DNA of 64,000 bases from Myxococcales bacterium (GTDB taxonomy: Bacteria; Myxococcota_A; Polyangia; Haliangiales; Haliangiaceae): contig JAEUJY010000143.1 in assembly GCA_016794525.1 (NCBI GenBank), forward strand, positions 1-64,000, given 5' to 3'. Shown one piece after another: positions 1-64,000 of the stretch. Position 1 is the stretch's first letter. Every line of letters starts with the position of its first letter. Under the pieces are notes generated by a model. It ran no database searches. It was not told where the DNA came from and saw nothing but the letters and a program-made list of their open reading frames with translations. A program made the position numbers and the translations under genes.

Positions 1-277
1 GGAAGCCGGCGGTGGTGCGCTCGATCGCGATCGCGTAGCCGTCGGCGCCGACCGCGTGCTGGACGTCGGCGCTGCCCTTGTCGTCGAGCGCGGCCCGGGT
101 CGGCGGCGGCACCAGCTCGTCGACGAACGCCATCACCATGACCGGATCGATCGGCGGCATCGCCATCGGCTCGGCGTGACCGCCGCGGCGCAACGTCGGC
201 ACCTGGCCGGTCGAGATGATCATGGCCTCGGCGCCGCGCAGCGACATGACGCGGAGGAGCGAGTCGATCGCAGCCAT
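1..277 (-). CDS. PilT-like N-terminal fragment (partial)
   Basis: The reading frame starts at the ATG at 277 and runs open off the left edge, giving about 92 residues. The start of the protein (MAAIDSLLRVMSLRGAEAMI) followed by STGQVPTLRRGG and a later AxDVQHAV segment matches the usual N-terminal layout of PilT/PilB-type twitching-motility ATPases: a short helix, a 'GASDLH...G.PP..R..G' strand region, then a 'DFSY'-like strand. The ASDLH residues are degenerate here (AEAMIIS). The ATPase core with Walker motifs would lie outside the window, so the call rests on the N-terminal domain only. A diverged PilT-N-like protein without ATPase is an alternative. Confidence 0.5.
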   Translation of the reverse strand, partial: MAAIDSLLRVMSLRGAEAMIISTGQVPTLRRGGHAEPMAMPPIDPVMVMAFVDELVPPPTRAALDDKGSADVQHAVGADGYAIAIERTTAGF

Positions 278-380
278 GGCGGGGAGCCTAGCACCGCGCG
301 TGCCGACGTCGTCGGGGGCCCGCGGGACGCGCCGCGGGGCGTGGGCTGCCAACCTGACGCGACCCCGGGCCGCGCGCGCG

Positions 381-1229
381 TCACCGCGTCAGCGCGTCGG
401 CCCACGTGCGCCAGCGCGGCGCCATCGCCGGCCGGGTGAACAGCGTGAAGTGATCGGGATCGAGCGCGTCGCCGGCGGCGCGCCCGACGACGTGGACCGG
501 CGCGGCGGGCAGGCCGGCCAGCACCGCGCGCGCGTCGGCCGGCGTGCACAGCCGGTCGCCGGCGCCGACCCAGGCCTGCACCCGCGCGCGCACGTCGGCG
601 ACCGCCGCGAGGTAGTCGACGCCGCCGGTGGTCGCCCACCGCCCGCTGCGCGCCCAGCCGGTGAGCTGCGCGACGTAGCTGGCCGGCTCGTCGGCGGTGC
701 CCAGCCGGAGCGCGCGGATCGGCGCGTAGCCGAGCGCGCCCGCGACCGCGGCGTAGGTCGCCATCAGCGCGCGTCGACGCCACGGCCCGCGCGGCCCGGG
801 CAGCCACACGCTGGTGGCGATCAGCGCCACCCGCGCGACGTCGACGGTGCCGGTGCCGAGCGCGGCCAGCGCGACCAGGCCGCCCAGCGAGTGGCCGAGC
901 AGGCCGACCTCGGCGCGCGGGCAGCCGGCGGCGTGCGCGACCGCGGCCAGCGCGCACGGCAGGTCCATCGTGACGTAGTCGTCGAAGGTCCAGCGATCGC
1001 GGCGCGGGTCGGGCGGGCGGCTGGCGCCGTGGCCGCGCCAGTCGAGGACGAACACGTCGAGGCCGTCGCCGGCCAGCGCGGTCGCGAGCCGGTCGAGGTA
1101 GCGGCCGTCGACCATCATCGCGTGGGTCAAGAGCGCCGCGCCGCGGCCGCTGCCGACCGGCGGCGTGCGGCGCAGCGCCAGGGCCACGCCGTCGGCGGTG
1201 ATCGCCCGCAGCTCGTGCGCGCCGGTCAC
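381..1229 (-). CDS. alpha/beta-fold hydrolase
   Basis: A 282-residue protein with the alpha/beta-hydrolase pattern: a strand and oxyanion segment near residue 35 (LLTHAMMVDG), a DWRGHGAS turn at about 63-70, the nucleophile elbow GHSLGG at 112-117 with Ser114, and a late DPDHF that supplies the probable catalytic His. A GAGDRL segment upstream of it probably holds the acid residue. There is no signal peptide, so it should be cytoplasmic; substrate unknown (esterase or lipase-like). It starts at a GTG one base after the stop of the exported protein upstream, so the two are probably co-transcribed. Confidence 0.8.
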   Translation of the reverse strand: MTGAHELRAITADGVALALRRTPPVGSGRGAALLTHAMMVDGRYLDRLATALAGDGLDVFVLDWRGHGASRPPDPRRDRWTFDDYVTMDLPCALAAVAHAAGCPRAEVGLLGHSLGGLVALAALGTGTVDVARVALIATSVWLPGPRGPWRRRALMATYAAVAGALGYAPIRALRLGTADEPASYVAQLTGWARSGRWATTGGVDYLAAVADVRARVQAWVGAGDRLCTPADARAVLAGLPAAPVHVVGRAAGDALDPDHFTLFTRPAMAPRWRTWADALTR

Positions 1230-1230
1230 G

Positions 1231-1743
1231 TCAGAAATAGTAGCGGGCGCCGAGGCCGCCGTTGAGCGCCAGGCCGAAGCCGTTGATCGCCTCGTCGTTG
1301 GAGCCGAACCGGAACTCGGCGATGCCGGCGACCTCGACGAACACGTCGAGCGGGATCTCCTTGAAGTCGAACAGGAGGCCGGCCACCGCGCGGGCGCCGA
1401 TGCGGAAGTCGTCGTCGGCGCCGCGCCCGGCGCGGTGCTGCAGCAGGCGCACGCCGGGGCCGATGTAGGCGGGCAGCGTGAACGCCTCGCGCTCCTCGAG
1501 GATCCACGGGTGGAAGACGTAGTCGGCGTGGGCGTGGAAGCCGCCGGTCACGAACGTGAAGCCGAGCGCGCCCTGCACGGCCTGATCGTCTTGCAGGTAC
1601 AGCTTGCCGCACACGCCGGTGGGCTCGCCGATGATGATGCCGAGGCCGAGCGACCCCTTCTCGACGCCCTCGTCGTCGGCGTGGGCCGGCGCGGCGGCCA
1701 GGCCGGCGGCGACGACGGAGGCGAGACACAGGCGGACGTTCAT
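1231..1743 (-). CDS. exported, probably outer-membrane beta-strand protein
   Basis: A 170-residue protein starting at the ATG at 1743. It has a clear Sec signal peptide (MNVRLCLASVVAAGLAAAPAHA, cleavage after AHA) followed by alternating hydrophobic/glycine strands and a terminal RYYF, the aromatic C-terminus typical of outer-membrane beta-barrels. At this size it would form an eight-stranded barrel. No named family is recognised. A TACCGT hexamer lies 6 bp upstream of the start, fitting a leaderless transcript. The hydrolase gene follows after 1 bp. Confidence 0.65.
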   Translation of the reverse strand: MNVRLCLASVVAAGLAAAPAHADDEGVEKGSLGLGIIIGEPTGVCGKLYLQDDQAVQGALGFTFVTGGFHAHADYVFHPWILEEREAFTLPAYIGPGVRLLQHRAGRGADDDFRIGARAVAGLLFDFKEIPLDVFVEVAGIAEFRFGSNDEAINGFGLALNGGLGARYYF

Positions 1744-1795
1744 GGCGCCACGGTAGCCGTGTCGGCGCGACGCGGCAAATCCTCGACGAATGTTG

Positions 1796-1801
1796 TACAA
1801 A
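1796..1801 (+). promoter_or_regulatory. candidate -10 element (TACAAA) for the WYL operon
   Basis: TACAAA lies inside a TTGTACAA palindrome and ends 6 bp before the GTG at 1808, placing the expected transcription start at the start codon itself. This is one of several such arrangements in the window. No good -35 hexamer is visible. Confidence 0.35.
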
Positions 1802-1807
1802 TCGTCC

Positions 1808-2931
1808 GTGGCCAAGCCGGGGAAGCGCAAGCAAGCGAGCGGCGGCCGCGGGCCCAAGAAGAAGGCCGCGGTCGACGACGACGCCAGCGCCCGCGGCGAT
1901 CGCAGCAAGCGCCTGCTCGACCTGGTGATGCTGCTCCTGCGCGCCCGCACGCCGGTGACCTACCGCGAGATCCGCGAGCAGTTCCCCGGCTACCAGACCG
2001 CCAACGCCGAGGCCGGGCTGCGCGCCTTCGAGCGCGACAAGGCCGATCTGCTCGAGCTGGGCGTGCCGATCCGCTACATCACCCCCGAGGAGGACGACTC
2101 GCTCGAGGACGGCGGCTACGTCATCGACCTCAAGCGGTTCCGGCTGCCCGAGGTGCGGCTGACCGCCGACGAGGTGTCGGCGCTGGTGCTGGCCGCGTCG
2201 GTGGCCCGGGCGATCCCCGGCGGCGCCTACCCCAAGGTGGTCGACCTGGCGCTGCGCAAGCTGGCGTTCGATCTGCCCGACAAGCCCGACACCCCGATCG
2301 AGCTGTTCGAGTCGAGCCGCGCGCCGTCGCCGGTGGTGGTGCACTTCCCGCCGGTGCGCGCGGCCGCCGCCGAGGAGCTGGGCGAGACCTTCGCCACCCT
2401 CGAGGCGTCGACGCGCTTCCGCAAGCGGGTGACGATGACCTACCAGGCGGCGGGCACCGGCTCGACCTCGCGCCGCGACGTCGATCCCTACGGCCTCGTC
2501 TACCGCGAGGGCGCCTGGTACCTGGTCGGCTGGTGCCACCTCCGCCGCGAGGTGCGCAGCTTCCGGGTCGACCGCATCCACGAGGCGGTGATGGCGCCCA
2601 AGCCCAAGAGCCCCGACTTCGAGCGGCCGGCCGGCTTCGACGTGCGCGCGTTCGTCAACCGCTCGCCGTGGACCTTCACCACCGAGCCGGTCGAGCAGGT
2701 CACGCTCGAGCTGTCGGCGCTGGCGGCCGACACCGCCAACGAGGACTTCGGCCCGGCGGCGCGCCGCGCGACCGACGGCGGCGTCGTGACGATCACCTTC
2801 CCGTGCGGCAACCCCGAGTTCGCGGTCTCGCGCATCCTCGCGGCCAAGGGCGCGATCGTCGTGCGCGAGGGCGCGCGGCTGGTGCAGCGCCTGGCCGACG
2901 AGCTGACCGCGGTGGCGGCGAGGTACCAGCC

Positions 2932-2935
<4 letters not shown>
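1808..2935 (+). CDS. WYL-domain transcriptional regulator (PafB/PafC-like, first of pair)
   Basis: About 375 residues from the GTG at 1808; an ATG at 1790 is in frame, but it overlaps the probable -10 element. The N-terminus is Lys-rich (AKPGKRKQASGG), followed by a winged-helix region (LLDLVMLLLRARTPVTYREIREQFPGY) and a WYL domain whose core reads DVDPYGLVYREGAWYLVGWCHLR. It ends in a C-terminal WCX-like extension. WYL proteins sense ligands, often single-stranded DNA in PafBC, and control DNA-damage or defence genes. The next gene encodes a second WYL protein with a 4-bp ATGA overlap, the same tandem arrangement as actinobacterial pafB-pafC. The target genes are not evident. Confidence 0.85.
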
Positions 2936-3924
<989 letters not shown>

Positions 3925-3998
3925 TCGCGCCGCGCCGCGACTGTGAATAGGCGCACGCTGGCGGCCGTCTGTGCAGACAGCCGTTCGATCGAGGGACC

Positions 3999-5219
3999 AT
4001 GCGCCGCCTCGTCTGTCTCCTGGTCGTGTCCATTCCCGTGATCGCGCACGCCGGTGAGCCGGTCCGCGTCTACCTCAACCGCGATGGCGCCACCCTGCGT
4101 GGCGGCTTCGATGACCCCCGGGCCGGCACGTCGAGCATCGCCTCGTCGGGTGACGGCGGCCGGCTCACGGTGCCGCCGTTCGCCGGCAGCGATCGCGCCT
4201 GGCGCCGCACCGTGCAGTGCGTGCAGAAGCACTTCGCGCCGTTCGCGGTCGACATCGTCGACGAGCGCCCGGCCAGCGGCGCCTACTCGATGATCGTCGT
4301 CGGCGGCTCGCCCGACCTGATCGGCATGGGCGACGGCGTGTCGGGCATCGCGCCGGCCGACGGCGTCGTGCTGCGCCGCGCGATCGGGTTCGCGTTCTCC
4401 GACCTGCTGCGCAGCGACCCGGAGTCGACGTGCGACACCGTCGCGCACGAGATCGGGCACACGCTGGGGCTCGACCACGCCACCGCGTGCCACGACCTGA
4501 TGAGCTACGACGACTGCGGCGCGAAGTCGTTCGTCGACACCGCCAGCGCGTGCGGCGAGTTCGAGGAGCGGACCTGCGACAGCGGCAAGCCGACGCAGAA
4601 CTCGTACCGCATGCTGGTCGCGCACGTCGGGCTGCGCGCGACGCCGGTCGCGCCGGCGGAGGACGAGCAGGAGGAGGAGGTCTGGGAGGAGGAGACGGAG
4701 ACGGGGGATGGATGGGGCGATGAGGGCGACGCTGACTCCGGATCCGATTCCGGTGCAAGTTCCGACGCCGACGCCGACGCCGACGCTGACGCCGACTCCG
4801 GTTATGACACCGGCTCCGACACCGACTCCGGCTCCGGCTCCGATGCTGACGGCGGCGCCGGCGGGCACAGCGGGTGCGGCGCGGTGGACGAGGAGCCGCG
4901 GCGGCGGCACGGGCGGTCGATCACGCTCGACACCGGCGGCGACACGCTCGCGGGCGACCAGTGGATCTCGATCCGCGCCCACGCGTCGGCGCGGCGAGGC
5001 GTGGCCGACGTCGAGCTGTGGTGGGCGACGCCCGACGGCGAGTACGCGTGGTCGTGCGCGTCGCCGCCCGACGACGCGCCGGTGCGCTGCACCCGCGACG
5101 GCGACGACGTGACGTTCCAGCTCAACGTCGGGACCGGCCTGCGCACGGTCGCGGCGGTGATGGTCGACCACCACGGGCGCCGCACGTTCAGCGACGCGCG
5201 GACCATCACGCTCGAGTAG
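3999..5219 (+). CDS. secreted metzincin-type zinc metalloprotease
   Basis: A 406-residue protein with an N-terminal signal peptide (MRRLVCLLVVSIPVIAHA). The zinc-binding motif HEIGHTLGLDH fits HExxHxxGxxH of metzincins and is followed by a Met-turn-like LMSYDDCG. The pairs of cysteines around it (CDTVAHE, CHDLM, DDCG, CGEF, CDSGK) suggest disulfides. After residue about 220 comes a Glu-rich then Asp/Ser/Gly-rich low-complexity linker. The C-terminal domain starts near 310 (STANDARD-like strands such as DVELWWATPDGEY) and looks like a beta-sandwich. A GAGGG ribosome site lies just before the ATG, and a hairpin at 3963-3982 precedes it. Substrate unknown. Confidence 0.75.
   Translation: MRRLVCLLVVSIPVIAHAGEPVRVYLNRDGATLRGGFDDPRAGTSSIASSGDGGRLTVPPFAGSDRAWRRTVQCVQKHFAPFAVDIVDERPASGAYSMIVVGGSPDLIGMGDGVSGIAPADGVVLRRAIGFAFSDLLRSDPESTCDTVAHEIGHTLGLDHATACHDLMSYDDCGAKSFVDTASACGEFEERTCDSGKPTQNSYRMLVAHVGLRATPVAPAEDEQEEEVWEEETETGDGWGDEGDADSGSDSGASSDADADADADADSGYDTGSDTDSGSGSDADGGAGGHSGCGAVDEEPRRRHGRSITLDTGGDTLAGDQWISIRAHASARRGVADVELWWATPDGEYAWSCASPPDDAPVRCTRDGDDVTFQLNVGTGLRTVAAVMVDHHGRRTFSDARTITLE
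4741..4850 (+). repeat. in-gene Asp/Ser codon repeats
   Basis: Tandem GACGCC units (from about 4764), then GACTCC/GGCTCC units, encode alternating Asp-Ala and Asp-Ser-Gly residues in the linker of the metalloprotease. Such acidic repeats are common as calcium-binding or spacer segments. Copy number is likely to vary between strains. Confidence 0.8.
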
Positions 5220-5225
5220 CCGCGC

Positions 5226-8200
5226 TCACTCTTGATCGCCGCGGTGGCGCTGCCAGCCGCCGCGGCCGTGGGCGTAGACGTGCATGTAGGCGGCGCAGCT
5301 CTCGATCGTGCGCGTGTCGAAGTGCATGAAGTCGCCGGCCTGCTCGCCGGGGATGTCGCTGCCGCCCCACGCCAGCCCGCCGGCGTCGCGCAGCGCGCGC
5401 ACCAGCTCGAGGTGGTGGTCGGTGACCGTCATCGACGTGCGGGCGCCGGCGCCGGTGCGCTCGAAGTTCGAGCCGCGCGAGGCGTAGGCGCGGTAGTCGG
5501 CGTCGATCTGCGCGCGCCACTGCGCGGCGGTGGCGGTGCGCAGCTCCTCGTGGAGCGGCACCGCGAAGGCGTCGCCAGGGTCGGCGTGGTTGGCGTGCGA
5601 GTGCGCCGGGCGCGGGGGCAGCGCGCGCGCCGCCATCGCCGCGACGGTGGCGGTCCCGGCCAGCCACGCCTCGATCCGCGGCAGGTCGTTGCGCGCCGCG
5701 AGGTAGTCGTGGAGCTCTGACGACACCGCCGTGGCGTGGGCCCAGATCTGCTCGGTGGTCTCGCGGCCCGGGCGCGCGGTCATGTCGGCGGTGCTGTAGG
5801 TCTCGCCGCGGCCGGTGAGCCACGCCGCGCGCCAGATGATCGCCATCGCCTCGTCGTTGCGCCGGTCCTGCTCGGCGTCGATCGCCTGGCGGCGCGCGCG
5901 GTCGTCGGGGGTGAGCCGGGCCGGGTCGCCGCGGAGGCCGTCGGGCACGTCGGCGGCCTGGCCGCCGACCCACGGGTTGCTGTCGTAGTTGATGTCGATC
6001 GCCCAGCCCTTGGCGTGGAAGCTGCCGCCGCCGCGCAGCACGCCGAAGCGCGGCGACACGCCCAGCTGCTGCCGGATCTGCTCGGGGCTGCGACCGGGGA
6101 AGCGCTGCTGCAGGTAGGCGTCGGCCGCGGCCAGCCGCTCGAGCAGCAGCGGGTGCGCCTGATCGATCGCCACGCCGAGGAAGCTGCCGGCGCGGAACTG
6201 CGCGCGGATCGCGGCGTCGTTGGCCCACGGGCCGCGGACGCTGCCGTCGGAGGTCAGCGTGGCGCCGGTCGCGAGCTCGGCGTGGGCCTGGCCCAGCGCG
6301 GCGAGGGTGGCGTCGTCGAGGATGCCGGTCGGCGTCGCGTGCATCGTGTCGCGCTGGAACACCGCGATCTGCTGGACGGTCGGCTCGTTGAGCGCGCCGG
6401 TGGCGGCGGTGCCGGTCACGCCGAGCGCGCGTTGCAGCGCGGCGATCCAGGTCGGGGCCAGCCGCGTCGCGCGGCCGCTGTCGACGTTGAGCGCGCGCAC
6501 CGCGGCGCGATGCTCGAGCGGACCGCCGGTCTCGGCGATCAGCGCCTCGGGCGCGCGCGGCAACGGCGCCGCCGGCGCGCCGCTGGCGAGGTAGCGGACC
6601 GCGACGTAGCCGGTGTCCGCGCCATGGCGGACCTGCGCCCCATCGCCCTGCACCGCGAGGATCTCGACGGCCTCGTCGCGATCGAGGCGGCCGATCTCGG
6701 GGCCGGTCAGCGAGTCGCGGTGGAAGCGCACGCCGTCGCCGGTGACGTGGCCGGGGCCCGGCGCGAGGCCTTGCGGCTGGGGCTGCGCCTGCTGCTGGGG
6801 CTGAACCTGCTGCTGCGGCTGGGCCTGCGGTTGCGCTTGCGGCTGGGCCTGCGGCTGCGCTTGCGGCTGGGCCTGCGGTTGCGCTTGCGGTTGCGCCTGC
6901 GGTTGCGCTTGCGGCTGGGCCTGCGGTTGCGGTTGCGCTTGCGCCTGCGGTTGCGCCTGCTGCTGGGGCTGAACCTGCTGCTGCGGCTGGGCCTGCGGTT
7001 GCGCTTGCGGCTGGGCCTGCGCCTGCGCCGGCGCCGTCAAGGCGATGCGCCGCGGCGAGTCGCCGAACCGCGCGAACAGGCGGTCGTAGCGTCGCCGCAC
7101 GCCGACCTGGCTGGCGGCGTTCACCATGCCGACGATGCGATCGGCCACCGCCTGCAGCAGCGCGCGCTCGTCGCCGGTGCCGCGCGCCGCGATCAGCGCC
7201 GGTACGAAGTCGAGGCTGCCGTGCTGGTGCGCGGCGTTGGCCAGGACCTCGACCGCGAGCTGCGACACCGTGCCGTTGGCGTCGACGAAGGGCCAGCGCG
7301 GATCGAGCCGCGCGATGCGATCGAGGTAGTGCGTGAAGTCGACGTGCAGCTGCTCCGCGTCGGCTGCGCGCAGGAACGGCAGCGCGCCCTCGGCGGTCTC
7401 GAACTGCTGGATCTCGGCCGCGCTCAGGCGCGGGCCGACCCAGTCGCCGTCGTGGCGATCGAGCTCGCGGCGATCGCTGAACCGCTGCACCAGCGCGGTC
7501 CACGCCGCCTCGCCACCGAAGTGCGCGTGGAGCTGCGCGAGCTGCCCCGCGGCGGTGGCGTGGGCCTGGTAGCGCCGCAGCAGCTCGCCGACGCGGCCCT
7601 GGGTCCAGCTGCCGAGCCCGACGTTGGTCCGGTTCGAGTCGGCGGTGTAGTGGCCGGCGCGGCCGCTCGACTCGCTGGTCGCGAGCAGGCCCATCGTCTC
7701 GCGCTCGACGACGGCCGCGTCGCCCGCGCCGGCCGAGGCGGCGGTGAGGTGGCTGGTCGCGACGTAGCCGGTGTCGGCGCCGTGGCGCACCTGGGTCCAC
7801 GTAACGTCGCCGCCCAGCACCTGCACGTACGTGCCGCGCGGCAGCGCCGTGCCGATCGCCGGGCTGCCGGTGCTGGCGGCGGTGTGGAGGCGCAGGCTCG
7901 ACGCGGCGACCTGCGCGGCGCCCGCCGGCAACGCCGCGGCCGCGGCGGGTGGATCGTCGCTGCGCGGCGCGGCGTCGCGGGGCGTCGCGTCGGCGGCCGC
8001 GGGCGCGTCGACGCGCACCAGGTCCTGGCGGATCCAGCCGGTCACCGCGGGCGTCGCGATCGTGACCGGCAGCCAGCCGTCGCGCGCGGCGCCGGAGACG
8101 TCCAGCGCGGTGCCGGTCGGCACGCGACCGACCTCGCGGCCGTTGGGTTGGTCGCGCACGCCCACGCTGCCGCCGTCACGGTTGAACGTGTGGCCGCCGT

Positions 8201-8759
8201 AGAAGCCGAGCGGCGCCGCGCCGGCGCCCCGCGCCAGCGGGAACGCGCGCCCCGCGGTCCACGCGTCGGCCGCGCGATCGGCCTCGCCCTCGCGGTCGCC
8301 GCCGGCGTCGCCCTGCGCGACGTGGGCCAGCTCGTGGGCCAGCACGTGCGGGTCGTCGTCGGCGACGTACACCCGCCGGCCGTGGGCCGCGCCGCGGACG
8401 CCGAGGCCCGCCAGCGCCGCCTGGGTCGCCGGGCCGCGGAACACCTCGGCGTCGACGCCCACCCGCGCGGCCAGCGCGCCGCCGGCCGCGGCGCCGTCGC
8501 GCTCGGCGGCCGCGGTCAGCTGCGCGGACGTGTCGAGGTGGAGGCCGAACGGATCGGCGGTGGGCGCGACCACCGTCGCGCGCGCCGGCGCGGGATCCGG
8601 ACGCGCCGCGGCCGACGTCGCGCCGTGCGCGGCGATCGCCCGGGCGATCGCGCGGGCCGACGGTGGCTGGCGGCCGGTGAGCGTGCGGACGCCGGGGCGG
8701 CCGCTGGCGTCGCCGTCGGAGGAGAAGTCGGACCCAGCGGCGGCGTCGTGGAGCAGCAT
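5226..8759 (-). CDS. DUF4157 (eCIS-core) protein with SH3 repeats and M15-type peptidase
   Basis: A 1177-residue multidomain protein. It has an N-terminal DUF4157 domain with HELAH at 142-146 (zinc-protease-like HExxH), found in proteins associated with extracellular contractile injection systems. Two bacterial SH3-like domains follow at about 190-250 and 286-340. A helical domain at about 350-590 begins with TSESSGRAGHYTAD, which could be a lysozyme-like fold. A Gln-Ala-Pro repeat linker spans about 595-665, then a third SH3 and a peptidoglycan-binding-like segment. The C-terminal peptidase has FHAKGWAID near 915 and GDFMHFD near 1143, matching the zinc ligands of M15 L-Ala-D-Glu/D-Ala-D-Ala endopeptidases. 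No signal peptide is seen, which fits delivery by an injection machine or lysis. No eCIS structural gene lies in the window. Confidence 0.8.
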   Translation of the reverse strand: MLLHDAAAGSDFSSDGDASGRPGVRTLTGRQPPSARAIARAIAAHGATSAAARPDPAPARATVVAPTADPFGLHLDTSAQLTAAAERDGAAAGGALAARVGVDAEVFRGPATQAALAGLGVRGAAHGRRVYVADDDPHVLAHELAHVAQGDAGGDREGEADRAADAWTAGRAFPLARGAGAAPLGFYGGHTFNRDGGSVGVRDQPNGREVGRVPTGTALDVSGAARDGWLPVTIATPAVTGWIRQDLVRVDAPAAADATPRDAAPRSDDPPAAAAALPAGAAQVAASSLRLHTAASTGSPAIGTALPRGTYVQVLGGDVTWTQVRHGADTGYVATSHLTAASAGAGDAAVVERETMGLLATSESSGRAGHYTADSNRTNVGLGSWTQGRVGELLRRYQAHATAAGQLAQLHAHFGGEAAWTALVQRFSDRRELDRHDGDWVGPRLSAAEIQQFETAEGALPFLRAADAEQLHVDFTHYLDRIARLDPRWPFVDANGTVSQLAVEVLANAAHQHGSLDFVPALIAARGTGDERALLQAVADRIVGMVNAASQVGVRRRYDRLFARFGDSPRRIALTAPAQAQAQPQAQPQAQPQQQVQPQQQAQPQAQAQPQPQAQPQAQPQAQPQAQPQAQPQAQPQAQPQAQPQAQPQQQVQPQQQAQPQPQGLAPGPGHVTGDGVRFHRDSLTGPEIGRLDRDEAVEILAVQGDGAQVRHGADTGYVAVRYLASGAPAAPLPRAPEALIAETGGPLEHRAAVRALNVDSGRATRLAPTWIAALQRALGVTGTAATGALNEPTVQQIAVFQRDTMHATPTGILDDATLAALGQAHAELATGATLTSDGSVRGPWANDAAIRAQFRAGSFLGVAIDQAHPLLLERLAAADAYLQQRFPGRSPEQIRQQLGVSPRFGVLRGGGSFHAKGWAIDINYDSNPWVGGQAADVPDGLRGDPARLTPDDRARRQAIDAEQDRRNDEAMAIIWRAAWLTGRGETYSTADMTARPGRETTEQIWAHATAVSSELHDYLAARNDLPRIEAWLAGTATVAAMAARALPPRPAHSHANHADPGDAFAVPLHEELRTATAAQWRAQIDADYRAYASRGSNFERTGAGARTSMTVTDHHLELVRALRDAGGLAWGGSDIPGEQAGDFMHFDTRTIESCAAYMHVYAHGRGGWQRHRGDQE
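6772..7031 (-). repeat. in-gene Gln-Ala-Gln-Pro tandem repeat
   Basis: Short units encoding QAQP/QPQ (with QQQVQP variants) are repeated through about 85 codons of the DUF4157 protein. At DNA level the + strand reads as degenerate GCTGGGCCTGCGGTTGC-type units. There are longer internal duplicates: the segment encoding QQQVQPQQQAQ occurs twice. It acts as a flexible linker between the helical domain and the third SH3 domain. Confidence 0.9.
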
Positions 8760-8823
8760 GCCTGCCGCTGGAACGCGCGGCCCGGCCGATCTTCCCGGCC
8801 GATCTTCCCGGCGATCGCGATCG

Positions 8824-9906
8824 TCAGGCGTGCGCGGCGGCGAACGCCTGCATCGCCTCGACCAGCGCCTGCACGCCGCCCAGCTCCATCGCGTTGTAGA
8901 TGCTGGCGCGCATGCCGCCGACCGAGCGGTGGCCGGCGAGGCCCGACAGCCCGCGCGCGGTGGCGAACGCGACGAACGCGGCGTCCTCGGCGGCGTTGCG
9001 ACCGCGGAAGGTCACGTTCATCTGCGAGCGCGCGTCGGCGCGGACGACGCCCTTGAACACCGGCGAGCGATCCAGCTCGGCGTACAGCAGGTCGGCCTTG
9101 GCGCGGTTGCGCGCGGCCATCGCCGGCAGGCCGCCGAGCTCGTCGATCCACCGCAGCACCTCGGCCAGCACGTAGATGCCGAACGTCGGCGGCGTGTTGT
9201 ACATCGACTGGTTGGCGGCGAACGTGCGGTACTGCAGCATCGTCGGCAGGTCGCGGGCGCCCTTGGCCACCAGCTCCTTCTTGACGATCACCAGGGTCAC
9301 GCCCGACGGGCCGAGGTTCTTCTGCGCGCCGGCGTAGATCAACGCGTAGCGCGCGACGTCGATCGGCCGGCTGAAGATGTCGCTCGACGCGTCGCACACC
9401 AGCGGCACGCCGGCCGGCACCGCCGGCTCGCCGGTCCACTGCGTGCCGTAGATGGTGTTGTTGCTGGTGAAGTGCGCGTACGCCGGCGCCGTCGACCAGG
9501 TGGTCTCGGCGGCGCCGGGGATGTACGTGTGGCCGGCGGCGGCGCTCGAGCACGCGACGTGGACGGTGCCGAACCGCCGGGCCTCCTCGACCGCCTTCTC
9601 CGACCACACGCCGGTGACGCAGTAGTCGGCGGTGGCGCCGCCGAGGAAGTTCATCGGCACCATGAAGAACTGCGACGAAGCGCCGCCCTGCAGGAACAGG
9701 ACGTCGTAGTCGTCGGGCACCGCCGCCAGCTGGCGCACCAGGGCCTCGGCCCGGGCCAGCACGGCCATGAACTCCTTGCCGCGGTGGCTGTGCTCGAGCA
9801 CGCCGATGCCGCTGCCGTCGAGATCCCACAGCGCCGCCTGGGCTCGTCGCAACACCGCCTCGGGCAACACCGCCGGACCCGGCGAGAAGTTCCACGTCCG
9901 CGTCAT
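8824..9906 (-). CDS. serC: phosphoserine aminotransferase
   Basis: A 360-residue class-V, PLP-dependent aminotransferase that converts 3-phosphohydroxypyruvate to phosphoserine in serine synthesis (and works in pyridoxine synthesis in many bacteria). The start ([21 protein letters not shown]) and the segments SHRGKEF, FLQGGAS and [13 protein letters not shown] are the family hallmarks. The PLP lysine lies in [12 protein letters not shown]. Full length for the family. The ATG at 9906 is chosen; a GTG just before it (9909) would add one residue. The gene stands between the lysin gene and a small unknown gene, with no serA or serB nearby. Confidence 0.95.
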
Positions 9907-9937
9907 CACCGCCTCCGTCGACGCGACGGCACCGCGA

Positions 9938-10174
9938 CTACTTGCGGGTGTCGTCGTAGTAGAACAGCGTGATCGCGAGGCAGTGGAAGGCCTCGTCGCT
10001 CGACTGCGTCACGACGAACTCGACCGGCTTGCAGGTCGGGTGGTCGGCCATCCACTTGGTGACCTTCTCACCGAGCTGCTCGCGATCGGCCACCATCGTG
10101 GCGGAGAAGATCTTGAGCCCGTTGAACTTCACGTCCTTGCGGACCGTGAGAATACCCGTCGAGTTCGCTGCCAT
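9938..10174 (-). CDS. small conserved-looking protein of unknown function
   Basis: A 78-residue protein from the ATG at 10174; a GTG at 10186 would add four residues. The sequence ([20 protein letters not shown]) is soluble, mixed alpha/beta, with one Cys before KPVEF and a C-terminal FYYDDTRK. No signal peptide and no recognised domain. Its amino-acid usage is less Ala/Arg-biased than shadow frames here, and base composition by codon position supports a real gene. It lies 31 bp before serC on the same strand, so the two may be co-transcribed. Confidence 0.6.
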
Positions 10175-10354
10175 GATCGAGGGCACCCTACCAGCGAGCG
10201 CTGCCCTCGGCTAGCCCCGTCCGTGACACAGTTGCGCACACGCCCGCCACGCGGGCTGGTCCGGCCAGCCCTGCCACGGCGGCGGCGGTCGCGGCCGCGG
10301 CGCACCGCCGCGAGGCCACCGCCATCGGGGCGCGAGCCCCCGACGCGGCGCCGC

Positions 10355-11616
<1,262 letters not shown>

Positions 11617-11617
<1 letters not shown>

Positions 11618-11985
11618 CACATCACCATCGACATGATCAGGATGACGATTGCGGCGACGGCGACGATCAGCGCCATCACCAGGAACCATCCCAGTACCAT
11701 CGCCAGGCCCGCCAGCGCCACGCCCGCGACCGGCAACACCAGCGTGCTCTCGCGGCGCGCCACCGACACCACCCCCAGCACCAGCGCGAGGCCGAAGAAC
11801 GGCACCGTCAGGCGGTGGTCGGGCATCGACCACAGCGGGTCCTGCACCATGAAGGTGACGACGAAGCCGACCGCGCCGACCACCAGCGCCGCCAGGCCGG
11901 TGGCGTTCTTCGCCACCCATTGCGCGGCCGGCTCGGGGCCGGCGGCGGCGGTCGCCGGGCGCAGCGACGGATCGGGCGTGGACAT
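11617..11985 (-). CDS. small four-helix membrane protein
   Basis: A 122-residue protein. After a Pro/Ala-rich cytoplasmic N-terminus of about 25 residues it has four hydrophobic helices, ending in LIVAVAAIVILIMSMVM. The helix arrangement resembles small DUF4190-like membrane proteins but no family is certain. A TATAGT hexamer lies 6 bp upstream of the start. The downstream synthase gene overlaps by one base, so the two are expressed together. Confidence 0.7.
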
Positions 11986-11991
11986 GCCCGA

Positions 11992-11997
11992 ACTATA
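11992..11997 (-). promoter_or_regulatory. candidate -10 element (TATAGT), leaderless
   Basis: TATAGT on the minus strand ends 6 bp before the ATG at 11985 and overlaps the stop codon of the upstream 878-residue gene. It would start a transcript at or next to the start codon of the membrane protein-synthase operon. Confidence 0.4.
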
Positions 11998-14625
11998 GCG
12001 CCCGGTTGGCGTCCGCGGTGATGCCGAGCGCTTGCCGCAGCTTGCGGAACTCGGTCGAGGCGGCGAACGCGGCGAGGTCGCCGTCGGCCGCGTCGGCCAG
12101 GCCCAGCGCCACCGGGATGTCGCCGCACACCAAGAGGCCGAAGCGATCGGCGGTGCGCCCCAGCGACTGCGCCCACCGCGACAGGTTGTGCTCGGGCGAG
12201 CGGGCGAACAGCCGCCCGACCAGGCCGCTGGCCTGCCGGCGCACGTCGCCCGGCAAGAGGTCGAGCGCCGCGGTGATCTCGTCGGGCGGCCGCGGCGTCG
12301 GCGTGGTCTCGCGGAACAGCGCCATCACCAGGCTGCGCAGCGTGCGCGCCGGCCGCGACGCGCCGATCGCGCGGCCCGGCCACAGGAACGTCGAGGCCCG
12401 GCCCAGCCGGAAGCCCAGGGTCGCGCGGTCGGGCGCGGTCAGCGCGTCGTCGCCGGCCAAGAGCACCAGCTCCTGGGTGGCCCCGACGTGGACGTCGGCG
12501 CCGAAGTCGGGGTGCGCGAACACCGGCGGCACCGGCAAGCCGAGCAGCTCGGCCATGTAGTTGCGCAGCGCCGCGAACGCCGGCGGCAGCTCGGCGTCGG
12601 TCAGGCGCGCCGCCGGATCGACCGCGAGGTCGGCCAGCGTGATCGGGTGCAGCGCGTGGACCGCCGGCGCCAGCAGCTCGGCGAGCGCGCCGATGTCGGC
12701 CTCGTCGTCGGGGTGGTGCAGCAGCGCCCACAGCTCGCGCGACAGCGTCGTCCGCGCCCGGGGCACCGCGCGCGGGCGCAGCTCGTCGTAGGTCAGCCGC
12801 TCGCCCTCGGTCGGCTCGCCGGCCGCAACCGCCAGCGACGCGGCGATGAAGTCGGCGTCGCTGGTGCGCCCGGGCAGCGGCGTCGGGATGCGGCGGATCG
12901 GCCGCGACACGCCGCCCAGCCGCGCGGCCTGGGCGTAGGCGTTCTTGGCCGCGGCCGGCTCGTCGAGGTGATCGCTGTACAGCGCGCCGAGCCGCTGCCA
13001 GATCGCGGCGTGATCCTGCGGGGTGCCGGCGCCGGCGCGCAAGAGCCGCCGCAGCGCGCGCTCGAGGGCGCGGCCGGCGCCGCGGCGCAGGTACAGCGCG
13101 GCGATGCCGTCGAGCACCTGGGCCTCGCCGGGCACCGCCCGCGCGGCGCGCTCGAGGTGATCGAGCGCCGCCTGATCGTCGACGCCCATCGCCAGCTCGA
13201 TCAGCCCGAGGTGCTGGTGGGCGACGCCGAGGTTGGGCGCGACCCGCAGCGCGCGGCCGAGGTAGGCGCGCGCGGCGTCGGCGGCCTCGGGCGTGCGCTC
13301 CTCGCGGTGCCACACCGCCCAGCCGAGCCCGGCCAGCGCGTCGGGATCCTCGGGCCGCAGCCCGAGCGCCGCCTCGAACTTGCTGGCCGCCGCCGCGGCG
13401 TCGCCGCGGGCCAGCAGATCGAAGCCGGCGGTGCGCAGGCGGTCGCTCTCGACGCCGCGATCGGTGAGGTCGCCGCCGGCCAGCTCGCGGTCGTAGGCGG
13501 CGCGGCGCTCGTCGGTGAGCAGCACCTCGCGCGCCTGCTCGTAGGCGGCGTGGAGATCGTCGAGCAGGCTGGCGTCGTTGCCGAGCTGGAACCGCGCGTA
13601 GAAGTCGCGGGCGAACATGCTCTGGCGCTCGGCCACGGCCGCCGCGATCTCGAGATCGCCGGCGTGGGGATCGACCAGCAGCACCGCGTAGTGGTCGAGG
13701 TCGCGGATGCGCAGCGCCTCCGAGGTCAGCGCGGTGCGGGCGGCCCGGGTGGCGTCGTCGTCGAGCAGGTCGTTGTCGAGCGCCTCGTCGGCGAGGTCGA
13801 GCGGATCGCCGCCGGTGGGCATCGGCGCGATCGTCGACAGGCCGCCGAACAGCTCGGCGTACAGCGGCGAGCGCTCGCCGGTGTCGCCGCTGCGCAGCGC
13901 CAGCGCCGGGCCGACCCGCGGGATCGCCGGCACCACCGCGTCGGTCAGCACCAGCGCGTCGACCACCGCGGCCGGCAGCCCCTGCTCCATCAGGCCGCGG
14001 GCGGTGACCCCCTCGGGCAGCCGCTCGGGCACCCGCGCGCCGTAGATCGCGCGGAACAGCGGCACCAGGCGCTGGCCGCGCGGCGTCAGCTCGAGGAACA
14101 GATCGGCGAGGAGCTGGCTCGGCGGCGGCCCCTCGCTCGACGTGTCGCGCAGGCCGGTCAGCACGGTCTCGGGGATCGACAGCACCAGCCCGTCGGGCGC
14201 CAGCGGCCGGGTCTCGAACCGCCAGGCGCCGTTGGTCCAGCGCAGCGGCGACAGCAACCGGTAGCGGGTCTGGGCGGCGAGCTGCTCGAGCAGGCGCTCG
14301 GGCGTGAGCAGGCCGGCCTTGACCAGCGCGTCGCCGACGCCGCGGCCGGTGGTGTGGGCCTCGGCGACCGCGGCCTGGTGCTGCGCGGTGGTGATGACGC
14401 CGCTGGCGACCAGGAAGTGGCCGAGGGTCTCGTCGCGCCCGCTGGTCGCGACCAGCTGGCCCTCGTACAGCTCGATCGTCTTGACGACGCGATCGCGCCG
14501 CACCAGGAAGCGGCCGGTGATGCCGGCCTCGTGCAGATCGAGCAGCACCGCCGGCAGCGGTCGCAGCTCGAGGTCGCCGGCGTGGCGGACGCCGTGCGCC
14601 GCGGGGCCCGGTCGCGATTCGTCGC

Positions 14626-14629
<4 letters not shown>
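11993..14629 (-). CDS. PATAN (DUF4388) protein with degenerate J-like domain and TPRs
   Basis: An 878-residue cytoplasmic protein. The N-terminal DUF4388/PATAN module (about residues 18-150) contains the usual [21 protein letters not shown] and [18 protein letters not shown] segments. A segment near 320-400 ([14 protein letters not shown] ... [14 protein letters not shown]) follows the J-domain pattern but lacks the HPD tripeptide. TPR-like helices follow ([18 protein letters not shown] and similar), then an uncharacterised C-terminal region. PATAN proteins are involved in phosphorelay and motility signalling in myxobacteria and cyanobacteria. The gene overlaps the upstream ABC ATPase gene by ATGA, so it is in the transporter operon. 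Confidence 0.75.
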
Positions 14630-16679
<2,050 letters not shown>

Positions 16680-16730
16680 CGCGACGACGATAGCGCAGCG
16701 GGCCGCGCGCCACGGCGCGGCGTCCCCGAA

Positions 16731-16759
16731 AACGAAACGCGGCGACCGAGGTCGCCGCG
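16731..16759 (-). terminator. rho-independent terminator of the RRM gene
   Basis: On the minus strand a perfect 9-bp GC stem (CGCGGCGAC with GTCGCCGCG, 4-base loop) is followed by TTTCGTTTT. It lies 44 bp beyond the stop of the RRM gene and just before the Opp/Dpp operon. Confidence 0.6.
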
Positions 16760-16802
16760 CGCCGTCAGAGTGGGAAGCCCCGCTCTTTTTTACGCTACCG
16801 GA

Positions 16803-17318
16803 TCACCCGCGGTAGCCGCCGCCGCCACCGCCGCGACCGCCGCGACCACCACGGCCACCGCCGCGGTCGCCGTAGCCACCGCCGCCACCGCCGTCGTAGC
16901 CACCGCCGCCACCGCCGTAGCCGCCGCCACCGCCGCGGTCACCACCGCCGCCGTAGCCGCCGCCACCACCGCCGTAGCCACCGCCACCGGCGCCACCGCC
17001 ACCACCGCGGTAGCCGCCACCGCCGCCACCGCCGCGGAAGCCGCCGCCGCCACCACCGCCGCCACGGGCCGGGCGCTCCTCGGCCTCGTTCACGCGCAGG
17101 GGACGGCCGTCCAGCATCTGCCCGTCCATGCCCTCGATGGCCTTCTTGGCCTCCTCAGGAGTGCCCATGGTGACGAAGCCGAAACCACGGGGACGACCGG
17201 TCTCGCGGTCGCTCACCAGGTGGACGTCCGAAACTGCGCCGAACTCCTCGAACGCAGCGCGGACCGTCTCGGTCGACGTGTTGAAAGAAAGGTTGCCAAC
17301 GTACAGACGGGTGCTCAT
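16803..17318 (-). CDS. glycine-rich RRM RNA-binding protein
   Basis: A 171-residue protein with one N-terminal RRM domain (residues 1-80). RNP2 is LYVGNL and RNP1 is RGFGFVTM, both intact with their aromatic residues. A C-terminal tail of about 85 residues is almost wholly Gly with scattered Tyr, Arg and Asp. Such glycine-rich RRM proteins occur in myxobacteria and cyanobacteria and bind single-stranded RNA, often in cold or stress response. The approximately 200-bp AT-richer region upstream fits a regulated 5' leader. A terminator follows at 16731-16759. Confidence 0.95.
16806..17070 (-). repeat. Gly-rich codon repeat of the RRM protein
   Basis: The + strand is a long run of GCCGCCACC-like triplets coding for Gly (with Tyr and Arg) in the RRM protein tail. 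It also creates long Ala/Val open frames in other readings, which are artefacts. Confidence 0.9.
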
Positions 17319-17614
17319 CTCGATCTCGCTATCCTCTGGCCTTCGTCACATGACACCGCGCTCGAGGGGCCGACCTCGCTGGCGGTTCGCAGTCAGAGCT
17401 GCAACCACTGCTTGCCGAACCGTCGCTCTGCGTGTCCGAGAGGCACAAAGACCCGAGACCCGAGATGAATCGACCGATCAAACCGTGGCGATTCCGCTTT
17501 TACCTTGGCCCTGAAACGCTCGCAAGAAGGATCGTCGGCGCGCGTTGACAATCCCGCGGCGGCGGGGCGTCACTCCGGACGATCACCAACGATCTTCACC
17601 TGTTGGTGAGGCCG
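17319..17614. other. intergenic region; leader of the RRM gene
   Basis: About 296 bp without a gene. The part next to the RRM gene (17319-17520) is lower in GC than its surroundings and probably holds the RRM promoter and a long 5' leader, with an AGAGG/GAGATCGAG site before the ATG. An inverted repeat TCACCAAC/GTTGGTGA at 17583-17609 lies just 3' of the neighbouring lipoprotein gene and could end its transcript, although no T-run follows. Confidence 0.4.
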
Positions 17615-18409
17615 TTATTTGCAGGTCGCGACCCCCGGAAGCTCCATCTGGAAGCTCTCCGCGGGGATCTCCAGGCCCAGCTCCCGCTGGTTCCACTCGA
17701 CGATCAGGTCCGATTTCTCGCCCGGCGAGCGGAAGCGCGACTTGTCCGGGACGCGGCGCGGGGTGCCCGCCGCGTCCTTGACGGTCGAGAAGCCGGTGTT
17801 GTCGATGCGCCACTCCTGGACGCCGGCCGCGGTCTTGACCTCGCTCGAGATCACGTCGGCCCGGCCGTCGCGCGCGTCGAGCACGATCTGCTGGGTGCGG
17901 CCGTCGTCGCCGGTGAGCTCCAGCACCTCCTTGCCGGCGCCCGCGTCCCAGCGCACCGTGCCCTTGGCGCCAGGGATGATCGGCGTCGCGCCGACGGCGA
18001 GGGTCATGAAGTCGTCGGGGGCCAGCGCCACCCGCAGCATCTGCGCGATGGTGTCCTTGCTGCACGGGCCCGACAGCTGGCAGTTCTTGTTGAGGTCGAC
18101 GAACGCGTAGTCGGTGCCGTCGCACGCGAGGTCGCTCATCGTCGACTCGCCGGCCGGCGACAGCGCCTGGATGCGGACCTTGGCGCCGGTGGTGCCCATG
18201 ATCGCGACCGTGCCCTTCACCCGCTCGTCGTTGAGCCAGTAGTCCATCGTGGTGTCGTTGGCGCGGAACGACGTCACCTGGTCGGCGGTGGCGGTGATGC
18301 GGGTCAGCAGCTCTTCGACGGTCAACGGCGCGTAGGGGCGCTTCGACGGGCCGTGGCTGCAGGCGGCGAGAGCGAGCGCGGCGGCGGCGGGGAGGGCGAT
18401 GCGGAGCAT
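17615..18409 (-). CDS. lipoprotein, DUF4292/LolA-like
   Basis: A 264-residue lipoprotein: the signal peptide ends in ALALAACSHG, with lipidation at the Cys. The rest is beta-rich, with segments such as YWLNDERVKGTVAIMGTTGAKVRIQ and DLACDGTDYAFVD. Its length and strand pattern fit the LolA/LolB-like lipid-carrier fold (DUF4292), but this is inferred from pattern only. The ATG at 18409 is chosen because it begins the signal peptide. The gene probably stands alone. Confidence 0.7.
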   Translation of the reverse strand: MLRIALPAAAALALAACSHGPSKRPYAPLTVEELLTRITATADQVTSFRANDTTMDYWLNDERVKGTVAIMGTTGAKVRIQALSPAGESTMSDLACDGTDYAFVDLNKNCQLSGPCSKDTIAQMLRVALAPDDFMTLAVGATPIIPGAKGTVRWDAGAGKEVLELTGDDGRTQQIVLDARDGRADVISSEVKTAAGVQEWRIDNTGFSTVKDAAGTPRRVPDKSRFRSPGEKSDLIVEWNQRELGLEIPAESFQMELPGVATCK

Positions 18410-18590
18410 GACGAGGTGATAGCAGAACGCGCCGGCCCGCCGCGCGCTTACGCCGCGCGACCGCACGCGGCGGCGATGGCGATCACGCCGCGCGCGCCCG
18501 CCGCCCCGCCGCCGTGAATCGCGCCGCCCGCCCCGCCGTCCTACCGCGCCGCGCCGCGCCCCAACGTGGCTCGCGCTACTGCCGCTCGCG

Positions 18591-20777
18591 CTACTGCAGC
18601 TCGCGCTCGAGGAACGCGAACAGGTCGGCGTTCTGCTCGACCGCCTGCTTCACCGCGTCGGCGCCGCCGTGGCCGGCGTTCTTCTCGATGCGCAGCCAGG
18701 CCGGGCGGTCGCCGGGGATGGCGTGCTGGACCGCGGCGATGAACTTGCGCGCGTGCATCGGGTCGACGCGGTCGTCGTGATCGGACGACAGCATCAACAG
18801 CGCCGGGTAGCGGGTGCCGTCGACGACGTGGTGGTACGGCGAGTACGCGAAGAGCGTCTTGAACTGCGCCGGGTCGTCGGCCGAGCCGTACTCGGGGACC
18901 CAGGTCGCGCCCGAGCCGAACTGGTGGTAGCGGACCATGTCGAGCAGCGGCACCGCGCACACCACCGCGCCGAACAGCTCCGGCGCCTGGGTCATCGTCG
19001 CGCCGACCAGGAGGCCGCCGTTGGAGCCGCCGTAGATCGCCAGGTGCTCGGGCGAGGTCCAGCCCTGATCGATCAGGTACCGGGCCGCGGCCTGGAAGTC
19101 GTCGAACACGTTCTGCTTGTTCGCGCCCATGCCGGCCTTGTGCCAGTCCTCGCCGAACTCGCCGCCGCCGCGCAGGTTGGGGATCGCGATCATGCCGCCG
19201 CGCTCGAGCCACACCGCGCGCGCCGACGAGAAGCCCGGGGTCAGGCTGACGTTGAAGCCGCCGTAGCCGTAGAGCTGCACGCGGTTCTTGCCGTCCTTGA
19301 CCGCGTCCTTCCGGTGCAACAGGAACATCGGGATCGAGGTGCCGTCCTTGCTGGTGTAGCGGACCTGCTCGGCGACCATGCCCGAGGTGTCGATCGGTAG
19401 CTTGACCCGCGACCACTCCTTGGTCGCGCCGGTCTTGATCGACGCCTGGTAGGTGACCGCGGCCTCGGTGAACGAGGCGTAGGTGAAGTACGCGGTGTCC
19501 TCGTCGGGGTTGCCGGTCAGGCCGCTGGCGGTGCCGAGCGGCGGCAGGTCGATCGCGCGCACCCGCTTGCCGGTCAGGTCGTGGATCGCCAGCGCGCTCT
19601 GCACCTCGTGCAGGTACGACAGCACCAGCTTGTCGCCGATGACCGCGATCGACTCGAGGGTGTCGGCCGACTGCGGCACGATCTCCTTCCAGTCGGCCCG
19701 CGCCGGCTTGCGCGGATCGACCGCGAACACCCGGTAGCGCGGCGCGCCGTCGTTGGTGTTGACGTAGAAGCGATCCTTCCACACCGTGATCTCGAAGTTG
19801 GCGGCGACGCCCTCGACCAGCGGCGTCCACGGCGCGGCCGGCTTGCGCGCGTCCTTGAAGTACAGGTCGCTCGAGTTCCAGCCGTGCTGGACCGTCGCGA
19901 CCAGCCACTTGCCGTCCCACGACACCGAGCCGCCGAGGAACGTCTGCGGGTTGCCGGTCTTGCCGTGGATGACCGGATCCTTGGCCGGGTCGGTGCCGAG
20001 CGCGTGGTAGCGCAGCTCGGCGAAGCCGGGGCGGTTGGCGATGGTCACGTCGCCGCCGACCGGCGGCACCCACGTGTAGTAGAAGCCCTTGTCGTCGGGG
20101 GTCCACGACGCGCCGGAGTACTTGGTGCCGGGGATGACGTCGGGCAGATCCTTGCCGGTGGCGAGGTCGCGCACGTAGGTCACCGTCTCGTCGGCGTTGT
20201 TCTCCTTCTTGGCGTACGCGACGAAGCCGCCGCTCCGGCTCGGCCACCAGCCGCCGAGGCCGCTCGAACCGTCGGTGCTCCAGGTGTTGGGATCGAACAG
20301 CACCTGGTCGGCGCCCTTGGCGCCCTGCTTCCAGTAGACGACGTTCTTCTCCTTGTCGGCGTGCTTGCGCGTGAAGAAGAAGCGGCCCTTGCGGTGGGTC
20401 GGCGCGCCCAGCGCGTCGAAGTAAAAGACCTCGCGCAGGCGCGCCGCGATCGCGTCCTTGCCCGGCAGCTTGGCCAGCTCGCCGCGGGCGTACGCGTCCT
20501 GCGCGTCCATCCACGCCTTGACCTCGGGCTGCTCGGCGTCTTCGAGCCAGCGGTAGGGATCGGCGACCGCCTGCCCGTGGAGGGTGTCGACGATGTCGTC
20601 GCGGCGGGTGGCGGGGAACGGCTTGGTCACGGCGGGCGGCTCCTCGACGGGCGGCGGCAGCTGGATCTCGGGATCGGGCGGCGTCGGCTCGGCGACCGCG
20701 GCCACCTTGGGCGCGGGCTGCGCGCAGCAGGACCCGAGGACGATCGCCGCGAGCGCGGCAGGCAATGACGTGCGCAT
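18591..20777 (-). CDS. prolyl oligopeptidase-family serine peptidase (S9A), lipoprotein
   Basis: A 728-residue peptidase that cleaves after proline in short peptides. It has a signal sequence with a lipobox-like LGSCCAQ, a Pro-rich spacer, the S9A N-terminal segment [19 protein letters not shown], and a seven-bladed propeller region. The hydrolase domain has nucleophile GGSNGG, Asp in SSDHDDRV and His in NAGHGG. All three catalytic residues are present and the length is typical for the family. It acts in the periplasm or at the cell surface. A TAGCCT hexamer lies 7 bp before the ATG. Confidence 0.95.
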
Positions 20778-20860
20778 GGCGAGCAGGCTAGCACCGCCGC
20801 TCCCGCCGTGAGGAGTGCGACCGCGTGCGACGCCGTGCGACGCCGCGGCCACCGCGCGGG

Positions 20861-21874
20861 TCAGTCGGCAAGCGGGAGCAGGTGCAGCACCAGATCGCCG
20901 AGGTCGCCGTCGTCGTCGTTGGTCGCGTAGGCCAGGCCGTGGTCGTCGGCGACGACGTCCATCGGCGCGTCGCCGGTGTCGATCAGCGCGAACGGATCGC
21001 CGGCGAGATCGTCGCGCGCGATCGCGCGGATCGCCCGGTGGTCGTAGTCGACCCAGTAGAACCCGAGCTGGTTGGTGGCGAAGCGCTGCAGCGCGCCGAC
21101 GCTGGCGAGGTGCACTGGCGCCGCCGTGCCGGCCGGCAGCGCGTACAGCTCGCTCGGATCGCTGGGCAGCACCCCGTTGGGGCGCATCGTCCAGGTGGCG
21201 CCGGTGGCGTCGGCCTCGACGTCGGCGACGTAGTAGCCGTCGACCGCGTGGACGGGGACCGGCGGGCCGCCGGCGAACGGCAACCGCACCAGGCCGTCGA
21301 GCCGCCCCAGCATCAGCCCATCGGCGTCGGTCGCGGTCGCGGTGATCTGGCCGGTCGGGCCCTCGCTGATCACCGCGGCCTCGCCGCCCGCGGCCGGTAC
21401 CGCGACCACCACCGCGCGCCACGTCGTCTCGGGCGGCGTGCCCAGCTCCTGGCTGGCCAGCACGTAGACCACGCCGTCGTGCGCCACCAGCTGGTCGACG
21501 AACAGCGACGGATCGCGCAGCAGCGTCACCGGCGCGCCGCCGCCCTTGGGGATGCGGACGATCTCGGTGCCGTCGCGCTGCAGCACCGCGTAGACGTTGG
21601 CGTCATCGGCGGTGATGTCGGCGATCGAGTAGGTGTTGTCGGCGATCAGCAGCGGCAGCACGGCGCCGCTGTGGCGATCGATCTGGTACAGGCCGTGGAT
21701 GCCCGCGCCGTACAGCACGTCGGGGCGCATGGCCATCTGGACCTCGAACGACAGCCCGCCGAGGTCGACGGCGACCGGGTCGCCGTAGCGCTTGCGCATC
21801 GGGTTGGGTGATTCGGTGCACGCCGCGAGCAGCGTCGAGGATGCGAGGAGCAGGAGGGGGAGGCGAAGGTGCAT
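20861..21874 (-). CDS. lipoprotein with beta-propeller-like repeats
   Basis: A 337-residue lipoprotein (lipobox LLAACTES). The mature part has repeated strands of the type 'GIHGLYQIDRHSGAV' and 'DGTEIVRIPKGGGAP' that resemble six- or seven-bladed propellers of the DUF5050/LpqB type. Function unknown; it could sense or bind a ligand at the cell surface. A GAGGTCCCCCT site precedes the ATG at 21874. It is divergent from the EF-G-like gene across about 190 bp. Confidence 0.75.
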   Translation of the reverse strand: MHLRLPLLLLASSTLLAACTESPNPMRKRYGDPVAVDLGGLSFEVQMAMRPDVLYGAGIHGLYQIDRHSGAVLPLLIADNTYSIADITADDANVYAVLQRDGTEIVRIPKGGGAPVTLLRDPSLFVDQLVAHDGVVYVLASQELGTPPETTWRAVVVAVPAAGGEAAVISEGPTGQITATATDADGLMLGRLDGLVRLPFAGGPPVPVHAVDGYYVADVEADATGATWTMRPNGVLPSDPSELYALPAGTAAPVHLASVGALQRFATNQLGFYWVDYDHRAIRAIARDDLAGDPFALIDTGDAPMDVVADDHGLAYATNDDDGDLGDLVLHLLPLAD

Positions 21875-22065
21875 AGGGGGACCTCGAGAGCATCCGACGT
21901 GCCGCGCGTCGGGCGCGTCGTTGCAGGCAGTTGCGATGGGACGGGGCATCGATGGTGGCACCACGCAACGACGTTGGCGCAGGATGCGGCGGCGCACGTG
22001 GTCGACCGCACAACGCGACCTACAGCCGGCCCCGCATGCGCACAGTGCTTGCAAGCCGCCTGCGC

Positions 22066-24111
22066 ATGCCCTCTGTCCCGAGCTTCCGTCCCCAGGACAT
22101 CCGCAACATCGCCCTCATCGGCCGCGCCGGTGCCGGCAAGACCACGCTGGCCGAGGCGCTCTTGCACCGCCTGGGCGCGATCACCCGGATGGGGTCGGTC
22201 GAGGACGCCACGACGATCAGCGACTTCGAGCCCGAGGCCCAGAAGCACCACCACTCGATCAGCGCCACGCTCCTGTTCGCGACCAAGGACGGCCGCGAGA
22301 TCAACGTGATCGACACGCCCGGGCACCCGGACTTCGTCGGCCACGCCCTGGCCGCGCTGCCCGCGGTCGAGACCGCCGTGCTGGTGATCGACGCCGGCGC
22401 CGGGATCGACCTGGCGACCCGCCGCCTGTACAACGCCGCGGGCGAGCTGGGCCTGGCCCGCATGGTCGTGGTCAACAAGATCGACCAGAACCTCGCGCGG
22501 TTGCCGCGGGTCCTCGACGAGCTGCGCGCCGCGCTCGGGCCCAACCTGCACTGCGTCAACCTGCCCACCGCCGGCGGCAAGGACGTCATCGACTGCTTCG
22601 ACCACGCCGCCGGGACCGCCGATTTCGGCTCGGTGGCGCAGGTCCACCAGGAGATGCTGGAGTCGTCGATCGAGGTCGACGACGCCGCGCTCGAGCGCTA
22701 CCTGGGCGGCCAGCCGATCGACCTGCCGGCGCTGCGCGCGTGCTTCGTCACGGCGATGGCCCGCGGCCACGTCGTGCCGGTGCTGTTCACCAACGCCACC
22801 ACCGAGGTCGGCATCGACGACCTGGCCCACGTGCTGCTCGAGGAGGGCCCCAGCCCGGTGACCGGGCGGCCCCGGCGCCTGCGCCAGGGCGACCGCACCG
22901 TCGAGCTGGCCTGCGACGCCGACCTGCCGCTGATCGCCCACGTGTGGAAGATCGCGAACGATCCGTACGCCGGCAAGCTGGCGATGGTCCGCATCATCCA
23001 GGGCACGCTCGACGGCCAGACCCCGTTCGTCGCCGCCAGCGACCGCAAGCCGCGCAAGGCCGGCCAGGTGCTCAAGGTCGAGGGTCGCGATCACCCCGAG
23101 GTCGAGGGCGGCGTCGCGTGCGCCGGCGACCTGGTGGCGCTGGCCCGCATCGACGAGCTCCACGTCGACCAGATCCTCCACGCCCCCGGGATCGCCGAGG
23201 ATCTGGCCCCGGTGCGGCCGCCGTACCCGGCGCCGGTGCTGACGCTGGCCCTCGAGGCGGCGACCAAGCAGGACGACGTCAAGCTGGGCACCGCGCTGCA
23301 GCGGCTGTGCGAGGAGGACCCGACGCTGCAGTACGGCCAGGACCGCCAGACCCGCGACTACACGCTCAGCGGCCAGGGCGAGCTGCACCTGAAGGTGGTC
23401 ATCGAGAAGCTCAAGAACCGCTTCGGCGTCACCGTCGCCACCCGGGCCCCACGGATCTCGTACCGCGAGACCATCGCGGCCAAGGCCGAGGGCCACTACC
23501 GCCTGAAGAAGCAGACCGGCGGCGCCGGCCAGTTCGCCGAGGTGTTCCTGCGCGTCGAGCCGCGCGGCCGCGGCGAGGGCTTCGAGTTCGTCAACGACGT
23601 CTTCGGCGGGGCCATCCCGCACCAGTTCCTGAGCGCGGTCGAGAAGGGCATCGGCGACGCGCTCGAGGCCGGCACGCTGTCGGGCTCGCCGGTGCAGGAC
23701 GTGCGCGTGGTGATCACCGACGGCAAGGCCCACTCGGTCGACAGCAAGGACATCGCGTTCCGCACCGCGGCCAAGCTGGCGTTCCGCGACGCCTACGCCC
23801 GGGCGCGGCCGCTGCTGCTCGAGCCGATCGTCAACCTCGAGATCGTCGTGCCCGAGCTGCACACCGGCACCGTCACCACCGATCTCAAGAACATGCGCGG
23901 CAAGGTGCTGGGCTTCGACACGCTGCCCGAGGGCGTCGTGCAGATCCACGCCCAGGCGCCGCTGGCCGAGGTCGGCAACTACGTGGGTCAGCTGCGCGGC
24001 GCGACCGCGGGGCAGGGCAGCTTCACGATGGAGCTGGCGCACCACGACGTGGCGCCGCCGGCGATCGCCCAGAAGGTCGCCGCCGCGTACAAGCCGCACC
24101 CCGAGGAGTAG
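22066..24111 (+). CDS. elongation factor G-like GTPase (EF-G2 type)
   Basis: A 681-residue translational GTPase paralogue. G1 is GRAGAGKTTL, G3 is DTPGH and G4 is NKID; domains II-V are all present, including the domain IV segment RISYRETIAAKAEGHYRLKKQTGG. The canonical EF-G N-terminus (MAHIDAGKTTTTERIL) is replaced, and the switch I region reads HHHSISATLLFATKDG. These are marks of the EF-G2/FusA-like subfamily, whose members often have low or altered translocase activity and may help in ribosome recycling or stress. The ATG at 22066 (MPSVPSF) is preferred; 22036 is an alternative. No ribosomal-protein genes are adjacent, so it is not the housekeeping fusA. Confidence 0.85.
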   Translation: MPSVPSFRPQDIRNIALIGRAGAGKTTLAEALLHRLGAITRMGSVEDATTISDFEPEAQKHHHSISATLLFATKDGREINVIDTPGHPDFVGHALAALPAVETAVLVIDAGAGIDLATRRLYNAAGELGLARMVVVNKIDQNLARLPRVLDELRAALGPNLHCVNLPTAGGKDVIDCFDHAAGTADFGSVAQVHQEMLESSIEVDDAALERYLGGQPIDLPALRACFVTAMARGHVVPVLFTNATTEVGIDDLAHVLLEEGPSPVTGRPRRLRQGDRTVELACDADLPLIAHVWKIANDPYAGKLAMVRIIQGTLDGQTPFVAASDRKPRKAGQVLKVEGRDHPEVEGGVACAGDLVALARIDELHVDQILHAPGIAEDLAPVRPPYPAPVLTLALEAATKQDDVKLGTALQRLCEEDPTLQYGQDRQTRDYTLSGQGELHLKVVIEKLKNRFGVTVATRAPRISYRETIAAKAEGHYRLKKQTGGAGQFAEVFLRVEPRGRGEGFEFVNDVFGGAIPHQFLSAVEKGIGDALEAGTLSGSPVQDVRVVITDGKAHSVDSKDIAFRTAAKLAFRDAYARARPLLLEPIVNLEIVVPELHTGTVTTDLKNMRGKVLGFDTLPEGVVQIHAQAPLAEVGNYVGQLRGATAGQGSFTMELAHHDVAPPAIAQKVAAAYKPHPEE

Positions 24112-24225
24112 GCGCGGGGCGCGAGGGGCGAGGCGGGCGGCGGGAGATGGCGATCGCGGCGCGCACGCATGCGCGGGCGGCGCGACGGCGCGCGCGACCC
24201 GCGGTCAGCGCCGGCGATCCGCCGG

Positions 24226-24543
24226 CTACTCGTTGGTGACGATCTCGATGGCCAGCGTCGGCCGGCTGTCGAGGTGGATGAGCTGCTTGCCGACGTGGAG
24301 CGTGACGCGGCCGGGGAACGCCGGGTCGTCCTTCACGTGCGAGACCGGCGCGACGTCGAGCGTGGCGCGGGTGACCCCAGCGGCGTCGACCAGCGCGCCC
24401 ATGAAGCGCTGCTGGCGCCCCTCGATCGAGATCTTCAGGCGGGACCCATCGGCCGCCTCGGCGGCGAAGCGGGCGTCGGAGCCGGAGACCTCGACCCCGG
24501 CCGCACCGAGGGTCTTGGCGATGAGCTTGATCGTAGTGTCCAT
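24226..24543 (-). CDS. small protein of unknown function
   Basis: A 105-residue protein from the ATG at 24543 (MDTTIKLIAKTLGAAGVEVS). It has an alpha helix, then beta strands (RLKISIEGRQQRFMGALVDAAG), ending in LAIEIVTNE. No signal peptide, no cysteines and no recognised domain. Upstream ATG codons give low-complexity N-termini and are unlikely starts. It stands alone on the minus strand between the EF-G-like gene and the AraC regulator. Confidence 0.55.
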   Translation of the reverse strand: MDTTIKLIAKTLGAAGVEVSGSDARFAAEAADGSRLKISIEGRQQRFMGALVDAAGVTRATLDVAPVSHVKDDPAFPGRVTLHVGKQLIHLDSRPTLAIEIVTNE

Positions 24544-24697
24544 GGCCGGGACGAAATGCATGGGTCGCGCCACGGCGAGGTGTGGAGTGGTGCGCGACGC
24601 GGCACGCGCAGGTCCGCAGATCGTGCGCGTCGTCCGCATCACCGCGCAGCCTCCGCGGTGTTCGCGGGCCGCGTGTCGGGATGACAACGCGCGCCGA

Positions 24698-25690
24698 TCA
24701 GCGGCGGCGGTGGGCGGCCGGCGTGGTCCCGGTCCAGCGTCGGAACGCCCGCGTGAAGTTGGCCAGCTCGGTGTAGCCCAGCCGCGCCGCGACCTCGCCG
24801 ACCGACAGCGCGCGGTCGTCGAGCAGAAGCAGCGCCCGCTGCCGGCGGACGTCGTCGACGATGGCCGAGAACGTCGTGCCGCGGTCGGCCAGCTTGCGCT
24901 TGAGCGTGCGGGTCGACATGCGCAGCTCCTTGGCGATCGCCGGCAGGCCGGGCCCGCGCTCGAGGCGCGCGATGACCGCGGCCCGCACCCGCGCCGGCAG
25001 GCCCGCGTCGACGATCGCCGCCAGCTCGCGCTCGCACTGGCCGCGGGCCAGCTCGAGCGCCACCGGGTCGGCGCTGGTGATCGGCAGGTCGAGGATGGCG
25101 CGGGCGAAGCGCAGCCGATGGGCCGGCCGATCGAAGCGCAGCATGCCGGCGGCGAACGGCACCTGCGCGACGAAGCTCGGCGCCGCGAACCCGCACTCGG
25201 CGGTGCCGACCAGCGGCTTGCCGGTGAGCGCGCGCCCCAGCTGCCACAGCCCGGCGGCCAGCGACAGCACCGCGAACTCGCGCAGCGCGCCCAGCGGCAC
25301 GCGCTCCTCGATCACCAGCGCGGCGTCGGCGCCGGCCTCCTCGAGCACCAGCCCGACCGCGGTGGTGCGGGTCGCGGCGTAGCGCACCGCGAGGTCGATC
25401 GCGGCGCGCACGGTGGGCGCGGTCATCGCCGCGAACCCGAGGTAGCCGTGGGACGACAGCCGCATCTGCCAGCCGGCGTACAGCGCCAGCGCCGGCTCGC
25501 GGGTCAGGCGGTGGGCGCGGGCCACGACCTCGGCGCACACCTCGATCGGCACCCGCGTGGTGGGCGCGTCGAGCGCGGCGGCGGTGAGCGGCAGGCCGCG
25601 GGTCAGCGCGGCGGCGGGGACCTGCCAGCGGGCGCACAGCGCGATCACGTCGCGCACGTACGCGCCTGGGATGTCGGCCGGCGAGGTCAT
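24698..25690 (-). CDS. AraC-family transcriptional regulator
   Basis: A 330-residue regulator. The N-terminal half has the layout of the arabinose-binding-like domain (PF12625) found in OruR-type regulators (HGYLGFAAMTAPTVRAAI). The C-terminal AraC helix-turn-helix covers about residues 230-328: LPAIAKELRMSTRTLKRKLADRG as the first HTH, and VGEVAARLGYTELANFTRAFRRWTGTTP as the second. It is divergent from a metal-dependent hydrolase gene, with 77 bp between the starts, so it probably controls that gene. The ATG at 25690 is chosen as the start of conserved sequence. Confidence 0.9.
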   Translation of the reverse strand: MTSPADIPGAYVRDVIALCARWQVPAAALTRGLPLTAAALDAPTTRVPIEVCAEVVARAHRLTREPALALYAGWQMRLSSHGYLGFAAMTAPTVRAAIDLAVRYAATRTTAVGLVLEEAGADAALVIEERVPLGALREFAVLSLAAGLWQLGRALTGKPLVGTAECGFAAPSFVAQVPFAAGMLRFDRPAHRLRFARAILDLPITSADPVALELARGQCERELAAIVDAGLPARVRAAVIARLERGPGLPAIAKELRMSTRTLKRKLADRGTTFSAIVDDVRRQRALLLLDDRALSVGEVAARLGYTELANFTRAFRRWTGTTPAAHRRR

Positions 25691-25767
25691 CGAGCTTGGC
25701 CCCGAATGATAACTGGTCGGCACGCCCGGACCTACGGCGATCGACCGCGCTCGGTCACGCTGCGAGC

Positions 25768-26598
25768 ATGATCCCACGCCGCGACGTCGACTTCGGTCTC
25801 GATCCCGCCGCCGTCCCGCGCGACTGGGCCGCCGGCTGTCCGTACGCCACGACGATGCTGGCCGGGCTGTCGCTGCTGTTCCCCGAAGGCGAGCGGTTCT
25901 TCGTCGACTCGGTCAAGCAGCTGCGCCACGAGGTCGACGACCCGGCGCTGCGCGAGGCGATCGCCGGCTTCATCGGCCAGGAGGCCATGCACGGCCGCGA
26001 GCACCGCGTGCTCAACGACATCAGCGCCGCCCACGGCCACGCCGAGGCCGCGATGGTCGAGCGCCGCCTGCGCGGGCTGCTCGACCTGGCGCGGCGGGTG
26101 TTGCCGAAGCGCTCGCAGCTGGCGGTGACCTGCGCGCTCGAACACTTCACCGCGATCCTCGCCGAGAACCTGCTGGGCGATCCGCGGCAGCAGGCCGACC
26201 TCGATCCGTCGGTGCGCGCGCTGTGGATGTGGCACGCGCTCGAGGAGAGCGAGCACAAGGCGGTGGCGTTCGACGTCTACCGCGCCGCCGGCGGCGGCTA
26301 CTGGCGGCGCGCCACGACGATGCTCTACACGACGGCGATCTTCTTCGCGGTGCTGGGGCTGGTGCAGGCGCGGATGATGGTGACCCGCCGCGTGCTGTGG
26401 AAGCCGTGGACCTGGACCCGCGGCGTCCGCACGATGTGGCTGTACCCGGCGTACTTCACGCGGATGGTGCCGGCGTACCTCGACTACTTCCGGCCGCGCT
26501 TCCACCCCAACGATCGCGACACCGACGCGCTCCTGGCGCGCTGGCGCGACGCGCTGTTCGGCGCCGACGGCGCGCTGGTCGATCGCGCGGCCGCGTGA
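25768..26598 (+). CDS. predicted metal-dependent hydrolase (PF10118 family)
   Basis: A 276-residue protein whose metal-ligand segments match the family: PEGERFFVDSVKQ, FIGQEAMHGREH, ALEHFTAI and HALEESEHKAVAFDVY. The pattern resembles a diiron helical bundle. A hydrophobic segment near 195-215 (LYTTAIFFAVLGLVQAR) suggests membrane attachment. The molecular substrate is not established for this family. It is divergent from the AraC-type regulator, and such pairs are often co-regulated. Confidence 0.85.
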   Translation: MIPRRDVDFGLDPAAVPRDWAAGCPYATTMLAGLSLLFPEGERFFVDSVKQLRHEVDDPALREAIAGFIGQEAMHGREHRVLNDISAAHGHAEAAMVERRLRGLLDLARRVLPKRSQLAVTCALEHFTAILAENLLGDPRQQADLDPSVRALWMWHALEESEHKAVAFDVYRAAGGGYWRRATTMLYTTAIFFAVLGLVQARMMVTRRVLWKPWTWTRGVRTMWLYPAYFTRMVPAYLDYFRPRFHPNDRDTDALLARWRDALFGADGALVDRAAA

Positions 26599-26650
26599 TT
26601 TGCCGGCCTGTGCCAGGCCGCGGCGCCCCGCGTCGCGCGTAGATCCGACC

Positions 26651-26890
26651 ATGCCCTACCTCCTGCGCGCGTTCGCCTCCTCCTGCTTGTTCGTCGCCGC
26701 CGCGTGCGGCGGCAAGGTCGCGGCGCCGGCCACGACCGGCCAAGCCGCCGATCCCGTGTCGGTGGTCGACGCCGGCGCCAGCCCGTGCGGCGCCTGCCCC
26801 GACGGCCAGGTCTGCGATCCGTGCCCCGGCGACCCGACCTGCCCCGAATGCGCGGTGTGCGGCGCCCCGGTGTGCGTCCCGGCGCCGTAG
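26651..26890 (+). CDS. small Cys-rich lipoprotein
   Basis: A 79-residue protein from the ATG at 26651. The signal peptide ends in VAAACGGK with a lipobox Cys. A cluster of ten cysteines follows (CGACPDGQVCDPCPGDPTCP and further pairs), similar to the Cys-rich domains of other Myxococcota surface proteins. It is convergent with the next minus-strand lipoprotein, with 1 bp between the stop codons. Confidence 0.65.
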   Translation: MPYLLRAFASSCLFVAAACGGKVAAPATTGQAADPVSVVDAGASPCGACPDGQVCDPCPGDPTCPECAVCGAPVCVPAP

Positions 26891-26891
26891 G

Positions 26892-27284
26892 TCACTGCAG
26901 GCGCTGCAGCCGCTCGTCGGTGTCGTCGACCGCGAGGTCGTCGCCGCGCAGCGTGACGCCGACCGACTCGCTGCCGCAGGTGCACGGCCCGGCCGGCTCG
27001 AAGCTGGAGGCCGCGCGCGGGCGGTGCGCGATCGCCGGCACGGTGATCCGGTAGTGGCCGCCGCCGACGCGCGCCCAGCGGTTGTGCTGGCGGGCGCAGG
27101 CGGCGATGACGTCGGCGGCGTCCTGGCACGACGCCTCGACGGCGTTGATCGGGAGATCGACCCGGCCGTCGGCCTTGAACTCGATCTGCTTGCCGCGGTC
27201 GTTGGCCCAGCGGCCGACGATCGGATCGGTCGCGCCGCCGCCGCACGCCGCGATCGCGAGCACCAGCGCCGCCGCCGCGCGCAT
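26892..27284 (-). CDS. small lipoprotein
   Basis: A 130-residue lipoprotein (lipobox AIAACGGG). The mature part, ATDPIVGRWANDRGKQIEFK followed by a Cys-containing central region and a CTCGSE motif, resembles small lipocalin-like domains that begin with 'I.G.W......I.F...G'. Function unknown. It is downstream of the KAS III gene on the same strand, but the double-hairpin repeat lies between them and probably separates the transcripts. Confidence 0.6.
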   Translation of the reverse strand: MRAAAALVLAIAACGGGATDPIVGRWANDRGKQIEFKADGRVDLPINAVEASCQDAADVIAACARQHNRWARVGGGHYRITVPAIAHRPRAASSFEPAGPCTCGSESVGVTLRGDDLAVDDTDERLQRLQ

Positions 27285-27290
27285 CGTCTC

Positions 27291-27350
27291 GGGAGGGGGA
27301 CCCGACCGGGGCGTGCCCCCGGTCGGGGGAGGGTTTGGCGACAAACCCGC
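27291..27350 (-). repeat. compound double-hairpin repeat, copy A
   Basis: Two adjacent inverted repeats. The first is an 11-bp stem CCCGACCGGGG with a 5-base loop (27301-27327); the second is GGGTTT-N6-AAACCC (27331-27348). It lies 5 bp beyond the stop codon of the KAS III gene. Copies B and C have the same two hairpins in the same order relative to the gene 3' end. Confidence 0.85.
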
Positions 27351-27355
27351 CATGA

Positions 27356-28483
27356 TCACGTGCGCCGGAGCAGCAGGCTGCCCAGCGAGTAGCCGGCGCC
27401 GAACGACGCCATCAGGCCGTAGCTGCCGGCCGGCAGATCGTCGTGGTACTTCGAGAACGCGATCACCGAGCCGGCCGACGCGGTGTTGGCCAGGTCCGAC
27501 AGGATCAGCGGCGCCTCGAGCGACGACGGCTCGCGGCCGAGCAGCCGCTGGGCGATCAGCGAGTTCATGTTCTCGTTGGCCTGGTGCAGCCAGAACCGCG
27601 CGATCTGCGCCGCGCCGATGCCCTCGGCGGCGAGGTGCTCGCCGATGAACTTGGCCGCCAGCGGCACGACGTCTTTGAAGACGCGCCGGCCCTGCTGGTA
27701 GAACAGCTTGTCGTCGGCGAACTGCCGCGTCGGATCGCAGCGGTTGAGGTAGCCGCCGTTGTTGCGGATGTTCGACGAGAACTTGCCCATCGACCGGGTC
27801 GACAGGATCTCGTAGCTGCCGGGGCGGGCGCGATCGAGCGGCTCGACGACCACCGCCACCGACGCGTCGCCGAAGATGAAGTGGCTGTCGCGATCGCGCC
27901 AGTTGATGAAGCCGCTGGTGAGCTCGGGGGTCACCGCCAGCGCGCACTTGGCCTTGCCCAGCTGCACCGCCTCGCTGCACATCGTGATCGCCATCGTCGC
28001 CGACGAGCAGCCCAGCGCGATGTCGACGCCGAAGCCGGCGCCGCCGACCGCGTCGAGCACCTCGATCGCGATCGACGGGTACAGCCGCTGGAGGTTGGCC
28101 GCGCCGAGCACGACCATGTCGACCTCCTTGCCCTCGCGCTGGGCCTCGGCGAGCGCGCGCCGGGCGGCGTTGACCGCGAACTCGGCCTGGTACGACAGCT
28201 CGTCGTCCTTGCGATCGGGGATGTTGGGGATCATCCGATCGGGGTCGAGGATGCCGGTCTTGTCGACGACGTACCGCTGCGTGATGCCGGACGCCTTCTC
28301 GATGAACTCCGGGGTCGACTCGCGCAGCGCGGTGAACGTGCCGGCGGCGATCTCGGCGGCGTGGGCCTCGTTCTCCCGCCGCACCCAGATGTTGAACGCG
28401 TCGCACAGCTCCGCGTTGCCGAGCAGGGTCGGCGGATGCCACACGCCCGAGCCGGTGATCGCGGTCCCCGTCGTCTTGTGCAT
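27356..28483 (-). CDS. 3-oxoacyl-ACP synthase III-like enzyme (KAS III)
   Basis: A 375-residue thiolase-fold enzyme. The catalytic triad is complete: Cys in ALGCSSAT, His in WLHQAN and Asn in LANTASAGS. The start (GTAITGSGVWHPP) fits FabH-like proteins. It would condense an acyl-CoA with malonyl-ACP in fatty-acid or specialised lipid synthesis. It is longer than FabH (about 320), with extra residues after the N-terminal strand, as in the Myxococcota/alkylquinolone-type KAS III subgroup. A stand-alone gene with TATCGT 7 bp before the ATG. Confidence 0.9.
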   Translation of the reverse strand: MHKTTGTAITGSGVWHPPTLLGNAELCDAFNIWVRRENEAHAAEIAAGTFTALRESTPEFIEKASGITQRYVVDKTGILDPDRMIPNIPDRKDDELSYQAEFAVNAARRALAEAQREGKEVDMVVLGAANLQRLYPSIAIEVLDAVGGAGFGVDIALGCSSATMAITMCSEAVQLGKAKCALAVTPELTSGFINWRDRDSHFIFGDASVAVVVEPLDRARPGSYEILSTRSMGKFSSNIRNNGGYLNRCDPTRQFADDKLFYQQGRRVFKDVVPLAAKFIGEHLAAEGIGAAQIARFWLHQANENMNSLIAQRLLGREPSSLEAPLILSDLANTASAGSVIAFSKYHDDLPAGSYGLMASFGAGYSLGSLLLRRT

Positions 28484-28579
28484 GGCGCGCACGATACACA
28501 GCGGATCGCGAGCGTCAAACCGTCGGCGATGACATCGACGGTCGGGGCTGGTCCGACCGCGGTCAGACCGCGTGGCGCG

Positions 28580-29244
28580 CTACGCGCGGGTCAGCTCGGC
28601 GAGCGCGCCGCGCAACAACTGTGAGCCGGGATCCGCAGCGATCGCCATCTTGATGTTGAGGATCGCGGTGGCGCGGTCGCCGGTGCGCAGCGCGCCTTCG
28701 GCGCGGCGGTACAGCGCCAGCGCGCGCGGGTTCATCGCGCGGGCTGGGTCGACCTCGTGCGCGCCGCCGGCAGGTGGCGGGGTGGTCGGCGCGGCCCGGC
28801 GCGCGGGCGGGGTCGCCGCGGCCGGTGGTGGCGTGGCCGCGGGCGGCGGCGTGGTCGGCGCGGGCCGACGAGCGGCGGTGGCGGGCGGCGGCGTGGTCGG
28901 CGCGGGCCGACGGGCGGCGGTGGCGGGCGACGACGTGGTCGCGGCCGGTGGCGCGGCGGCGCTGACGCGGCGGAGGTACGCCGCGGCGCCGTCGGCGGTG
29001 CGCAGGTCGGCGTAGGCGCCCGAGACCCGCGCGTAGATCCGCACGAGGCGATCGAGATCGGCCGCCGGCAGCGCGGCGCGGAACAGATCGGGGTGCCGGG
29101 TGCGCGCGATCGCGTGGTACGCGCCCTGGATCGCCTGGGGCGCGGCGGTCGGCGCCAGCTCGAGCCACTCGAAGTGCGAGCGGCCGTCGGCCCGCGGCTC
29201 GACCTCGTCGAGCCACGCCAGCACCTGCGCCGGGGTCCACGCCA

Positions 29245-29245
<1 letters not shown>
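28580..29245 (-). CDS. J-domain protein with Pro/Thr-rich linker
   Basis: A 221-residue protein. An N-terminal J domain (about residues 24-92) has an intact HPD motif in ARTRHPDLFR. A linker built from Pro-Ala-Thr repeats (PAPTTPPPATAARR type) follows, then a C-terminal TPR-like helix pair (ALALYRRAEGALRTGDRATA). It should stimulate the ATPase of the Hsp70 encoded just upstream, whose stop shares one base with this start (TGATG). There is no Gly/Phe or zinc-finger domain, so it is a class III J-protein. Confidence 0.85.
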
Positions 29246-30864
<1,619 letters not shown>

Positions 30865-30869
30865 GGAAA

Positions 30870-30875
30870 ATAGTA
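30870..30875 (-). promoter_or_regulatory. candidate -10 element (TACTAT) of the Hsp70-J operon
   Basis: TACTAT on the minus strand is separated from the ATG at 30864 by only TTTCC. A transcript from it would start at the A of the start codon. The stretch is AT-rich against a GC-rich background. No clear -35 hexamer is visible. Confidence 0.45.
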
Positions 30876-30944
30876 TCGGGCGATCGGCGCCGGCGCGCCA
30901 CTTCGCGCGTTGCGGGCGGGCCGACTCGGCCCCACAGTCCCGGC

Positions 30945-32036
30945 GTGCCCACTCCGCATGACTCGTACCGCTTCAAGAACGGCGTGACGATCCCGAACCG
31001 CGTCGCGCTGGCGCCGCTGACCAACCTGCAGAGCCACGCCGACGGCACGCTGTCCGACGTCGAGCTCGCGTGGCTGGCCCGGCGCGCGGCCGGCGGGTTC
31101 GGGCTGATCTCGACCTGCGCCGCCTACGTGGCCAAGGACGGCCAGGGCTGGCCCGGGGAGCTCGGCGTCGACCGCGACGATCAGGTGCCGCGGCTGCGCG
31201 AGCTGGCCACCGCGCTGGCGGCCCACGGCGGGCTGCCGACGGTCCAGCTGTTCCACGGCGGCACGCGCGCGCCGTCGAGCCTGACCGGCCAGCAGCCGTG
31301 GAGCGCCAGCGCCTACCACGAGGACGGCCCCGAGTTCGAGCCGCCGCGGGCGGCCACCGAGGACGATCTGGCCCGCACGATCGCCGCGTTCGCCGACGCG
31401 GCGGCCCGCTGCGAGCGCGCCGGCTTCGGCGGAGTCGAGCTGCACGGCGCCCACGGCTACCTGCTGTCGCAGTTCCTGTCGTCGGCGATGAACCAGCGCA
31501 CCGACGGCTGGGGCGGCGATCTCGCCGGCCGCGCGCGGCTGATCCGCACGGTCATGCGCGCGGTCCGCGCCAAGGTGGCGCCGGGGTTCGTCGTCGGCGT
31601 GCGGCTGTCGCCCGAGGACTTCGGCCAGGCCCGCGGCCTCGATCTCGACGAGACCATCGCGGTCGCGCGCTGGCTGTGCGAGGACGGCGCCGACTTCATC
31701 CACCTGTCGTTGTGGCGCAGCGAGCGGATGACCGCCAAGCGCCCCGACCAGCACCCGATCCCGCTGTTCCGCGCGGCGATCCCGGCCGACGTCGCGATCG
31801 TCGTCGCCGGTGCGATCTGGACGGTGGCCGAGGCCCAGGCGGCGCTCGATCGCGGCGCCGATCTGGTCGCGCTCGGCCGCGCCGCGATCGTCAACCCCGA
31901 CTGGCCGCGCGCGTCGGCGGCGCCGGGCTGGGAGCCGCGGCGCCCGCCGCTGACGATCGCCGAGCTCGAGGCGCGCGCGGTGTCGCCGCACTTCGGCGGC
32001 TACCTGCGCCGGTGGAAGGGCTTCGTCGCGGATTGA
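30945..32036 (+). CDS. NADH:flavin oxidoreductase (Old Yellow Enzyme family)
   Basis: A 363-residue FMN-dependent enone reductase-like TIM barrel. The N-terminal segment NGVTIPNRVALAPLTN binds FMN, and the substrate pair His-x-x-His/Asn region reads FGGVELHGAHGYLLSQFLS, the family signature. Later come AMNQRTDGWGG and a phosphate-binding LVALGRAAIVNPDW. The predicted GTG start (30945) begins with PTPHDSYRFKN, the usual N-terminus of this class. It is a single-domain enzyme with no Fe-S domain, closer to YqjM-type than to dienoyl reductase. Role: NAD(P)H-driven reduction of activated alkenes. Confidence 0.9.
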   Translation: MPTPHDSYRFKNGVTIPNRVALAPLTNLQSHADGTLSDVELAWLARRAAGGFGLISTCAAYVAKDGQGWPGELGVDRDDQVPRLRELATALAAHGGLPTVQLFHGGTRAPSSLTGQQPWSASAYHEDGPEFEPPRAATEDDLARTIAAFADAAARCERAGFGGVELHGAHGYLLSQFLSSAMNQRTDGWGGDLAGRARLIRTVMRAVRAKVAPGFVVGVRLSPEDFGQARGLDLDETIAVARWLCEDGADFIHLSLWRSERMTAKRPDQHPIPLFRAAIPADVAIVVAGAIWTVAEAQAALDRGADLVALGRAAIVNPDWPRASAAPGWEPRRPPLTIAELEARAVSPHFGGYLRRWKGFVAD

Positions 32037-32078
32037 AGCGCCGCGGCGCCCCGCGGCCCCGTGTCATACTGCCCGGCG

Positions 32079-33095
32079 ATGCAAGGCGTGCCCCGGCTGG
32101 CCGCGCTCGCGGCGCTCGCGCTCGCCGCGTGCGCGCGCGGCCCCAGCGACGCCGAGCTCGCGCGGCTGCACGCCGAGGCGGTGGCCGCGAACGAGGCCGA
32201 GGTGGCCAGCCACGCCGATCAGGTCGCCGCCGAGCCCGGGCGGACGCTGACGATCACCGGGCAGCTCGACGGGCCGGGCGCCACGCTCGACTGGGCGGCG
32301 ATCGACGCCGCGGCCACCGCCCACGTACGCACGGTCAACCCGCAGAACCCGACCGAGCGCGATCGCGTCATCGACTTCCGCGGCATCCTGGTCCGCGACC
32401 TGCTCGATCGCTACCGCGCCGCGGCCGGCGTCACCGAGATCACGTTCGTCGCGATCGACGGGTTCCGCTCGACGGTGGACCTGGCCGGGCTGCGCAGCTT
32501 CCGGGTGTTGCTGGCGATCGCCGCCGACGGCGCGCCGATCTCGCGGGCGTCGGGCGGGCCGATCTTCCTGGTGTTCCCGCACAGCGAGTCGCCCGAGACG
32601 GTGGCGCTGTACCCCGACCGCTACTGGAGCTTCTACGTCACCGACGTGATCGTCGGCACCGAGCCGGCGCGCCTGGCGGTCGGCGAGCGCGGCTTCGACG
32701 CCGCGGCGCTGGCCGCGCTGCCGGCGACCACGCTCGACGGGCCGGTCGGGTGGAAGGTGCACTGGCCGTCGACGCCGGTGCACCTGCTGGGCGTCCGCGT
32801 GCTCGACGTGCTGCGCGCCGCCGGCGTGACCTTGCCGCCGGGCGGCCGGGTCATCGTGCGCGGCAAGGCGCCGATCCACCGCGACCCCGCCGATCCGCTG
32901 GTGCTGGCGATCGACGATCTGGATCGCTGCGGCTTCCTGCTCGCGACCCGCTGGGGCGCCGACGGTGCGCCGATCTCGGCGCGGCTGGGCGGGCCGATCG
33001 CGCTGGCGGTGCCGCCGGCCTGCGCCGCGACCTACGGCGATCGCTTCTGGATCCCGTACGTCGAGGCGCTCGAGGTGGTGGAGGGCGCGCCGTGA
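32079..33095 (+). CDS. lipoprotein with two molybdopterin-oxidoreductase-like (SUOX-fold) domains
   Basis: A 338-residue lipoprotein (lipobox ALAACARG). Two copies of the SUOX/Moco-binding-like pattern 'F.G..V.DLL......VTEITFVAIDGF', ending in 'GGPI.LVFP..', are visible at about residues 65-200 and 215-335. The conserved Cys that binds molybdenum in sulfite oxidases is not found in the expected place, so these domains may bind no cofactor. It is followed, with a 4-bp GTGA overlap, by an adenylate cyclase gene, suggesting that it senses a signal for the cyclase. Start from the ATG at 32079. Confidence 0.65.
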   Translation: MQGVPRLAALAALALAACARGPSDAELARLHAEAVAANEAEVASHADQVAAEPGRTLTITGQLDGPGATLDWAAIDAAATAHVRTVNPQNPTERDRVIDFRGILVRDLLDRYRAAAGVTEITFVAIDGFRSTVDLAGLRSFRVLLAIAADGAPISRASGGPIFLVFPHSESPETVALYPDRYWSFYVTDVIVGTEPARLAVGERGFDAAALAALPATTLDGPVGWKVHWPSTPVHLLGVRVLDVLRAAGVTLPPGGRVIVRGKAPIHRDPADPLVLAIDDLDRCGFLLATRWGADGAPISARLGGPIALAVPPACAATYGDRFWIPYVEALEVVEGAP

Positions 33096-34537
33096 AGCTG
33101 CGGATCGGCCTGACCGCGCGGCTCGCCACCGCGACCGCGCTGTTGATCGTCGCGATCGTCGCGGTGGTGGTGTGGCAGTGGACGACGTCCGAGCGGCGGC
33201 TGGTGCGCGATCAGAAGCGGGCCGAGGCCCGGGCCCTGGCGATGGCCATGGCCGACATGCTGATGAACGAGCTCGACGACGAGAACTGGAGCCAGGTCCG
33301 GGTCTCGACCGAGCTCTTGCTGACCAAGAACCCCGACGTGGTCTACGCGCTGGTGCACGACCACCGCCGCGACGATCGGGTGGTGGCCGGCGCGCCCCGC
33401 GATCTCGAGGGCGGGTTCATCCCCGACCTGGTGCCGCTGGCGGTGACCCGGGCCGCGATCGCCGCGACCAGCGTGCGCGCCGCCGAGACCTGGCTATTGC
33501 GCCCGGTGCTGGTCGGCGAGGCGCGCCGCGCCGGCCGCGGCGAGCGGATCGCCGAGGTCGCGACGCCGGTGACGATCGCGTCGGGCAAGACGATCGGCAC
33601 GCTGCGGGTCGGGGTGTCGCTGGCGGCGGCCGACCGCGCGGTCGCGGCGGCGGTCGAGAAGGCGCTGTTCATCGGCGCGCTGGCGCTGCTGTTCGGCGTG
33701 GCCGGCGCGATCGTGCTGGCGCGCCGGCTGGCGCGGCCGGTGCGGCACCTGGCGGCCGACGCCGCACAGATCGCCGCCGGCGACCTGACCCACCGCGCCC
33801 GGGTCGAGCGCGCCGACGAGATCGGCCAGCTGGCCGACGCCTTCAACGACATGGCCGGGGCGCTCGAGGGCTCGTTCGGCCGGCTGCGCAAGACGCTGAC
33901 GTCGTTCGAGCGGTTCGTGCCGCGCAAGTTCCTCGCCGTGGTCGCGCCCGAGGGCATCGAGAACATCCAGGTCGGCACCAGCGCGACCCGCACCGTCGCG
34001 GTGCTGTTCTCCGACATCCGCGGCTTCACCCGGCTGTCCGAGGGCATGCCGCCGGTGAAGCTGTACGCGATGCTCAACGACTACCTCGAGCGGATGGGCA
34101 AGGCGATCGACGAGGCCGGCGGCTTCGTCGACAAGTACATCGGCGACGCGATCATGGCGCTGTTCGACGACGAGCACACCGACCGGCTGCTCGACGCGAT
34201 CCTCGGCATGCGCCGCGAGTTGGCCGCGCTCAACGCCGAGCGCGCGGCGATCGGGCTGCCGCCGATCGCCAACGGCGTCGGCGCCCACGGCGGCGAGGTG
34301 GTGATGGGGACGATCGGCTTCGCGTCGAAGATCGAGTCGACGGTGATCGGCGACGCGGTCAACGTCGCGTCGCGGGTCGAGGGCCTGACCAAGGACCACG
34401 GCGTCGCGGTGCTGGTCACCGACGCGGTGGTCGCGCGGCTGCGCGAGCCCGGCAAGTACCGCCTGCGCAAGATCGCCTCGAGCGTCGCGCTGCGCGGGCG
34501 GGTCGATCCGGTCGACCTGTACACCGTCGACGAGTGA
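33092..34537 (+). CDS. membrane-bound class III adenylate/guanylate cyclase
   Basis: A 481-residue sensor enzyme. There is an N-terminal transmembrane helix (residues 10-30), a periplasmic domain of about 160 residues, a second transmembrane helix (ALALLFGVAGAIVLA), a HAMP domain, and the class III cyclase domain at about 300-480. The metal-binding Asp residues lie in AVLFSDIRGFTRLSE and YIGDAIMALFDDE. The substrate and transition-state region GTIGFASKIESTVIGDAVNVASRVE is intact. It should make cAMP or cGMP in response to a periplasmic signal. It overlaps the SUOX-like lipoprotein gene, so the two form an operon. Confidence 0.9.
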   Translation: MKLRIGLTARLATATALLIVAIVAVVVWQWTTSERRLVRDQKRAEARALAMAMADMLMNELDDENWSQVRVSTELLLTKNPDVVYALVHDHRRDDRVVAGAPRDLEGGFIPDLVPLAVTRAAIAATSVRAAETWLLRPVLVGEARRAGRGERIAEVATPVTIASGKTIGTLRVGVSLAAADRAVAAAVEKALFIGALALLFGVAGAIVLARRLARPVRHLAADAAQIAAGDLTHRARVERADEIGQLADAFNDMAGALEGSFGRLRKTLTSFERFVPRKFLAVVAPEGIENIQVGTSATRTVAVLFSDIRGFTRLSEGMPPVKLYAMLNDYLERMGKAIDEAGGFVDKYIGDAIMALFDDEHTDRLLDAILGMRRELAALNAERAAIGLPPIANGVGAHGGEVVMGTIGFASKIESTVIGDAVNVASRVEGLTKDHGVAVLVTDAVVARLREPGKYRLRKIASSVALRGRVDPVDLYTVDE

Positions 34538-34556
34538 CGCCCGCCGAGGTGTGCCG

Positions 34557-36367
34557 TCAGCGGCCCGGGCCGAGAGCGAACGCCTGGGTCATCGAGCCGG
34601 CGCCGACGTACAGGCTGGTCGTCGTCAGTGGGGCGGCGTCGCTGGTCCGGGTCACGACCACGTCGTGGACGCCCGGCGTGAGGTTCAGCCAGTAGTAGAG
34701 CACCCCGGACGTCGGGTTCAGGCCGCGGGTCGGGTCCCAGTAGCCGTCGGGCGCACGGCCGTCGACGCGCACCGTGGCCTGCGCCGTCACGCCGTTCGCG
34801 CAGTCCGACGTCCCGATCGTCATCGCGCCCTTGGCGGGGTCGGCGGTGACGCCGAAGGCGACGCCCATCGCCTGTACCTGCGCCGCCGTGGTGTGCTCCC
34901 ACGTCGGGCGCAGCAGGAACGGGTGGTGCGATCGCCGAAGCGGTGGACGGAAGTAGAAGCGATCGACGAACGAGCCGTCGCCGCGCGCCATCAGGAAGCC
35001 GTCGAAGCCGACGCTGCCCGTCGGCACGGCGAGTTCGACAGCGCCCAGCGGATCGGTGACGCCTGCGACGAGCGGCGCGGCGCAGTCGTGATCGGTCGCC
35101 GCGCAGGCCTGCACCGCGACGCCTGGCGCGGGCGCACCGCCTGGCCGCGTCAGCCGGAACACCACGTGGGCGGTCGCGACCTCGGGAACCGGGGGCGGCG
35201 GTGCGGTCGCCAGGCAGGCCCACTCCTCGGGCGCGCCGTGGTCGCCGTAGAGCGTGCCCCCACAGTCGTCGCCGCAGTCGACGCTGGGTGGCACCTGGGC
35301 GCCCATCAGCGACTCCACCCACTGCGCGACGGCCAGCGCGCCGACCGCCAGCGTGTGGAACTCCAGGTGGTTGGTGATGCCGTGGTGCCAGCCTGGCGAT
35401 CGGTACGCGCTGAACGCGGGGATCGCGGCGTCGAGCTCGGCCAGCGCGGCTCGGGCGTCGGCCGACCAGCCACGGGTGCCCCCGCTGCCGCCCAGGTAGG
35501 CGTAGTTGTCGCCTTGGTCGATGTCGAAGGCGCTGGTGACCTCGCTCAGCCGGAGCTGCGGGAAGGCGCGCGCGACCTCGAGGTAAAGGTCGTTCAGGTC
35601 CTGCATCTGCAGCGGGTCGCCGCCGAGGTACGCGGGGTAGTGCGCGAGCACGTTCCATTGCGCGATGACCGGCTGGATCGACGTCGGCCCGTTCGCGCCG
35701 ACGCCGGAGTCACCCAGCTGGAACACCGCGGCGTCCGGGTAGTGGTGCGCCACGATCGCCGCGCCGAGCACCGAGCCGTACGCGCCGGCGCTGTGGCCGG
35801 CGACGAACGCGCGCTCGGGCGACGGGATGTTCGCGAACACCCAGTCGAGCGCGGCCTGCGCGTTGACCGCGCCCTTGTGATGGAAGGTGTGGGCGCCGTA
35901 CTGGCGCACCGCGTCGCCCCAGTGCTGGTCGGCGGTGCAGTACGAGACGATCACGTGGTGCCAGTCCCGGAACGGGTTGCGCCCGTCGCCGTGGTCGTGC
36001 ATCCCGGCGTTGGCGGCCTCGTCGATCAGGTCGGGCTCGAGGCGCAGCGCGGTCACCGCCCGCTGGTCGGTGAAGCAGGTCTGCTCGTTCCAGCAGCCGC
36101 CGCCGCCCTGGTACTCGATGAGCACGCGGTTCACGGTGCCGCGGCGGGCGTAGAACGCCCACGGGGTGCCGTCGCCGCAGATGGTGTCGCCGCCCGGCCG
36201 CAGCTCGTTCCACCCGGGCGCGAGCTGGGCGAGCGTGGGCAGGCCACCATCGGCGGCGTGGCGTCCACCTCGAGCCCCCCGTCCCCGTCGCCTCCCGCGC
36301 CGCCGCAGCCGAGGGTGATCGCGGTGAGGGCCAGCATGGACGCGAAGCTGATCTCGATTGCGCGCAT
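34557..36367 (-). CDS. pectinacetylesterase-family lipoprotein, probable frameshift
   Basis: The protein (about 600 residues) has the pectinacetylesterase/VtpJ-type hydrolase core: GGGGCWN, FVAGHSAGAYGS and later DxDxxDN-like segments. A C-terminal beta-sandwich region follows from about 430. A proper lipoprotein signal sequence (MRAIEISFASMLALTAITLGCGG) starts at 36367 with a GGAGG site upstream, but is in a different frame from the body. The frames meet near 36240-36290: a six-G run on the minus strand (+1 G would restore frame), or a missing base near GCCGCCGATGG. The body frame alone would start at 36428 with an unnatural N-terminus. It is either a sequence error, programmed slippage or a recent pseudogene. 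Confidence 0.7.
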
Positions 36368-36526
36368 GGCCGTTGCCTCCCTTCGGAGCGCCCGCGGGCC
36401 GACCGCGCGTCACCCACACCACCCGCACGCGCCACGCGCCACGATGGCGACGGCGCCGCCGATGTCACTGCGTCGCATGGTCGCGCGACAGCACGCCTGG
36501 CGGATGCGCTCACCGCCGGCGCTGGC

Positions 36527-38722
36527 TCACGGCACGTAGGCCATGCAGGTGTGCGCGCCCTGGCCGGTCGCGAACGTCGTGCGGGCGAACGTCGTCGGGT
36601 TGTACTGGAAGATGTTGCCGCCGTAGTCGACGGCCCAGAAGCGATCGATCACCGGGTCATAGGTCCAGCCGTTGTTGTCGATGCCGGGCAGGCTCGACGC
36701 GAGCGAGGTCGCGGCGCCGGTGGCGACGTTGATGCTGTAGACGGTGGCGCCGCTCAGCGCCGCGGTGAGGCCGACCAGTCGGTTGCGCGTGGAGTCCCAG
36801 GCCAGGCCGTTGATGGTACCGCTGGCCCCGGTGGCGCCGATCAGCGTCGCGGCGCCGGTGGTGGTGCTGAAGCGGTACAGGTTGCCGTCGCCGGCGATGC
36901 CGTAGAGGAAGCCGTTGCCGGCGTCGTAAGCGAGCGCGAACATGTCGGCGACGTTGTGGGTGCCGACCAGCGTGGCGGCGCCGGTGGTCAGGCTGACGCG
37001 GTACAGGCCCTTCGCGCCCCGGCCGTCGACCATGTACATCGCCCCGGTCGCGCTGTTGTAGGCGCAGTCACCGAACGCGTAGGTGACCCCGAGCAGCCCG
37101 ACGTCGGCGATCGCGCCGGTGTCGGGGTTGCCGCGCTGGAACATGTCGTCGCTGTCGCGGATCGCGTAGACCGAGCCGCGCAGCGTGAACGTCGCGCTGA
37201 TCGTCTGCGCCGCGGTGACCGTGACCGCGCAGGTGCCGGTGCCGGTGCAGCCGCCGCTCCAGCCGGCGAAGTACGACCCCGCCGCCGCGGTCGCGGTGAG
37301 CGTGACCACGGTGCCCGCGTTGTAGGGCTGGCTGCAGTCGGTGCCGCAGGAGATGCCGGTCGGGCTCGACGTCACCGTGCCGGTGCCGGTGCCGGCGCGG
37401 GCGACGGTCAGCGTGTACTGCACGAGCGCGAAGGTCGCCGTCACCGAGGTCGCCGCCGTCAGCGTGACCGCGCAGGTGCCGGTGCCCGTGCAGGCGCCGC
37501 TCCAGCCCGAGAACGTCGAGCCGGCCGCCGGGGCCGCGGTCAGCGTGACCGCGGTGCCGTGGTTGTAGACCTCGGTGCAGTCGGCGCCGCAGGTGATGCC
37601 GGCCGGGCTCGAGGTGACGGTGCCCGTGCCGGTGCCGGCGCGGGTCACCGTCAGCGTGTACTGGTTGAGGGTGAACGTCGCGGTGACGGTGGTCATCCCG
37701 GTGATCGACACCGCGCACGCGCCGGTTCCGCTGCAGGCGCCGCCCCAGCCGCCGAAGCTCGAGCCGGCGGCCGGGGTCGCGGTCAGCGACACCGACGTGC
37801 CGAACCCGTAGTCCTCGGTGCAGTCGGCGCCGCAGGTGATGCCGGCCGGGTTGGACGTGATCGTGCCGACGCCGGTGCCGGTGCGGCTGACGGTCAGCGT
37901 GTACTGACCGAGCGTGAAGTTGGCCGTGACGGTCTGCGCCGCGTCCATCGTCACCATGCAGGTGCCGGTGCCCGCGCACGCGCCGCTCCAACCCGCGAAG
38001 GTCGAGCCGCCGTCGGGGGTCGCGGTCAACGTGACCACCGTTCCCTGCGCGTAGGTCTCGCTGCAGTCGCCGCCGCAGGTGATGCCCGGCGGGTTCGACG
38101 TGACGGTGCCGCTGCCGCTGCCGGCGCGGGTGACGACCAGCGTGTGATCGAGCGCGAACGCCGCCTGGATCGACACGTCGGCGGTGACGGTCAGCACGCA
38201 CGGCGCCGCGCCGGTGCAACCGCCGCCGGTCCAGCCCGCAAAGGTCGCGCCCAGCGCCGGGTGCGGCGTCAGCGTGACGACGGTGCCATGCGCGACCGTC
38301 AGCGTGCACGCGCCCGGGCACACCAGGCCGGCGGGCGACGACTCGATCGTGCCGCTGCCATCGCCGGTGGGCACCACCGTGACCGTCCGCTGCAGGACGG
38401 CGAAGGTCGCGCCGACGGTTGTGGCGGCCGCGATCGTCAGCGTGCACGTCGGCGCGGTCCCGCTACAGGCGCCGGACCAGCCCGCGAACGTCGCGGCGGC
38501 GCCCGGCGTCGCGGTCAGCGTGACGGCGGTCCCGAGGTCGAACGTCGCGGCGCAGGTCGAGCCGCAGGCGATCCCGCCGGGGCTCGAGGCCACCACGCCG
38601 TCGCCGGTGGTCGTGACCGTGAGGGTGGCGGTGGTCGGGGCGTCGGGCTGGGACTCGACCGACCCGCAGCCCGGGACGGCGAGCAACGCCGCCGCGGCGA
38701 GGACGCTGAGGGAAGCGCGCAT
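36527..38722 (-). CDS. secreted InlB B-repeat protein with C-terminal propeller
   Basis: A 731-residue lipoprotein (lipobox AVPGCGS) from the ATG at 38722, with GGAGG 5 bp before it. It carries six tandem, diverged InlB-type B-repeats of about 80 residues. Each has the 'YTLTVTRAGTGTGTVTSSPAG' strand and the 'FAGWSG' turn, plus one or two cysteine pairs (GADC, GACxGTGTC) that probably form disulfides. From about residue 525 there is a propeller-like region (SVYAIRDSDDMFQRGNP ... ) with repeated 'GAATLVG' blades. It is likely a cell-surface adhesion or sensing protein. The DNA repeats cause long Ser/Thr-rich open frames in other readings. Confidence 0.85.
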   Translation of the reverse strand: MRASLSVLAAAALLAVPGCGSVESQPDAPTTATLTVTTTGDGVVASSPGGIACGSTCAATFDLGTAVTLTATPGAAATFAGWSGACSGTAPTCTLTIAAATTVGATFAVLQRTVTVVPTGDGSGTIESSPAGLVCPGACTLTVAHGTVVTLTPHPALGATFAGWTGGGCTGAAPCVLTVTADVSIQAAFALDHTLVVTRAGSGSGTVTSNPPGITCGGDCSETYAQGTVVTLTATPDGGSTFAGWSGACAGTGTCMVTMDAAQTVTANFTLGQYTLTVSRTGTGVGTITSNPAGITCGADCTEDYGFGTSVSLTATPAAGSSFGGWGGACSGTGACAVSITGMTTVTATFTLNQYTLTVTRAGTGTGTVTSSPAGITCGADCTEVYNHGTAVTLTAAPAAGSTFSGWSGACTGTGTCAVTLTAATSVTATFALVQYTLTVARAGTGTGTVTSSPTGISCGTDCSQPYNAGTVVTLTATAAAGSYFAGWSGGCTGTGTCAVTVTAAQTISATFTLRGSVYAIRDSDDMFQRGNPDTGAIADVGLLGVTYAFGDCAYNSATGAMYMVDGRGAKGLYRVSLTTGAATLVGTHNVADMFALAYDAGNGFLYGIAGDGNLYRFSTTTGAATLIGATGASGTINGLAWDSTRNRLVGLTAALSGATVYSINVATGAATSLASSLPGIDNNGWTYDPVIDRFWAVDYGGNIFQYNPTTFARTTFATGQGAHTCMAYVP

Positions 38723-38851
38723 AGGGACCTCCGTCGACACGGTAACCACGCGCGTGGTGCGCCCACCGCGACGCGGTGTCGCGGTGCGCGGCGGCGCGGT
38801 GACCGCGACGATGGCCAGCCGGTCGTGGATCCCCGTGCAGCTCCCGCGCGA

Positions 38852-39622
38852 CTAGCGCGGGCGCCGCGCCAGCAACAGCACGCCATCGTCGATCAGCGCG
38901 CCGTCGCGGGCGAACCCGGCGATCAGCGGCGCGGTGGCGGCGCGCATCGCGGGCAGCGCCGGGTGGCCGGCGAAGTGCAGGCGGGCCAGCGTGTCGGCGA
39001 CCGCGTCGGCCTCGGCGGGGGCGACCCGCACCGGCGCGCGCACGCGGGTCAGCTCGATCGCGAAGCCGACGGCGCCCAGCGTCTCGGCGGCCAGGGCCAG
39101 CAGCCAGCCGTGATGCGCCGGCGGCAGGCCGGCGACCGCGGCCTCGGCGTTGTAGATGTCGACCAGCTGGTTGTCGGGCGCGGCCTGCACGATCGCGACG
39201 CGACGACGGGCCAGGCGGGCGAGCTCGCGCACGGCTTGCGCCGGATCGTCGCAATACTGCAGCACCCAGGTGGCGATCGCGGCGTCGGCGCTGGCGTCGG
39301 GCAGCGGCACCGCCTCGGCGCGGCCGGCGATCGCCGTCAGCCCGGGCGGCAGGTGCGCGCGCTGCTCGGCCGAGGGCTCGACGATCGTCACCGGCGCGAC
39401 CTGGGCGGCCAGCGCCTGGGTCAGGAGGCCGGTGCCGCCGCCGACGTCGACGATCCGATCGGCGCCGGCCAGCACCGCGCACAGCCGGGCGACCTCGTCG
39501 TCGATCACCAGCCGGCCGGCCAGCTCGCGCCAGGCGGTCGGGTCGAGGCGCTCGGGCCCCCAGAACCGCGCCGGCCACGGCGTCGGCGACGCGCACAGCG
39601 GGTGCTCGCGCCAGGTCGACAT
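38852..39622 (-). CDS. SAM-dependent methyltransferase
   Basis: A 256-residue class I methyltransferase. Motif I is IVDVGGGTGLLTQAL, followed by an acidic end of strand 2 (TIVEPSAEQ) and VPLPDASADAAIATWVLQY as motifs II-III. The N-terminus (WREHPLCASPTPWPARFWGPERLD) and C-terminus give no clue to substrate. TACGCT lies 6 bp upstream of the ATG at 39622. It is divergent from the Asp-Ala repeat lipoprotein gene with 73 bp between starts. Confidence 0.85.
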   Translation of the reverse strand: MSTWREHPLCASPTPWPARFWGPERLDPTAWRELAGRLVIDDEVARLCAVLAGADRIVDVGGGTGLLTQALAAQVAPVTIVEPSAEQRAHLPPGLTAIAGRAEAVPLPDASADAAIATWVLQYCDDPAQAVRELARLARRRVAIVQAAPDNQLVDIYNAEAAVAGLPPAHHGWLLALAAETLGAVGFAIELTRVRAPVRVAPAEADAVADTLARLHFAGHPALPAMRAATAPLIAGFARDGALIDDGVLLLARRPR

Positions 39623-39695
39623 GCGCGCAGCGTACGACGGCTGGCGGCCGCGCGCAGCGCTTGCCGCGCCGCGGTCGCGGCCCGATAGTCGAGGC

Positions 39696-40547
39696 ATGTC
39701 ACCGCTTCGCCTGCGCCGCGCCTGGCTCGTGCTCGCGCTGGCGGCGTGCGGTGGCGACGACGGCGGTGCGGCGATCGACGCCGCCGTGGGTGGCGATGGC
39801 GCGGTGGTGGATGCGGCGGTGGTCGACGCCGCGGCGGTCGATGCTGCGGTGGTCGATGGCGCGGTGGTCGATGCGGCGGTGATCGACGCCGCCACGATCG
39901 ATGCGGTGGTGATCGATGCGGCGACGATCGATGCGGCGATGATCGATGCGGTGGCCACCGATGCCGCGGCCACCGATGCCGCGGCCACCGATGCCGTGGC
40001 GATCGACGCCGTGGCGATCGACGCCGCCGCGCCCGACGCCGCGCCGCCGATCGACGCCGCCGCTGCACCGCCGTGTTCCAACGGTCCGGGCCGCGTGCTG
40101 TGGCGGCTGTCGTGGCCGGCCGGGCAGGGCGGCTACGCCCGGGTCGACGCCTGGGCGGCGGCGTGCGCCTACTCGCTGGCCGATCCGGCGTGCTCGCTGT
40201 CGGGCGAGCCGCACAACTACGCGTCGTTCGGCCCGGGCATCGTGTTCAACAGCACGACCGACTACTTCCGCGTCCGCTTCAGCGTGGCCGGCCTGAGCTT
40301 CACCTCCGCGACGCTGTACCTGGCGGCGCACGCCGACGGCAGCGGCCTGCCGCGGCTGCAGGTGCAGTCGCAGCTCCACGGCGAGTACCTGTTCCAGCCG
40401 ACCGTGCCGATCAGCACCCACCGGCTGTACGCGATCGACTGGTCCGCGTACCTGGCGCCGACCGACACCCCCAGCCTGACCGCCGTGACGCTGCGCCCGA
40501 TGCCGACCGGCGTCGCCGTCTCGGATCTCGAGCTGTGCGTGCAGTGA
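39696..40547 (+). CDS. lipoprotein with Asp-Ala-Ala pentapeptide-like repeats
   Basis: A 283-residue lipoprotein (lipobox LALAACGGD). The Cys is followed by about 95 residues built of (V/I/A)DAA units such as VVDAAVVDAAAVDAA, then a folded domain of about 150 residues, PCSNGPGRVLWRLSWPAGQ to ELCVQ, with a beta-sandwich look. The repeat would form a long acidic stalk between the lipid anchor and the domain. Similar short 'IDAP/IDAG' spacers occur in the neighbouring Cys-rich lipoprotein. Function unknown. Confidence 0.75.
   Translation: MSPLRLRRAWLVLALAACGGDDGGAAIDAAVGGDGAVVDAAVVDAAAVDAAVVDGAVVDAAVIDAATIDAVVIDAATIDAAMIDAVATDAAATDAAATDAVAIDAVAIDAAAPDAAPPIDAAAAPPCSNGPGRVLWRLSWPAGQGGYARVDAWAAACAYSLADPACSLSGEPHNYASFGPGIVFNSTTDYFRVRFSVAGLSFTSATLYLAAHADGSGLPRLQVQSQLHGEYLFQPTVPISTHRLYAIDWSAYLAPTDTPSLTAVTLRPMPTGVAVSDLELCVQ
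39776..40070 (+). repeat. in-gene (V/I)DAA codon repeats
   Basis: Tandem units of GTCGATGCGGCG type, with variants, encode the Asp-Ala stalk of the lipoprotein. The unit length is mostly 15 bp (GCGGTGGTCGATGC-like) with shorter interruptions. Expansion or contraction by slippage is likely. Confidence 0.85.
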
Positions 40548-40686
40548 CCCGCCCGCGCCCGCCCCGCGCCTGATCCGCTGATCAAACCTGATCGATCAGC
40601 GACGCAGCGCACGGCGCGCTGCGTGGGGGCGGCCGGTGGTGCGGCCCGCCGTGCAACCGCCGGCTGGGCCGCTGGTACATCGGCAT

Positions 40687-41379
40687 ATGCCTGCACCCTG
40701 CGCCCGCTCGACCCGCCTCGCCGTCGCCGTCGCCGTCGCCGCCGTCGCGTCCACTGCATGCGGGAGCGACGACGCCACCCCCGCCATCGACGCGCCGGTC
40801 GCGCCGATCGACGCCGGCATCGACACGCCGGCGCTGGTCCCGTGCGACACCGTCGCGCAGGACTGCCCGACCGGCGAGAAGTGCGCGATCGTCCGCACCG
40901 GCACCACGCCGCCGATCGGCCCGCGCTGCGTCCCGCTCACCGGGGCCGTCGCCGAGGGCGGTGCCTGCACCCAGGCCGACGATCGCGACGACTGCGACGT
41001 CGGGCTGGCCTGCAGCCAGGGGCTGTGCCGGACGCTGTGCCACGGCCCGAACGACTGCGAGAACGGCGGCGAGTGCCTGCAGTACGCGACCCTCCGCGAC
41101 GGCACCTGCGAGCTGCCGTGCGCGCCGCTCACCGCCGGCAGCTGCCCGGCCAACCAGTCGTGCGACGCGCGGCTCGGCGTCGGCGGCAGCCCGGTGTCGA
41201 CCTTCTGCCGCGCGGTCGGCACCCAGGCGCCCGGCGCGGAGTGCTTCCGGGGCTGCGGCCTCGACTACACCTGCGACAACAACTTCGCGTGCGCGCCGAT
41301 GTGCAACGCGACCCACCCGTGCGCGACGGGGACCTGCATGATGGTGCCGGCGCTCCCCGACTTCGGCGTCTGCATGTAG
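40687..41379 (+). CDS. Cys-rich lipoprotein
   Basis: A 230-residue lipoprotein (signal peptide ends VASTACGSD). A spacer TPAIDAPVAPIDAGIDTP follows, then more than 20 cysteines in EGF-like spacing (CDTVAQDCPTGEKCAIV, CTQADDRDDCDVGLACSQG and others). Such proteins are common on the surface of Myxococcota and are probably disulfide-rich binding proteins. The ATG at 40687 is the only good start. The gene ends 13 bp before the acyl-CoA dehydrogenase gene, which runs in the opposite direction. Confidence 0.8.
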   Translation: MPAPCARSTRLAVAVAVAAVASTACGSDDATPAIDAPVAPIDAGIDTPALVPCDTVAQDCPTGEKCAIVRTGTTPPIGPRCVPLTGAVAEGGACTQADDRDDCDVGLACSQGLCRTLCHGPNDCENGGECLQYATLRDGTCELPCAPLTAGSCPANQSCDARLGVGGSPVSTFCRAVGTQAPGAECFRGCGLDYTCDNNFACAPMCNATHPCATGTCMMVPALPDFGVCM

Positions 41380-41392
41380 CCGGGGCCAGCGC

Positions 41393-42601
41393 TCAGGTCG
41401 CGTTCACGCCCAGGATCGAGCGGGCGATGATGCGGCGCTGGATCTGGCCGGTGCCCTCGAAGATGTCGTAGATCTTCGCGTCGCGGTACCACTTCTCGAC
41501 GGGGTGGTCGGGCTCGAGCGCCTCCTCGCCGAGCAAGGTCAGCGCGCGGGCGGTGACGTCCTGCGCGACCTTGGCGCCGTAGGCCTTGGCGATCGACGCC
41601 ATCCGCACGTTGTCCTGGCCGTGGTCGGCCATCCACGCCGACTTGTGCACCAGCGCGCGCGCCGCCTGGATCTCCATCTCCATCTCGGCCAGTTCGAACG
41701 CGACGTGCTGGTGTTGCTTGAGCGCGGTGCCGTGGATCGTGCCGCCCTGCACCCGCTCGACCAGGTAGTCGAACGCGGCGCGGGCGATGCCCACCGCCTG
41801 CGCGCCGACCATCGGCCGCGTCGAGTCGAGCATCTTCTTGGTGTCGCCGAGGCCTTCGCTCGACGCGCCGATGCCCAGCATCATGTCCTTGTGCACGCGG
41901 CAGTCCTCGAAGTGCACCTGGGCGGTCTCCGACGCGCGGATGCCGAGCTTGTGCTCCTTGCGGCCGGGGATGAGGCCCGGCGTGCCGCGCGCGACCAGGA
42001 AGCCGCGCACGCCGGCGCGCCCGGCCGACGGATCGGTCTGCGCCCACACCACGTAGGCCGCCGCCGACTGGCCGTTGGTGATCCACTGCTTGTGGCCGTT
42101 GATCACGAAGTAGTCGCCGTCGGGGCGCGCCGTGGTCGACAGGCTCGAGATGTCGGAGCCCGTCGACGGCTCGGACAGCGCCATCGCCGCCACCTTGATG
42201 TGGCCGTGCTCGTCGTCGCCCTTGAGCAGCCGCCGGAACTCTTGCTTCTGCTCCTCGGTGCCCATCCGCGCCACCGGCGACGCGGCCAGGCCGCTGCCGC
42301 CGATCGCCAGGCACACGCCGGCGCAGCCGTAGGCCAGCTCCTCGGAGCCGACCACGCCCAGCCGCGACTGGCTCTTGGGCTTGTTGGCGCCCTCCTCGTC
42401 GTCCTTGCCGGTCAGCGCCTTGCGCCCGTCGACCACCGCGGTCTGGGTCATGCCGAACGCCTGGGCCTGCTTCATCAGCGCCCACGGCATCGACTCCTCG
42501 CGATCGTGCTTCATCGCGACCGGCCGGATGTACTGCTTGGCGAACGCGCCCAGCATCTGGCGCACGCCGGCGAGCATCGCGTTGTCGTGGAAGATGTCCA
42601 T
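41393..42601 (-). CDS. acyl-CoA dehydrogenase (catalytically complete subunit)
   Basis: A 402-residue FAD-dependent acyl-CoA dehydrogenase that oxidises acyl-CoA to enoyl-CoA in beta-oxidation. Seen are AMALSEPSTGSDISSL and WITNGQSAAAYVVW (FAD and substrate regions), QHQHVAFELAEMEM and the catalytic Glu in YDIFEGTGQIQRR. The family's C-terminal FAD-binding helices are complete. It is the second gene of a two-gene operon; the upstream gene encodes a diverged partner. Electron transfer would go through ETF. Confidence 0.9.
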   Translation of the reverse strand: MDIFHDNAMLAGVRQMLGAFAKQYIRPVAMKHDREESMPWALMKQAQAFGMTQTAVVDGRKALTGKDDEEGANKPKSQSRLGVVGSEELAYGCAGVCLAIGGSGLAASPVARMGTEEQKQEFRRLLKGDDEHGHIKVAAMALSEPSTGSDISSLSTTARPDGDYFVINGHKQWITNGQSAAAYVVWAQTDPSAGRAGVRGFLVARGTPGLIPGRKEHKLGIRASETAQVHFEDCRVHKDMMLGIGASSEGLGDTKKMLDSTRPMVGAQAVGIARAAFDYLVERVQGGTIHGTALKQHQHVAFELAEMEMEIQAARALVHKSAWMADHGQDNVRMASIAKAYGAKVAQDVTARALTLLGEEALEPDHPVEKWYRDAKIYDIFEGTGQIQRRIIARSILGVNAT

Positions 42602-42603
42602 GG

Positions 42604-43713
42604 TCAGATGCCTCCAGCGCGGTCGGGATCGGCGAGCACGCGATCGAAGCGTTCGTCGCCGAACAGCTGCTCGTAGGGGCGGGCGTCGCGCATCAGCTTC
42701 TCGACCGGGTAGTCGTTGACGAAGCCGTAGCCGCCGTAGATCTGCACCGCGTCGACGGTGGCCTGGCGCACGGCGTCGCCGGCGACCACGCGCGCGCGGC
42801 TGGCGGCGTCGGCGGCGGCCGCGATCGACGCGCCGTCGGTGGCGCGATCGCACAGCCACGCGGCGTGGAGCGCCATCAGCCGCGCCGCGGTGGCCGCGGT
42901 CAGCGCGTCGTCGCGCAGGCCGATCAGCGACTCGAAGCGGCCGATCGGCTGGCCGAACTGGACGCGCTCGCTGGCGTAGTGCCGCGCGTGCTCCATCGCG
43001 GCGACCGCCACGCCGGCGGCGCGCGCCGCCAGCGAGCTGCGGTACCACGCGCCGATCAGCGCGACCGGGTCGGCGCCGCGGGCGACGACGTGGCTGGCCG
43101 GCACCAGCGCGTGCTCGAGCGTCAGCGTGCCCCAGGCCGCGGCGCGCCACGCCGACGGCGCCTGCGCCGCGACCCGCTGGCCGGCGGTCGCGATCAGCAG
43201 CGCGACCGGCGCGCCGTCGAGCGTCGCGCACAGGAGCACGTGGCTGGCGCGGCCGAGCGCGGGCAGCGGGCCGATCTTGCCGGTCACGCGCACGCCGTCG
43301 CCGTCGGCGGTCAGCGTCAGCGCGCCGCGGCTGTCGCGGCCGGTGGTGGCCAGGCCGCCGGCGGCCAGGCTGGCGAACAGCTCGGCCTTGGCGGCGTCGC
43401 TGCCCCACCGCGCCACCGCCAGCGCCGGCTCGACGTTGCACTCGAGCAGCGCCGCCATCGCCGAGCAGCCGCGGCCCAGCTCGAGGCCGCGCAGCGCGCG
43501 GGTGACGTGGGCGTAGGCGCCGTCGAGCAAGCCGCCCGCGGCCTCGGGCACCGCGTCGAGGTAGAAGCCGAGGTCGCCGGCCACGGTCGCCAGCTTGCCC
43601 GGCGCCTCGGCCGCGCGGTCGGCGTCGCCGGCCCACGCCCGCAGGTCCTTGTCGACGAAGCGGCGCACGGTCTGGACGATCAGCGCCTGGTCGTCATCGA
43701 GTGCGAAGTCCAT
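42604..43713 (-). CDS. acyl-CoA dehydrogenase-like partner lacking the catalytic Glu
   Basis: A 369-residue acyl-CoA dehydrogenase homologue. The N-terminal helices (DFALDDDQALIVQTVRRFVD) and C-terminal GYGFVNDYPVEKLMRDAR are typical of the family. In place of the 'IYEGT' catalytic segment it reads YEQLFGDERFDR, so the catalytic base is absent. The FAD-stacking segment near the middle is also weak (GRDSRGALTLTADGDG). It precedes an intact acyl-CoA dehydrogenase gene by 2 bp. This fits heteromeric acyl-CoA dehydrogenases (FadE26/27-like) in which one subunit keeps the active site. A TATGCT hexamer lies 6 bp before the ATG. Confidence 0.85.
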   Translation of the reverse strand: MDFALDDDQALIVQTVRRFVDKDLRAWAGDADRAAEAPGKLATVAGDLGFYLDAVPEAAGGLLDGAYAHVTRALRGLELGRGCSAMAALLECNVEPALAVARWGSDAAKAELFASLAAGGLATTGRDSRGALTLTADGDGVRVTGKIGPLPALGRASHVLLCATLDGAPVALLIATAGQRVAAQAPSAWRAAAWGTLTLEHALVPASHVVARGADPVALIGAWYRSSLAARAAGVAVAAMEHARHYASERVQFGQPIGRFESLIGLRDDALTAATAARLMALHAAWLCDRATDGASIAAAADAASRARVVAGDAVRQATVDAVQIYGGYGFVNDYPVEKLMRDARPYEQLFGDERFDRVLADPDRAGGI

Positions 43714-43719
43714 GGCGGC

Positions 43720-43725
43720 AGCATA
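43720..43725 (-). promoter_or_regulatory. candidate -10 element (TATGCT) of the acyl-CoA dehydrogenase operon
   Basis: TATGCT ends 6 bp before the ATG at 43713, so the transcript would be leaderless. No -35 hexamer is evident. Confidence 0.35.
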
Positions 43726-43803
43726 CGCGCCGCCCGCACCCGCGAAAGCCGCCGTCGCCTTTCTTCGCTTTCTTGACCGCGGGTCAATACGCCGCGCCGG
43801 CGC

Positions 43804-44376
43804 TCACCGCTGCCACAGGATCGCCAGGTCGAGCTCGATCGCGTCGAACGGCTCGGCGCGGACCCGCTCGGCGGCGGCGGCGGTCAGGACGATGCGGTAG
43901 GTGTCGCCGTCGAGGCGCAGCACCTCGAGCGTCTGGGCGAGGCCGTCGACGAACCACACGTGGCCGACCCGGTTGCGGGCGTAGGCGGCGAGCTTGCGGG
44001 TGCGATCGAGGCGCGCGGTCGACGGCGACAGCACCTCGCACACCCAGTCGGCGGCCAGCGTGAAGTACGGCAGCTCGATCGGCACCTCGGGCATGCGCTC
44101 GCGGCGCCAGCCGGCCACGTCGGGCACCAGCACGTCCTTGCCGAGGTGCAGCTCGGGCTCGAACAGGATGACCCAACCACCGGGGCCGCCGCGGCCGCGC
44201 TTGAACGGCGGCCCCAGCTCCTCGGCGATGGCCGCCGCGGCCAGCGCGTGGAGCGGCGCCGGGCGCGGCGAGACCACCAGCTCGCCGTCGACGATCTCGC
44301 CGATCACGTGCTCGGGCAACGCCAGCACGTCGTCGTAAGTCGCCTCGCGCGGCGGCGTGCGCGTCATCGGGTTCAT
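43804..44376 (-). CDS. Uma2-family (DUF820) PD-(D/E)xK endonuclease-like protein
   Basis: A 190-residue protein of the Uma2 family, which has a restriction-endonuclease-like fold. Seen are EIVDGELVVSPRPAPLHALA, KDVLVPDVAGWR and DWVCEVLSPSTARLDRTRKLAAYARNRVGHVWFVD, the last three containing the catalytic Asp-Glu-x-Lys-type residues. The role is unclear; members are often in large paralogous families, sometimes with mobile elements. TACGAT overlaps the ATG at 44376 and lies 7 bp before the in-frame ATG at 44367, so the real start could be 44367. Confidence 0.85.
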   Translation of the reverse strand: MNPMTRTPPREATYDDVLALPEHVIGEIVDGELVVSPRPAPLHALAAAAIAEELGPPFKRGRGGPGGWVILFEPELHLGKDVLVPDVAGWRRERMPEVPIELPYFTLAADWVCEVLSPSTARLDRTRKLAAYARNRVGHVWFVDGLAQTLEVLRLDGDTYRIVLTAAAAERVRAEPFDAIELDLAILWQR

Positions 44377-44396
44377 CGTAGCACCCGGCCCCGGGC

Positions 44397-45560
44397 TCAC
44401 TTCCGCTTCTTGCCCTTGGCCGGCTTGCCGGCGGCCTTGGCGCCGGCGGGCGGCGCGCTCTCGAAGCCCGGGCGGTTCGCGACCGACGCCAGCCGTGCGC
44501 CGGTGGCGGGCAGGCGCCACGCCTGGCCCCACAGGCCGCCGGCCTTGCTCATCGACGGATCGAGGTACGGGTCGGGCGCGCTCTCCGGCACGGTGACGTC
44601 GATCAGCTTCTTGCCCGCCGGCAGCGCCAGGCCCGCGGCCTGCTCGGCGTGGGGCAGCGCGAAGCCGTCGGCGCCGACGGCGAAGGTGAAGGTGCGCAGC
44701 ACCTTGCCCTTGGCGCGCCAGTCGCAGCTCCACTGCCCCGGGTGGTCGCCCATGACGATCAGATCGCCGCTGAAGCGGCTCCGGTCGACGTCGGCCGACG
44801 AGCCCCAGGTCAAGCCGCCGATCCAGATCGAGTACCGGTTGACGTGGGCCACGCGCGGGTTGACCTGCGGGTCGCGCCAGTCGGTGGCCTCGAGGATGCT
44901 GCCGTAGCCGCCGCTGGCGTTGAAGTCGGCGAGGCGCTTGCCGTCGACCGAGCAGCGCAGCGTCTCGGCCTCGGGCGTCGCCCCGCCCTCGGTGGTGGCC
45001 CAGCCGTAGATCTGCACGCGGTGGTCGCCGGCGCCCCAGTCCTCCTCCGAGATGAGCGCGCTGCTCGCCAGATCGAGCGGCATCACCTGGTACTGCGCGT
45101 AGTACAGGCGCTTGTCGTTGCGCATGTACCAGTTCCAGAACCGCCCGACCTTGAGCTGGTGGGTCGACAGCGTCGTGACCGAGTCGTCGGCGTCGCGGGT
45201 GAACTTGAACACCGCGGTCACGTCGCCGAACGCGTCGAGCTGATCGGTGCCCTCGCAGTTGAACTGCGCGCTGTCGCCGCTGGCGTCGACGTCGCACGAC
45301 GCGGTGGTCAGCTTCTTGCCGCCGGCGATCCACTCGACGTCGACCCGATCGGCGCGGGAGATCTCGCCGCTGGCCGCGTGCACCCGGCCGTGGATCCGCA
45401 GGTGGTACTTGGAGGTGATGCCCTTCGCGACGTCGTTGCGATCCTCGGCGAGCTGGATCGTCAGCTCGGTCGGGTCGCTGGTGTACGCCTGATCGGCGAG
45501 CGCGGTGCCGGCGAGGGCGGTGGTGAACAGGGTCGACGCGATGGCGGTGCGGAGCATCAT
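44397..45560 (-). CDS. secreted protein of unknown function
   Basis: A 387-residue protein from the ATG at 45560 (or 45557). Signal peptide MMLRTAIASTLFTTALAGTALA. The mature protein is beta-rich, with paired Cys residues (SCDVD, FNCEG, RCSVDG, SCDWR) and an Ala/Lys-rich tail AGAKAAGKPAKGKKRK that is probably disordered and binds polyanions. Tandem Ig-like domains are possible: segments RIHGRVHAASGEISRADRVD and EAETLRCSVDGKRLADF repeat a similar order. A GAGG site lies before the start. Family not recognised. Confidence 0.7.
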   Translation of the reverse strand: MMLRTAIASTLFTTALAGTALADQAYTSDPTELTIQLAEDRNDVAKGITSKYHLRIHGRVHAASGEISRADRVDVEWIAGGKKLTTASCDVDASGDSAQFNCEGTDQLDAFGDVTAVFKFTRDADDSVTTLSTHQLKVGRFWNWYMRNDKRLYYAQYQVMPLDLASSALISEEDWGAGDHRVQIYGWATTEGGATPEAETLRCSVDGKRLADFNASGGYGSILEATDWRDPQVNPRVAHVNRYSIWIGGLTWGSSADVDRSRFSGDLIVMGDHPGQWSCDWRAKGKVLRTFTFAVGADGFALPHAEQAAGLALPAGKKLIDVTVPESAPDPYLDPSMSKAGGLWGQAWRLPATGARLASVANRPGFESAPPAGAKAAGKPAKGKKRK

Positions 45561-45664
45561 GGGAACCTCGGGGTGGCGTTGTGCCGGGGGTAGGGCCGGC
45601 GTTGCTGCTCCTATCGGCCGCCGCGCGCGGCGGTTGCGTCGACGGCGCGTTATTCTCGCGGCCG

Positions 45665-47203
45665 ATGCCAAACCCCAGTCGTCGCGACCTGTTGCGCGGG
45701 TCGGCGGCCGCCGCCGCGCTCGCCGCCTGCCGCCGCTCGCCGCAGGCCCAGGTGCCGCGGATCGCGGTGCCGCGCGGGGTCCAGGCCGGCGACGTCGACG
45801 GCGACACCGCGGTGGTGTGGGCCCAGAGCGACCGCCCGGCGCGGATGCGCGTCGAGTGGGACACCAGCGAGCGGTTCGCGCGCCCGCGGCGGGTCGATGG
45901 CCCCGCGGTCGATGCCAACGGTGACCTCACCGGCATCGTCGCGCTGGCCGGCCTGCCCGCCGGGCAGACCATCGTCTACCGCGTCGTGTTCGAGGACGGC
46001 CGCGATCGCAGCGCGCCGGTCGTGGGCCGCTTCGTCACGCCGCCGGCGGCCGGGACCACGTGGCGGTTCGCGTGGTCGGGCGACACCTGCGGCCAGGGCT
46101 GGGGCCGCAACCCCGAGTTCGGCGGCCTGCGCATCTTCGAGGCGATCCGCGCCGCGGCGCCGCGGTTCTTCCTCAACTCCGGCGACCTGATCTACGGCGA
46201 CAACCCGATCCTCCCCGCGGTGACGCTGCCCGACGGCCGGATCTGGCGCAACACCACCGACGAGGTCCTGGCCCGGGTCGCCGAGTCGCTGGCCGACTTC
46301 CGCCACCGTTTCGCCTACAACCTCGACGACGATCACCTGCGCGCGCTGTACGCCGAGTGCGCCCAGGTCGTGCAGTGGGACGATCACGAGACCCACAACA
46401 ACTGGTATCCGGGGCAGACGCTGGCCGACGATCGCTACCGCGAGCGCGACGCGTCGACGCTGGCCGCCCGCGCGCGCCAGGCCTTCTTCGACTACACGCC
46501 GATCCGCCGCGGCCCGGCCGGCGCCGGCTCGCCGATCCAGCGCGTGCTGCGCTACGGCCCCGACGTCGAGCTGTTCGTGCTCGACCTGCGCAGCTTCCGC
46601 ACCGCCAACGACGCCAACGATCGTGACGCCGACGGCGCGGTCATGCTGGGCGGCGCGCAGGCGCGGTGGCTGGTCGACGCGCTCGCTGGCTCGCGCGCGA
46701 CCTGGAAGATCGTCGCCAGCGATCAGCCGCTGGGGGTGATCATCCCCGACGGCGACGGCGCGCAGCCGCCGCAGGAGGGCTGGGGCCAGGGAGCGGGCCC
46801 GCCGCGCGGCCGCGAGCGCGAGCTGGCGTGGGTGCTGCGCGAGCTGCACCGCCGCGGTGTCGCCGACGTGGTGTGGCTGACCGCCGACGTGCACTACGCC
46901 GCCGCCCACCACTTCGATCCGGCGCGCGGGCAGGCCGGCGACTTCACGCCGTTCTGGGAGTTCATCGCCGGCCCGCTGCACGCCGGGACCTTCGGACCCA
47001 ACCCGCTCGACCCGACGTTCGGCCCCGAGGCGCGGTTCGTCTGGGCGCCGCCGCCCGGCACCGGCAACCTGGCGCCGTGGGACGGCCTGCAGTCGTTCGG
47101 CACGGTCGAGGTCGACGGCGCCAGCCGGGCGCTGACCGTGCGGCTGCACGGCCCGGCGGGCGAGGAGAAGTACGCCGTCACGTTGCCGCCGACCGGCCGG
47201 TGA
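45665..47203 (+). CDS. PhoD-like alkaline phosphatase/phosphodiesterase (TAT-exported)
   Basis: A 512-residue metallophosphatase. The N-terminus NPSRRDLLRGSAAAAALAACR has the twin-arginine motif followed by a hydrophobic stretch, so it is TAT-exported, maybe as a lipoprotein. The catalytic domain shows the calcium/iron PhoD ligand pattern: WSGDTCGQGWGRN, NSGDLIYGDNP, WDDHETHNNWYPG and TADVHYAAAHHF. It would release phosphate from phosphoesters in the periplasm. An N-terminal Fn3-like domain precedes it (DTAVVWAQSDRPARMRVEW). Full length for the family. Confidence 0.9.
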   Translation: MPNPSRRDLLRGSAAAAALAACRRSPQAQVPRIAVPRGVQAGDVDGDTAVVWAQSDRPARMRVEWDTSERFARPRRVDGPAVDANGDLTGIVALAGLPAGQTIVYRVVFEDGRDRSAPVVGRFVTPPAAGTTWRFAWSGDTCGQGWGRNPEFGGLRIFEAIRAAAPRFFLNSGDLIYGDNPILPAVTLPDGRIWRNTTDEVLARVAESLADFRHRFAYNLDDDHLRALYAECAQVVQWDDHETHNNWYPGQTLADDRYRERDASTLAARARQAFFDYTPIRRGPAGAGSPIQRVLRYGPDVELFVLDLRSFRTANDANDRDADGAVMLGGAQARWLVDALAGSRATWKIVASDQPLGVIIPDGDGAQPPQEGWGQGAGPPRGRERELAWVLRELHRRGVADVVWLTADVHYAAAHHFDPARGQAGDFTPFWEFIAGPLHAGTFGPNPLDPTFGPEARFVWAPPPGTGNLAPWDGLQSFGTVEVDGASRALTVRLHGPAGEEKYAVTLPPTGR

Positions 47204-47220
47204 TTTCCGCAGCAACCCCC

Positions 47221-47249
47221 TTGCGAGGCGGGCCGCGACCGTCTAGTTT
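47221..47249 (+). promoter_or_regulatory. promoter of tRNA(CAT)
   Basis: TTGCGA (47221-47226), a 17-bp spacer and TAGTTT (47244-47249) form a good sigma-70-type promoter whose expected start lies a few bases before the tRNA at 47261. Confidence 0.55.
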
Positions 47250-47260
47250 CCGCCGCCGTA

Positions 47261-47335
47261 GGCGGGGTAGCTCAGGGGTAGAGCAGGGGTCTCATAAGCC
47301 CTTGGTCGGCAGTTCAAATCTGCCCCCCGCCACCA
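47261..47335 (+). tRNA. tRNA with CAT anticodon (Met or Ile2), CCA encoded
   Basis: The acceptor stem GGCGGGG/CCCCGCC, D stem GCTC/GAGC, anticodon loop CTCATAA (anticodon CAT), T stem GGCAG/CTGCC with TTCAAAT loop, and an encoded 3' CCA are all present. G1-C72 excludes initiator Met. The variable loop (TTGGTC) looks more like Ile2 (lysidine-modified) than elongator Met, so identity is undecided. Confidence 0.9.
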
Positions 47336-47401
47336 TGGGGCCTCGCGGCCCGCGTCCTCGAGGTGTCTCGCCTCGGTCCGGATGCTAACGTCTGATTCTA
47401 C

Positions 47402-47472
47402 TCGGGGATCGTCTAATGGCAGGACAGCAGCCTTTGGAGCTGCTCATCAAGGTTCGAATCCTTGTCCCCGAA
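47402..47472 (+). tRNA. tRNA-Gln (TTG)
   Basis: Acceptor TCGGGGA/TCCCCGA, D stem GTC/GAC, anticodon stem GCAGC/GCTGC with loop CTTTGGA (anticodon TTG), T stem CAAGG/CCTTG with TTCGAAT loop. CCA is not encoded. It is preceded by another tRNA 66 bp upstream. Confidence 0.95.
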
Positions 47473-47481
47473 CGTATTGAT

Positions 47482-47545
47482 GGGAGGGTTTCTCGCGAAA
47501 CCCTCCCCCGACGGGGTCATGCCCCCGTCGGGGCCCCCACCCGAG
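47482..47545 (+). repeat. compound double-hairpin repeat, copy B
   Basis: GGGAGGGTTT-N6-AAACCCTCCC (47482-47507) followed by stem CCCCGACGGGG/CCCCGTCGGGG with a 6-base loop (47506-47533), then CCCCCACCCGAGA. It starts 10 bp after the tRNA-Gln gene. Same order of hairpins relative to the upstream gene as copies A and C. Confidence 0.9.
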
Positions 47546-47609
47546 ACGGCTGTCCGCCTGGCCTCCCGGGTGACGCGTGAGGGTGGGGCGGGTTGCGCGG
47601 CGTGAACCG

Positions 47610-47656
47610 GAGGTGGCGGAGGTGGCGGTGGTGGTGGCGGTGGCGGTGGCGGTGGC
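47610..47656 (+). repeat. GGTGGC triplet-type tandem repeat
   Basis: A run of GGTGGC/GGCGGT units in the space between copy B and the 47719 gene. It gives polyproline frames on the other strand and is probably non-coding. Confidence 0.75.
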
Positions 47657-47718
47657 TCAGTGGCACGTCGCGGGCATGATCGTCGCCGCATCCTGATACA
47701 GTCGGGCTCGGCGACTCC

Positions 47719-48093
47719 ATGAAGCTCGACAAGACCTGCGCGCTGTTCTTCGGCACCAAGATCGACTCCAAGACCCGGGAGGCGCTGGCCCAGGCCAAGC
47801 CCGGCGACAAGAAGTACTTCGACGGCAGCTCCGAGGAGTTCTTGCGCATCATCGACACCGGCGAGGAGAAGTGGATCGGCAAGGTGGTCAAGGCCGGGCC
47901 GGTGGTGACCGAGGTCGAGGACATCCAGCGCAACATCGTGTCGATCATGCGGCGGGTGGCGCCGGGCGCGCGGGTCGCGCCGTCGGGCATCCGCATCTTC
48001 GTGCTGCAGGGCGCGGCGATCGGCGCGGCGATCATCGACGACGAGGGCGACGACGCCGACCCGGCGGCCAGCGGCCCGTACATCACGCTGTGA
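47719..48093 (+). CDS. protein of unknown function
   Basis: A 124-residue cytoplasmic protein (MKLDKTCALFFGTKIDSKTR). The amino-acid mix (many Lys, Asp, Ile) is unlike shadow frames, so it is a real gene. A helix-rich centre and strands ending in IFVLQGAAIGAAIIDDEGDD are seen. No domain is recognised. It lies between two double-hairpin repeat copies (B upstream, C downstream) and is convergent with the Ppx gene. Confidence 0.6.
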   Translation: MKLDKTCALFFGTKIDSKTREALAQAKPGDKKYFDGSSEEFLRIIDTGEEKWIGKVVKAGPVVTEVEDIQRNIVSIMRRVAPGARVAPSGIRIFVLQGAAIGAAIIDDEGDDADPAASGPYITL

Positions 48094-48129
48094 TGCGCTA
48101 CGACCGCCGCGCGTGGTGGATCTCGCGTA

Positions 48130-48192
48130 TCGGGCGGGGGCCCCGGCGGGGGCATGACCCCGCCGGGGGAGGGTTTGTCGACAAACCCTCCT
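48130..48192 (-). repeat. compound double-hairpin repeat, copy C
   Basis: Stem CCCCGGCGGGG/CCCCGCCGGGG (48141-48168) and a perfect palindrome GGAGGGTTT-GTCGAC-AAACCCTCC (48168-48191) whose last base is the first base of the Ppx stop codon. Same architecture as copies A and B. Confidence 0.9.
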
Positions 48193-49105
48193 AGGGGTTC
48201 AGCGCGTAGGCGAGGCCCCAGCGGATGCCGCGGTCGCACACGATGACCTGCGGCGCCTCGAGGCGAGCGGCCAGGCGCGCGAAGATCGCGGCGCCAGCGG
48301 CGATGACGTCGGCCCGCGGCGCCTCCATCCCCGGCAGCGCGCGGCGCTCGGCGGTGGTCATCGCCAGCAGGCGCTGGGTCCAGCCCTCGACGGTGGCCGG
48401 CGCCAGCGCGTGGCCGTGGACCTGGTCGGGGTCGTAGGCGGGCAGCCGCAGATCGAGCGCGGCCAGCGTGGTGGCGGTGCCGGCCGAGGCCACCAGCGTG
48501 ACGCCGGCGGGCAGGGTCGGCACGAACCGCGCGAGGTGGTCGTCGATGCCGGCGAACAGCGCCGCGGCGTCGGCGTCGGTCGGCGGGTCGTGGGGCAGGT
48601 GGCGCTCGGCGAGGCGCACCGCGCCGATCGGTACGCTGACCGCGGTGACCACGCGGGCGCCGTCGGTGACGATCACCTCGGTCGAGCCGCCGCCGACGTC
48701 GGCCACCACGAACGGCTTGCCGGTCAGCGCCGGCAGGCTGCGGCTGGCCGCCAGGAACGCCAGCTCGGCCTCGCGCTCGCCGGCGATCGTCGTGATCGGC
48801 GCGCCGAGGATCGCGGTCGCGGGCGTGACGAACGCGGCCGCGTTCTGCGCCTCGCGCAGCGCCTGGGTGGCGATCACGTCGACCTGGGTGGCGCCGTGGC
48901 GGGCGATCAGCGCGGCGTACTCGCGGCAGATCGCCAGCGACCGCTCGATCGCGTCGGGGTGCAGCCGCTGGCTGGCGTCGAGCCCCTGGCCCAGGCGGCC
49001 GAAGCGGCAGCCGTCGTAGACTCTGGCCAGGCCACCGGCGGCGCCGACCTCGACGATCAGCAGCAGGAGCGTGTTGGTGCCGATGTCGATGACGGCGCGG
49101 CGCAT
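48191..49105 (-). CDS. Ppx/GppA-family phosphatase
   Basis: A 304-residue protein of the exopolyphosphatase/pppGpp phosphatase family (ASKHA fold). Seen are the phosphate-1 motif AVIDIGTNT, the phosphate-2-like motif VVADVGGGSTEVIV and the adenosine-type ASAGTATTLAA. It lacks the C-terminal HD-like domain of E. coli Ppx and is of the short class. It would hydrolyse polyphosphate or pppGpp. The ATG at 49105 is chosen; TACAAC lies 6 bp upstream. Divergent from the CobW-type gene, 38 bp between the starts. Confidence 0.9.
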   Translation of the reverse strand: MRRAVIDIGTNTLLLLIVEVGAAGGLARVYDGCRFGRLGQGLDASQRLHPDAIERSLAICREYAALIARHGATQVDVIATQALREAQNAAAFVTPATAILGAPITTIAGEREAELAFLAASRSLPALTGKPFVVADVGGGSTEVIVTDGARVVTAVSVPIGAVRLAERHLPHDPPTDADAAALFAGIDDHLARFVPTLPAGVTLVASAGTATTLAALDLRLPAYDPDQVHGHALAPATVEGWTQRLLAMTTAERRALPGMEAPRADVIAAGAAIFARLAARLEAPQVIVCDRGIRWGLAYALNP

Positions 49106-49111
49106 CGCCGG

Positions 49112-49121
49112 GTTGTACAAT
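49112..49121. promoter_or_regulatory. TTGTACAA palindrome shared by divergent genes
   Basis: A GTTGTACAAT stretch contains TACAAC (minus, 6 bp from the Ppx ATG) and TACAAT (plus, 22 bp before the CobW-type ATG), so it can serve as -10 element in both directions. The same TTGTACAA palindrome precedes the WYL gene at 1793-1800. Confidence 0.4.
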
Positions 49122-49143
49122 GCCGCGTAGAGTTCCGCGATCG

Positions 49144-50121
49144 ATGAAGGTCCCGCTCGTCGTCCTCACCGGCTTCCTCGGCGCCGGCAAGACCACGCTG
49201 GTCAACCGCGTGATCGCCGCGCGGGCGCGCGCCGGCGACGCGGTGGGCAAGCTGGCGATCGTCGTCAACGAGCTGGGCGCGATCGGCATCGACGCCGACC
49301 TGCTGCCGCGCGGCGCCGCCCGCCAGGTCGAGCTGCCCGGCGGCTGCGTGTGCTGCGTGCTGGCCGACGAGCTCGATCGCACGATCGTCGACATCCTCGA
49401 CGCCAACCCCGAGGTCGACACGATCCTGCTCGAGACCACCGGCGTCGCCGAGCCGGTGCCGATCGTCTGGACGCTGGAGCGGCCGCCGCTCGACGCCCGG
49501 GTGCGGGTGGCGGCGATCGTCACCGTCGTCGATCCGCTGTCGTGGCCGGCGGCGCAGGCGACCTCGACGGCGGCGCAGATCCAGGTCGAGAGCGCCGACG
49601 TCGTGCTGGTGACGAAGCTCGACGTCGCGACGCCAGCAGAGCTGGCAGCGACGACCGCGTCGGTGGCCGCGCTGGCGCCCCACGCGCCGGTGATCGCCCG
49701 CGCCACCGACGCCGCGGCGGCGTGGCTGCTGGCGACGCTGCGCGACCCGCCCGAGCGCGACGGCGCCCGCGATCACGCCGATCACGCCGACCACGATCAC
49801 GGCCCCGATCACGGCGTCGTCAGCGCCGCGCTGCCGATCGACGCGCGGCTCGATCTCGAGGCGTTCGAGGACGCCGTCGGCGAGCTGCCGCCGAGCTTCT
49901 TCCGCGTGAAGGCGATCGTCCACGGCGTCGATCCCCGGACCGGCGACCCCGGGCTGCGGTGGGCGGCGGTGCACCGGGTCGGCGGGCGGGTGTCGAGCGA
50001 GCCGGTCGCGGCGCCGGCCGGCGGCGCCCGGATCGTCGGGATCGGGAGTGGCGTCACCGACGCGCCGCTGGCGGCGTGCGTGGCGGCGGCCGTGCTACCG
50101 TCCAGCCGGGGCCCGCGATGA
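49144..50121 (+). CDS. CobW/COG0523-family GTP-binding metallochaperone
   Basis: A 325-residue G3E GTPase. P-loop GFLGAGKTT at 9-17, the metal-binding GGCVCC at about 68-73, a Walker B-like ETTGVAEP, and NKxD-like VTKLD. A His/Asp-rich insert DHADHADHDHGPDHG at about 210-225 can bind metal. The C-terminal CobW_C domain is complete (FFRVKAIVHG ...). It is expected to insert or buffer a divalent metal (Zn, Co or Fe). It overlaps the FHA gene by ATGA, in a three-gene operon. Confidence 0.9.
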   Translation: MKVPLVVLTGFLGAGKTTLVNRVIAARARAGDAVGKLAIVVNELGAIGIDADLLPRGAARQVELPGGCVCCVLADELDRTIVDILDANPEVDTILLETTGVAEPVPIVWTLERPPLDARVRVAAIVTVVDPLSWPAAQATSTAAQIQVESADVVLVTKLDVATPAELAATTASVAALAPHAPVIARATDAAAAWLLATLRDPPERDGARDHADHADHDHGPDHGVVSAALPIDARLDLEAFEDAVGELPPSFFRVKAIVHGVDPRTGDPGLRWAAVHRVGGRVSSEPVAAPAGGARIVGIGSGVTDAPLAACVAAAVLPSSRGPR

Positions 50122-50639
50122 CGCTCGACGAACGTCCGCACGCGAAGACGCTGCGCGATCTCTTGCTGGAGGTCCGCGGCGGCTACGTCTTGCATCGGCC
50201 GATCCTGGTCGACATCACGCCGTCGGCCGACGGCGACCCCGACACCACGATCGAGCGCACGCTGACGATGCAGCTGCCGGTGTCGGGCGAGCCGCAGCTG
50301 GCCGCCGAGCTGGCCGGCTGCGCGTTCATGCTGGTCGGGCCGAACACGCTGCACGGCGCCGCCGACGCGCCGGTCACGATCGGGCGCTCGCGGCGGTGCG
50401 ATCTGCGCATCGACAACGAGTCGGTGTCGAAGGTCCACGGCTCGATCGGCTTCGACGAGGCCCGCGGCTACGTCGTCGTCGACGAGAACTCGCGCAACGG
50501 CACCCGCGTCAACGGCCAGCCCCTGGCGCCGGGCGCGGCGGCGGCGGTCTACGCCGGCGCCCAGGTGGCGTTCGGCGACGCGACGTTCGTGTTCATCGAT
50601 CCCCCGACGCTGCGCAAGCTGGCGCGCCTGGCGACATGA
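50118..50639 (+). CDS. FHA-domain protein
   Basis: A 173-residue protein. The FHA domain (about 85-165) has the phosphothreonine-binding residues: IGRSRRCDLRI, VSKVHGSI (Ser and His) and NGTRVNG. The N-terminal half is a helical region of unknown function. It would bind phosphorylated partner proteins. It overlaps both neighbours by 4 bp and lies between the metallochaperone and a lipoprotein. Confidence 0.9.
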   Translation: MTLDERPHAKTLRDLLLEVRGGYVLHRPILVDITPSADGDPDTTIERTLTMQLPVSGEPQLAAELAGCAFMLVGPNTLHGAADAPVTIGRSRRCDLRIDNESVSKVHGSIGFDEARGYVVVDENSRNGTRVNGQPLAPGAAAAVYAGAQVAFGDATFVFIDPPTLRKLARLAT

Positions 50640-51688
50640 GCGGCCGGGCGCTGGCGCTCGCGCTGGGGGCGCTGGTCGCGCTGGCGGCGTGCGGCCAGGA
50701 CGCGATCGCGGTCGCCGATCGCGGCGGCGCCGATCACAACCGCGCGGCGCTCCTGGCCGCGGCCCGGCAGTGCCGCACCGCGGGCAACACGCCCGAGGCG
50801 TTCGCGGCGTTCGCGCAGAGCGTGCTGACCTTGCGGGTCGGCATGGACGAGACCGTCGCCGAGGAGGCCGAGCTGCTGGTGCTGGGGCTGGCGCTCGACG
50901 CGGTCAGCGCGCTGCCCGGCGCGGCCACCGGCGCCGAGGCGCCGATCCTGAAGGTGTGGCCGATCGGCCTCGCGCCGCGGATCACCGCGCCGGTGCCGGG
51001 CCGGCCGCTGTCGGACGCGTGGAGCGAGTACATGGCCGGCCCCGACGAGGACGTCGGCCGCTACGTGATGCGGCTGTGCGGCGCGCAGCTGGCGCGCGAG
51101 TGCGGCCACGTCGTGCCCGAGGGCCAGGCCGCGGTGGTGGCGTCGGTGGCGATCGAGCGCTTCACCGACCGCATCCGCGCCGCGGTCGCGACCTGCCTGA
51201 CCTGCGGCCACGACGTCTGGAAGCAGCGCATCGCCGGCTGGGAGGCGCTCGATCGCGCCGCGGTGGCCTACGTCCAGCCGGCGCGGCAGCGCAGCGCGGT
51301 CGCGCGCTGGCCGGTGGCGGGCCCCGGCGCCCGGCCGCTGCCGGCCGGCCCGACGCTCGAGCTCGACGACGACGGCGCGATCTGGGTCGGCGACGAGTCG
51401 GTCAGCCCGACCGCGCTGGTGGCGTTCCTGGCCGCGGCCCGCCGCGAGGCCGCCAGCGACACGCTGCGCATCCACCTGACGCCCGAGGCCCCGGCCGATC
51501 GGCTGCGCAACGCGATGATCCAGGCGCGCGCCGCCGGCTTCGCGCGGGTCGCGCTCACCGCGCGCGTGCCGCGCTACCCGTGGACGCTGGTCGCGTACCC
51601 GCTCGACGTCGGCGCGACGCTGCCGGTGCGCGACGCCGATCCGGTGCAGATCCTCACCCGCGTGCTCGACGTCCGCTCACCGCAGTGA
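50636..51688 (+). CDS. lipoprotein with ExbD-like C-terminal domain
   Basis: A 350-residue lipoprotein (lipobox LAACGQD). The C-terminal about 90 residues (TLRIHLTPEAPADRLRNAMIQARAAGF) resemble the periplasmic domain of ExbD/TolR. The middle is helical with several cysteines (CGAQLARECGH, CLTCGH). Function unknown. Its end overlaps by 12 bp the end of the convergent radical SAM gene. Confidence 0.65.
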   Translation: MSGRALALALGALVALAACGQDAIAVADRGGADHNRAALLAAARQCRTAGNTPEAFAAFAQSVLTLRVGMDETVAEEAELLVLGLALDAVSALPGAATGAEAPILKVWPIGLAPRITAPVPGRPLSDAWSEYMAGPDEDVGRYVMRLCGAQLARECGHVVPEGQAAVVASVAIERFTDRIRAAVATCLTCGHDVWKQRIAGWEALDRAAVAYVQPARQRSAVARWPVAGPGARPLPAGPTLELDDDGAIWVGDESVSPTALVAFLAAARREAASDTLRIHLTPEAPADRLRNAMIQARAAGFARVALTARVPRYPWTLVAYPLDVGATLPVRDADPVQILTRVLDVRSPQ

Positions 51689-52230
51689 GCGCACGGTCAG
51701 CGGCGCGACGCCGGTAAGCTCGAGCGAGCCGTCCTTGCCGATCCGGATCTCGGCCTCGGGCGTGGCCTCGACCTCGGCGCGGCTGTGGCGCGCCGTCAGC
51801 AGGTGCAGCGTCTGGTTGGCCGAGCCGCGCAGGCCGTGGCCGAGCTTGTCGGCGGGCTGGTAGCGGCCGTCGACCAGCACGTCGAGGTGGGCCAGCACCG
51901 CCGGGCCCAGCGCCTGCGCCGCCAGCTCGCCGCGGGTGTAGCCCGAGAACATCAGCGTCGAGCGCCCGCGCCGCCGCGCCGCCAGCAGCAGCTCGAGCGC
52001 GGCCGGCGCCTGCTGCATCGGCTCGCCGCCCGACAGCGTCAGCCCGTCGACGGCGGCGGCGTCGAAGGCCGCGATCACCTCGTCGAGCGCGATCGTCGGG
52101 CCGGCCGCGACGTGGGTCGCCGGGTTGAAGCAGCCGGCGCAGCCCAGCGTGCAGCCCTGGAACCAGACGACGAAGCGCCGGCCCGGGCCGTTGGCGCGGC
52201 TGGCGCTGGCGGTCGCGTGGACCCGCGCGA

Positions 52231-52234
<4 letters not shown>
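51677..52234 (-). CDS. NrdG-like radical SAM enzyme (single 4Fe-4S domain)
   Basis: A 185-residue enzyme with the radical SAM cluster in CTLGCAGC (CxxxCxxC), and a GGEPM motif in LSGGEPMQQ for SAM binding. The fold is the short, NrdG/PflA-activase-like one, with no extra SPASM cluster. Such enzymes make a glycyl radical in a partner protein. No glycyl-radical enzyme (NrdD, PflB) lies in the window. It starts at a GTG overlapping the stop of the TldE-like gene (GTGA), so it ends that operon. Confidence 0.85.
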
Positions 52235-55862
<3,628 letters not shown>

Positions 55863-55895
55863 ATGCGCCAAGCGTAGGGGCCGCGTCGCCCGCGG

Positions 55896-57080
55896 TCAAA
55901 CCCGAGGCGTCGGGATGGCCGGCGACGAGCGCCGGGCCGCGATCAGCGAGGCGTGGATCGCCGCGCCCAGGCACACCGCCTGCTCCGGCGGTACGCCGGC
56001 GTGGATCGGCACGCCGAAGAACTTCTGCACCGCCTCGCGGACCGCCGGCATCTGCGACGAGCCACCGCACAGGTAGACGCCGGTGAGCTGGTCGCCGGTG
56101 ATGCCGGCCTTGCGCAGCGCCTGCTGGCACACGTCGAGCGTGCGGCGGATGATCGCGCCGGCGGCGCGGGCCAGCGTGCGGGTGTCGAGCGCCAGCTTGA
56201 GGTCGACCATGCCGTCGGTGGTGCGCAGCACCTCGCGGACGTGGAGCGTCGTCGACGACGCCGTCGACAGCGTCCGCTTGGCCTCCTCGCAGGCGAACCG
56301 CACCCGCTGGTACTCGACCGCCTGCCGGCGCAGGTCGACCTTGTGCTGGCGCCAGAACTGGTTGGCGGCGGCCTCGGCGACGACGGTGTCGATGTCGTCG
56401 CCGCCCAGCCAGGCGTCGCCCATCGCCGCCACCACCTGGAACCGCGAGCGCGACACGTCGACGATCGAGAAGTCGAAGGTGCCACCGCCGAAGTCGTAGA
56501 TGCCGATCAGCCCGGCGAACCCGGCGATGTAGCGGTTGGCCAGCGCCGCCGCGTTGGGCTCGGCGATCAGCCCGACCACGTCGAGCCCGGCCAGCCGGGC
56601 GGCGGTCTCGAGCGCGCGGCAGCGGGTCTCGTCGAAGCTGACCGGCACCGCCAGCACCGCCTCGGTGACCGGCTGCTTGAGGTGCTGCTCGGCGATGCGC
56701 TTGGCCTCGGTCAGCAGGTGGGCGCACAGCTGCGGGATCGCGTAGGACTCGCCGTCGATCTCGACGACCACGGCGCCGTCGTCGGCCGCGCGCGACGGGT
56801 AGGGCGCGCCGCCGATCAGCGTCTGGACCTCGCGGTCGGCGTGCTTGCGGCCGAGCAGCCGCTTGGGCGAGGCGATCGTGCGGCCCGGATCGGTGGTGAT
56901 GCGGGCGCGGGCGGCGGCGCCGACCAGCACCTGGCGCGGCTCGGGGAACGACACCACCGACGGGAACGACCGGGTGCCGTCGCCCGGCGTCAGGATCGTC
57001 ACCTTGGTGCCGATCGCCGCGGCGACCGACGTGTTGGTGGTGCCGAGGTCGATGCCGACGATGGTGGACTTCGAGCTCAT
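55896..57080 (-). CDS. Hsp70-type nucleotide-binding domain protein (no substrate domain)
   Basis: A 394-residue protein consisting only of the Hsp70 nucleotide-binding domain: GIDLGTTNTSVA, GIYDFGGGTFDFSI and YLCGGSSQMPAVREA. It ends with a short tail ARRSSPAIPTPRV where Hsp70s continue into the substrate-binding domain. The stop codon is genuine, with no open frame continuing. An ASKHA ATPase of this type could act as a switch in an exported-protein pathway. It lies 33 bp upstream of the TldD-like gene on the same strand. Confidence 0.85.
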   Translation of the reverse strand: MSSKSTIVGIDLGTTNTSVAAAIGTKVTILTPGDGTRSFPSVVSFPEPRQVLVGAAARARITTDPGRTIASPKRLLGRKHADREVQTLIGGAPYPSRAADDGAVVVEIDGESYAIPQLCAHLLTEAKRIAEQHLKQPVTEAVLAVPVSFDETRCRALETAARLAGLDVVGLIAEPNAAALANRYIAGFAGLIGIYDFGGGTFDFSIVDVSRSRFQVVAAMGDAWLGGDDIDTVVAEAAANQFWRQHKVDLRRQAVEYQRVRFACEEAKRTLSTASSTTLHVREVLRTTDGMVDLKLALDTRTLARAAGAIIRRTLDVCQQALRKAGITGDQLTGVYLCGGSSQMPAVREAVQKFFGVPIHAGVPPEQAVCLGAAIHASLIAARRSSPAIPTPRV

Positions 57081-57162
57081 GCGCGGAGGGGCTCTCGACT
57101 CTACCACCGTCGACGGGTCTGCGGGGGAACCGCCGAATTGGCGACACCGTGGCGGCCCTGGC

Positions 57163-57168
57163 TATAAT
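57163..57168 (+). promoter_or_regulatory. consensus -10 element (TATAAT)
   Basis: A perfect TATAAT in GC-rich DNA. Its last two bases are the first of the in-frame ATG at 57167. A transcript would begin about 57175, next to the in-frame TTG at 57176, so this TTG is a plausible leaderless start. A TTGGCG at 57138-57143 could be the -35, but the spacer would be 19 bp. Confidence 0.5.
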
Positions 57169-57946
57169 GGTCGCCTTGGCCGAACCCGACCGACGCTCGA
57201 TCATCGTGCTGTCCCACGATGGCCAGCTCCTCGACCTGCTGACCCGCCTGTTCGAGGCGCGCGGCTTCGCCGTGGCGCTGGCGGCCACCGTCGGTCAGGC
57301 CCTCGCGCACCTGGGCAGCGAGCGCGAGTTCGACGTCGTCGTCGCCGAGTGGGACAGCGCCTACGCCGGCGGCGGCGAGGTCTACCGCTGGGTGCTGGAG
57401 CGGCGCTTCGACCTGCGCGATCGGTTCGTGTTCCTGACCGAGGATCCGCCCGCCGACTTCGACCGGGTGGTCGCCGGCCGCTGCCTGACCGTGCGGCCCC
57501 GCGAGACCGCCGAGATCGTGCGGCTGGTGGTGGCGACCGCGGCGCGCGTGACCCGCCCGGCCGAGCTGGCGGTGGACTGGAGCGGCGGCGGGCCGAGCCT
57601 GTTGCTCGCCGACGACGACCCGATGTTGCTGGCGGCGATGGCCGATCTGTTGCGCGAGGCCGGCTTCGCGGTCACCGCGGTCGACAGCGGCAAGGCCGCG
57701 ATCGCGGCGCTCGACCGCGACGAGTTCGACGTCGTGCTGGCCGAGTGGCACATGGCCAACGGCAGCGGCGCCCAGCTGTTCCAGTGGGTCGTGACGTTCC
57801 GGCCGTGGCTGGTCGATCGGGTCGCGTTCCTGATCGAGCGCGGCGAGGAGCGCCAGGCGGTCGAGGCGCCAGGCCGGCCCAGCTTCTGGAAGGGCGCCGA
57901 CTCGGGCGAGCTGATCGCGGGCCTGAAGCGCATCGCCGGCCGCTGA
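57167..57946 (+). CDS. double pseudo-receiver domain protein
   Basis: A 259-residue protein (256 if it starts at the TTG at 57176) with two response-regulator receiver domains, at about 10-110 and 140-255. In the first the acceptor position reads FDVVVAEWDSA and in the second FDVVLAEWHMA, where a Glu replaces the phosphorylated Asp of 'D..L.D..MP'. The acidic pair of the first beta strand is IVLSHDGQ in domain 1 (one Asp) and LLADDDP in domain 2 (intact). The switch Thr is present only in domain 1 (FLTEDP). No output domain. It probably is a constitutive, phospho-mimicking adaptor. Genes on both sides are unrelated. Confidence 0.85.
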   Translation: MVALAEPDRRSIIVLSHDGQLLDLLTRLFEARGFAVALAATVGQALAHLGSEREFDVVVAEWDSAYAGGGEVYRWVLERRFDLRDRFVFLTEDPPADFDRVVAGRCLTVRPRETAEIVRLVVATAARVTRPAELAVDWSGGGPSLLLADDDPMLLAAMADLLREAGFAVTAVDSGKAAIAALDRDEFDVVLAEWHMANGSGAQLFQWVVTFRPWLVDRVAFLIERGEERQAVEAPGRPSFWKGADSGELIAGLKRIAGR

Positions 57947-58074
57947 GCGCGGCGGCCCGCGCAACCGCGCGACCGGGAGTGTGTCCCGTCGGCGGACGTC
58001 AGATCGATCGCGCGCGTCGGCCGTTGGATCGGCCCGCGGGCGCGGTGTGCCCGACGTCCGCCGAGGAGGATCCC

Positions 58075-59652
58075 ATGCAGCGCACGAGCGTTCTCGCCAT
58101 GTTCGCGGTCGGGTGGGTGGCGTGCGGCGGCGGCCGGGGCCACCGCGGCGAGCCGATCACCGCGGGCGAGGCGCCGGCCCAGCGGGGGGCGGGCGGCGCG
58201 GTCGCGACCCCGAACGGCCCGCCGCCGGGCGACGACGTCGAGGCCGAGATGAACGCGATGGGCGGCGCCACCTACGCCCAGCCGGCCGCGACGTTCCGCC
58301 CCGGCCACGTCACCAAGCGCGTGGCGCCCCAGCCGACCAAGACCGCCGCCGGCTTCGAGATCCAGTTCCCCAGCCGTGGCACGATCACCACGCCCGCGGT
58401 CTACGACGGCCGCGTCTACGTGTCGGGTGGGTTCAAGTCCAAGGAGTTCTACGCGTTCGAGGCGCGCACCGGCAAGCCGGCGTGGGGCCTCGACCTCGAC
58501 GACGACGGGCCGTCGACCGCGGCCTGCGCCGATCGCACCTGCGTGATCAACACCGAGTCGTGCACGGTGTTCGCCCTCGACGCGAAGAGCGGCGAGCAGC
58601 TGTGGTCGTGGTGGCTGGGCGATCCGCTGACCAGCGCGCCGACGATCGCCGGCGGGCTGGTGTTCACGTCGTACCCGGTGCAGGCGGTCGACGATCCGGC
58701 CAAGCCGCGGCCGCCGCGCGCGACCCACGCGCTGGCGGCGTTCGAGCTCCGCACCGGCAAGCTCGTCTGGCAGCGCTGGCTCGACGCCGACGTCATGTCG
58801 TCGCCGGTCGCGGCCGGCGAGTTCCTGTACGTCTCGACCTTCGGCGGCACGGTCATGAAGCTCGAGCCGGCCACGGGCAAGATCCGCTACGCGGTGCGCG
58901 CCAAGGCCACCTCGGCGCCGGTGGTGCAGTTCGTCGGCGGCAAGGAGTCGATGTTCTACACGACGCGGATCGACTTCGACGACAGCGTCGTCGAGGGCCA
59001 GCTGCGGGCGCCGGCCGAGGCGATCATCCGCACCGACGACAACCACCCCAAGACCCGCTACACCACCGGCAAGAAGAAGGCCGACTACATCGACGCGACC
59101 AAGCAGGCCGGCAGCACCTACGCCGACGACGGCAAGAGCCAGGACGCGCACAACGGCTTCTCCGGCGGCGCGCCGGTGTCGGCCAACGCCGCCGCCGCCG
59201 AGGCGACGATCGGCCAGGGCAGCGTGTCGACGATGCAGGCGTTCCAGGGCTCGCGCATCCTCAACCTCGGCCGCACCAACGTGAACACGATGGGCGACGA
59301 GGTCATCGCCACCGACGCCGAGAACGGCGAGCGGCTGTGGGCGGTGAAGCTCGACGGCGACGTCGTCAAGGACGGTGGCTTCCTCGGCACCGCGCCGGCC
59401 GCCGCCGGCGACCGCGTGCTGATCGCGACGCTCAAGGGCGAGGTGCTCGAGCTGGCGCCGGCCTCGGGCAAGGTGGTGCGCAAGCACGCCGTCGGCGCGC
59501 CGGTGCGCTCGCAGCCGGTCGCCGTCGACGGCTGGATCTACGTCGGCACCGAGGACGGCCGCCTGGTCGCGATCGACACCAAGGACGCCGCGCTCACCGG
59601 CTGGCCGATGTGGGGCGGCAACGCCGCCCGCACCGGCATCGCCGCGAAGTAG
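58075..59652 (+). CDS. PQQ-like beta-propeller lipoprotein
   Basis: A 525-residue lipoprotein (VGWVACGGG). From about residue 80 it carries repeated blades of the PQQ/pyrrolo-quinoline type: 'VYVSGGFKSKEFYAFEARTGKPAWG', 'VFALDAKSGEQLWSWW' and similar, with the GW docking motif. An extra Gly/Ala/Asn/Lys-rich insert lies near 300-390. Such propellers (BamB-like) hold partner proteins together in the outer membrane. A GGAGGATCCC site precedes the ATG. Confidence 0.85.
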   Translation: MQRTSVLAMFAVGWVACGGGRGHRGEPITAGEAPAQRGAGGAVATPNGPPPGDDVEAEMNAMGGATYAQPAATFRPGHVTKRVAPQPTKTAAGFEIQFPSRGTITTPAVYDGRVYVSGGFKSKEFYAFEARTGKPAWGLDLDDDGPSTAACADRTCVINTESCTVFALDAKSGEQLWSWWLGDPLTSAPTIAGGLVFTSYPVQAVDDPAKPRPPRATHALAAFELRTGKLVWQRWLDADVMSSPVAAGEFLYVSTFGGTVMKLEPATGKIRYAVRAKATSAPVVQFVGGKESMFYTTRIDFDDSVVEGQLRAPAEAIIRTDDNHPKTRYTTGKKKADYIDATKQAGSTYADDGKSQDAHNGFSGGAPVSANAAAAEATIGQGSVSTMQAFQGSRILNLGRTNVNTMGDEVIATDAENGERLWAVKLDGDVVKDGGFLGTAPAAAGDRVLIATLKGEVLELAPASGKVVRKHAVGAPVRSQPVAVDGWIYVGTEDGRLVAIDTKDAALTGWPMWGGNAARTGIAAK

Positions 59653-59662
59653 CGCGGCGCGC

Positions 59663-61222
59663 TCAGCCCGGCGGCAGCGGCACCGCCGCGGCGAACGCGG
59701 CCGCCAGCTCGGTGGCCGACGGCCGCTGCGCCGGATCGGCCGCCAGCCCGCGGGCGATCAGCGCCTCGAGTGCTGGCGGCCCGTGGTACGCGCGCCGCTG
59801 CCCGCCGACGATCGCCGACAGCTGCATGAACGCGGTCTCGCCCTCGAACGGGTGCGCGCCGGTCGCCATGTGCGCGATCACCGCGGTCGCCGCGAACACG
59901 TCGCTGGCGAGCGTCGGCGGACCGCCGCGCAGCACCTCGGGCGCGTCATACAGGTAGCGGTACGGCGTCACCGAGCCGACCGACCGCGGCGCCTGCCCCG
60001 CCATGAACGCCTCGCCGCGCGGCGCGAGGCCGGTGATGATTGTCGGCCACGGCTGCGCGGTGCCGAGCGTGGCGAAGATGGTCTCGGGCCGGAGCCCGCC
60101 GACCGGCGTCGGATGCGCGTCGAGGTAGCGGAGCAGGGCGGCGGCGAGGTCGCAGGCATCGTCGCCGCGGAATGGGATCCACCAAGTCGACAGCGGGTGG
60201 CCGTCCGGCAGCGGCTCGACGATCGCGACGAACTCGTCGCCCGCCCCCTCGACCAGGCCGACCGCCACGAGCGGCACGAGTCGCGCATCGTCGCGCCGCG
60301 CGAGCCGGGTCTCGACCGTGGCGAGCGGGTCGCGCTGCGGCGACGTCAGCGTCGAGAGCGCGTAGCTGCCGTCCTTCGCCATGGCGAGGTAGACGCCGCG
60401 CTCGGGCGCGCCCGCCAGCAGACAGACGATCGTCCAGGCCCCGCCGGCGACCGTCAGCCCGCACGGGTAGTCGTCCGGATAGGGCGCCGGCGGCGCGACA
60501 CCGCGCGCGATGCACGCCTGCCGGATCCACGCGCGCAGGTGCGAGCCTGGGACGAACTGCCAGAGGTCGTCGGCGTTCCGGCCGACGACCCAGGTGTCGT
60601 CGTCCTGGTCCGCGGCGTAGTCCGCTAGGTGCGGGGACACCTGCGCCGCGAGCTCGGCGGGCGCGCACACAACGCCCGTTGGGAGTTCGAACAGTCGTTG
60701 TTCCGTGCCGATTGCCCGCCCGAGGTCGCTGGCGGCTGCCTCGGCAAGTCCGTCGATGATGATCCTGAGGCGACGTGGATCAGTCGAAGGCGGCTCGATG
60801 CGCCATGGCCATGTGCGAAGCGGGCGCTGTCCGATGGCTCGCGTCACCAGTGCACTGGGCCAGTTTGCCGGTTCATGGTCCCGGAGCTTCGTTGCGTCCT
60901 TGAACTCCTCAAAAACTCCCCAGCTAGCGAAGTCCGCCTTCGCGATGCCGTCCTCGATGGATACGCCCTCCAGCGATGCAAGGCGCCCATCGCGCATGGT
61001 TGCGAGCACCCATCCAGTCCCGCATCCCGAGCATGCGTATGTCTCTAGGAAGGCGTTGTCTCGTTCGCGTGCGCCGGGGCGCAGTACGAATTCATCGCAT
61101 CCAATGATCTCGTCTCCAATGGCCGCGCACTCTCCGCTCCAAACAGCCGATGACTGAAAGGTCGCTTTTCGGACGGTGTTGCATCGTGGGCAGTGGATGT
61201 AGCCAACAATCATGCCGTCCAT
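59663..61222 (-). CDS. zinc-ribbon/pseudokinase protein, candidate toxin partner
   Basis: A 519-residue protein. N-terminal zinc-ribbon cysteines C11-P-R-C14 and C64-S-G-C67. A middle alpha/beta region of unknown fold spans about 100-370. The C-terminal part is a kinase C-lobe-like region from about 374: VGGLRPETIF in place of HRDLKPENI (catalytic Asp lost), TGLAPRGE in place of DFG, then DAPEVLRGG, ASDVFAATAVIAHM and RGLAADPAQRPSATELAAAF. It is thus a probable pseudokinase. The gene starts 3 bp after the stop of the PIN toxin-like gene. GC is clearly lower over its 5' half. An immunity or chaperone role is inferred from position. Confidence 0.65.
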   Translation of the reverse strand: MDGMIVGYIHCPRCNTVRKATFQSSAVWSGECAAIGDEIIGCDEFVLRPGARERDNAFLETYACSGCGTGWVLATMRDGRLASLEGVSIEDGIAKADFASWGVFEEFKDATKLRDHEPANWPSALVTRAIGQRPLRTWPWRIEPPSTDPRRLRIIIDGLAEAAASDLGRAIGTEQRLFELPTGVVCAPAELAAQVSPHLADYAADQDDDTWVVGRNADDLWQFVPGSHLRAWIRQACIARGVAPPAPYPDDYPCGLTVAGGAWTIVCLLAGAPERGVYLAMAKDGSYALSTLTSPQRDPLATVETRLARRDDARLVPLVAVGLVEGAGDEFVAIVEPLPDGHPLSTWWIPFRGDDACDLAAALLRYLDAHPTPVGGLRPETIFATLGTAQPWPTIITGLAPRGEAFMAGQAPRSVGSVTPYRYLYDAPEVLRGGPPTLASDVFAATAVIAHMATGAHPFEGETAFMQLSAIVGGQRRAYHGPPALEALIARGLAADPAQRPSATELAAAFAAAVPLPPG

Positions 61223-61225
61223 GGT

Positions 61226-64000
61226 TCATTCCCCGCCCGCAAACGGGATCAAAACGAACTCGCGCGGGTTGCCTTCGCTGTCGCGCAGCGTGATGGTGAT
61301 CCCATTGCCGTATTTCTGGCTGATGGCTGTCATCTTTGGCATAACTGATTTGTCTGGGGCTCTCCGGTCATAGCCGGGCGCGACATGGTCTACTAATGGC
61401 TCAACGATCTTCCGGTCACCCGTAACGAACCGTGCAGGGCCGCCCTTGGCGAAGAGGGCATCCGCGATGATTGAGCGGTCGCCAGCACCGGCGGGGCCGC
61501 CGACCTTGAGCCGTTCGAGTTGTCCTAGCATGTCCTTGTAGATGTCCGACTCGCGGGACACGGAGATCGTGAAACCTCGTTGGTTGATCATTGCGCCGTG
61601 TTGCGCCTCGGCCAAGATCATGTTGGACAGGCGGATGTCTTCAACTCCGATCAGTGAATGCAGGTCGCGTGCCGGTGGCGGTGTCGTGCGGGTAAGTGGT
61701 GGCTTGAGGCCATTGATCGCTCTCAGCCGGTTGATCGCCGCGAGGCGGGCATCGTTGAGCTCACTCCAGGGCATGTTGCTCACCGCTTCGGCCAAGGCGT
61801 TGACCACGTTCGTATCCGCGATGAGCGAATCGGTCGAGAGCTCCACCGCGCGATCAATGATCGGGCGCGCGTTGTCAAGACGCTCTGCCTGAGGCTTCAG
61901 CTTGGCGAGCGTCTTCTCTTTGGGCGCGCTCTCCGCCAGGTGATCCGCAGTGGTCTTCGTACCGAGCAGCTCGACATCGGTCGCCACGTCGCCGCCGGAC
62001 AGCGGGGGCACGACCTTGGCGATCGTGTCCTTGCCGATGACGGAGACGAGGTGCGCGGCCTCCTTCGCGGGGATGTCGCCGAGGGCCGTCAGGGTCTGCG
62101 TCGGGAGGGACTCGAGCAGGCCCTTGGCCTGCGGGCCGAGGCTGTCCTCGGCCCAGCGCACGACGTCGGGGCCGTGCTCGTCGACGAACTTCGTGCGGTC
62201 GGGGTACGTGTAGGTCGTCTCGGGATCGGCGGGGGGGCCGGCGTCGTCCGGCTTGTGCGTCGAGCGCGTCACGTCCGGCGGTGCCTCGCCCGGCGTCCGC
62301 GATCGCCACTTGGCTGGAATGGCGGTGGGCTCGACCACGTCGCCGAGGGCCGGGTGGCGGATCGACCACATCGTCTGGGTCTCGATGTGATCGCCGCCGG
62401 CGCTGATGATGACCTGCGCCTTGTAGACCGGGATGTCGGGGTTGCCCTCGAAGTCACCGACCAGGTCGGGGCGCTTGAGCTCGAACTCGATGCGCGGCAG
62501 CCCCTCGTCACCCGGGCCCGGGTTGCGGATGCGGCCGGTCTTCTTGTCGAACACGTAGGGCGTGACCACGACGTGCCGCGGGACGCCGTTGTGCGCGCAG
62601 TACCCGAAGTCCGCCGCCGACGGCAGCACCAGGCCGCGGTTGATCGCGCCCGAGGCGTCGGTCGAGCCCTTGAGCAGCTCCTTCAGCTTGAGGCCCTTGC
62701 CGCGGAGCTGGCGGCTGGGCGTCATGTGGTGGCTGTGGGCCAGGCCGACCACGTCGGGAAGCTTGCCCCAGTCGACCTCGCCGGCGGCGCCCTTGACGAT
62801 GACGTACTCGTTGCCGCGGCGGCCAAGCCCCCATTCCACGCCGGGCGCGTCGAAGTCGTCGCCGATATGGACGCCGATGGCCGCGAAGCCCTCGGGATCG
62901 CCCGCCGCGATCTTGCGCATCACGTCGAGCCCGACGGTGTGATCGGCGACGGGCGCGCCGACGACGATGTGGCGCTCGCTGGCGATGGCCGCCGCGTCGA
63001 AGCGTGGGGTCAGCGAGTCGGTCGAGATCGCCGGGCGGCGCTTGGGCGCCGAGGGGTCGGCGACCTGCCGGTGACGCCAGACCGCGTCGAGGATCTCCTC
63101 GCGCGGCGTTCCTGGCGGCGCGGTGACCTCGAAGCCGTCGCCGGTCGAGGTCACGGCGAGCTTGTCACCAGGCTGCACGACGACCTTGGTCGCGTCGACG
63201 CCGAGCACCTCGGCCACCTCACGCCCGCGTGTCGCGAGGTCGGTGACGTATGCCTTCTGCAGACGCTCGATCTCGAGGAAGCCGAGCTCGTCGAGGTTCT
63301 CGGGGACGACGATCTGGCCGTGGGTCGGATCGTAGTAGGGCTTCTTGAGGTCGGGCTCGTGCCGCAGCACGTTCATCGCCGCCAGCTCTTCGAGCTTGCT
63401 CGTCATGATGTGCGAGCTGATCTTGGTGAACGCGAGGTTGGGCGCGACCATGATGGCGCCTTGCTTCACCATCGTGTCGAAGAGGCGCGTGCCCTCCTCG
63501 CGCGTGCGCGTGATCATCGCCTCGAGGTCGCGCTTCCGCTGCGGCATGTCGGGGTGCGACTGGTTGTTCGGATCGTCGATCCACGCCTGGAGCTGGGCGA
63601 TCTCGGCGATGTCCTTGTCGCGGATGTGCTCGAGTTGACGGAGCCCGTCCACCGTAACCAGCGCTGCGGCGCCGGCGATCTGGACATCGTCGATGATCAT
63701 CATCGTGCGCGATGCGCTCTTCAGGAACGGCTTGGCGCGACCGAGGAACGGCAGCAGGTCCATCGCGATCTGGCCGATCGCGGCCGCGGTGTCCCAGGTC
63801 GTGACGGTCCCCTTCTGCCGCATCGTCTCGAGGTTGTCGAGCGTATCGACGGCGTTGTAGGCGGCGAGCGCCAGCATCACCGCCGGGGCCGACACCGGGA
63901 AGAACACCATCACCACCGTGCCGGCGATGTTCACGGCGATCTGCACGGTCGGGTCCCAGACCACCGACTTCACGTCCTTCCAGACGCCGCCAGTGTCGAG
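61226..64000 (-). CDS. polymorphic-toxin-like protein with JAB-type motif and C-terminal PIN domain (partial)
   Basis: An open frame of about 924 residues that runs off the right edge (a GTG at 63973 is only one possible internal start). A hydrophobic helix pair near the N-terminus (VQIAVNIAGTVVMVFFPV) resembles translocation segments of large toxins. In the middle (about 62600-62735) are a GLAHSHHMTPS and a LPSAADFGYC, matching HxH...S..D of JAB/MPN-type metalloproteases. The C-terminal 200 residues form a PIN nuclease: DTNVVNAL, LAEAQHGAM, GDRSIIADAL and TGDRKIV supply the four acidic residues. A helix-rich, Pro-linked region connects them. The N-terminal part outside the window may hold a DUF4157 or other delivery domain. 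Confidence 0.75.
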   Translation of the reverse strand, partial: LDTGGVWKDVKSVVWDPTVQIAVNIAGTVVMVFFPVSAPAVMLALAAYNAVDTLDNLETMRQKGTVTTWDTAAAIGQIAMDLLPFLGRAKPFLKSASRTMMIIDDVQIAGAAALVTVDGLRQLEHIRDKDIAEIAQLQAWIDDPNNQSHPDMPQRKRDLEAMITRTREEGTRLFDTMVKQGAIMVAPNLAFTKISSHIMTSKLEELAAMNVLRHEPDLKKPYYDPTHGQIVVPENLDELGFLEIERLQKAYVTDLATRGREVAEVLGVDATKVVVQPGDKLAVTSTGDGFEVTAPPGTPREEILDAVWRHRQVADPSAPKRRPAISTDSLTPRFDAAAIASERHIVVGAPVADHTVGLDVMRKIAAGDPEGFAAIGVHIGDDFDAPGVEWGLGRRGNEYVIVKGAAGEVDWGKLPDVVGLAHSHHMTPSRQLRGKGLKLKELLKGSTDASGAINRGLVLPSAADFGYCAHNGVPRHVVVTPYVFDKKTGRIRNPGPGDEGLPRIEFELKRPDLVGDFEGNPDIPVYKAQVIISAGGDHIETQTMWSIRHPALGDVVEPTAIPAKWRSRTPGEAPPDVTRSTHKPDDAGPPADPETTYTYPDRTKFVDEHGPDVVRWAEDSLGPQAKGLLESLPTQTLTALGDIPAKEAAHLVSVIGKDTIAKVVPPLSGGDVATDVELLGTKTTADHLAESAPKEKTLAKLKPQAERLDNARPIIDRAVELSTDSLIADTNVVNALAEAVSNMPWSELNDARLAAINRLRAINGLKPPLTRTTPPPARDLHSLIGVEDIRLSNMILAEAQHGAMINQRGFTISVSRESDIYKDMLGQLERLKVGGPAGAGDRSIIADALFAKGGPARFVTGDRKIVEPLVDHVAPGYDRRAPDKSVMPKMTAISQKYGNGITITLRDSEGNPREFVLIPFAGGE

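Follow-up and report, generated by a model that had tools for sequence, protein, structure and literature searches.

Results

The gene under study occupies positions 5226-8759 of the 64,000-nucleotide window (the whole stretch of DNA analysed), where it is the best-scoring coding ORF of its region. It starts with ATG and encodes 1177 amino acids; its boundaries were exactly those of the first-pass annotation, while the strand was corrected to minus. That annotation had described a single protein combining DUF4157, three SH3 domains and an M15-type end. ORF analysis and Pfam agreed with this layout (Table 1), the DUF4157 and M15 scores of the protein falling just below their cut-offs and SH3_3 being recovered three times (4.6e-17). 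The gene adjoins serC on a contig of 132.6 kb, and inspection of its neighbourhood revealed neither an immunity gene nor a gene of an extracellular contractile injection system (eCIS, a phage-tail-like injection particle) beside it. Queries with the full-length protein returned no relative from GTDB contigs, viral contigs and phages, and the relatives described below were found by using pieces of the protein as queries. Its PDB phmmer matches (circumsporozoite protein) were set aside as low-complexity, and NCBIfam matches to EntFM and similar proteins were discarded as SH3-only and far below cut-off.

Table 1. Features of the gene, the second eCIS_core protein of the window and the eCIS loci of the genome
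Feature	Residues	Position	Strand	Basis or remark
Whole gene: DUF4157-SH3-SH3-(helical segment)-linker-SH3-PGbinding-M15	1177 aa	5226..8759	-	ORF, translation, Pfam
Cargo-type tag region, hydrophilic, MLLHDAAAGSDFSSDGDASGR-PGVRTLT-GRQPPSARAIARAI...	1-43	8631..8759	-	PSSM score; layout common to roughly half of the DUF4157 proteins encoded by the genome
Tag core PGVRTLT, consensus PGK[RS][TS]LT	22-28	8676..8696	-	Motif comparison, PSSM
Divergent DUF4157/eCIS_core; HELAH 142-146, possible third ligand E157/E159	103-170	8250..8453	-	Pfam PF13699
SH3_3 domain 1	about 190-252	8004..8192	-	Pfam SH3_3; boundaries by eye
SH3_3 domain 2	287-338	7746..7901	-	Pfam, best stretch
Helical segment of no assigned kind (earlier "lysozyme-like" part)	340-575	7035..7742	-	Matches no library
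Pro/Gln/Ala-rich linker	576-663	6771..7034	-	Degenerate 12/24-bp tandem repeat
SH3_3 domain 3	about 668-728	6576..6758	-	Pfam and modelled SH3 fold
PG_binding_1-like repeat	778-822	6294..6428	-	Pfam 20.1 bits, below cut-off 23
M15-like module, predicted Hedgehog/DD-peptidase fold; zinc-motif residues H915, D922, D1143, H1146	860-1177	5229..6182	-	Invariance in 9 sequences; model
Second divergent eCIS_core protein, cut by window end		61226..64000	-	Core domain just outside, contig 66227-66388
eCIS locus C34: sheath, tube, gp25, spike OB domain, hub, AAA ATPase, Pvc16_N terminator, T4_baseplate				
eCIS locus C149: two sheaths, tube, CIS_tube, hub, gp25, baseplate J				

The eCIS_core profile (PF13699) matched residues 103-153 with 21.7 bits when the protein was searched and with 27.2 bits in the genome search (cut-off 22); the closest ortholog, at 23.6 bits, exceeded the same cut-off. 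HELAHVAQG at residues 142-150 is followed by EGEADRAADAW at 157-167, so that the HExxH, the Q and the downstream acidic helix by which the domain was judged are all present, and HELAHVAQG was retained in L105, L106 and L107. Further along the chain, the model of the third SH3_3 domain resembled SH3 structures from bacteria, with a Z of about 7 across 59-67 residues. The segment that had been read as possibly lysozyme-like (TSESSGRAGHYT) had no match in Pfam, PHROG, PDB, phage, plasmid or relative-genome searches, and that assignment is left unsupported. The domain search proposed for residues 350-590 gave nothing for residues 340-575 in Pfam, PHROGs and PDB sequences, nor did viral contigs match them; a single-sequence structure model of this stretch was poor, and the closest ortholog lacks it.

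At the C-terminal end, both motifs reported earlier, FHAKGWAID (ligands 915 and 922) and GDFMHFD (1142-1148), are present, with key residues that do not vary among relatives, the HxxxxxxD...DxxH zinc-motif residues being unchanged in nine sequences, including one from an actinobacterial MAG. Peptidase_M15_4 (PF13539) matched residues 912-932 with 20.3 bits, below its cut-off of 25 (relatives, 18.8-23.1), and an insertion of about 200 residues separates the two zinc motifs. Hedgehog N-domains and M15 peptidases belong to one superfamily. The model of the module (pLDDT 60 overall, 70-88 in the core) aligned with Hedgehog N-domains over 97-102 residues at an rmsd of about 3.3, with a Z of 5.9, which is below 8. 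This match came from a second comparison; Foldseek hits of the C-terminal model were almost exclusively SH3 domains, at E above 0.4. Sequence searches identified no relative of solved structure, and phage and plasmid collections contained no match to the module. Three of its relatives (L072, L073 and L074) have SH3 or PG-binding parts and are devoid of DUF4157 and of the N-terminal tag described below, and the M15 module is therefore not tied to eCIS.

The protein had been described as lacking a signal peptide. This held for Sec, since there is no hydrophobic stretch (residues 1-35 have a mean Kyte-Doolittle value of -0.49 and a hydrophilicity rank of 49 of 477), and was amended in that the N-terminus carries a cargo-type tag. 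The tag scored 18.0 bits with a PSSM, compared with a maximum of 8.2 among 477 other proteins and with 0 of 20000 shuffles. The underlying motif, PGK-[RS]-[TS]-LT, occurs in about half of the DUF4157 proteins of the genome, 20-27 residues past the start Met; here V replaces the consensus K. The DUF4157-bearing orthologs L105 and L106 retain the tag (12.0 and 16.6 bits). A strict DNA version of it had 67 occurrences across the 56 related genomes examined (8 for the reversed control), with 58 of them in the 11 DUF4157-rich genomes (control, 0) and none in the 21 without DUF4157. Some tagged proteins apparently lack DUF4157. With the looser PGK-x-x-[LMFV]-T, which many chance sites fit, the correlation with DUF4157 number was therefore only moderate (rho 0.42; control, -0.17), the strict pattern being much cleaner.

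The first-pass annotation had made delivery by an eCIS depend on such genes being present elsewhere in the genome, and a genome-wide search located two eCIS loci (Table 1). Both are on other contigs, and no eCIS structural genes were found on the 132.6 kb contig of the gene itself, which thus falls outside the span of about ten genes around an eCIS operon that contains 88% of known eCIS-associated toxins (EATs; PMC11297309). The eCIS_core profile had 46 matches in the genome, the 1177-residue protein and 45 more, and none in 14 control genomes. Among the proteins of the same genome, C116:32692 (L079:5257-8250) shares with ours a tag (VGKRSLT), DUF4157, SH3_3 and a C-terminal M15_4. It differs in that its DUF4157 is canonical and full (98 bits) and its Peptidase_M15_4 is short, canonical and above cut-off (43.6 bits), and BLASTP detected no similarity between the two proteins.

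Discussion

We propose that the gene encodes a predicted cargo effector of the organism's eCIS, addressed by its tag and hydrolysing peptidoglycan in the target, a reading to which we assign a probability of roughly 0.6 from sequence. The earlier proposal of an injected lysin thus stands in part: given the two eCIS loci, an eCIS cargo with a predicted peptidoglycan-cutting end is the best-supported reading, whereas the lysozyme-like part is unsupported. The hydrophilic leader with its PG[KV]RTLT tag, helped by DUF4157, would direct the protein into the eCIS tube, and the released particle would fire into or onto a neighbouring bacterium. There, as motifs, fold and partner domains suggest, the SH3 and PG_binding_1 domains would hold peptidoglycan while the M15-like zinc peptidase would cut stem peptides, most likely of the L-Ala-D-Glu or D-Ala-D-Ala type, and weaken the wall.

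This layout resembles that of DUF4157 EATs (PMC8213781, PMC11297309) in its hydrophilic N-terminal leader, HExxH DUF4157, long linker and C-terminal enzyme domain, and departs from it in the divergent DUF4157, the distance from any eCIS operon and the sequence-defined tag. With M15C/VanY-type peptidases and phage endolysins (PF13539) the module shares HxxxxxxD and DxxH, the predicted Hedgehog/DD-peptidase fold and cell-wall-binding partner domains; unlike theirs, it scores below the Pfam cut-off and carries the long insertion between its motifs. EAT10, an eCIS toxin already described, is predicted to hydrolyse peptidoglycan and is more toxic in the periplasm (PMC8213781). The present protein would join the few eCIS cargoes directed at peptidoglycan, which suggests that these bacteria turn their eCIS on other bacteria. 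At 1177 residues and several folded domains, the protein is large for the lumen of a tube, although PVC has accepted cargo longer than 1,100 residues (PMC11297309).

The orphan location of the gene, the relatives of the M15 module that have SH3 or PG-binding parts without DUF4157 or tag, and the DUF4157 known in some T6SS effectors (PMC11297309) would also fit a lysin that acts on peptidoglycan without being eCIS cargo, released during predation through cell lysis, in outer-membrane vesicles or by another secretion route such as T6SS. We consider this unlikely, as the protein has its tag and DUF4157 in common with a large set of DUF4157 proteins encoded across the genome, and the tag tracks DUF4157-rich genomes. 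The same grouping with a varied, cargo-like set speaks against a role within the producing species, in which the module would remodel or lyse the producer's own wall, for example in eCIS particle release or development; moreover, a cytoplasmic protein without export could not reach peptidoglycan. Such a role, to which we give a low probability, would agree with the lack of an adjacent immunity gene and with the effect of a Streptomyces CIS on the sporogenic differentiation of its producer (PMC11126660).

It is also quite improbable that the M15-like module is no peptidoglycan enzyme and instead cuts another peptide or acts by binding, as do Hedgehog proteins of the same fold. The sub-threshold Pfam score, the large insertion and the top fold matches to Hedgehog N-domains at a modest Z lean that way, but every zinc-motif residue is kept in nine divergent sequences and the same chains carry SH3 and PG_binding_1 domains.

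Returning to the cargo effector reading, a 2024 study of how eCIS choose their cargo reports that loading needs an N-terminal signal, yet it detected no specific conserved sequence (PMC11297309). The shared start tag may be a loading label that earlier eCIS studies had not found. At about even odds, PGK-[RS]-[TS]-LT placed 20-33 residues past the Met is a sequence-defined eCIS loading signal in this myxobacterial lineage, acting on many scattered cargo genes with or without DUF4157 and routing an arsenal of some 40-70 proteins in each genome into one or two particles; the 1177-residue protein would be one such cargo with a slightly degenerate tag. A short, statistically strong motif makes loading directly testable and allows cargo genes distant from eCIS operons to be catalogued.

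The other toxin-like protein, noted as partial at the far end of the window, proved to continue past it as an ORF of 1819 amino acids with an eCIS_core match of its own (Table 1). DUF4157 genes are many and dispersed across the genome, and it is therefore plausible that both proteins use one shared delivery machine.

Results

Architecture and surroundings of the focal gene

One protein with DUF4157, three SH3 domains and an M15 end had been proposed in the first-pass annotation, and both the ORF and the Pfam matches bore this out, DUF4157 (eCIS_core) and M15_4 lying slightly under cut-off. The eCIS_core assignment was retained because HELAHVAQG was present with EGEADRAADAW downstream, because the closest ortholog passed the cut-off (23.6 bits) and because the profile search of the genome gave this stretch 27.2 bits. 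The serC gene was located 5′ of the focal gene on the same strand (64 bp gap) and the convergent neighbour read as a metalloprotease-like protein with HEIGHTLGLDH. Neither an eCIS gene nor an obvious immunity gene was seen among the neighbours.

Features of the focal gene, the eCIS loci and related ORFs
Feature	Position	Strand	Details
Whole ORF, focal protein	5226-8759 (window)	minus	ATG start, 1177 residues
SH3_3, three copies			Pfam
eCIS_core (DUF4157)	residues 103-153		Pfam, slightly under cut-off
PG_binding_1	residues 778-822		Pfam, slightly under cut-off
Peptidase_M15_4	residues 912-932		Pfam, slightly under cut-off
eCIS locus, C34	about 33-59 kb		sheath, tube, T4_baseplate, Pvc16_N, AAA ATPase, hub, spike OB domain, gp25, small DUF4157 protein
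eCIS locus, C149	about 8-41 kb		two sheaths, tube, CIS_tube, hub, gp25, baseplate J, small DUF4157 protein
Two sheaths and 1575-aa ORF (L043, C149:1-20000)	8321-9511, 11437-13188, 13683-18410		
1819-aa eCIS_core ORF	61226-64000 (window), to about 66.7 kb of C6	minus	divergent eCIS_core

Searches of 55 other genomes, Pfam, PHROGs, PDB sequences, phages, plasmids and viral contigs turned up no relative for the segment at residues 340-575 (TSESSGRAGHYT...), and its single-sequence structure model was too poor for use. The earlier label "lysozyme-like" was therefore dropped; this segment may be new or diverged past detection.

The first-pass annotation had stated that a genome without an eCIS would refute the cargo idea. 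A search of the genome, 97% complete at 9.8 Mb in 177 contigs, found two eCIS loci, on contigs C34 and C149, and the idea withstood this test. The two sheath genes within the C149 locus differed from each other, and its 1575-aa ORF, without a Pfam match, lay between the tube and CIS_tube genes. Tandem tube-like (Phage_T4_gp19) domains occurred in two ORFs of 331 and 362 aa (L048 on C54 and L049 on C2), away from both eCIS loci.

DUF4157 repertoire

A total of 46 eCIS_core matches, belonging to about 42 ORFs, were spread over some 30 contigs of the genome. Across the genus (G000-G006, own genome included) there were 23-70 matches per genome, mostly dispersed, and 21 out of 56 related genomes had none. 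These counts far exceed the rich example from a study of 1249 eCIS genomes, which carried 18 predicted toxins, half of them with DUF4157 (PMC11297309). For the majority of 20 scanned DUF4157 proteins, eCIS_core was the sole Pfam domain. A second protein, C116:32692 (L079:5257-8250), combined the N-terminal motif described below (VGKRSLT) with a canonical DUF4157, SH3_3 and an above-cut-off M15_4; BLASTP found no similarity between it and the focal protein, and it is a second, independent union of these elements. The stretch KLEVSxPxDAxExEADRAADAMVRG occurred three times in it.

An N-terminal tag in DUF4157 proteins

Side-by-side reading of the N-termini of DUF4157 ORFs revealed a tag, met along the way and more interesting than the focal protein itself: Met, 20-27 residues and [PAV]-G-K-[RSAV]-[TS]-[LM]-T, often followed by x-[RG]-[LM]. 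With the consensus PGK[RS][TS]LT, it was present in about 20 DUF4157 ORFs of the genome (e.g. L075, L076, L077, L081 and L091); a regular expression recovered it in 18 out of 41 DUF4157 ORFs other than the focal one, and several more had looser PGK forms (PGKRHRT, PGKRPRT, PGKVTRV). Codons varied among the copies, and conservation therefore acts at the protein level. From residue 22 the focal protein has PGVRTLT-GRQPPSARAIARAI; the counterparts are PGKASMT-QRMPASARAIARAVAAAM in C113:264917 and PGRSTLT-GRMAPSARAIARAVVDQM in C145:8800. On a PSSM built from 38 other instances, the focal protein scored 18.0 bits and its orthologs L105 and L106 12.0 and 16.6 bits, against at most 8.2 bits among 477 other proteins of the genome; none of 20000 shuffles attained 18 bits. 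At the DNA level, PGK-x-x-[LMFV]-T gave 18 sites in the genome (reversed control, 1). Thirteen were N-terminal; DUF4157 proteins accounted for 11 of these, and no DUF4157 was detected in the proteins with the other two (C69:28971 and C99:27002), of which C99:27002 reads as having a peptidoglycan-binding-like stretch.

Over the 56 genomes, a strict DNA pattern for PGK[RS][TS]LT gave 67 sites versus 8 in the control. The 11 genomes with at least 20 DUF4157 matches held 58 of these (control 0), and the 21 genomes without DUF4157 held none (control 4). This enrichment and the tie to DUF4157-rich genomes make the motif real by statistics. Among 30 sampled loci, the motif stood 21-33 residues past a Met in 23, about half of which had HExxH within the next 150 residues; in the rest none was visible in the short flank.

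A search of one library of papers gave no report of the motif; its single match was a peptide-array study on something unrelated. According to a 2024 study, no specific conserved signal sequence had been detected (PMC11297309). The tag is a candidate eCIS loading signal. Alternatively, DUF4157 or a chaperone could dock at it, or it could be a site of processing. Some of the likeness is accounted for by common descent among paralogous cargo; however, the motif outlives the remainder of the N-terminus and is found on proteins with differing downstream parts.

The M15-like module and the cargo reading

When pieces of the protein were searched against the 56 related genomes, seven other genomes, of which three belong to the same genus, proved to have the C-terminal module (residues 860-1177). 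The closest relative, in G002, was 71% identical across the module and had the same general layout minus the 340-575 segment. Loci L069 (interrupted by a contig end) and L070 combined divergent DUF4157, SH3 and M15, L071 combined canonical DUF4157 (83.6 bits) with M15, and L072, L073 and L074 carried the module without DUF4157. In 9/9 module sequences, both the GDFMHFD motif and the H and D within HxxxxxxD were invariant, the zinc-motif residues of the focal protein being H915, D922, D1143 and H1146. An AlphaFold model from the nine-sequence alignment had middling overall confidence (pLDDT 60; core 70-88), and its residues 175-485 matched Hedgehog N-terminal domains at Z 5.9 over 97-102 residues, with an rmsd of about 3.3. 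Hedgehog N-terminal domains and M15 enzymes belong to one superfamily, Hedgehog/DD-peptidase. Family and partner domains point to a predicted peptidase acting on peptidoglycan.

The focal protein is best explained as an eCIS-type cargo that carries a predicted cell-wall peptidase, a reading with a probability of about 0.6. The tag and DUF4157 would bring the protein into the eCIS tube, the particle would fire at a bacterium, SH3 and PG_binding_1 would bind peptidoglycan and the M15-like module would cut stem peptides. The missing immunity gene is consistent with a peptidoglycan enzyme doing no harm in the cytoplasm of its producer. The orphan location, the V for K in the tag, the size and the M15 relatives without DUF4157 are the weak points of the cargo reading.

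A GTDB contig scan returned the same module loci, under titles that name Myxococcales, Kofleriaceae or Deltaproteobacteria MAGs or an uncultured delta proteobacterium. One additional match was in a Nitriliruptoraceae MAG, an actinobacterium by name (L112, among the nine aligned sequences), which may reflect inter-phylum transfer or a mis-binned contig. The 1819-aa eCIS_core protein had an N-terminus without the PGK tag, and the stretch YxAxCDxxVxxFLxxPLPxTPSEREA, which its N-terminus has in common with L097:4657, perhaps marks a second N-terminal class.
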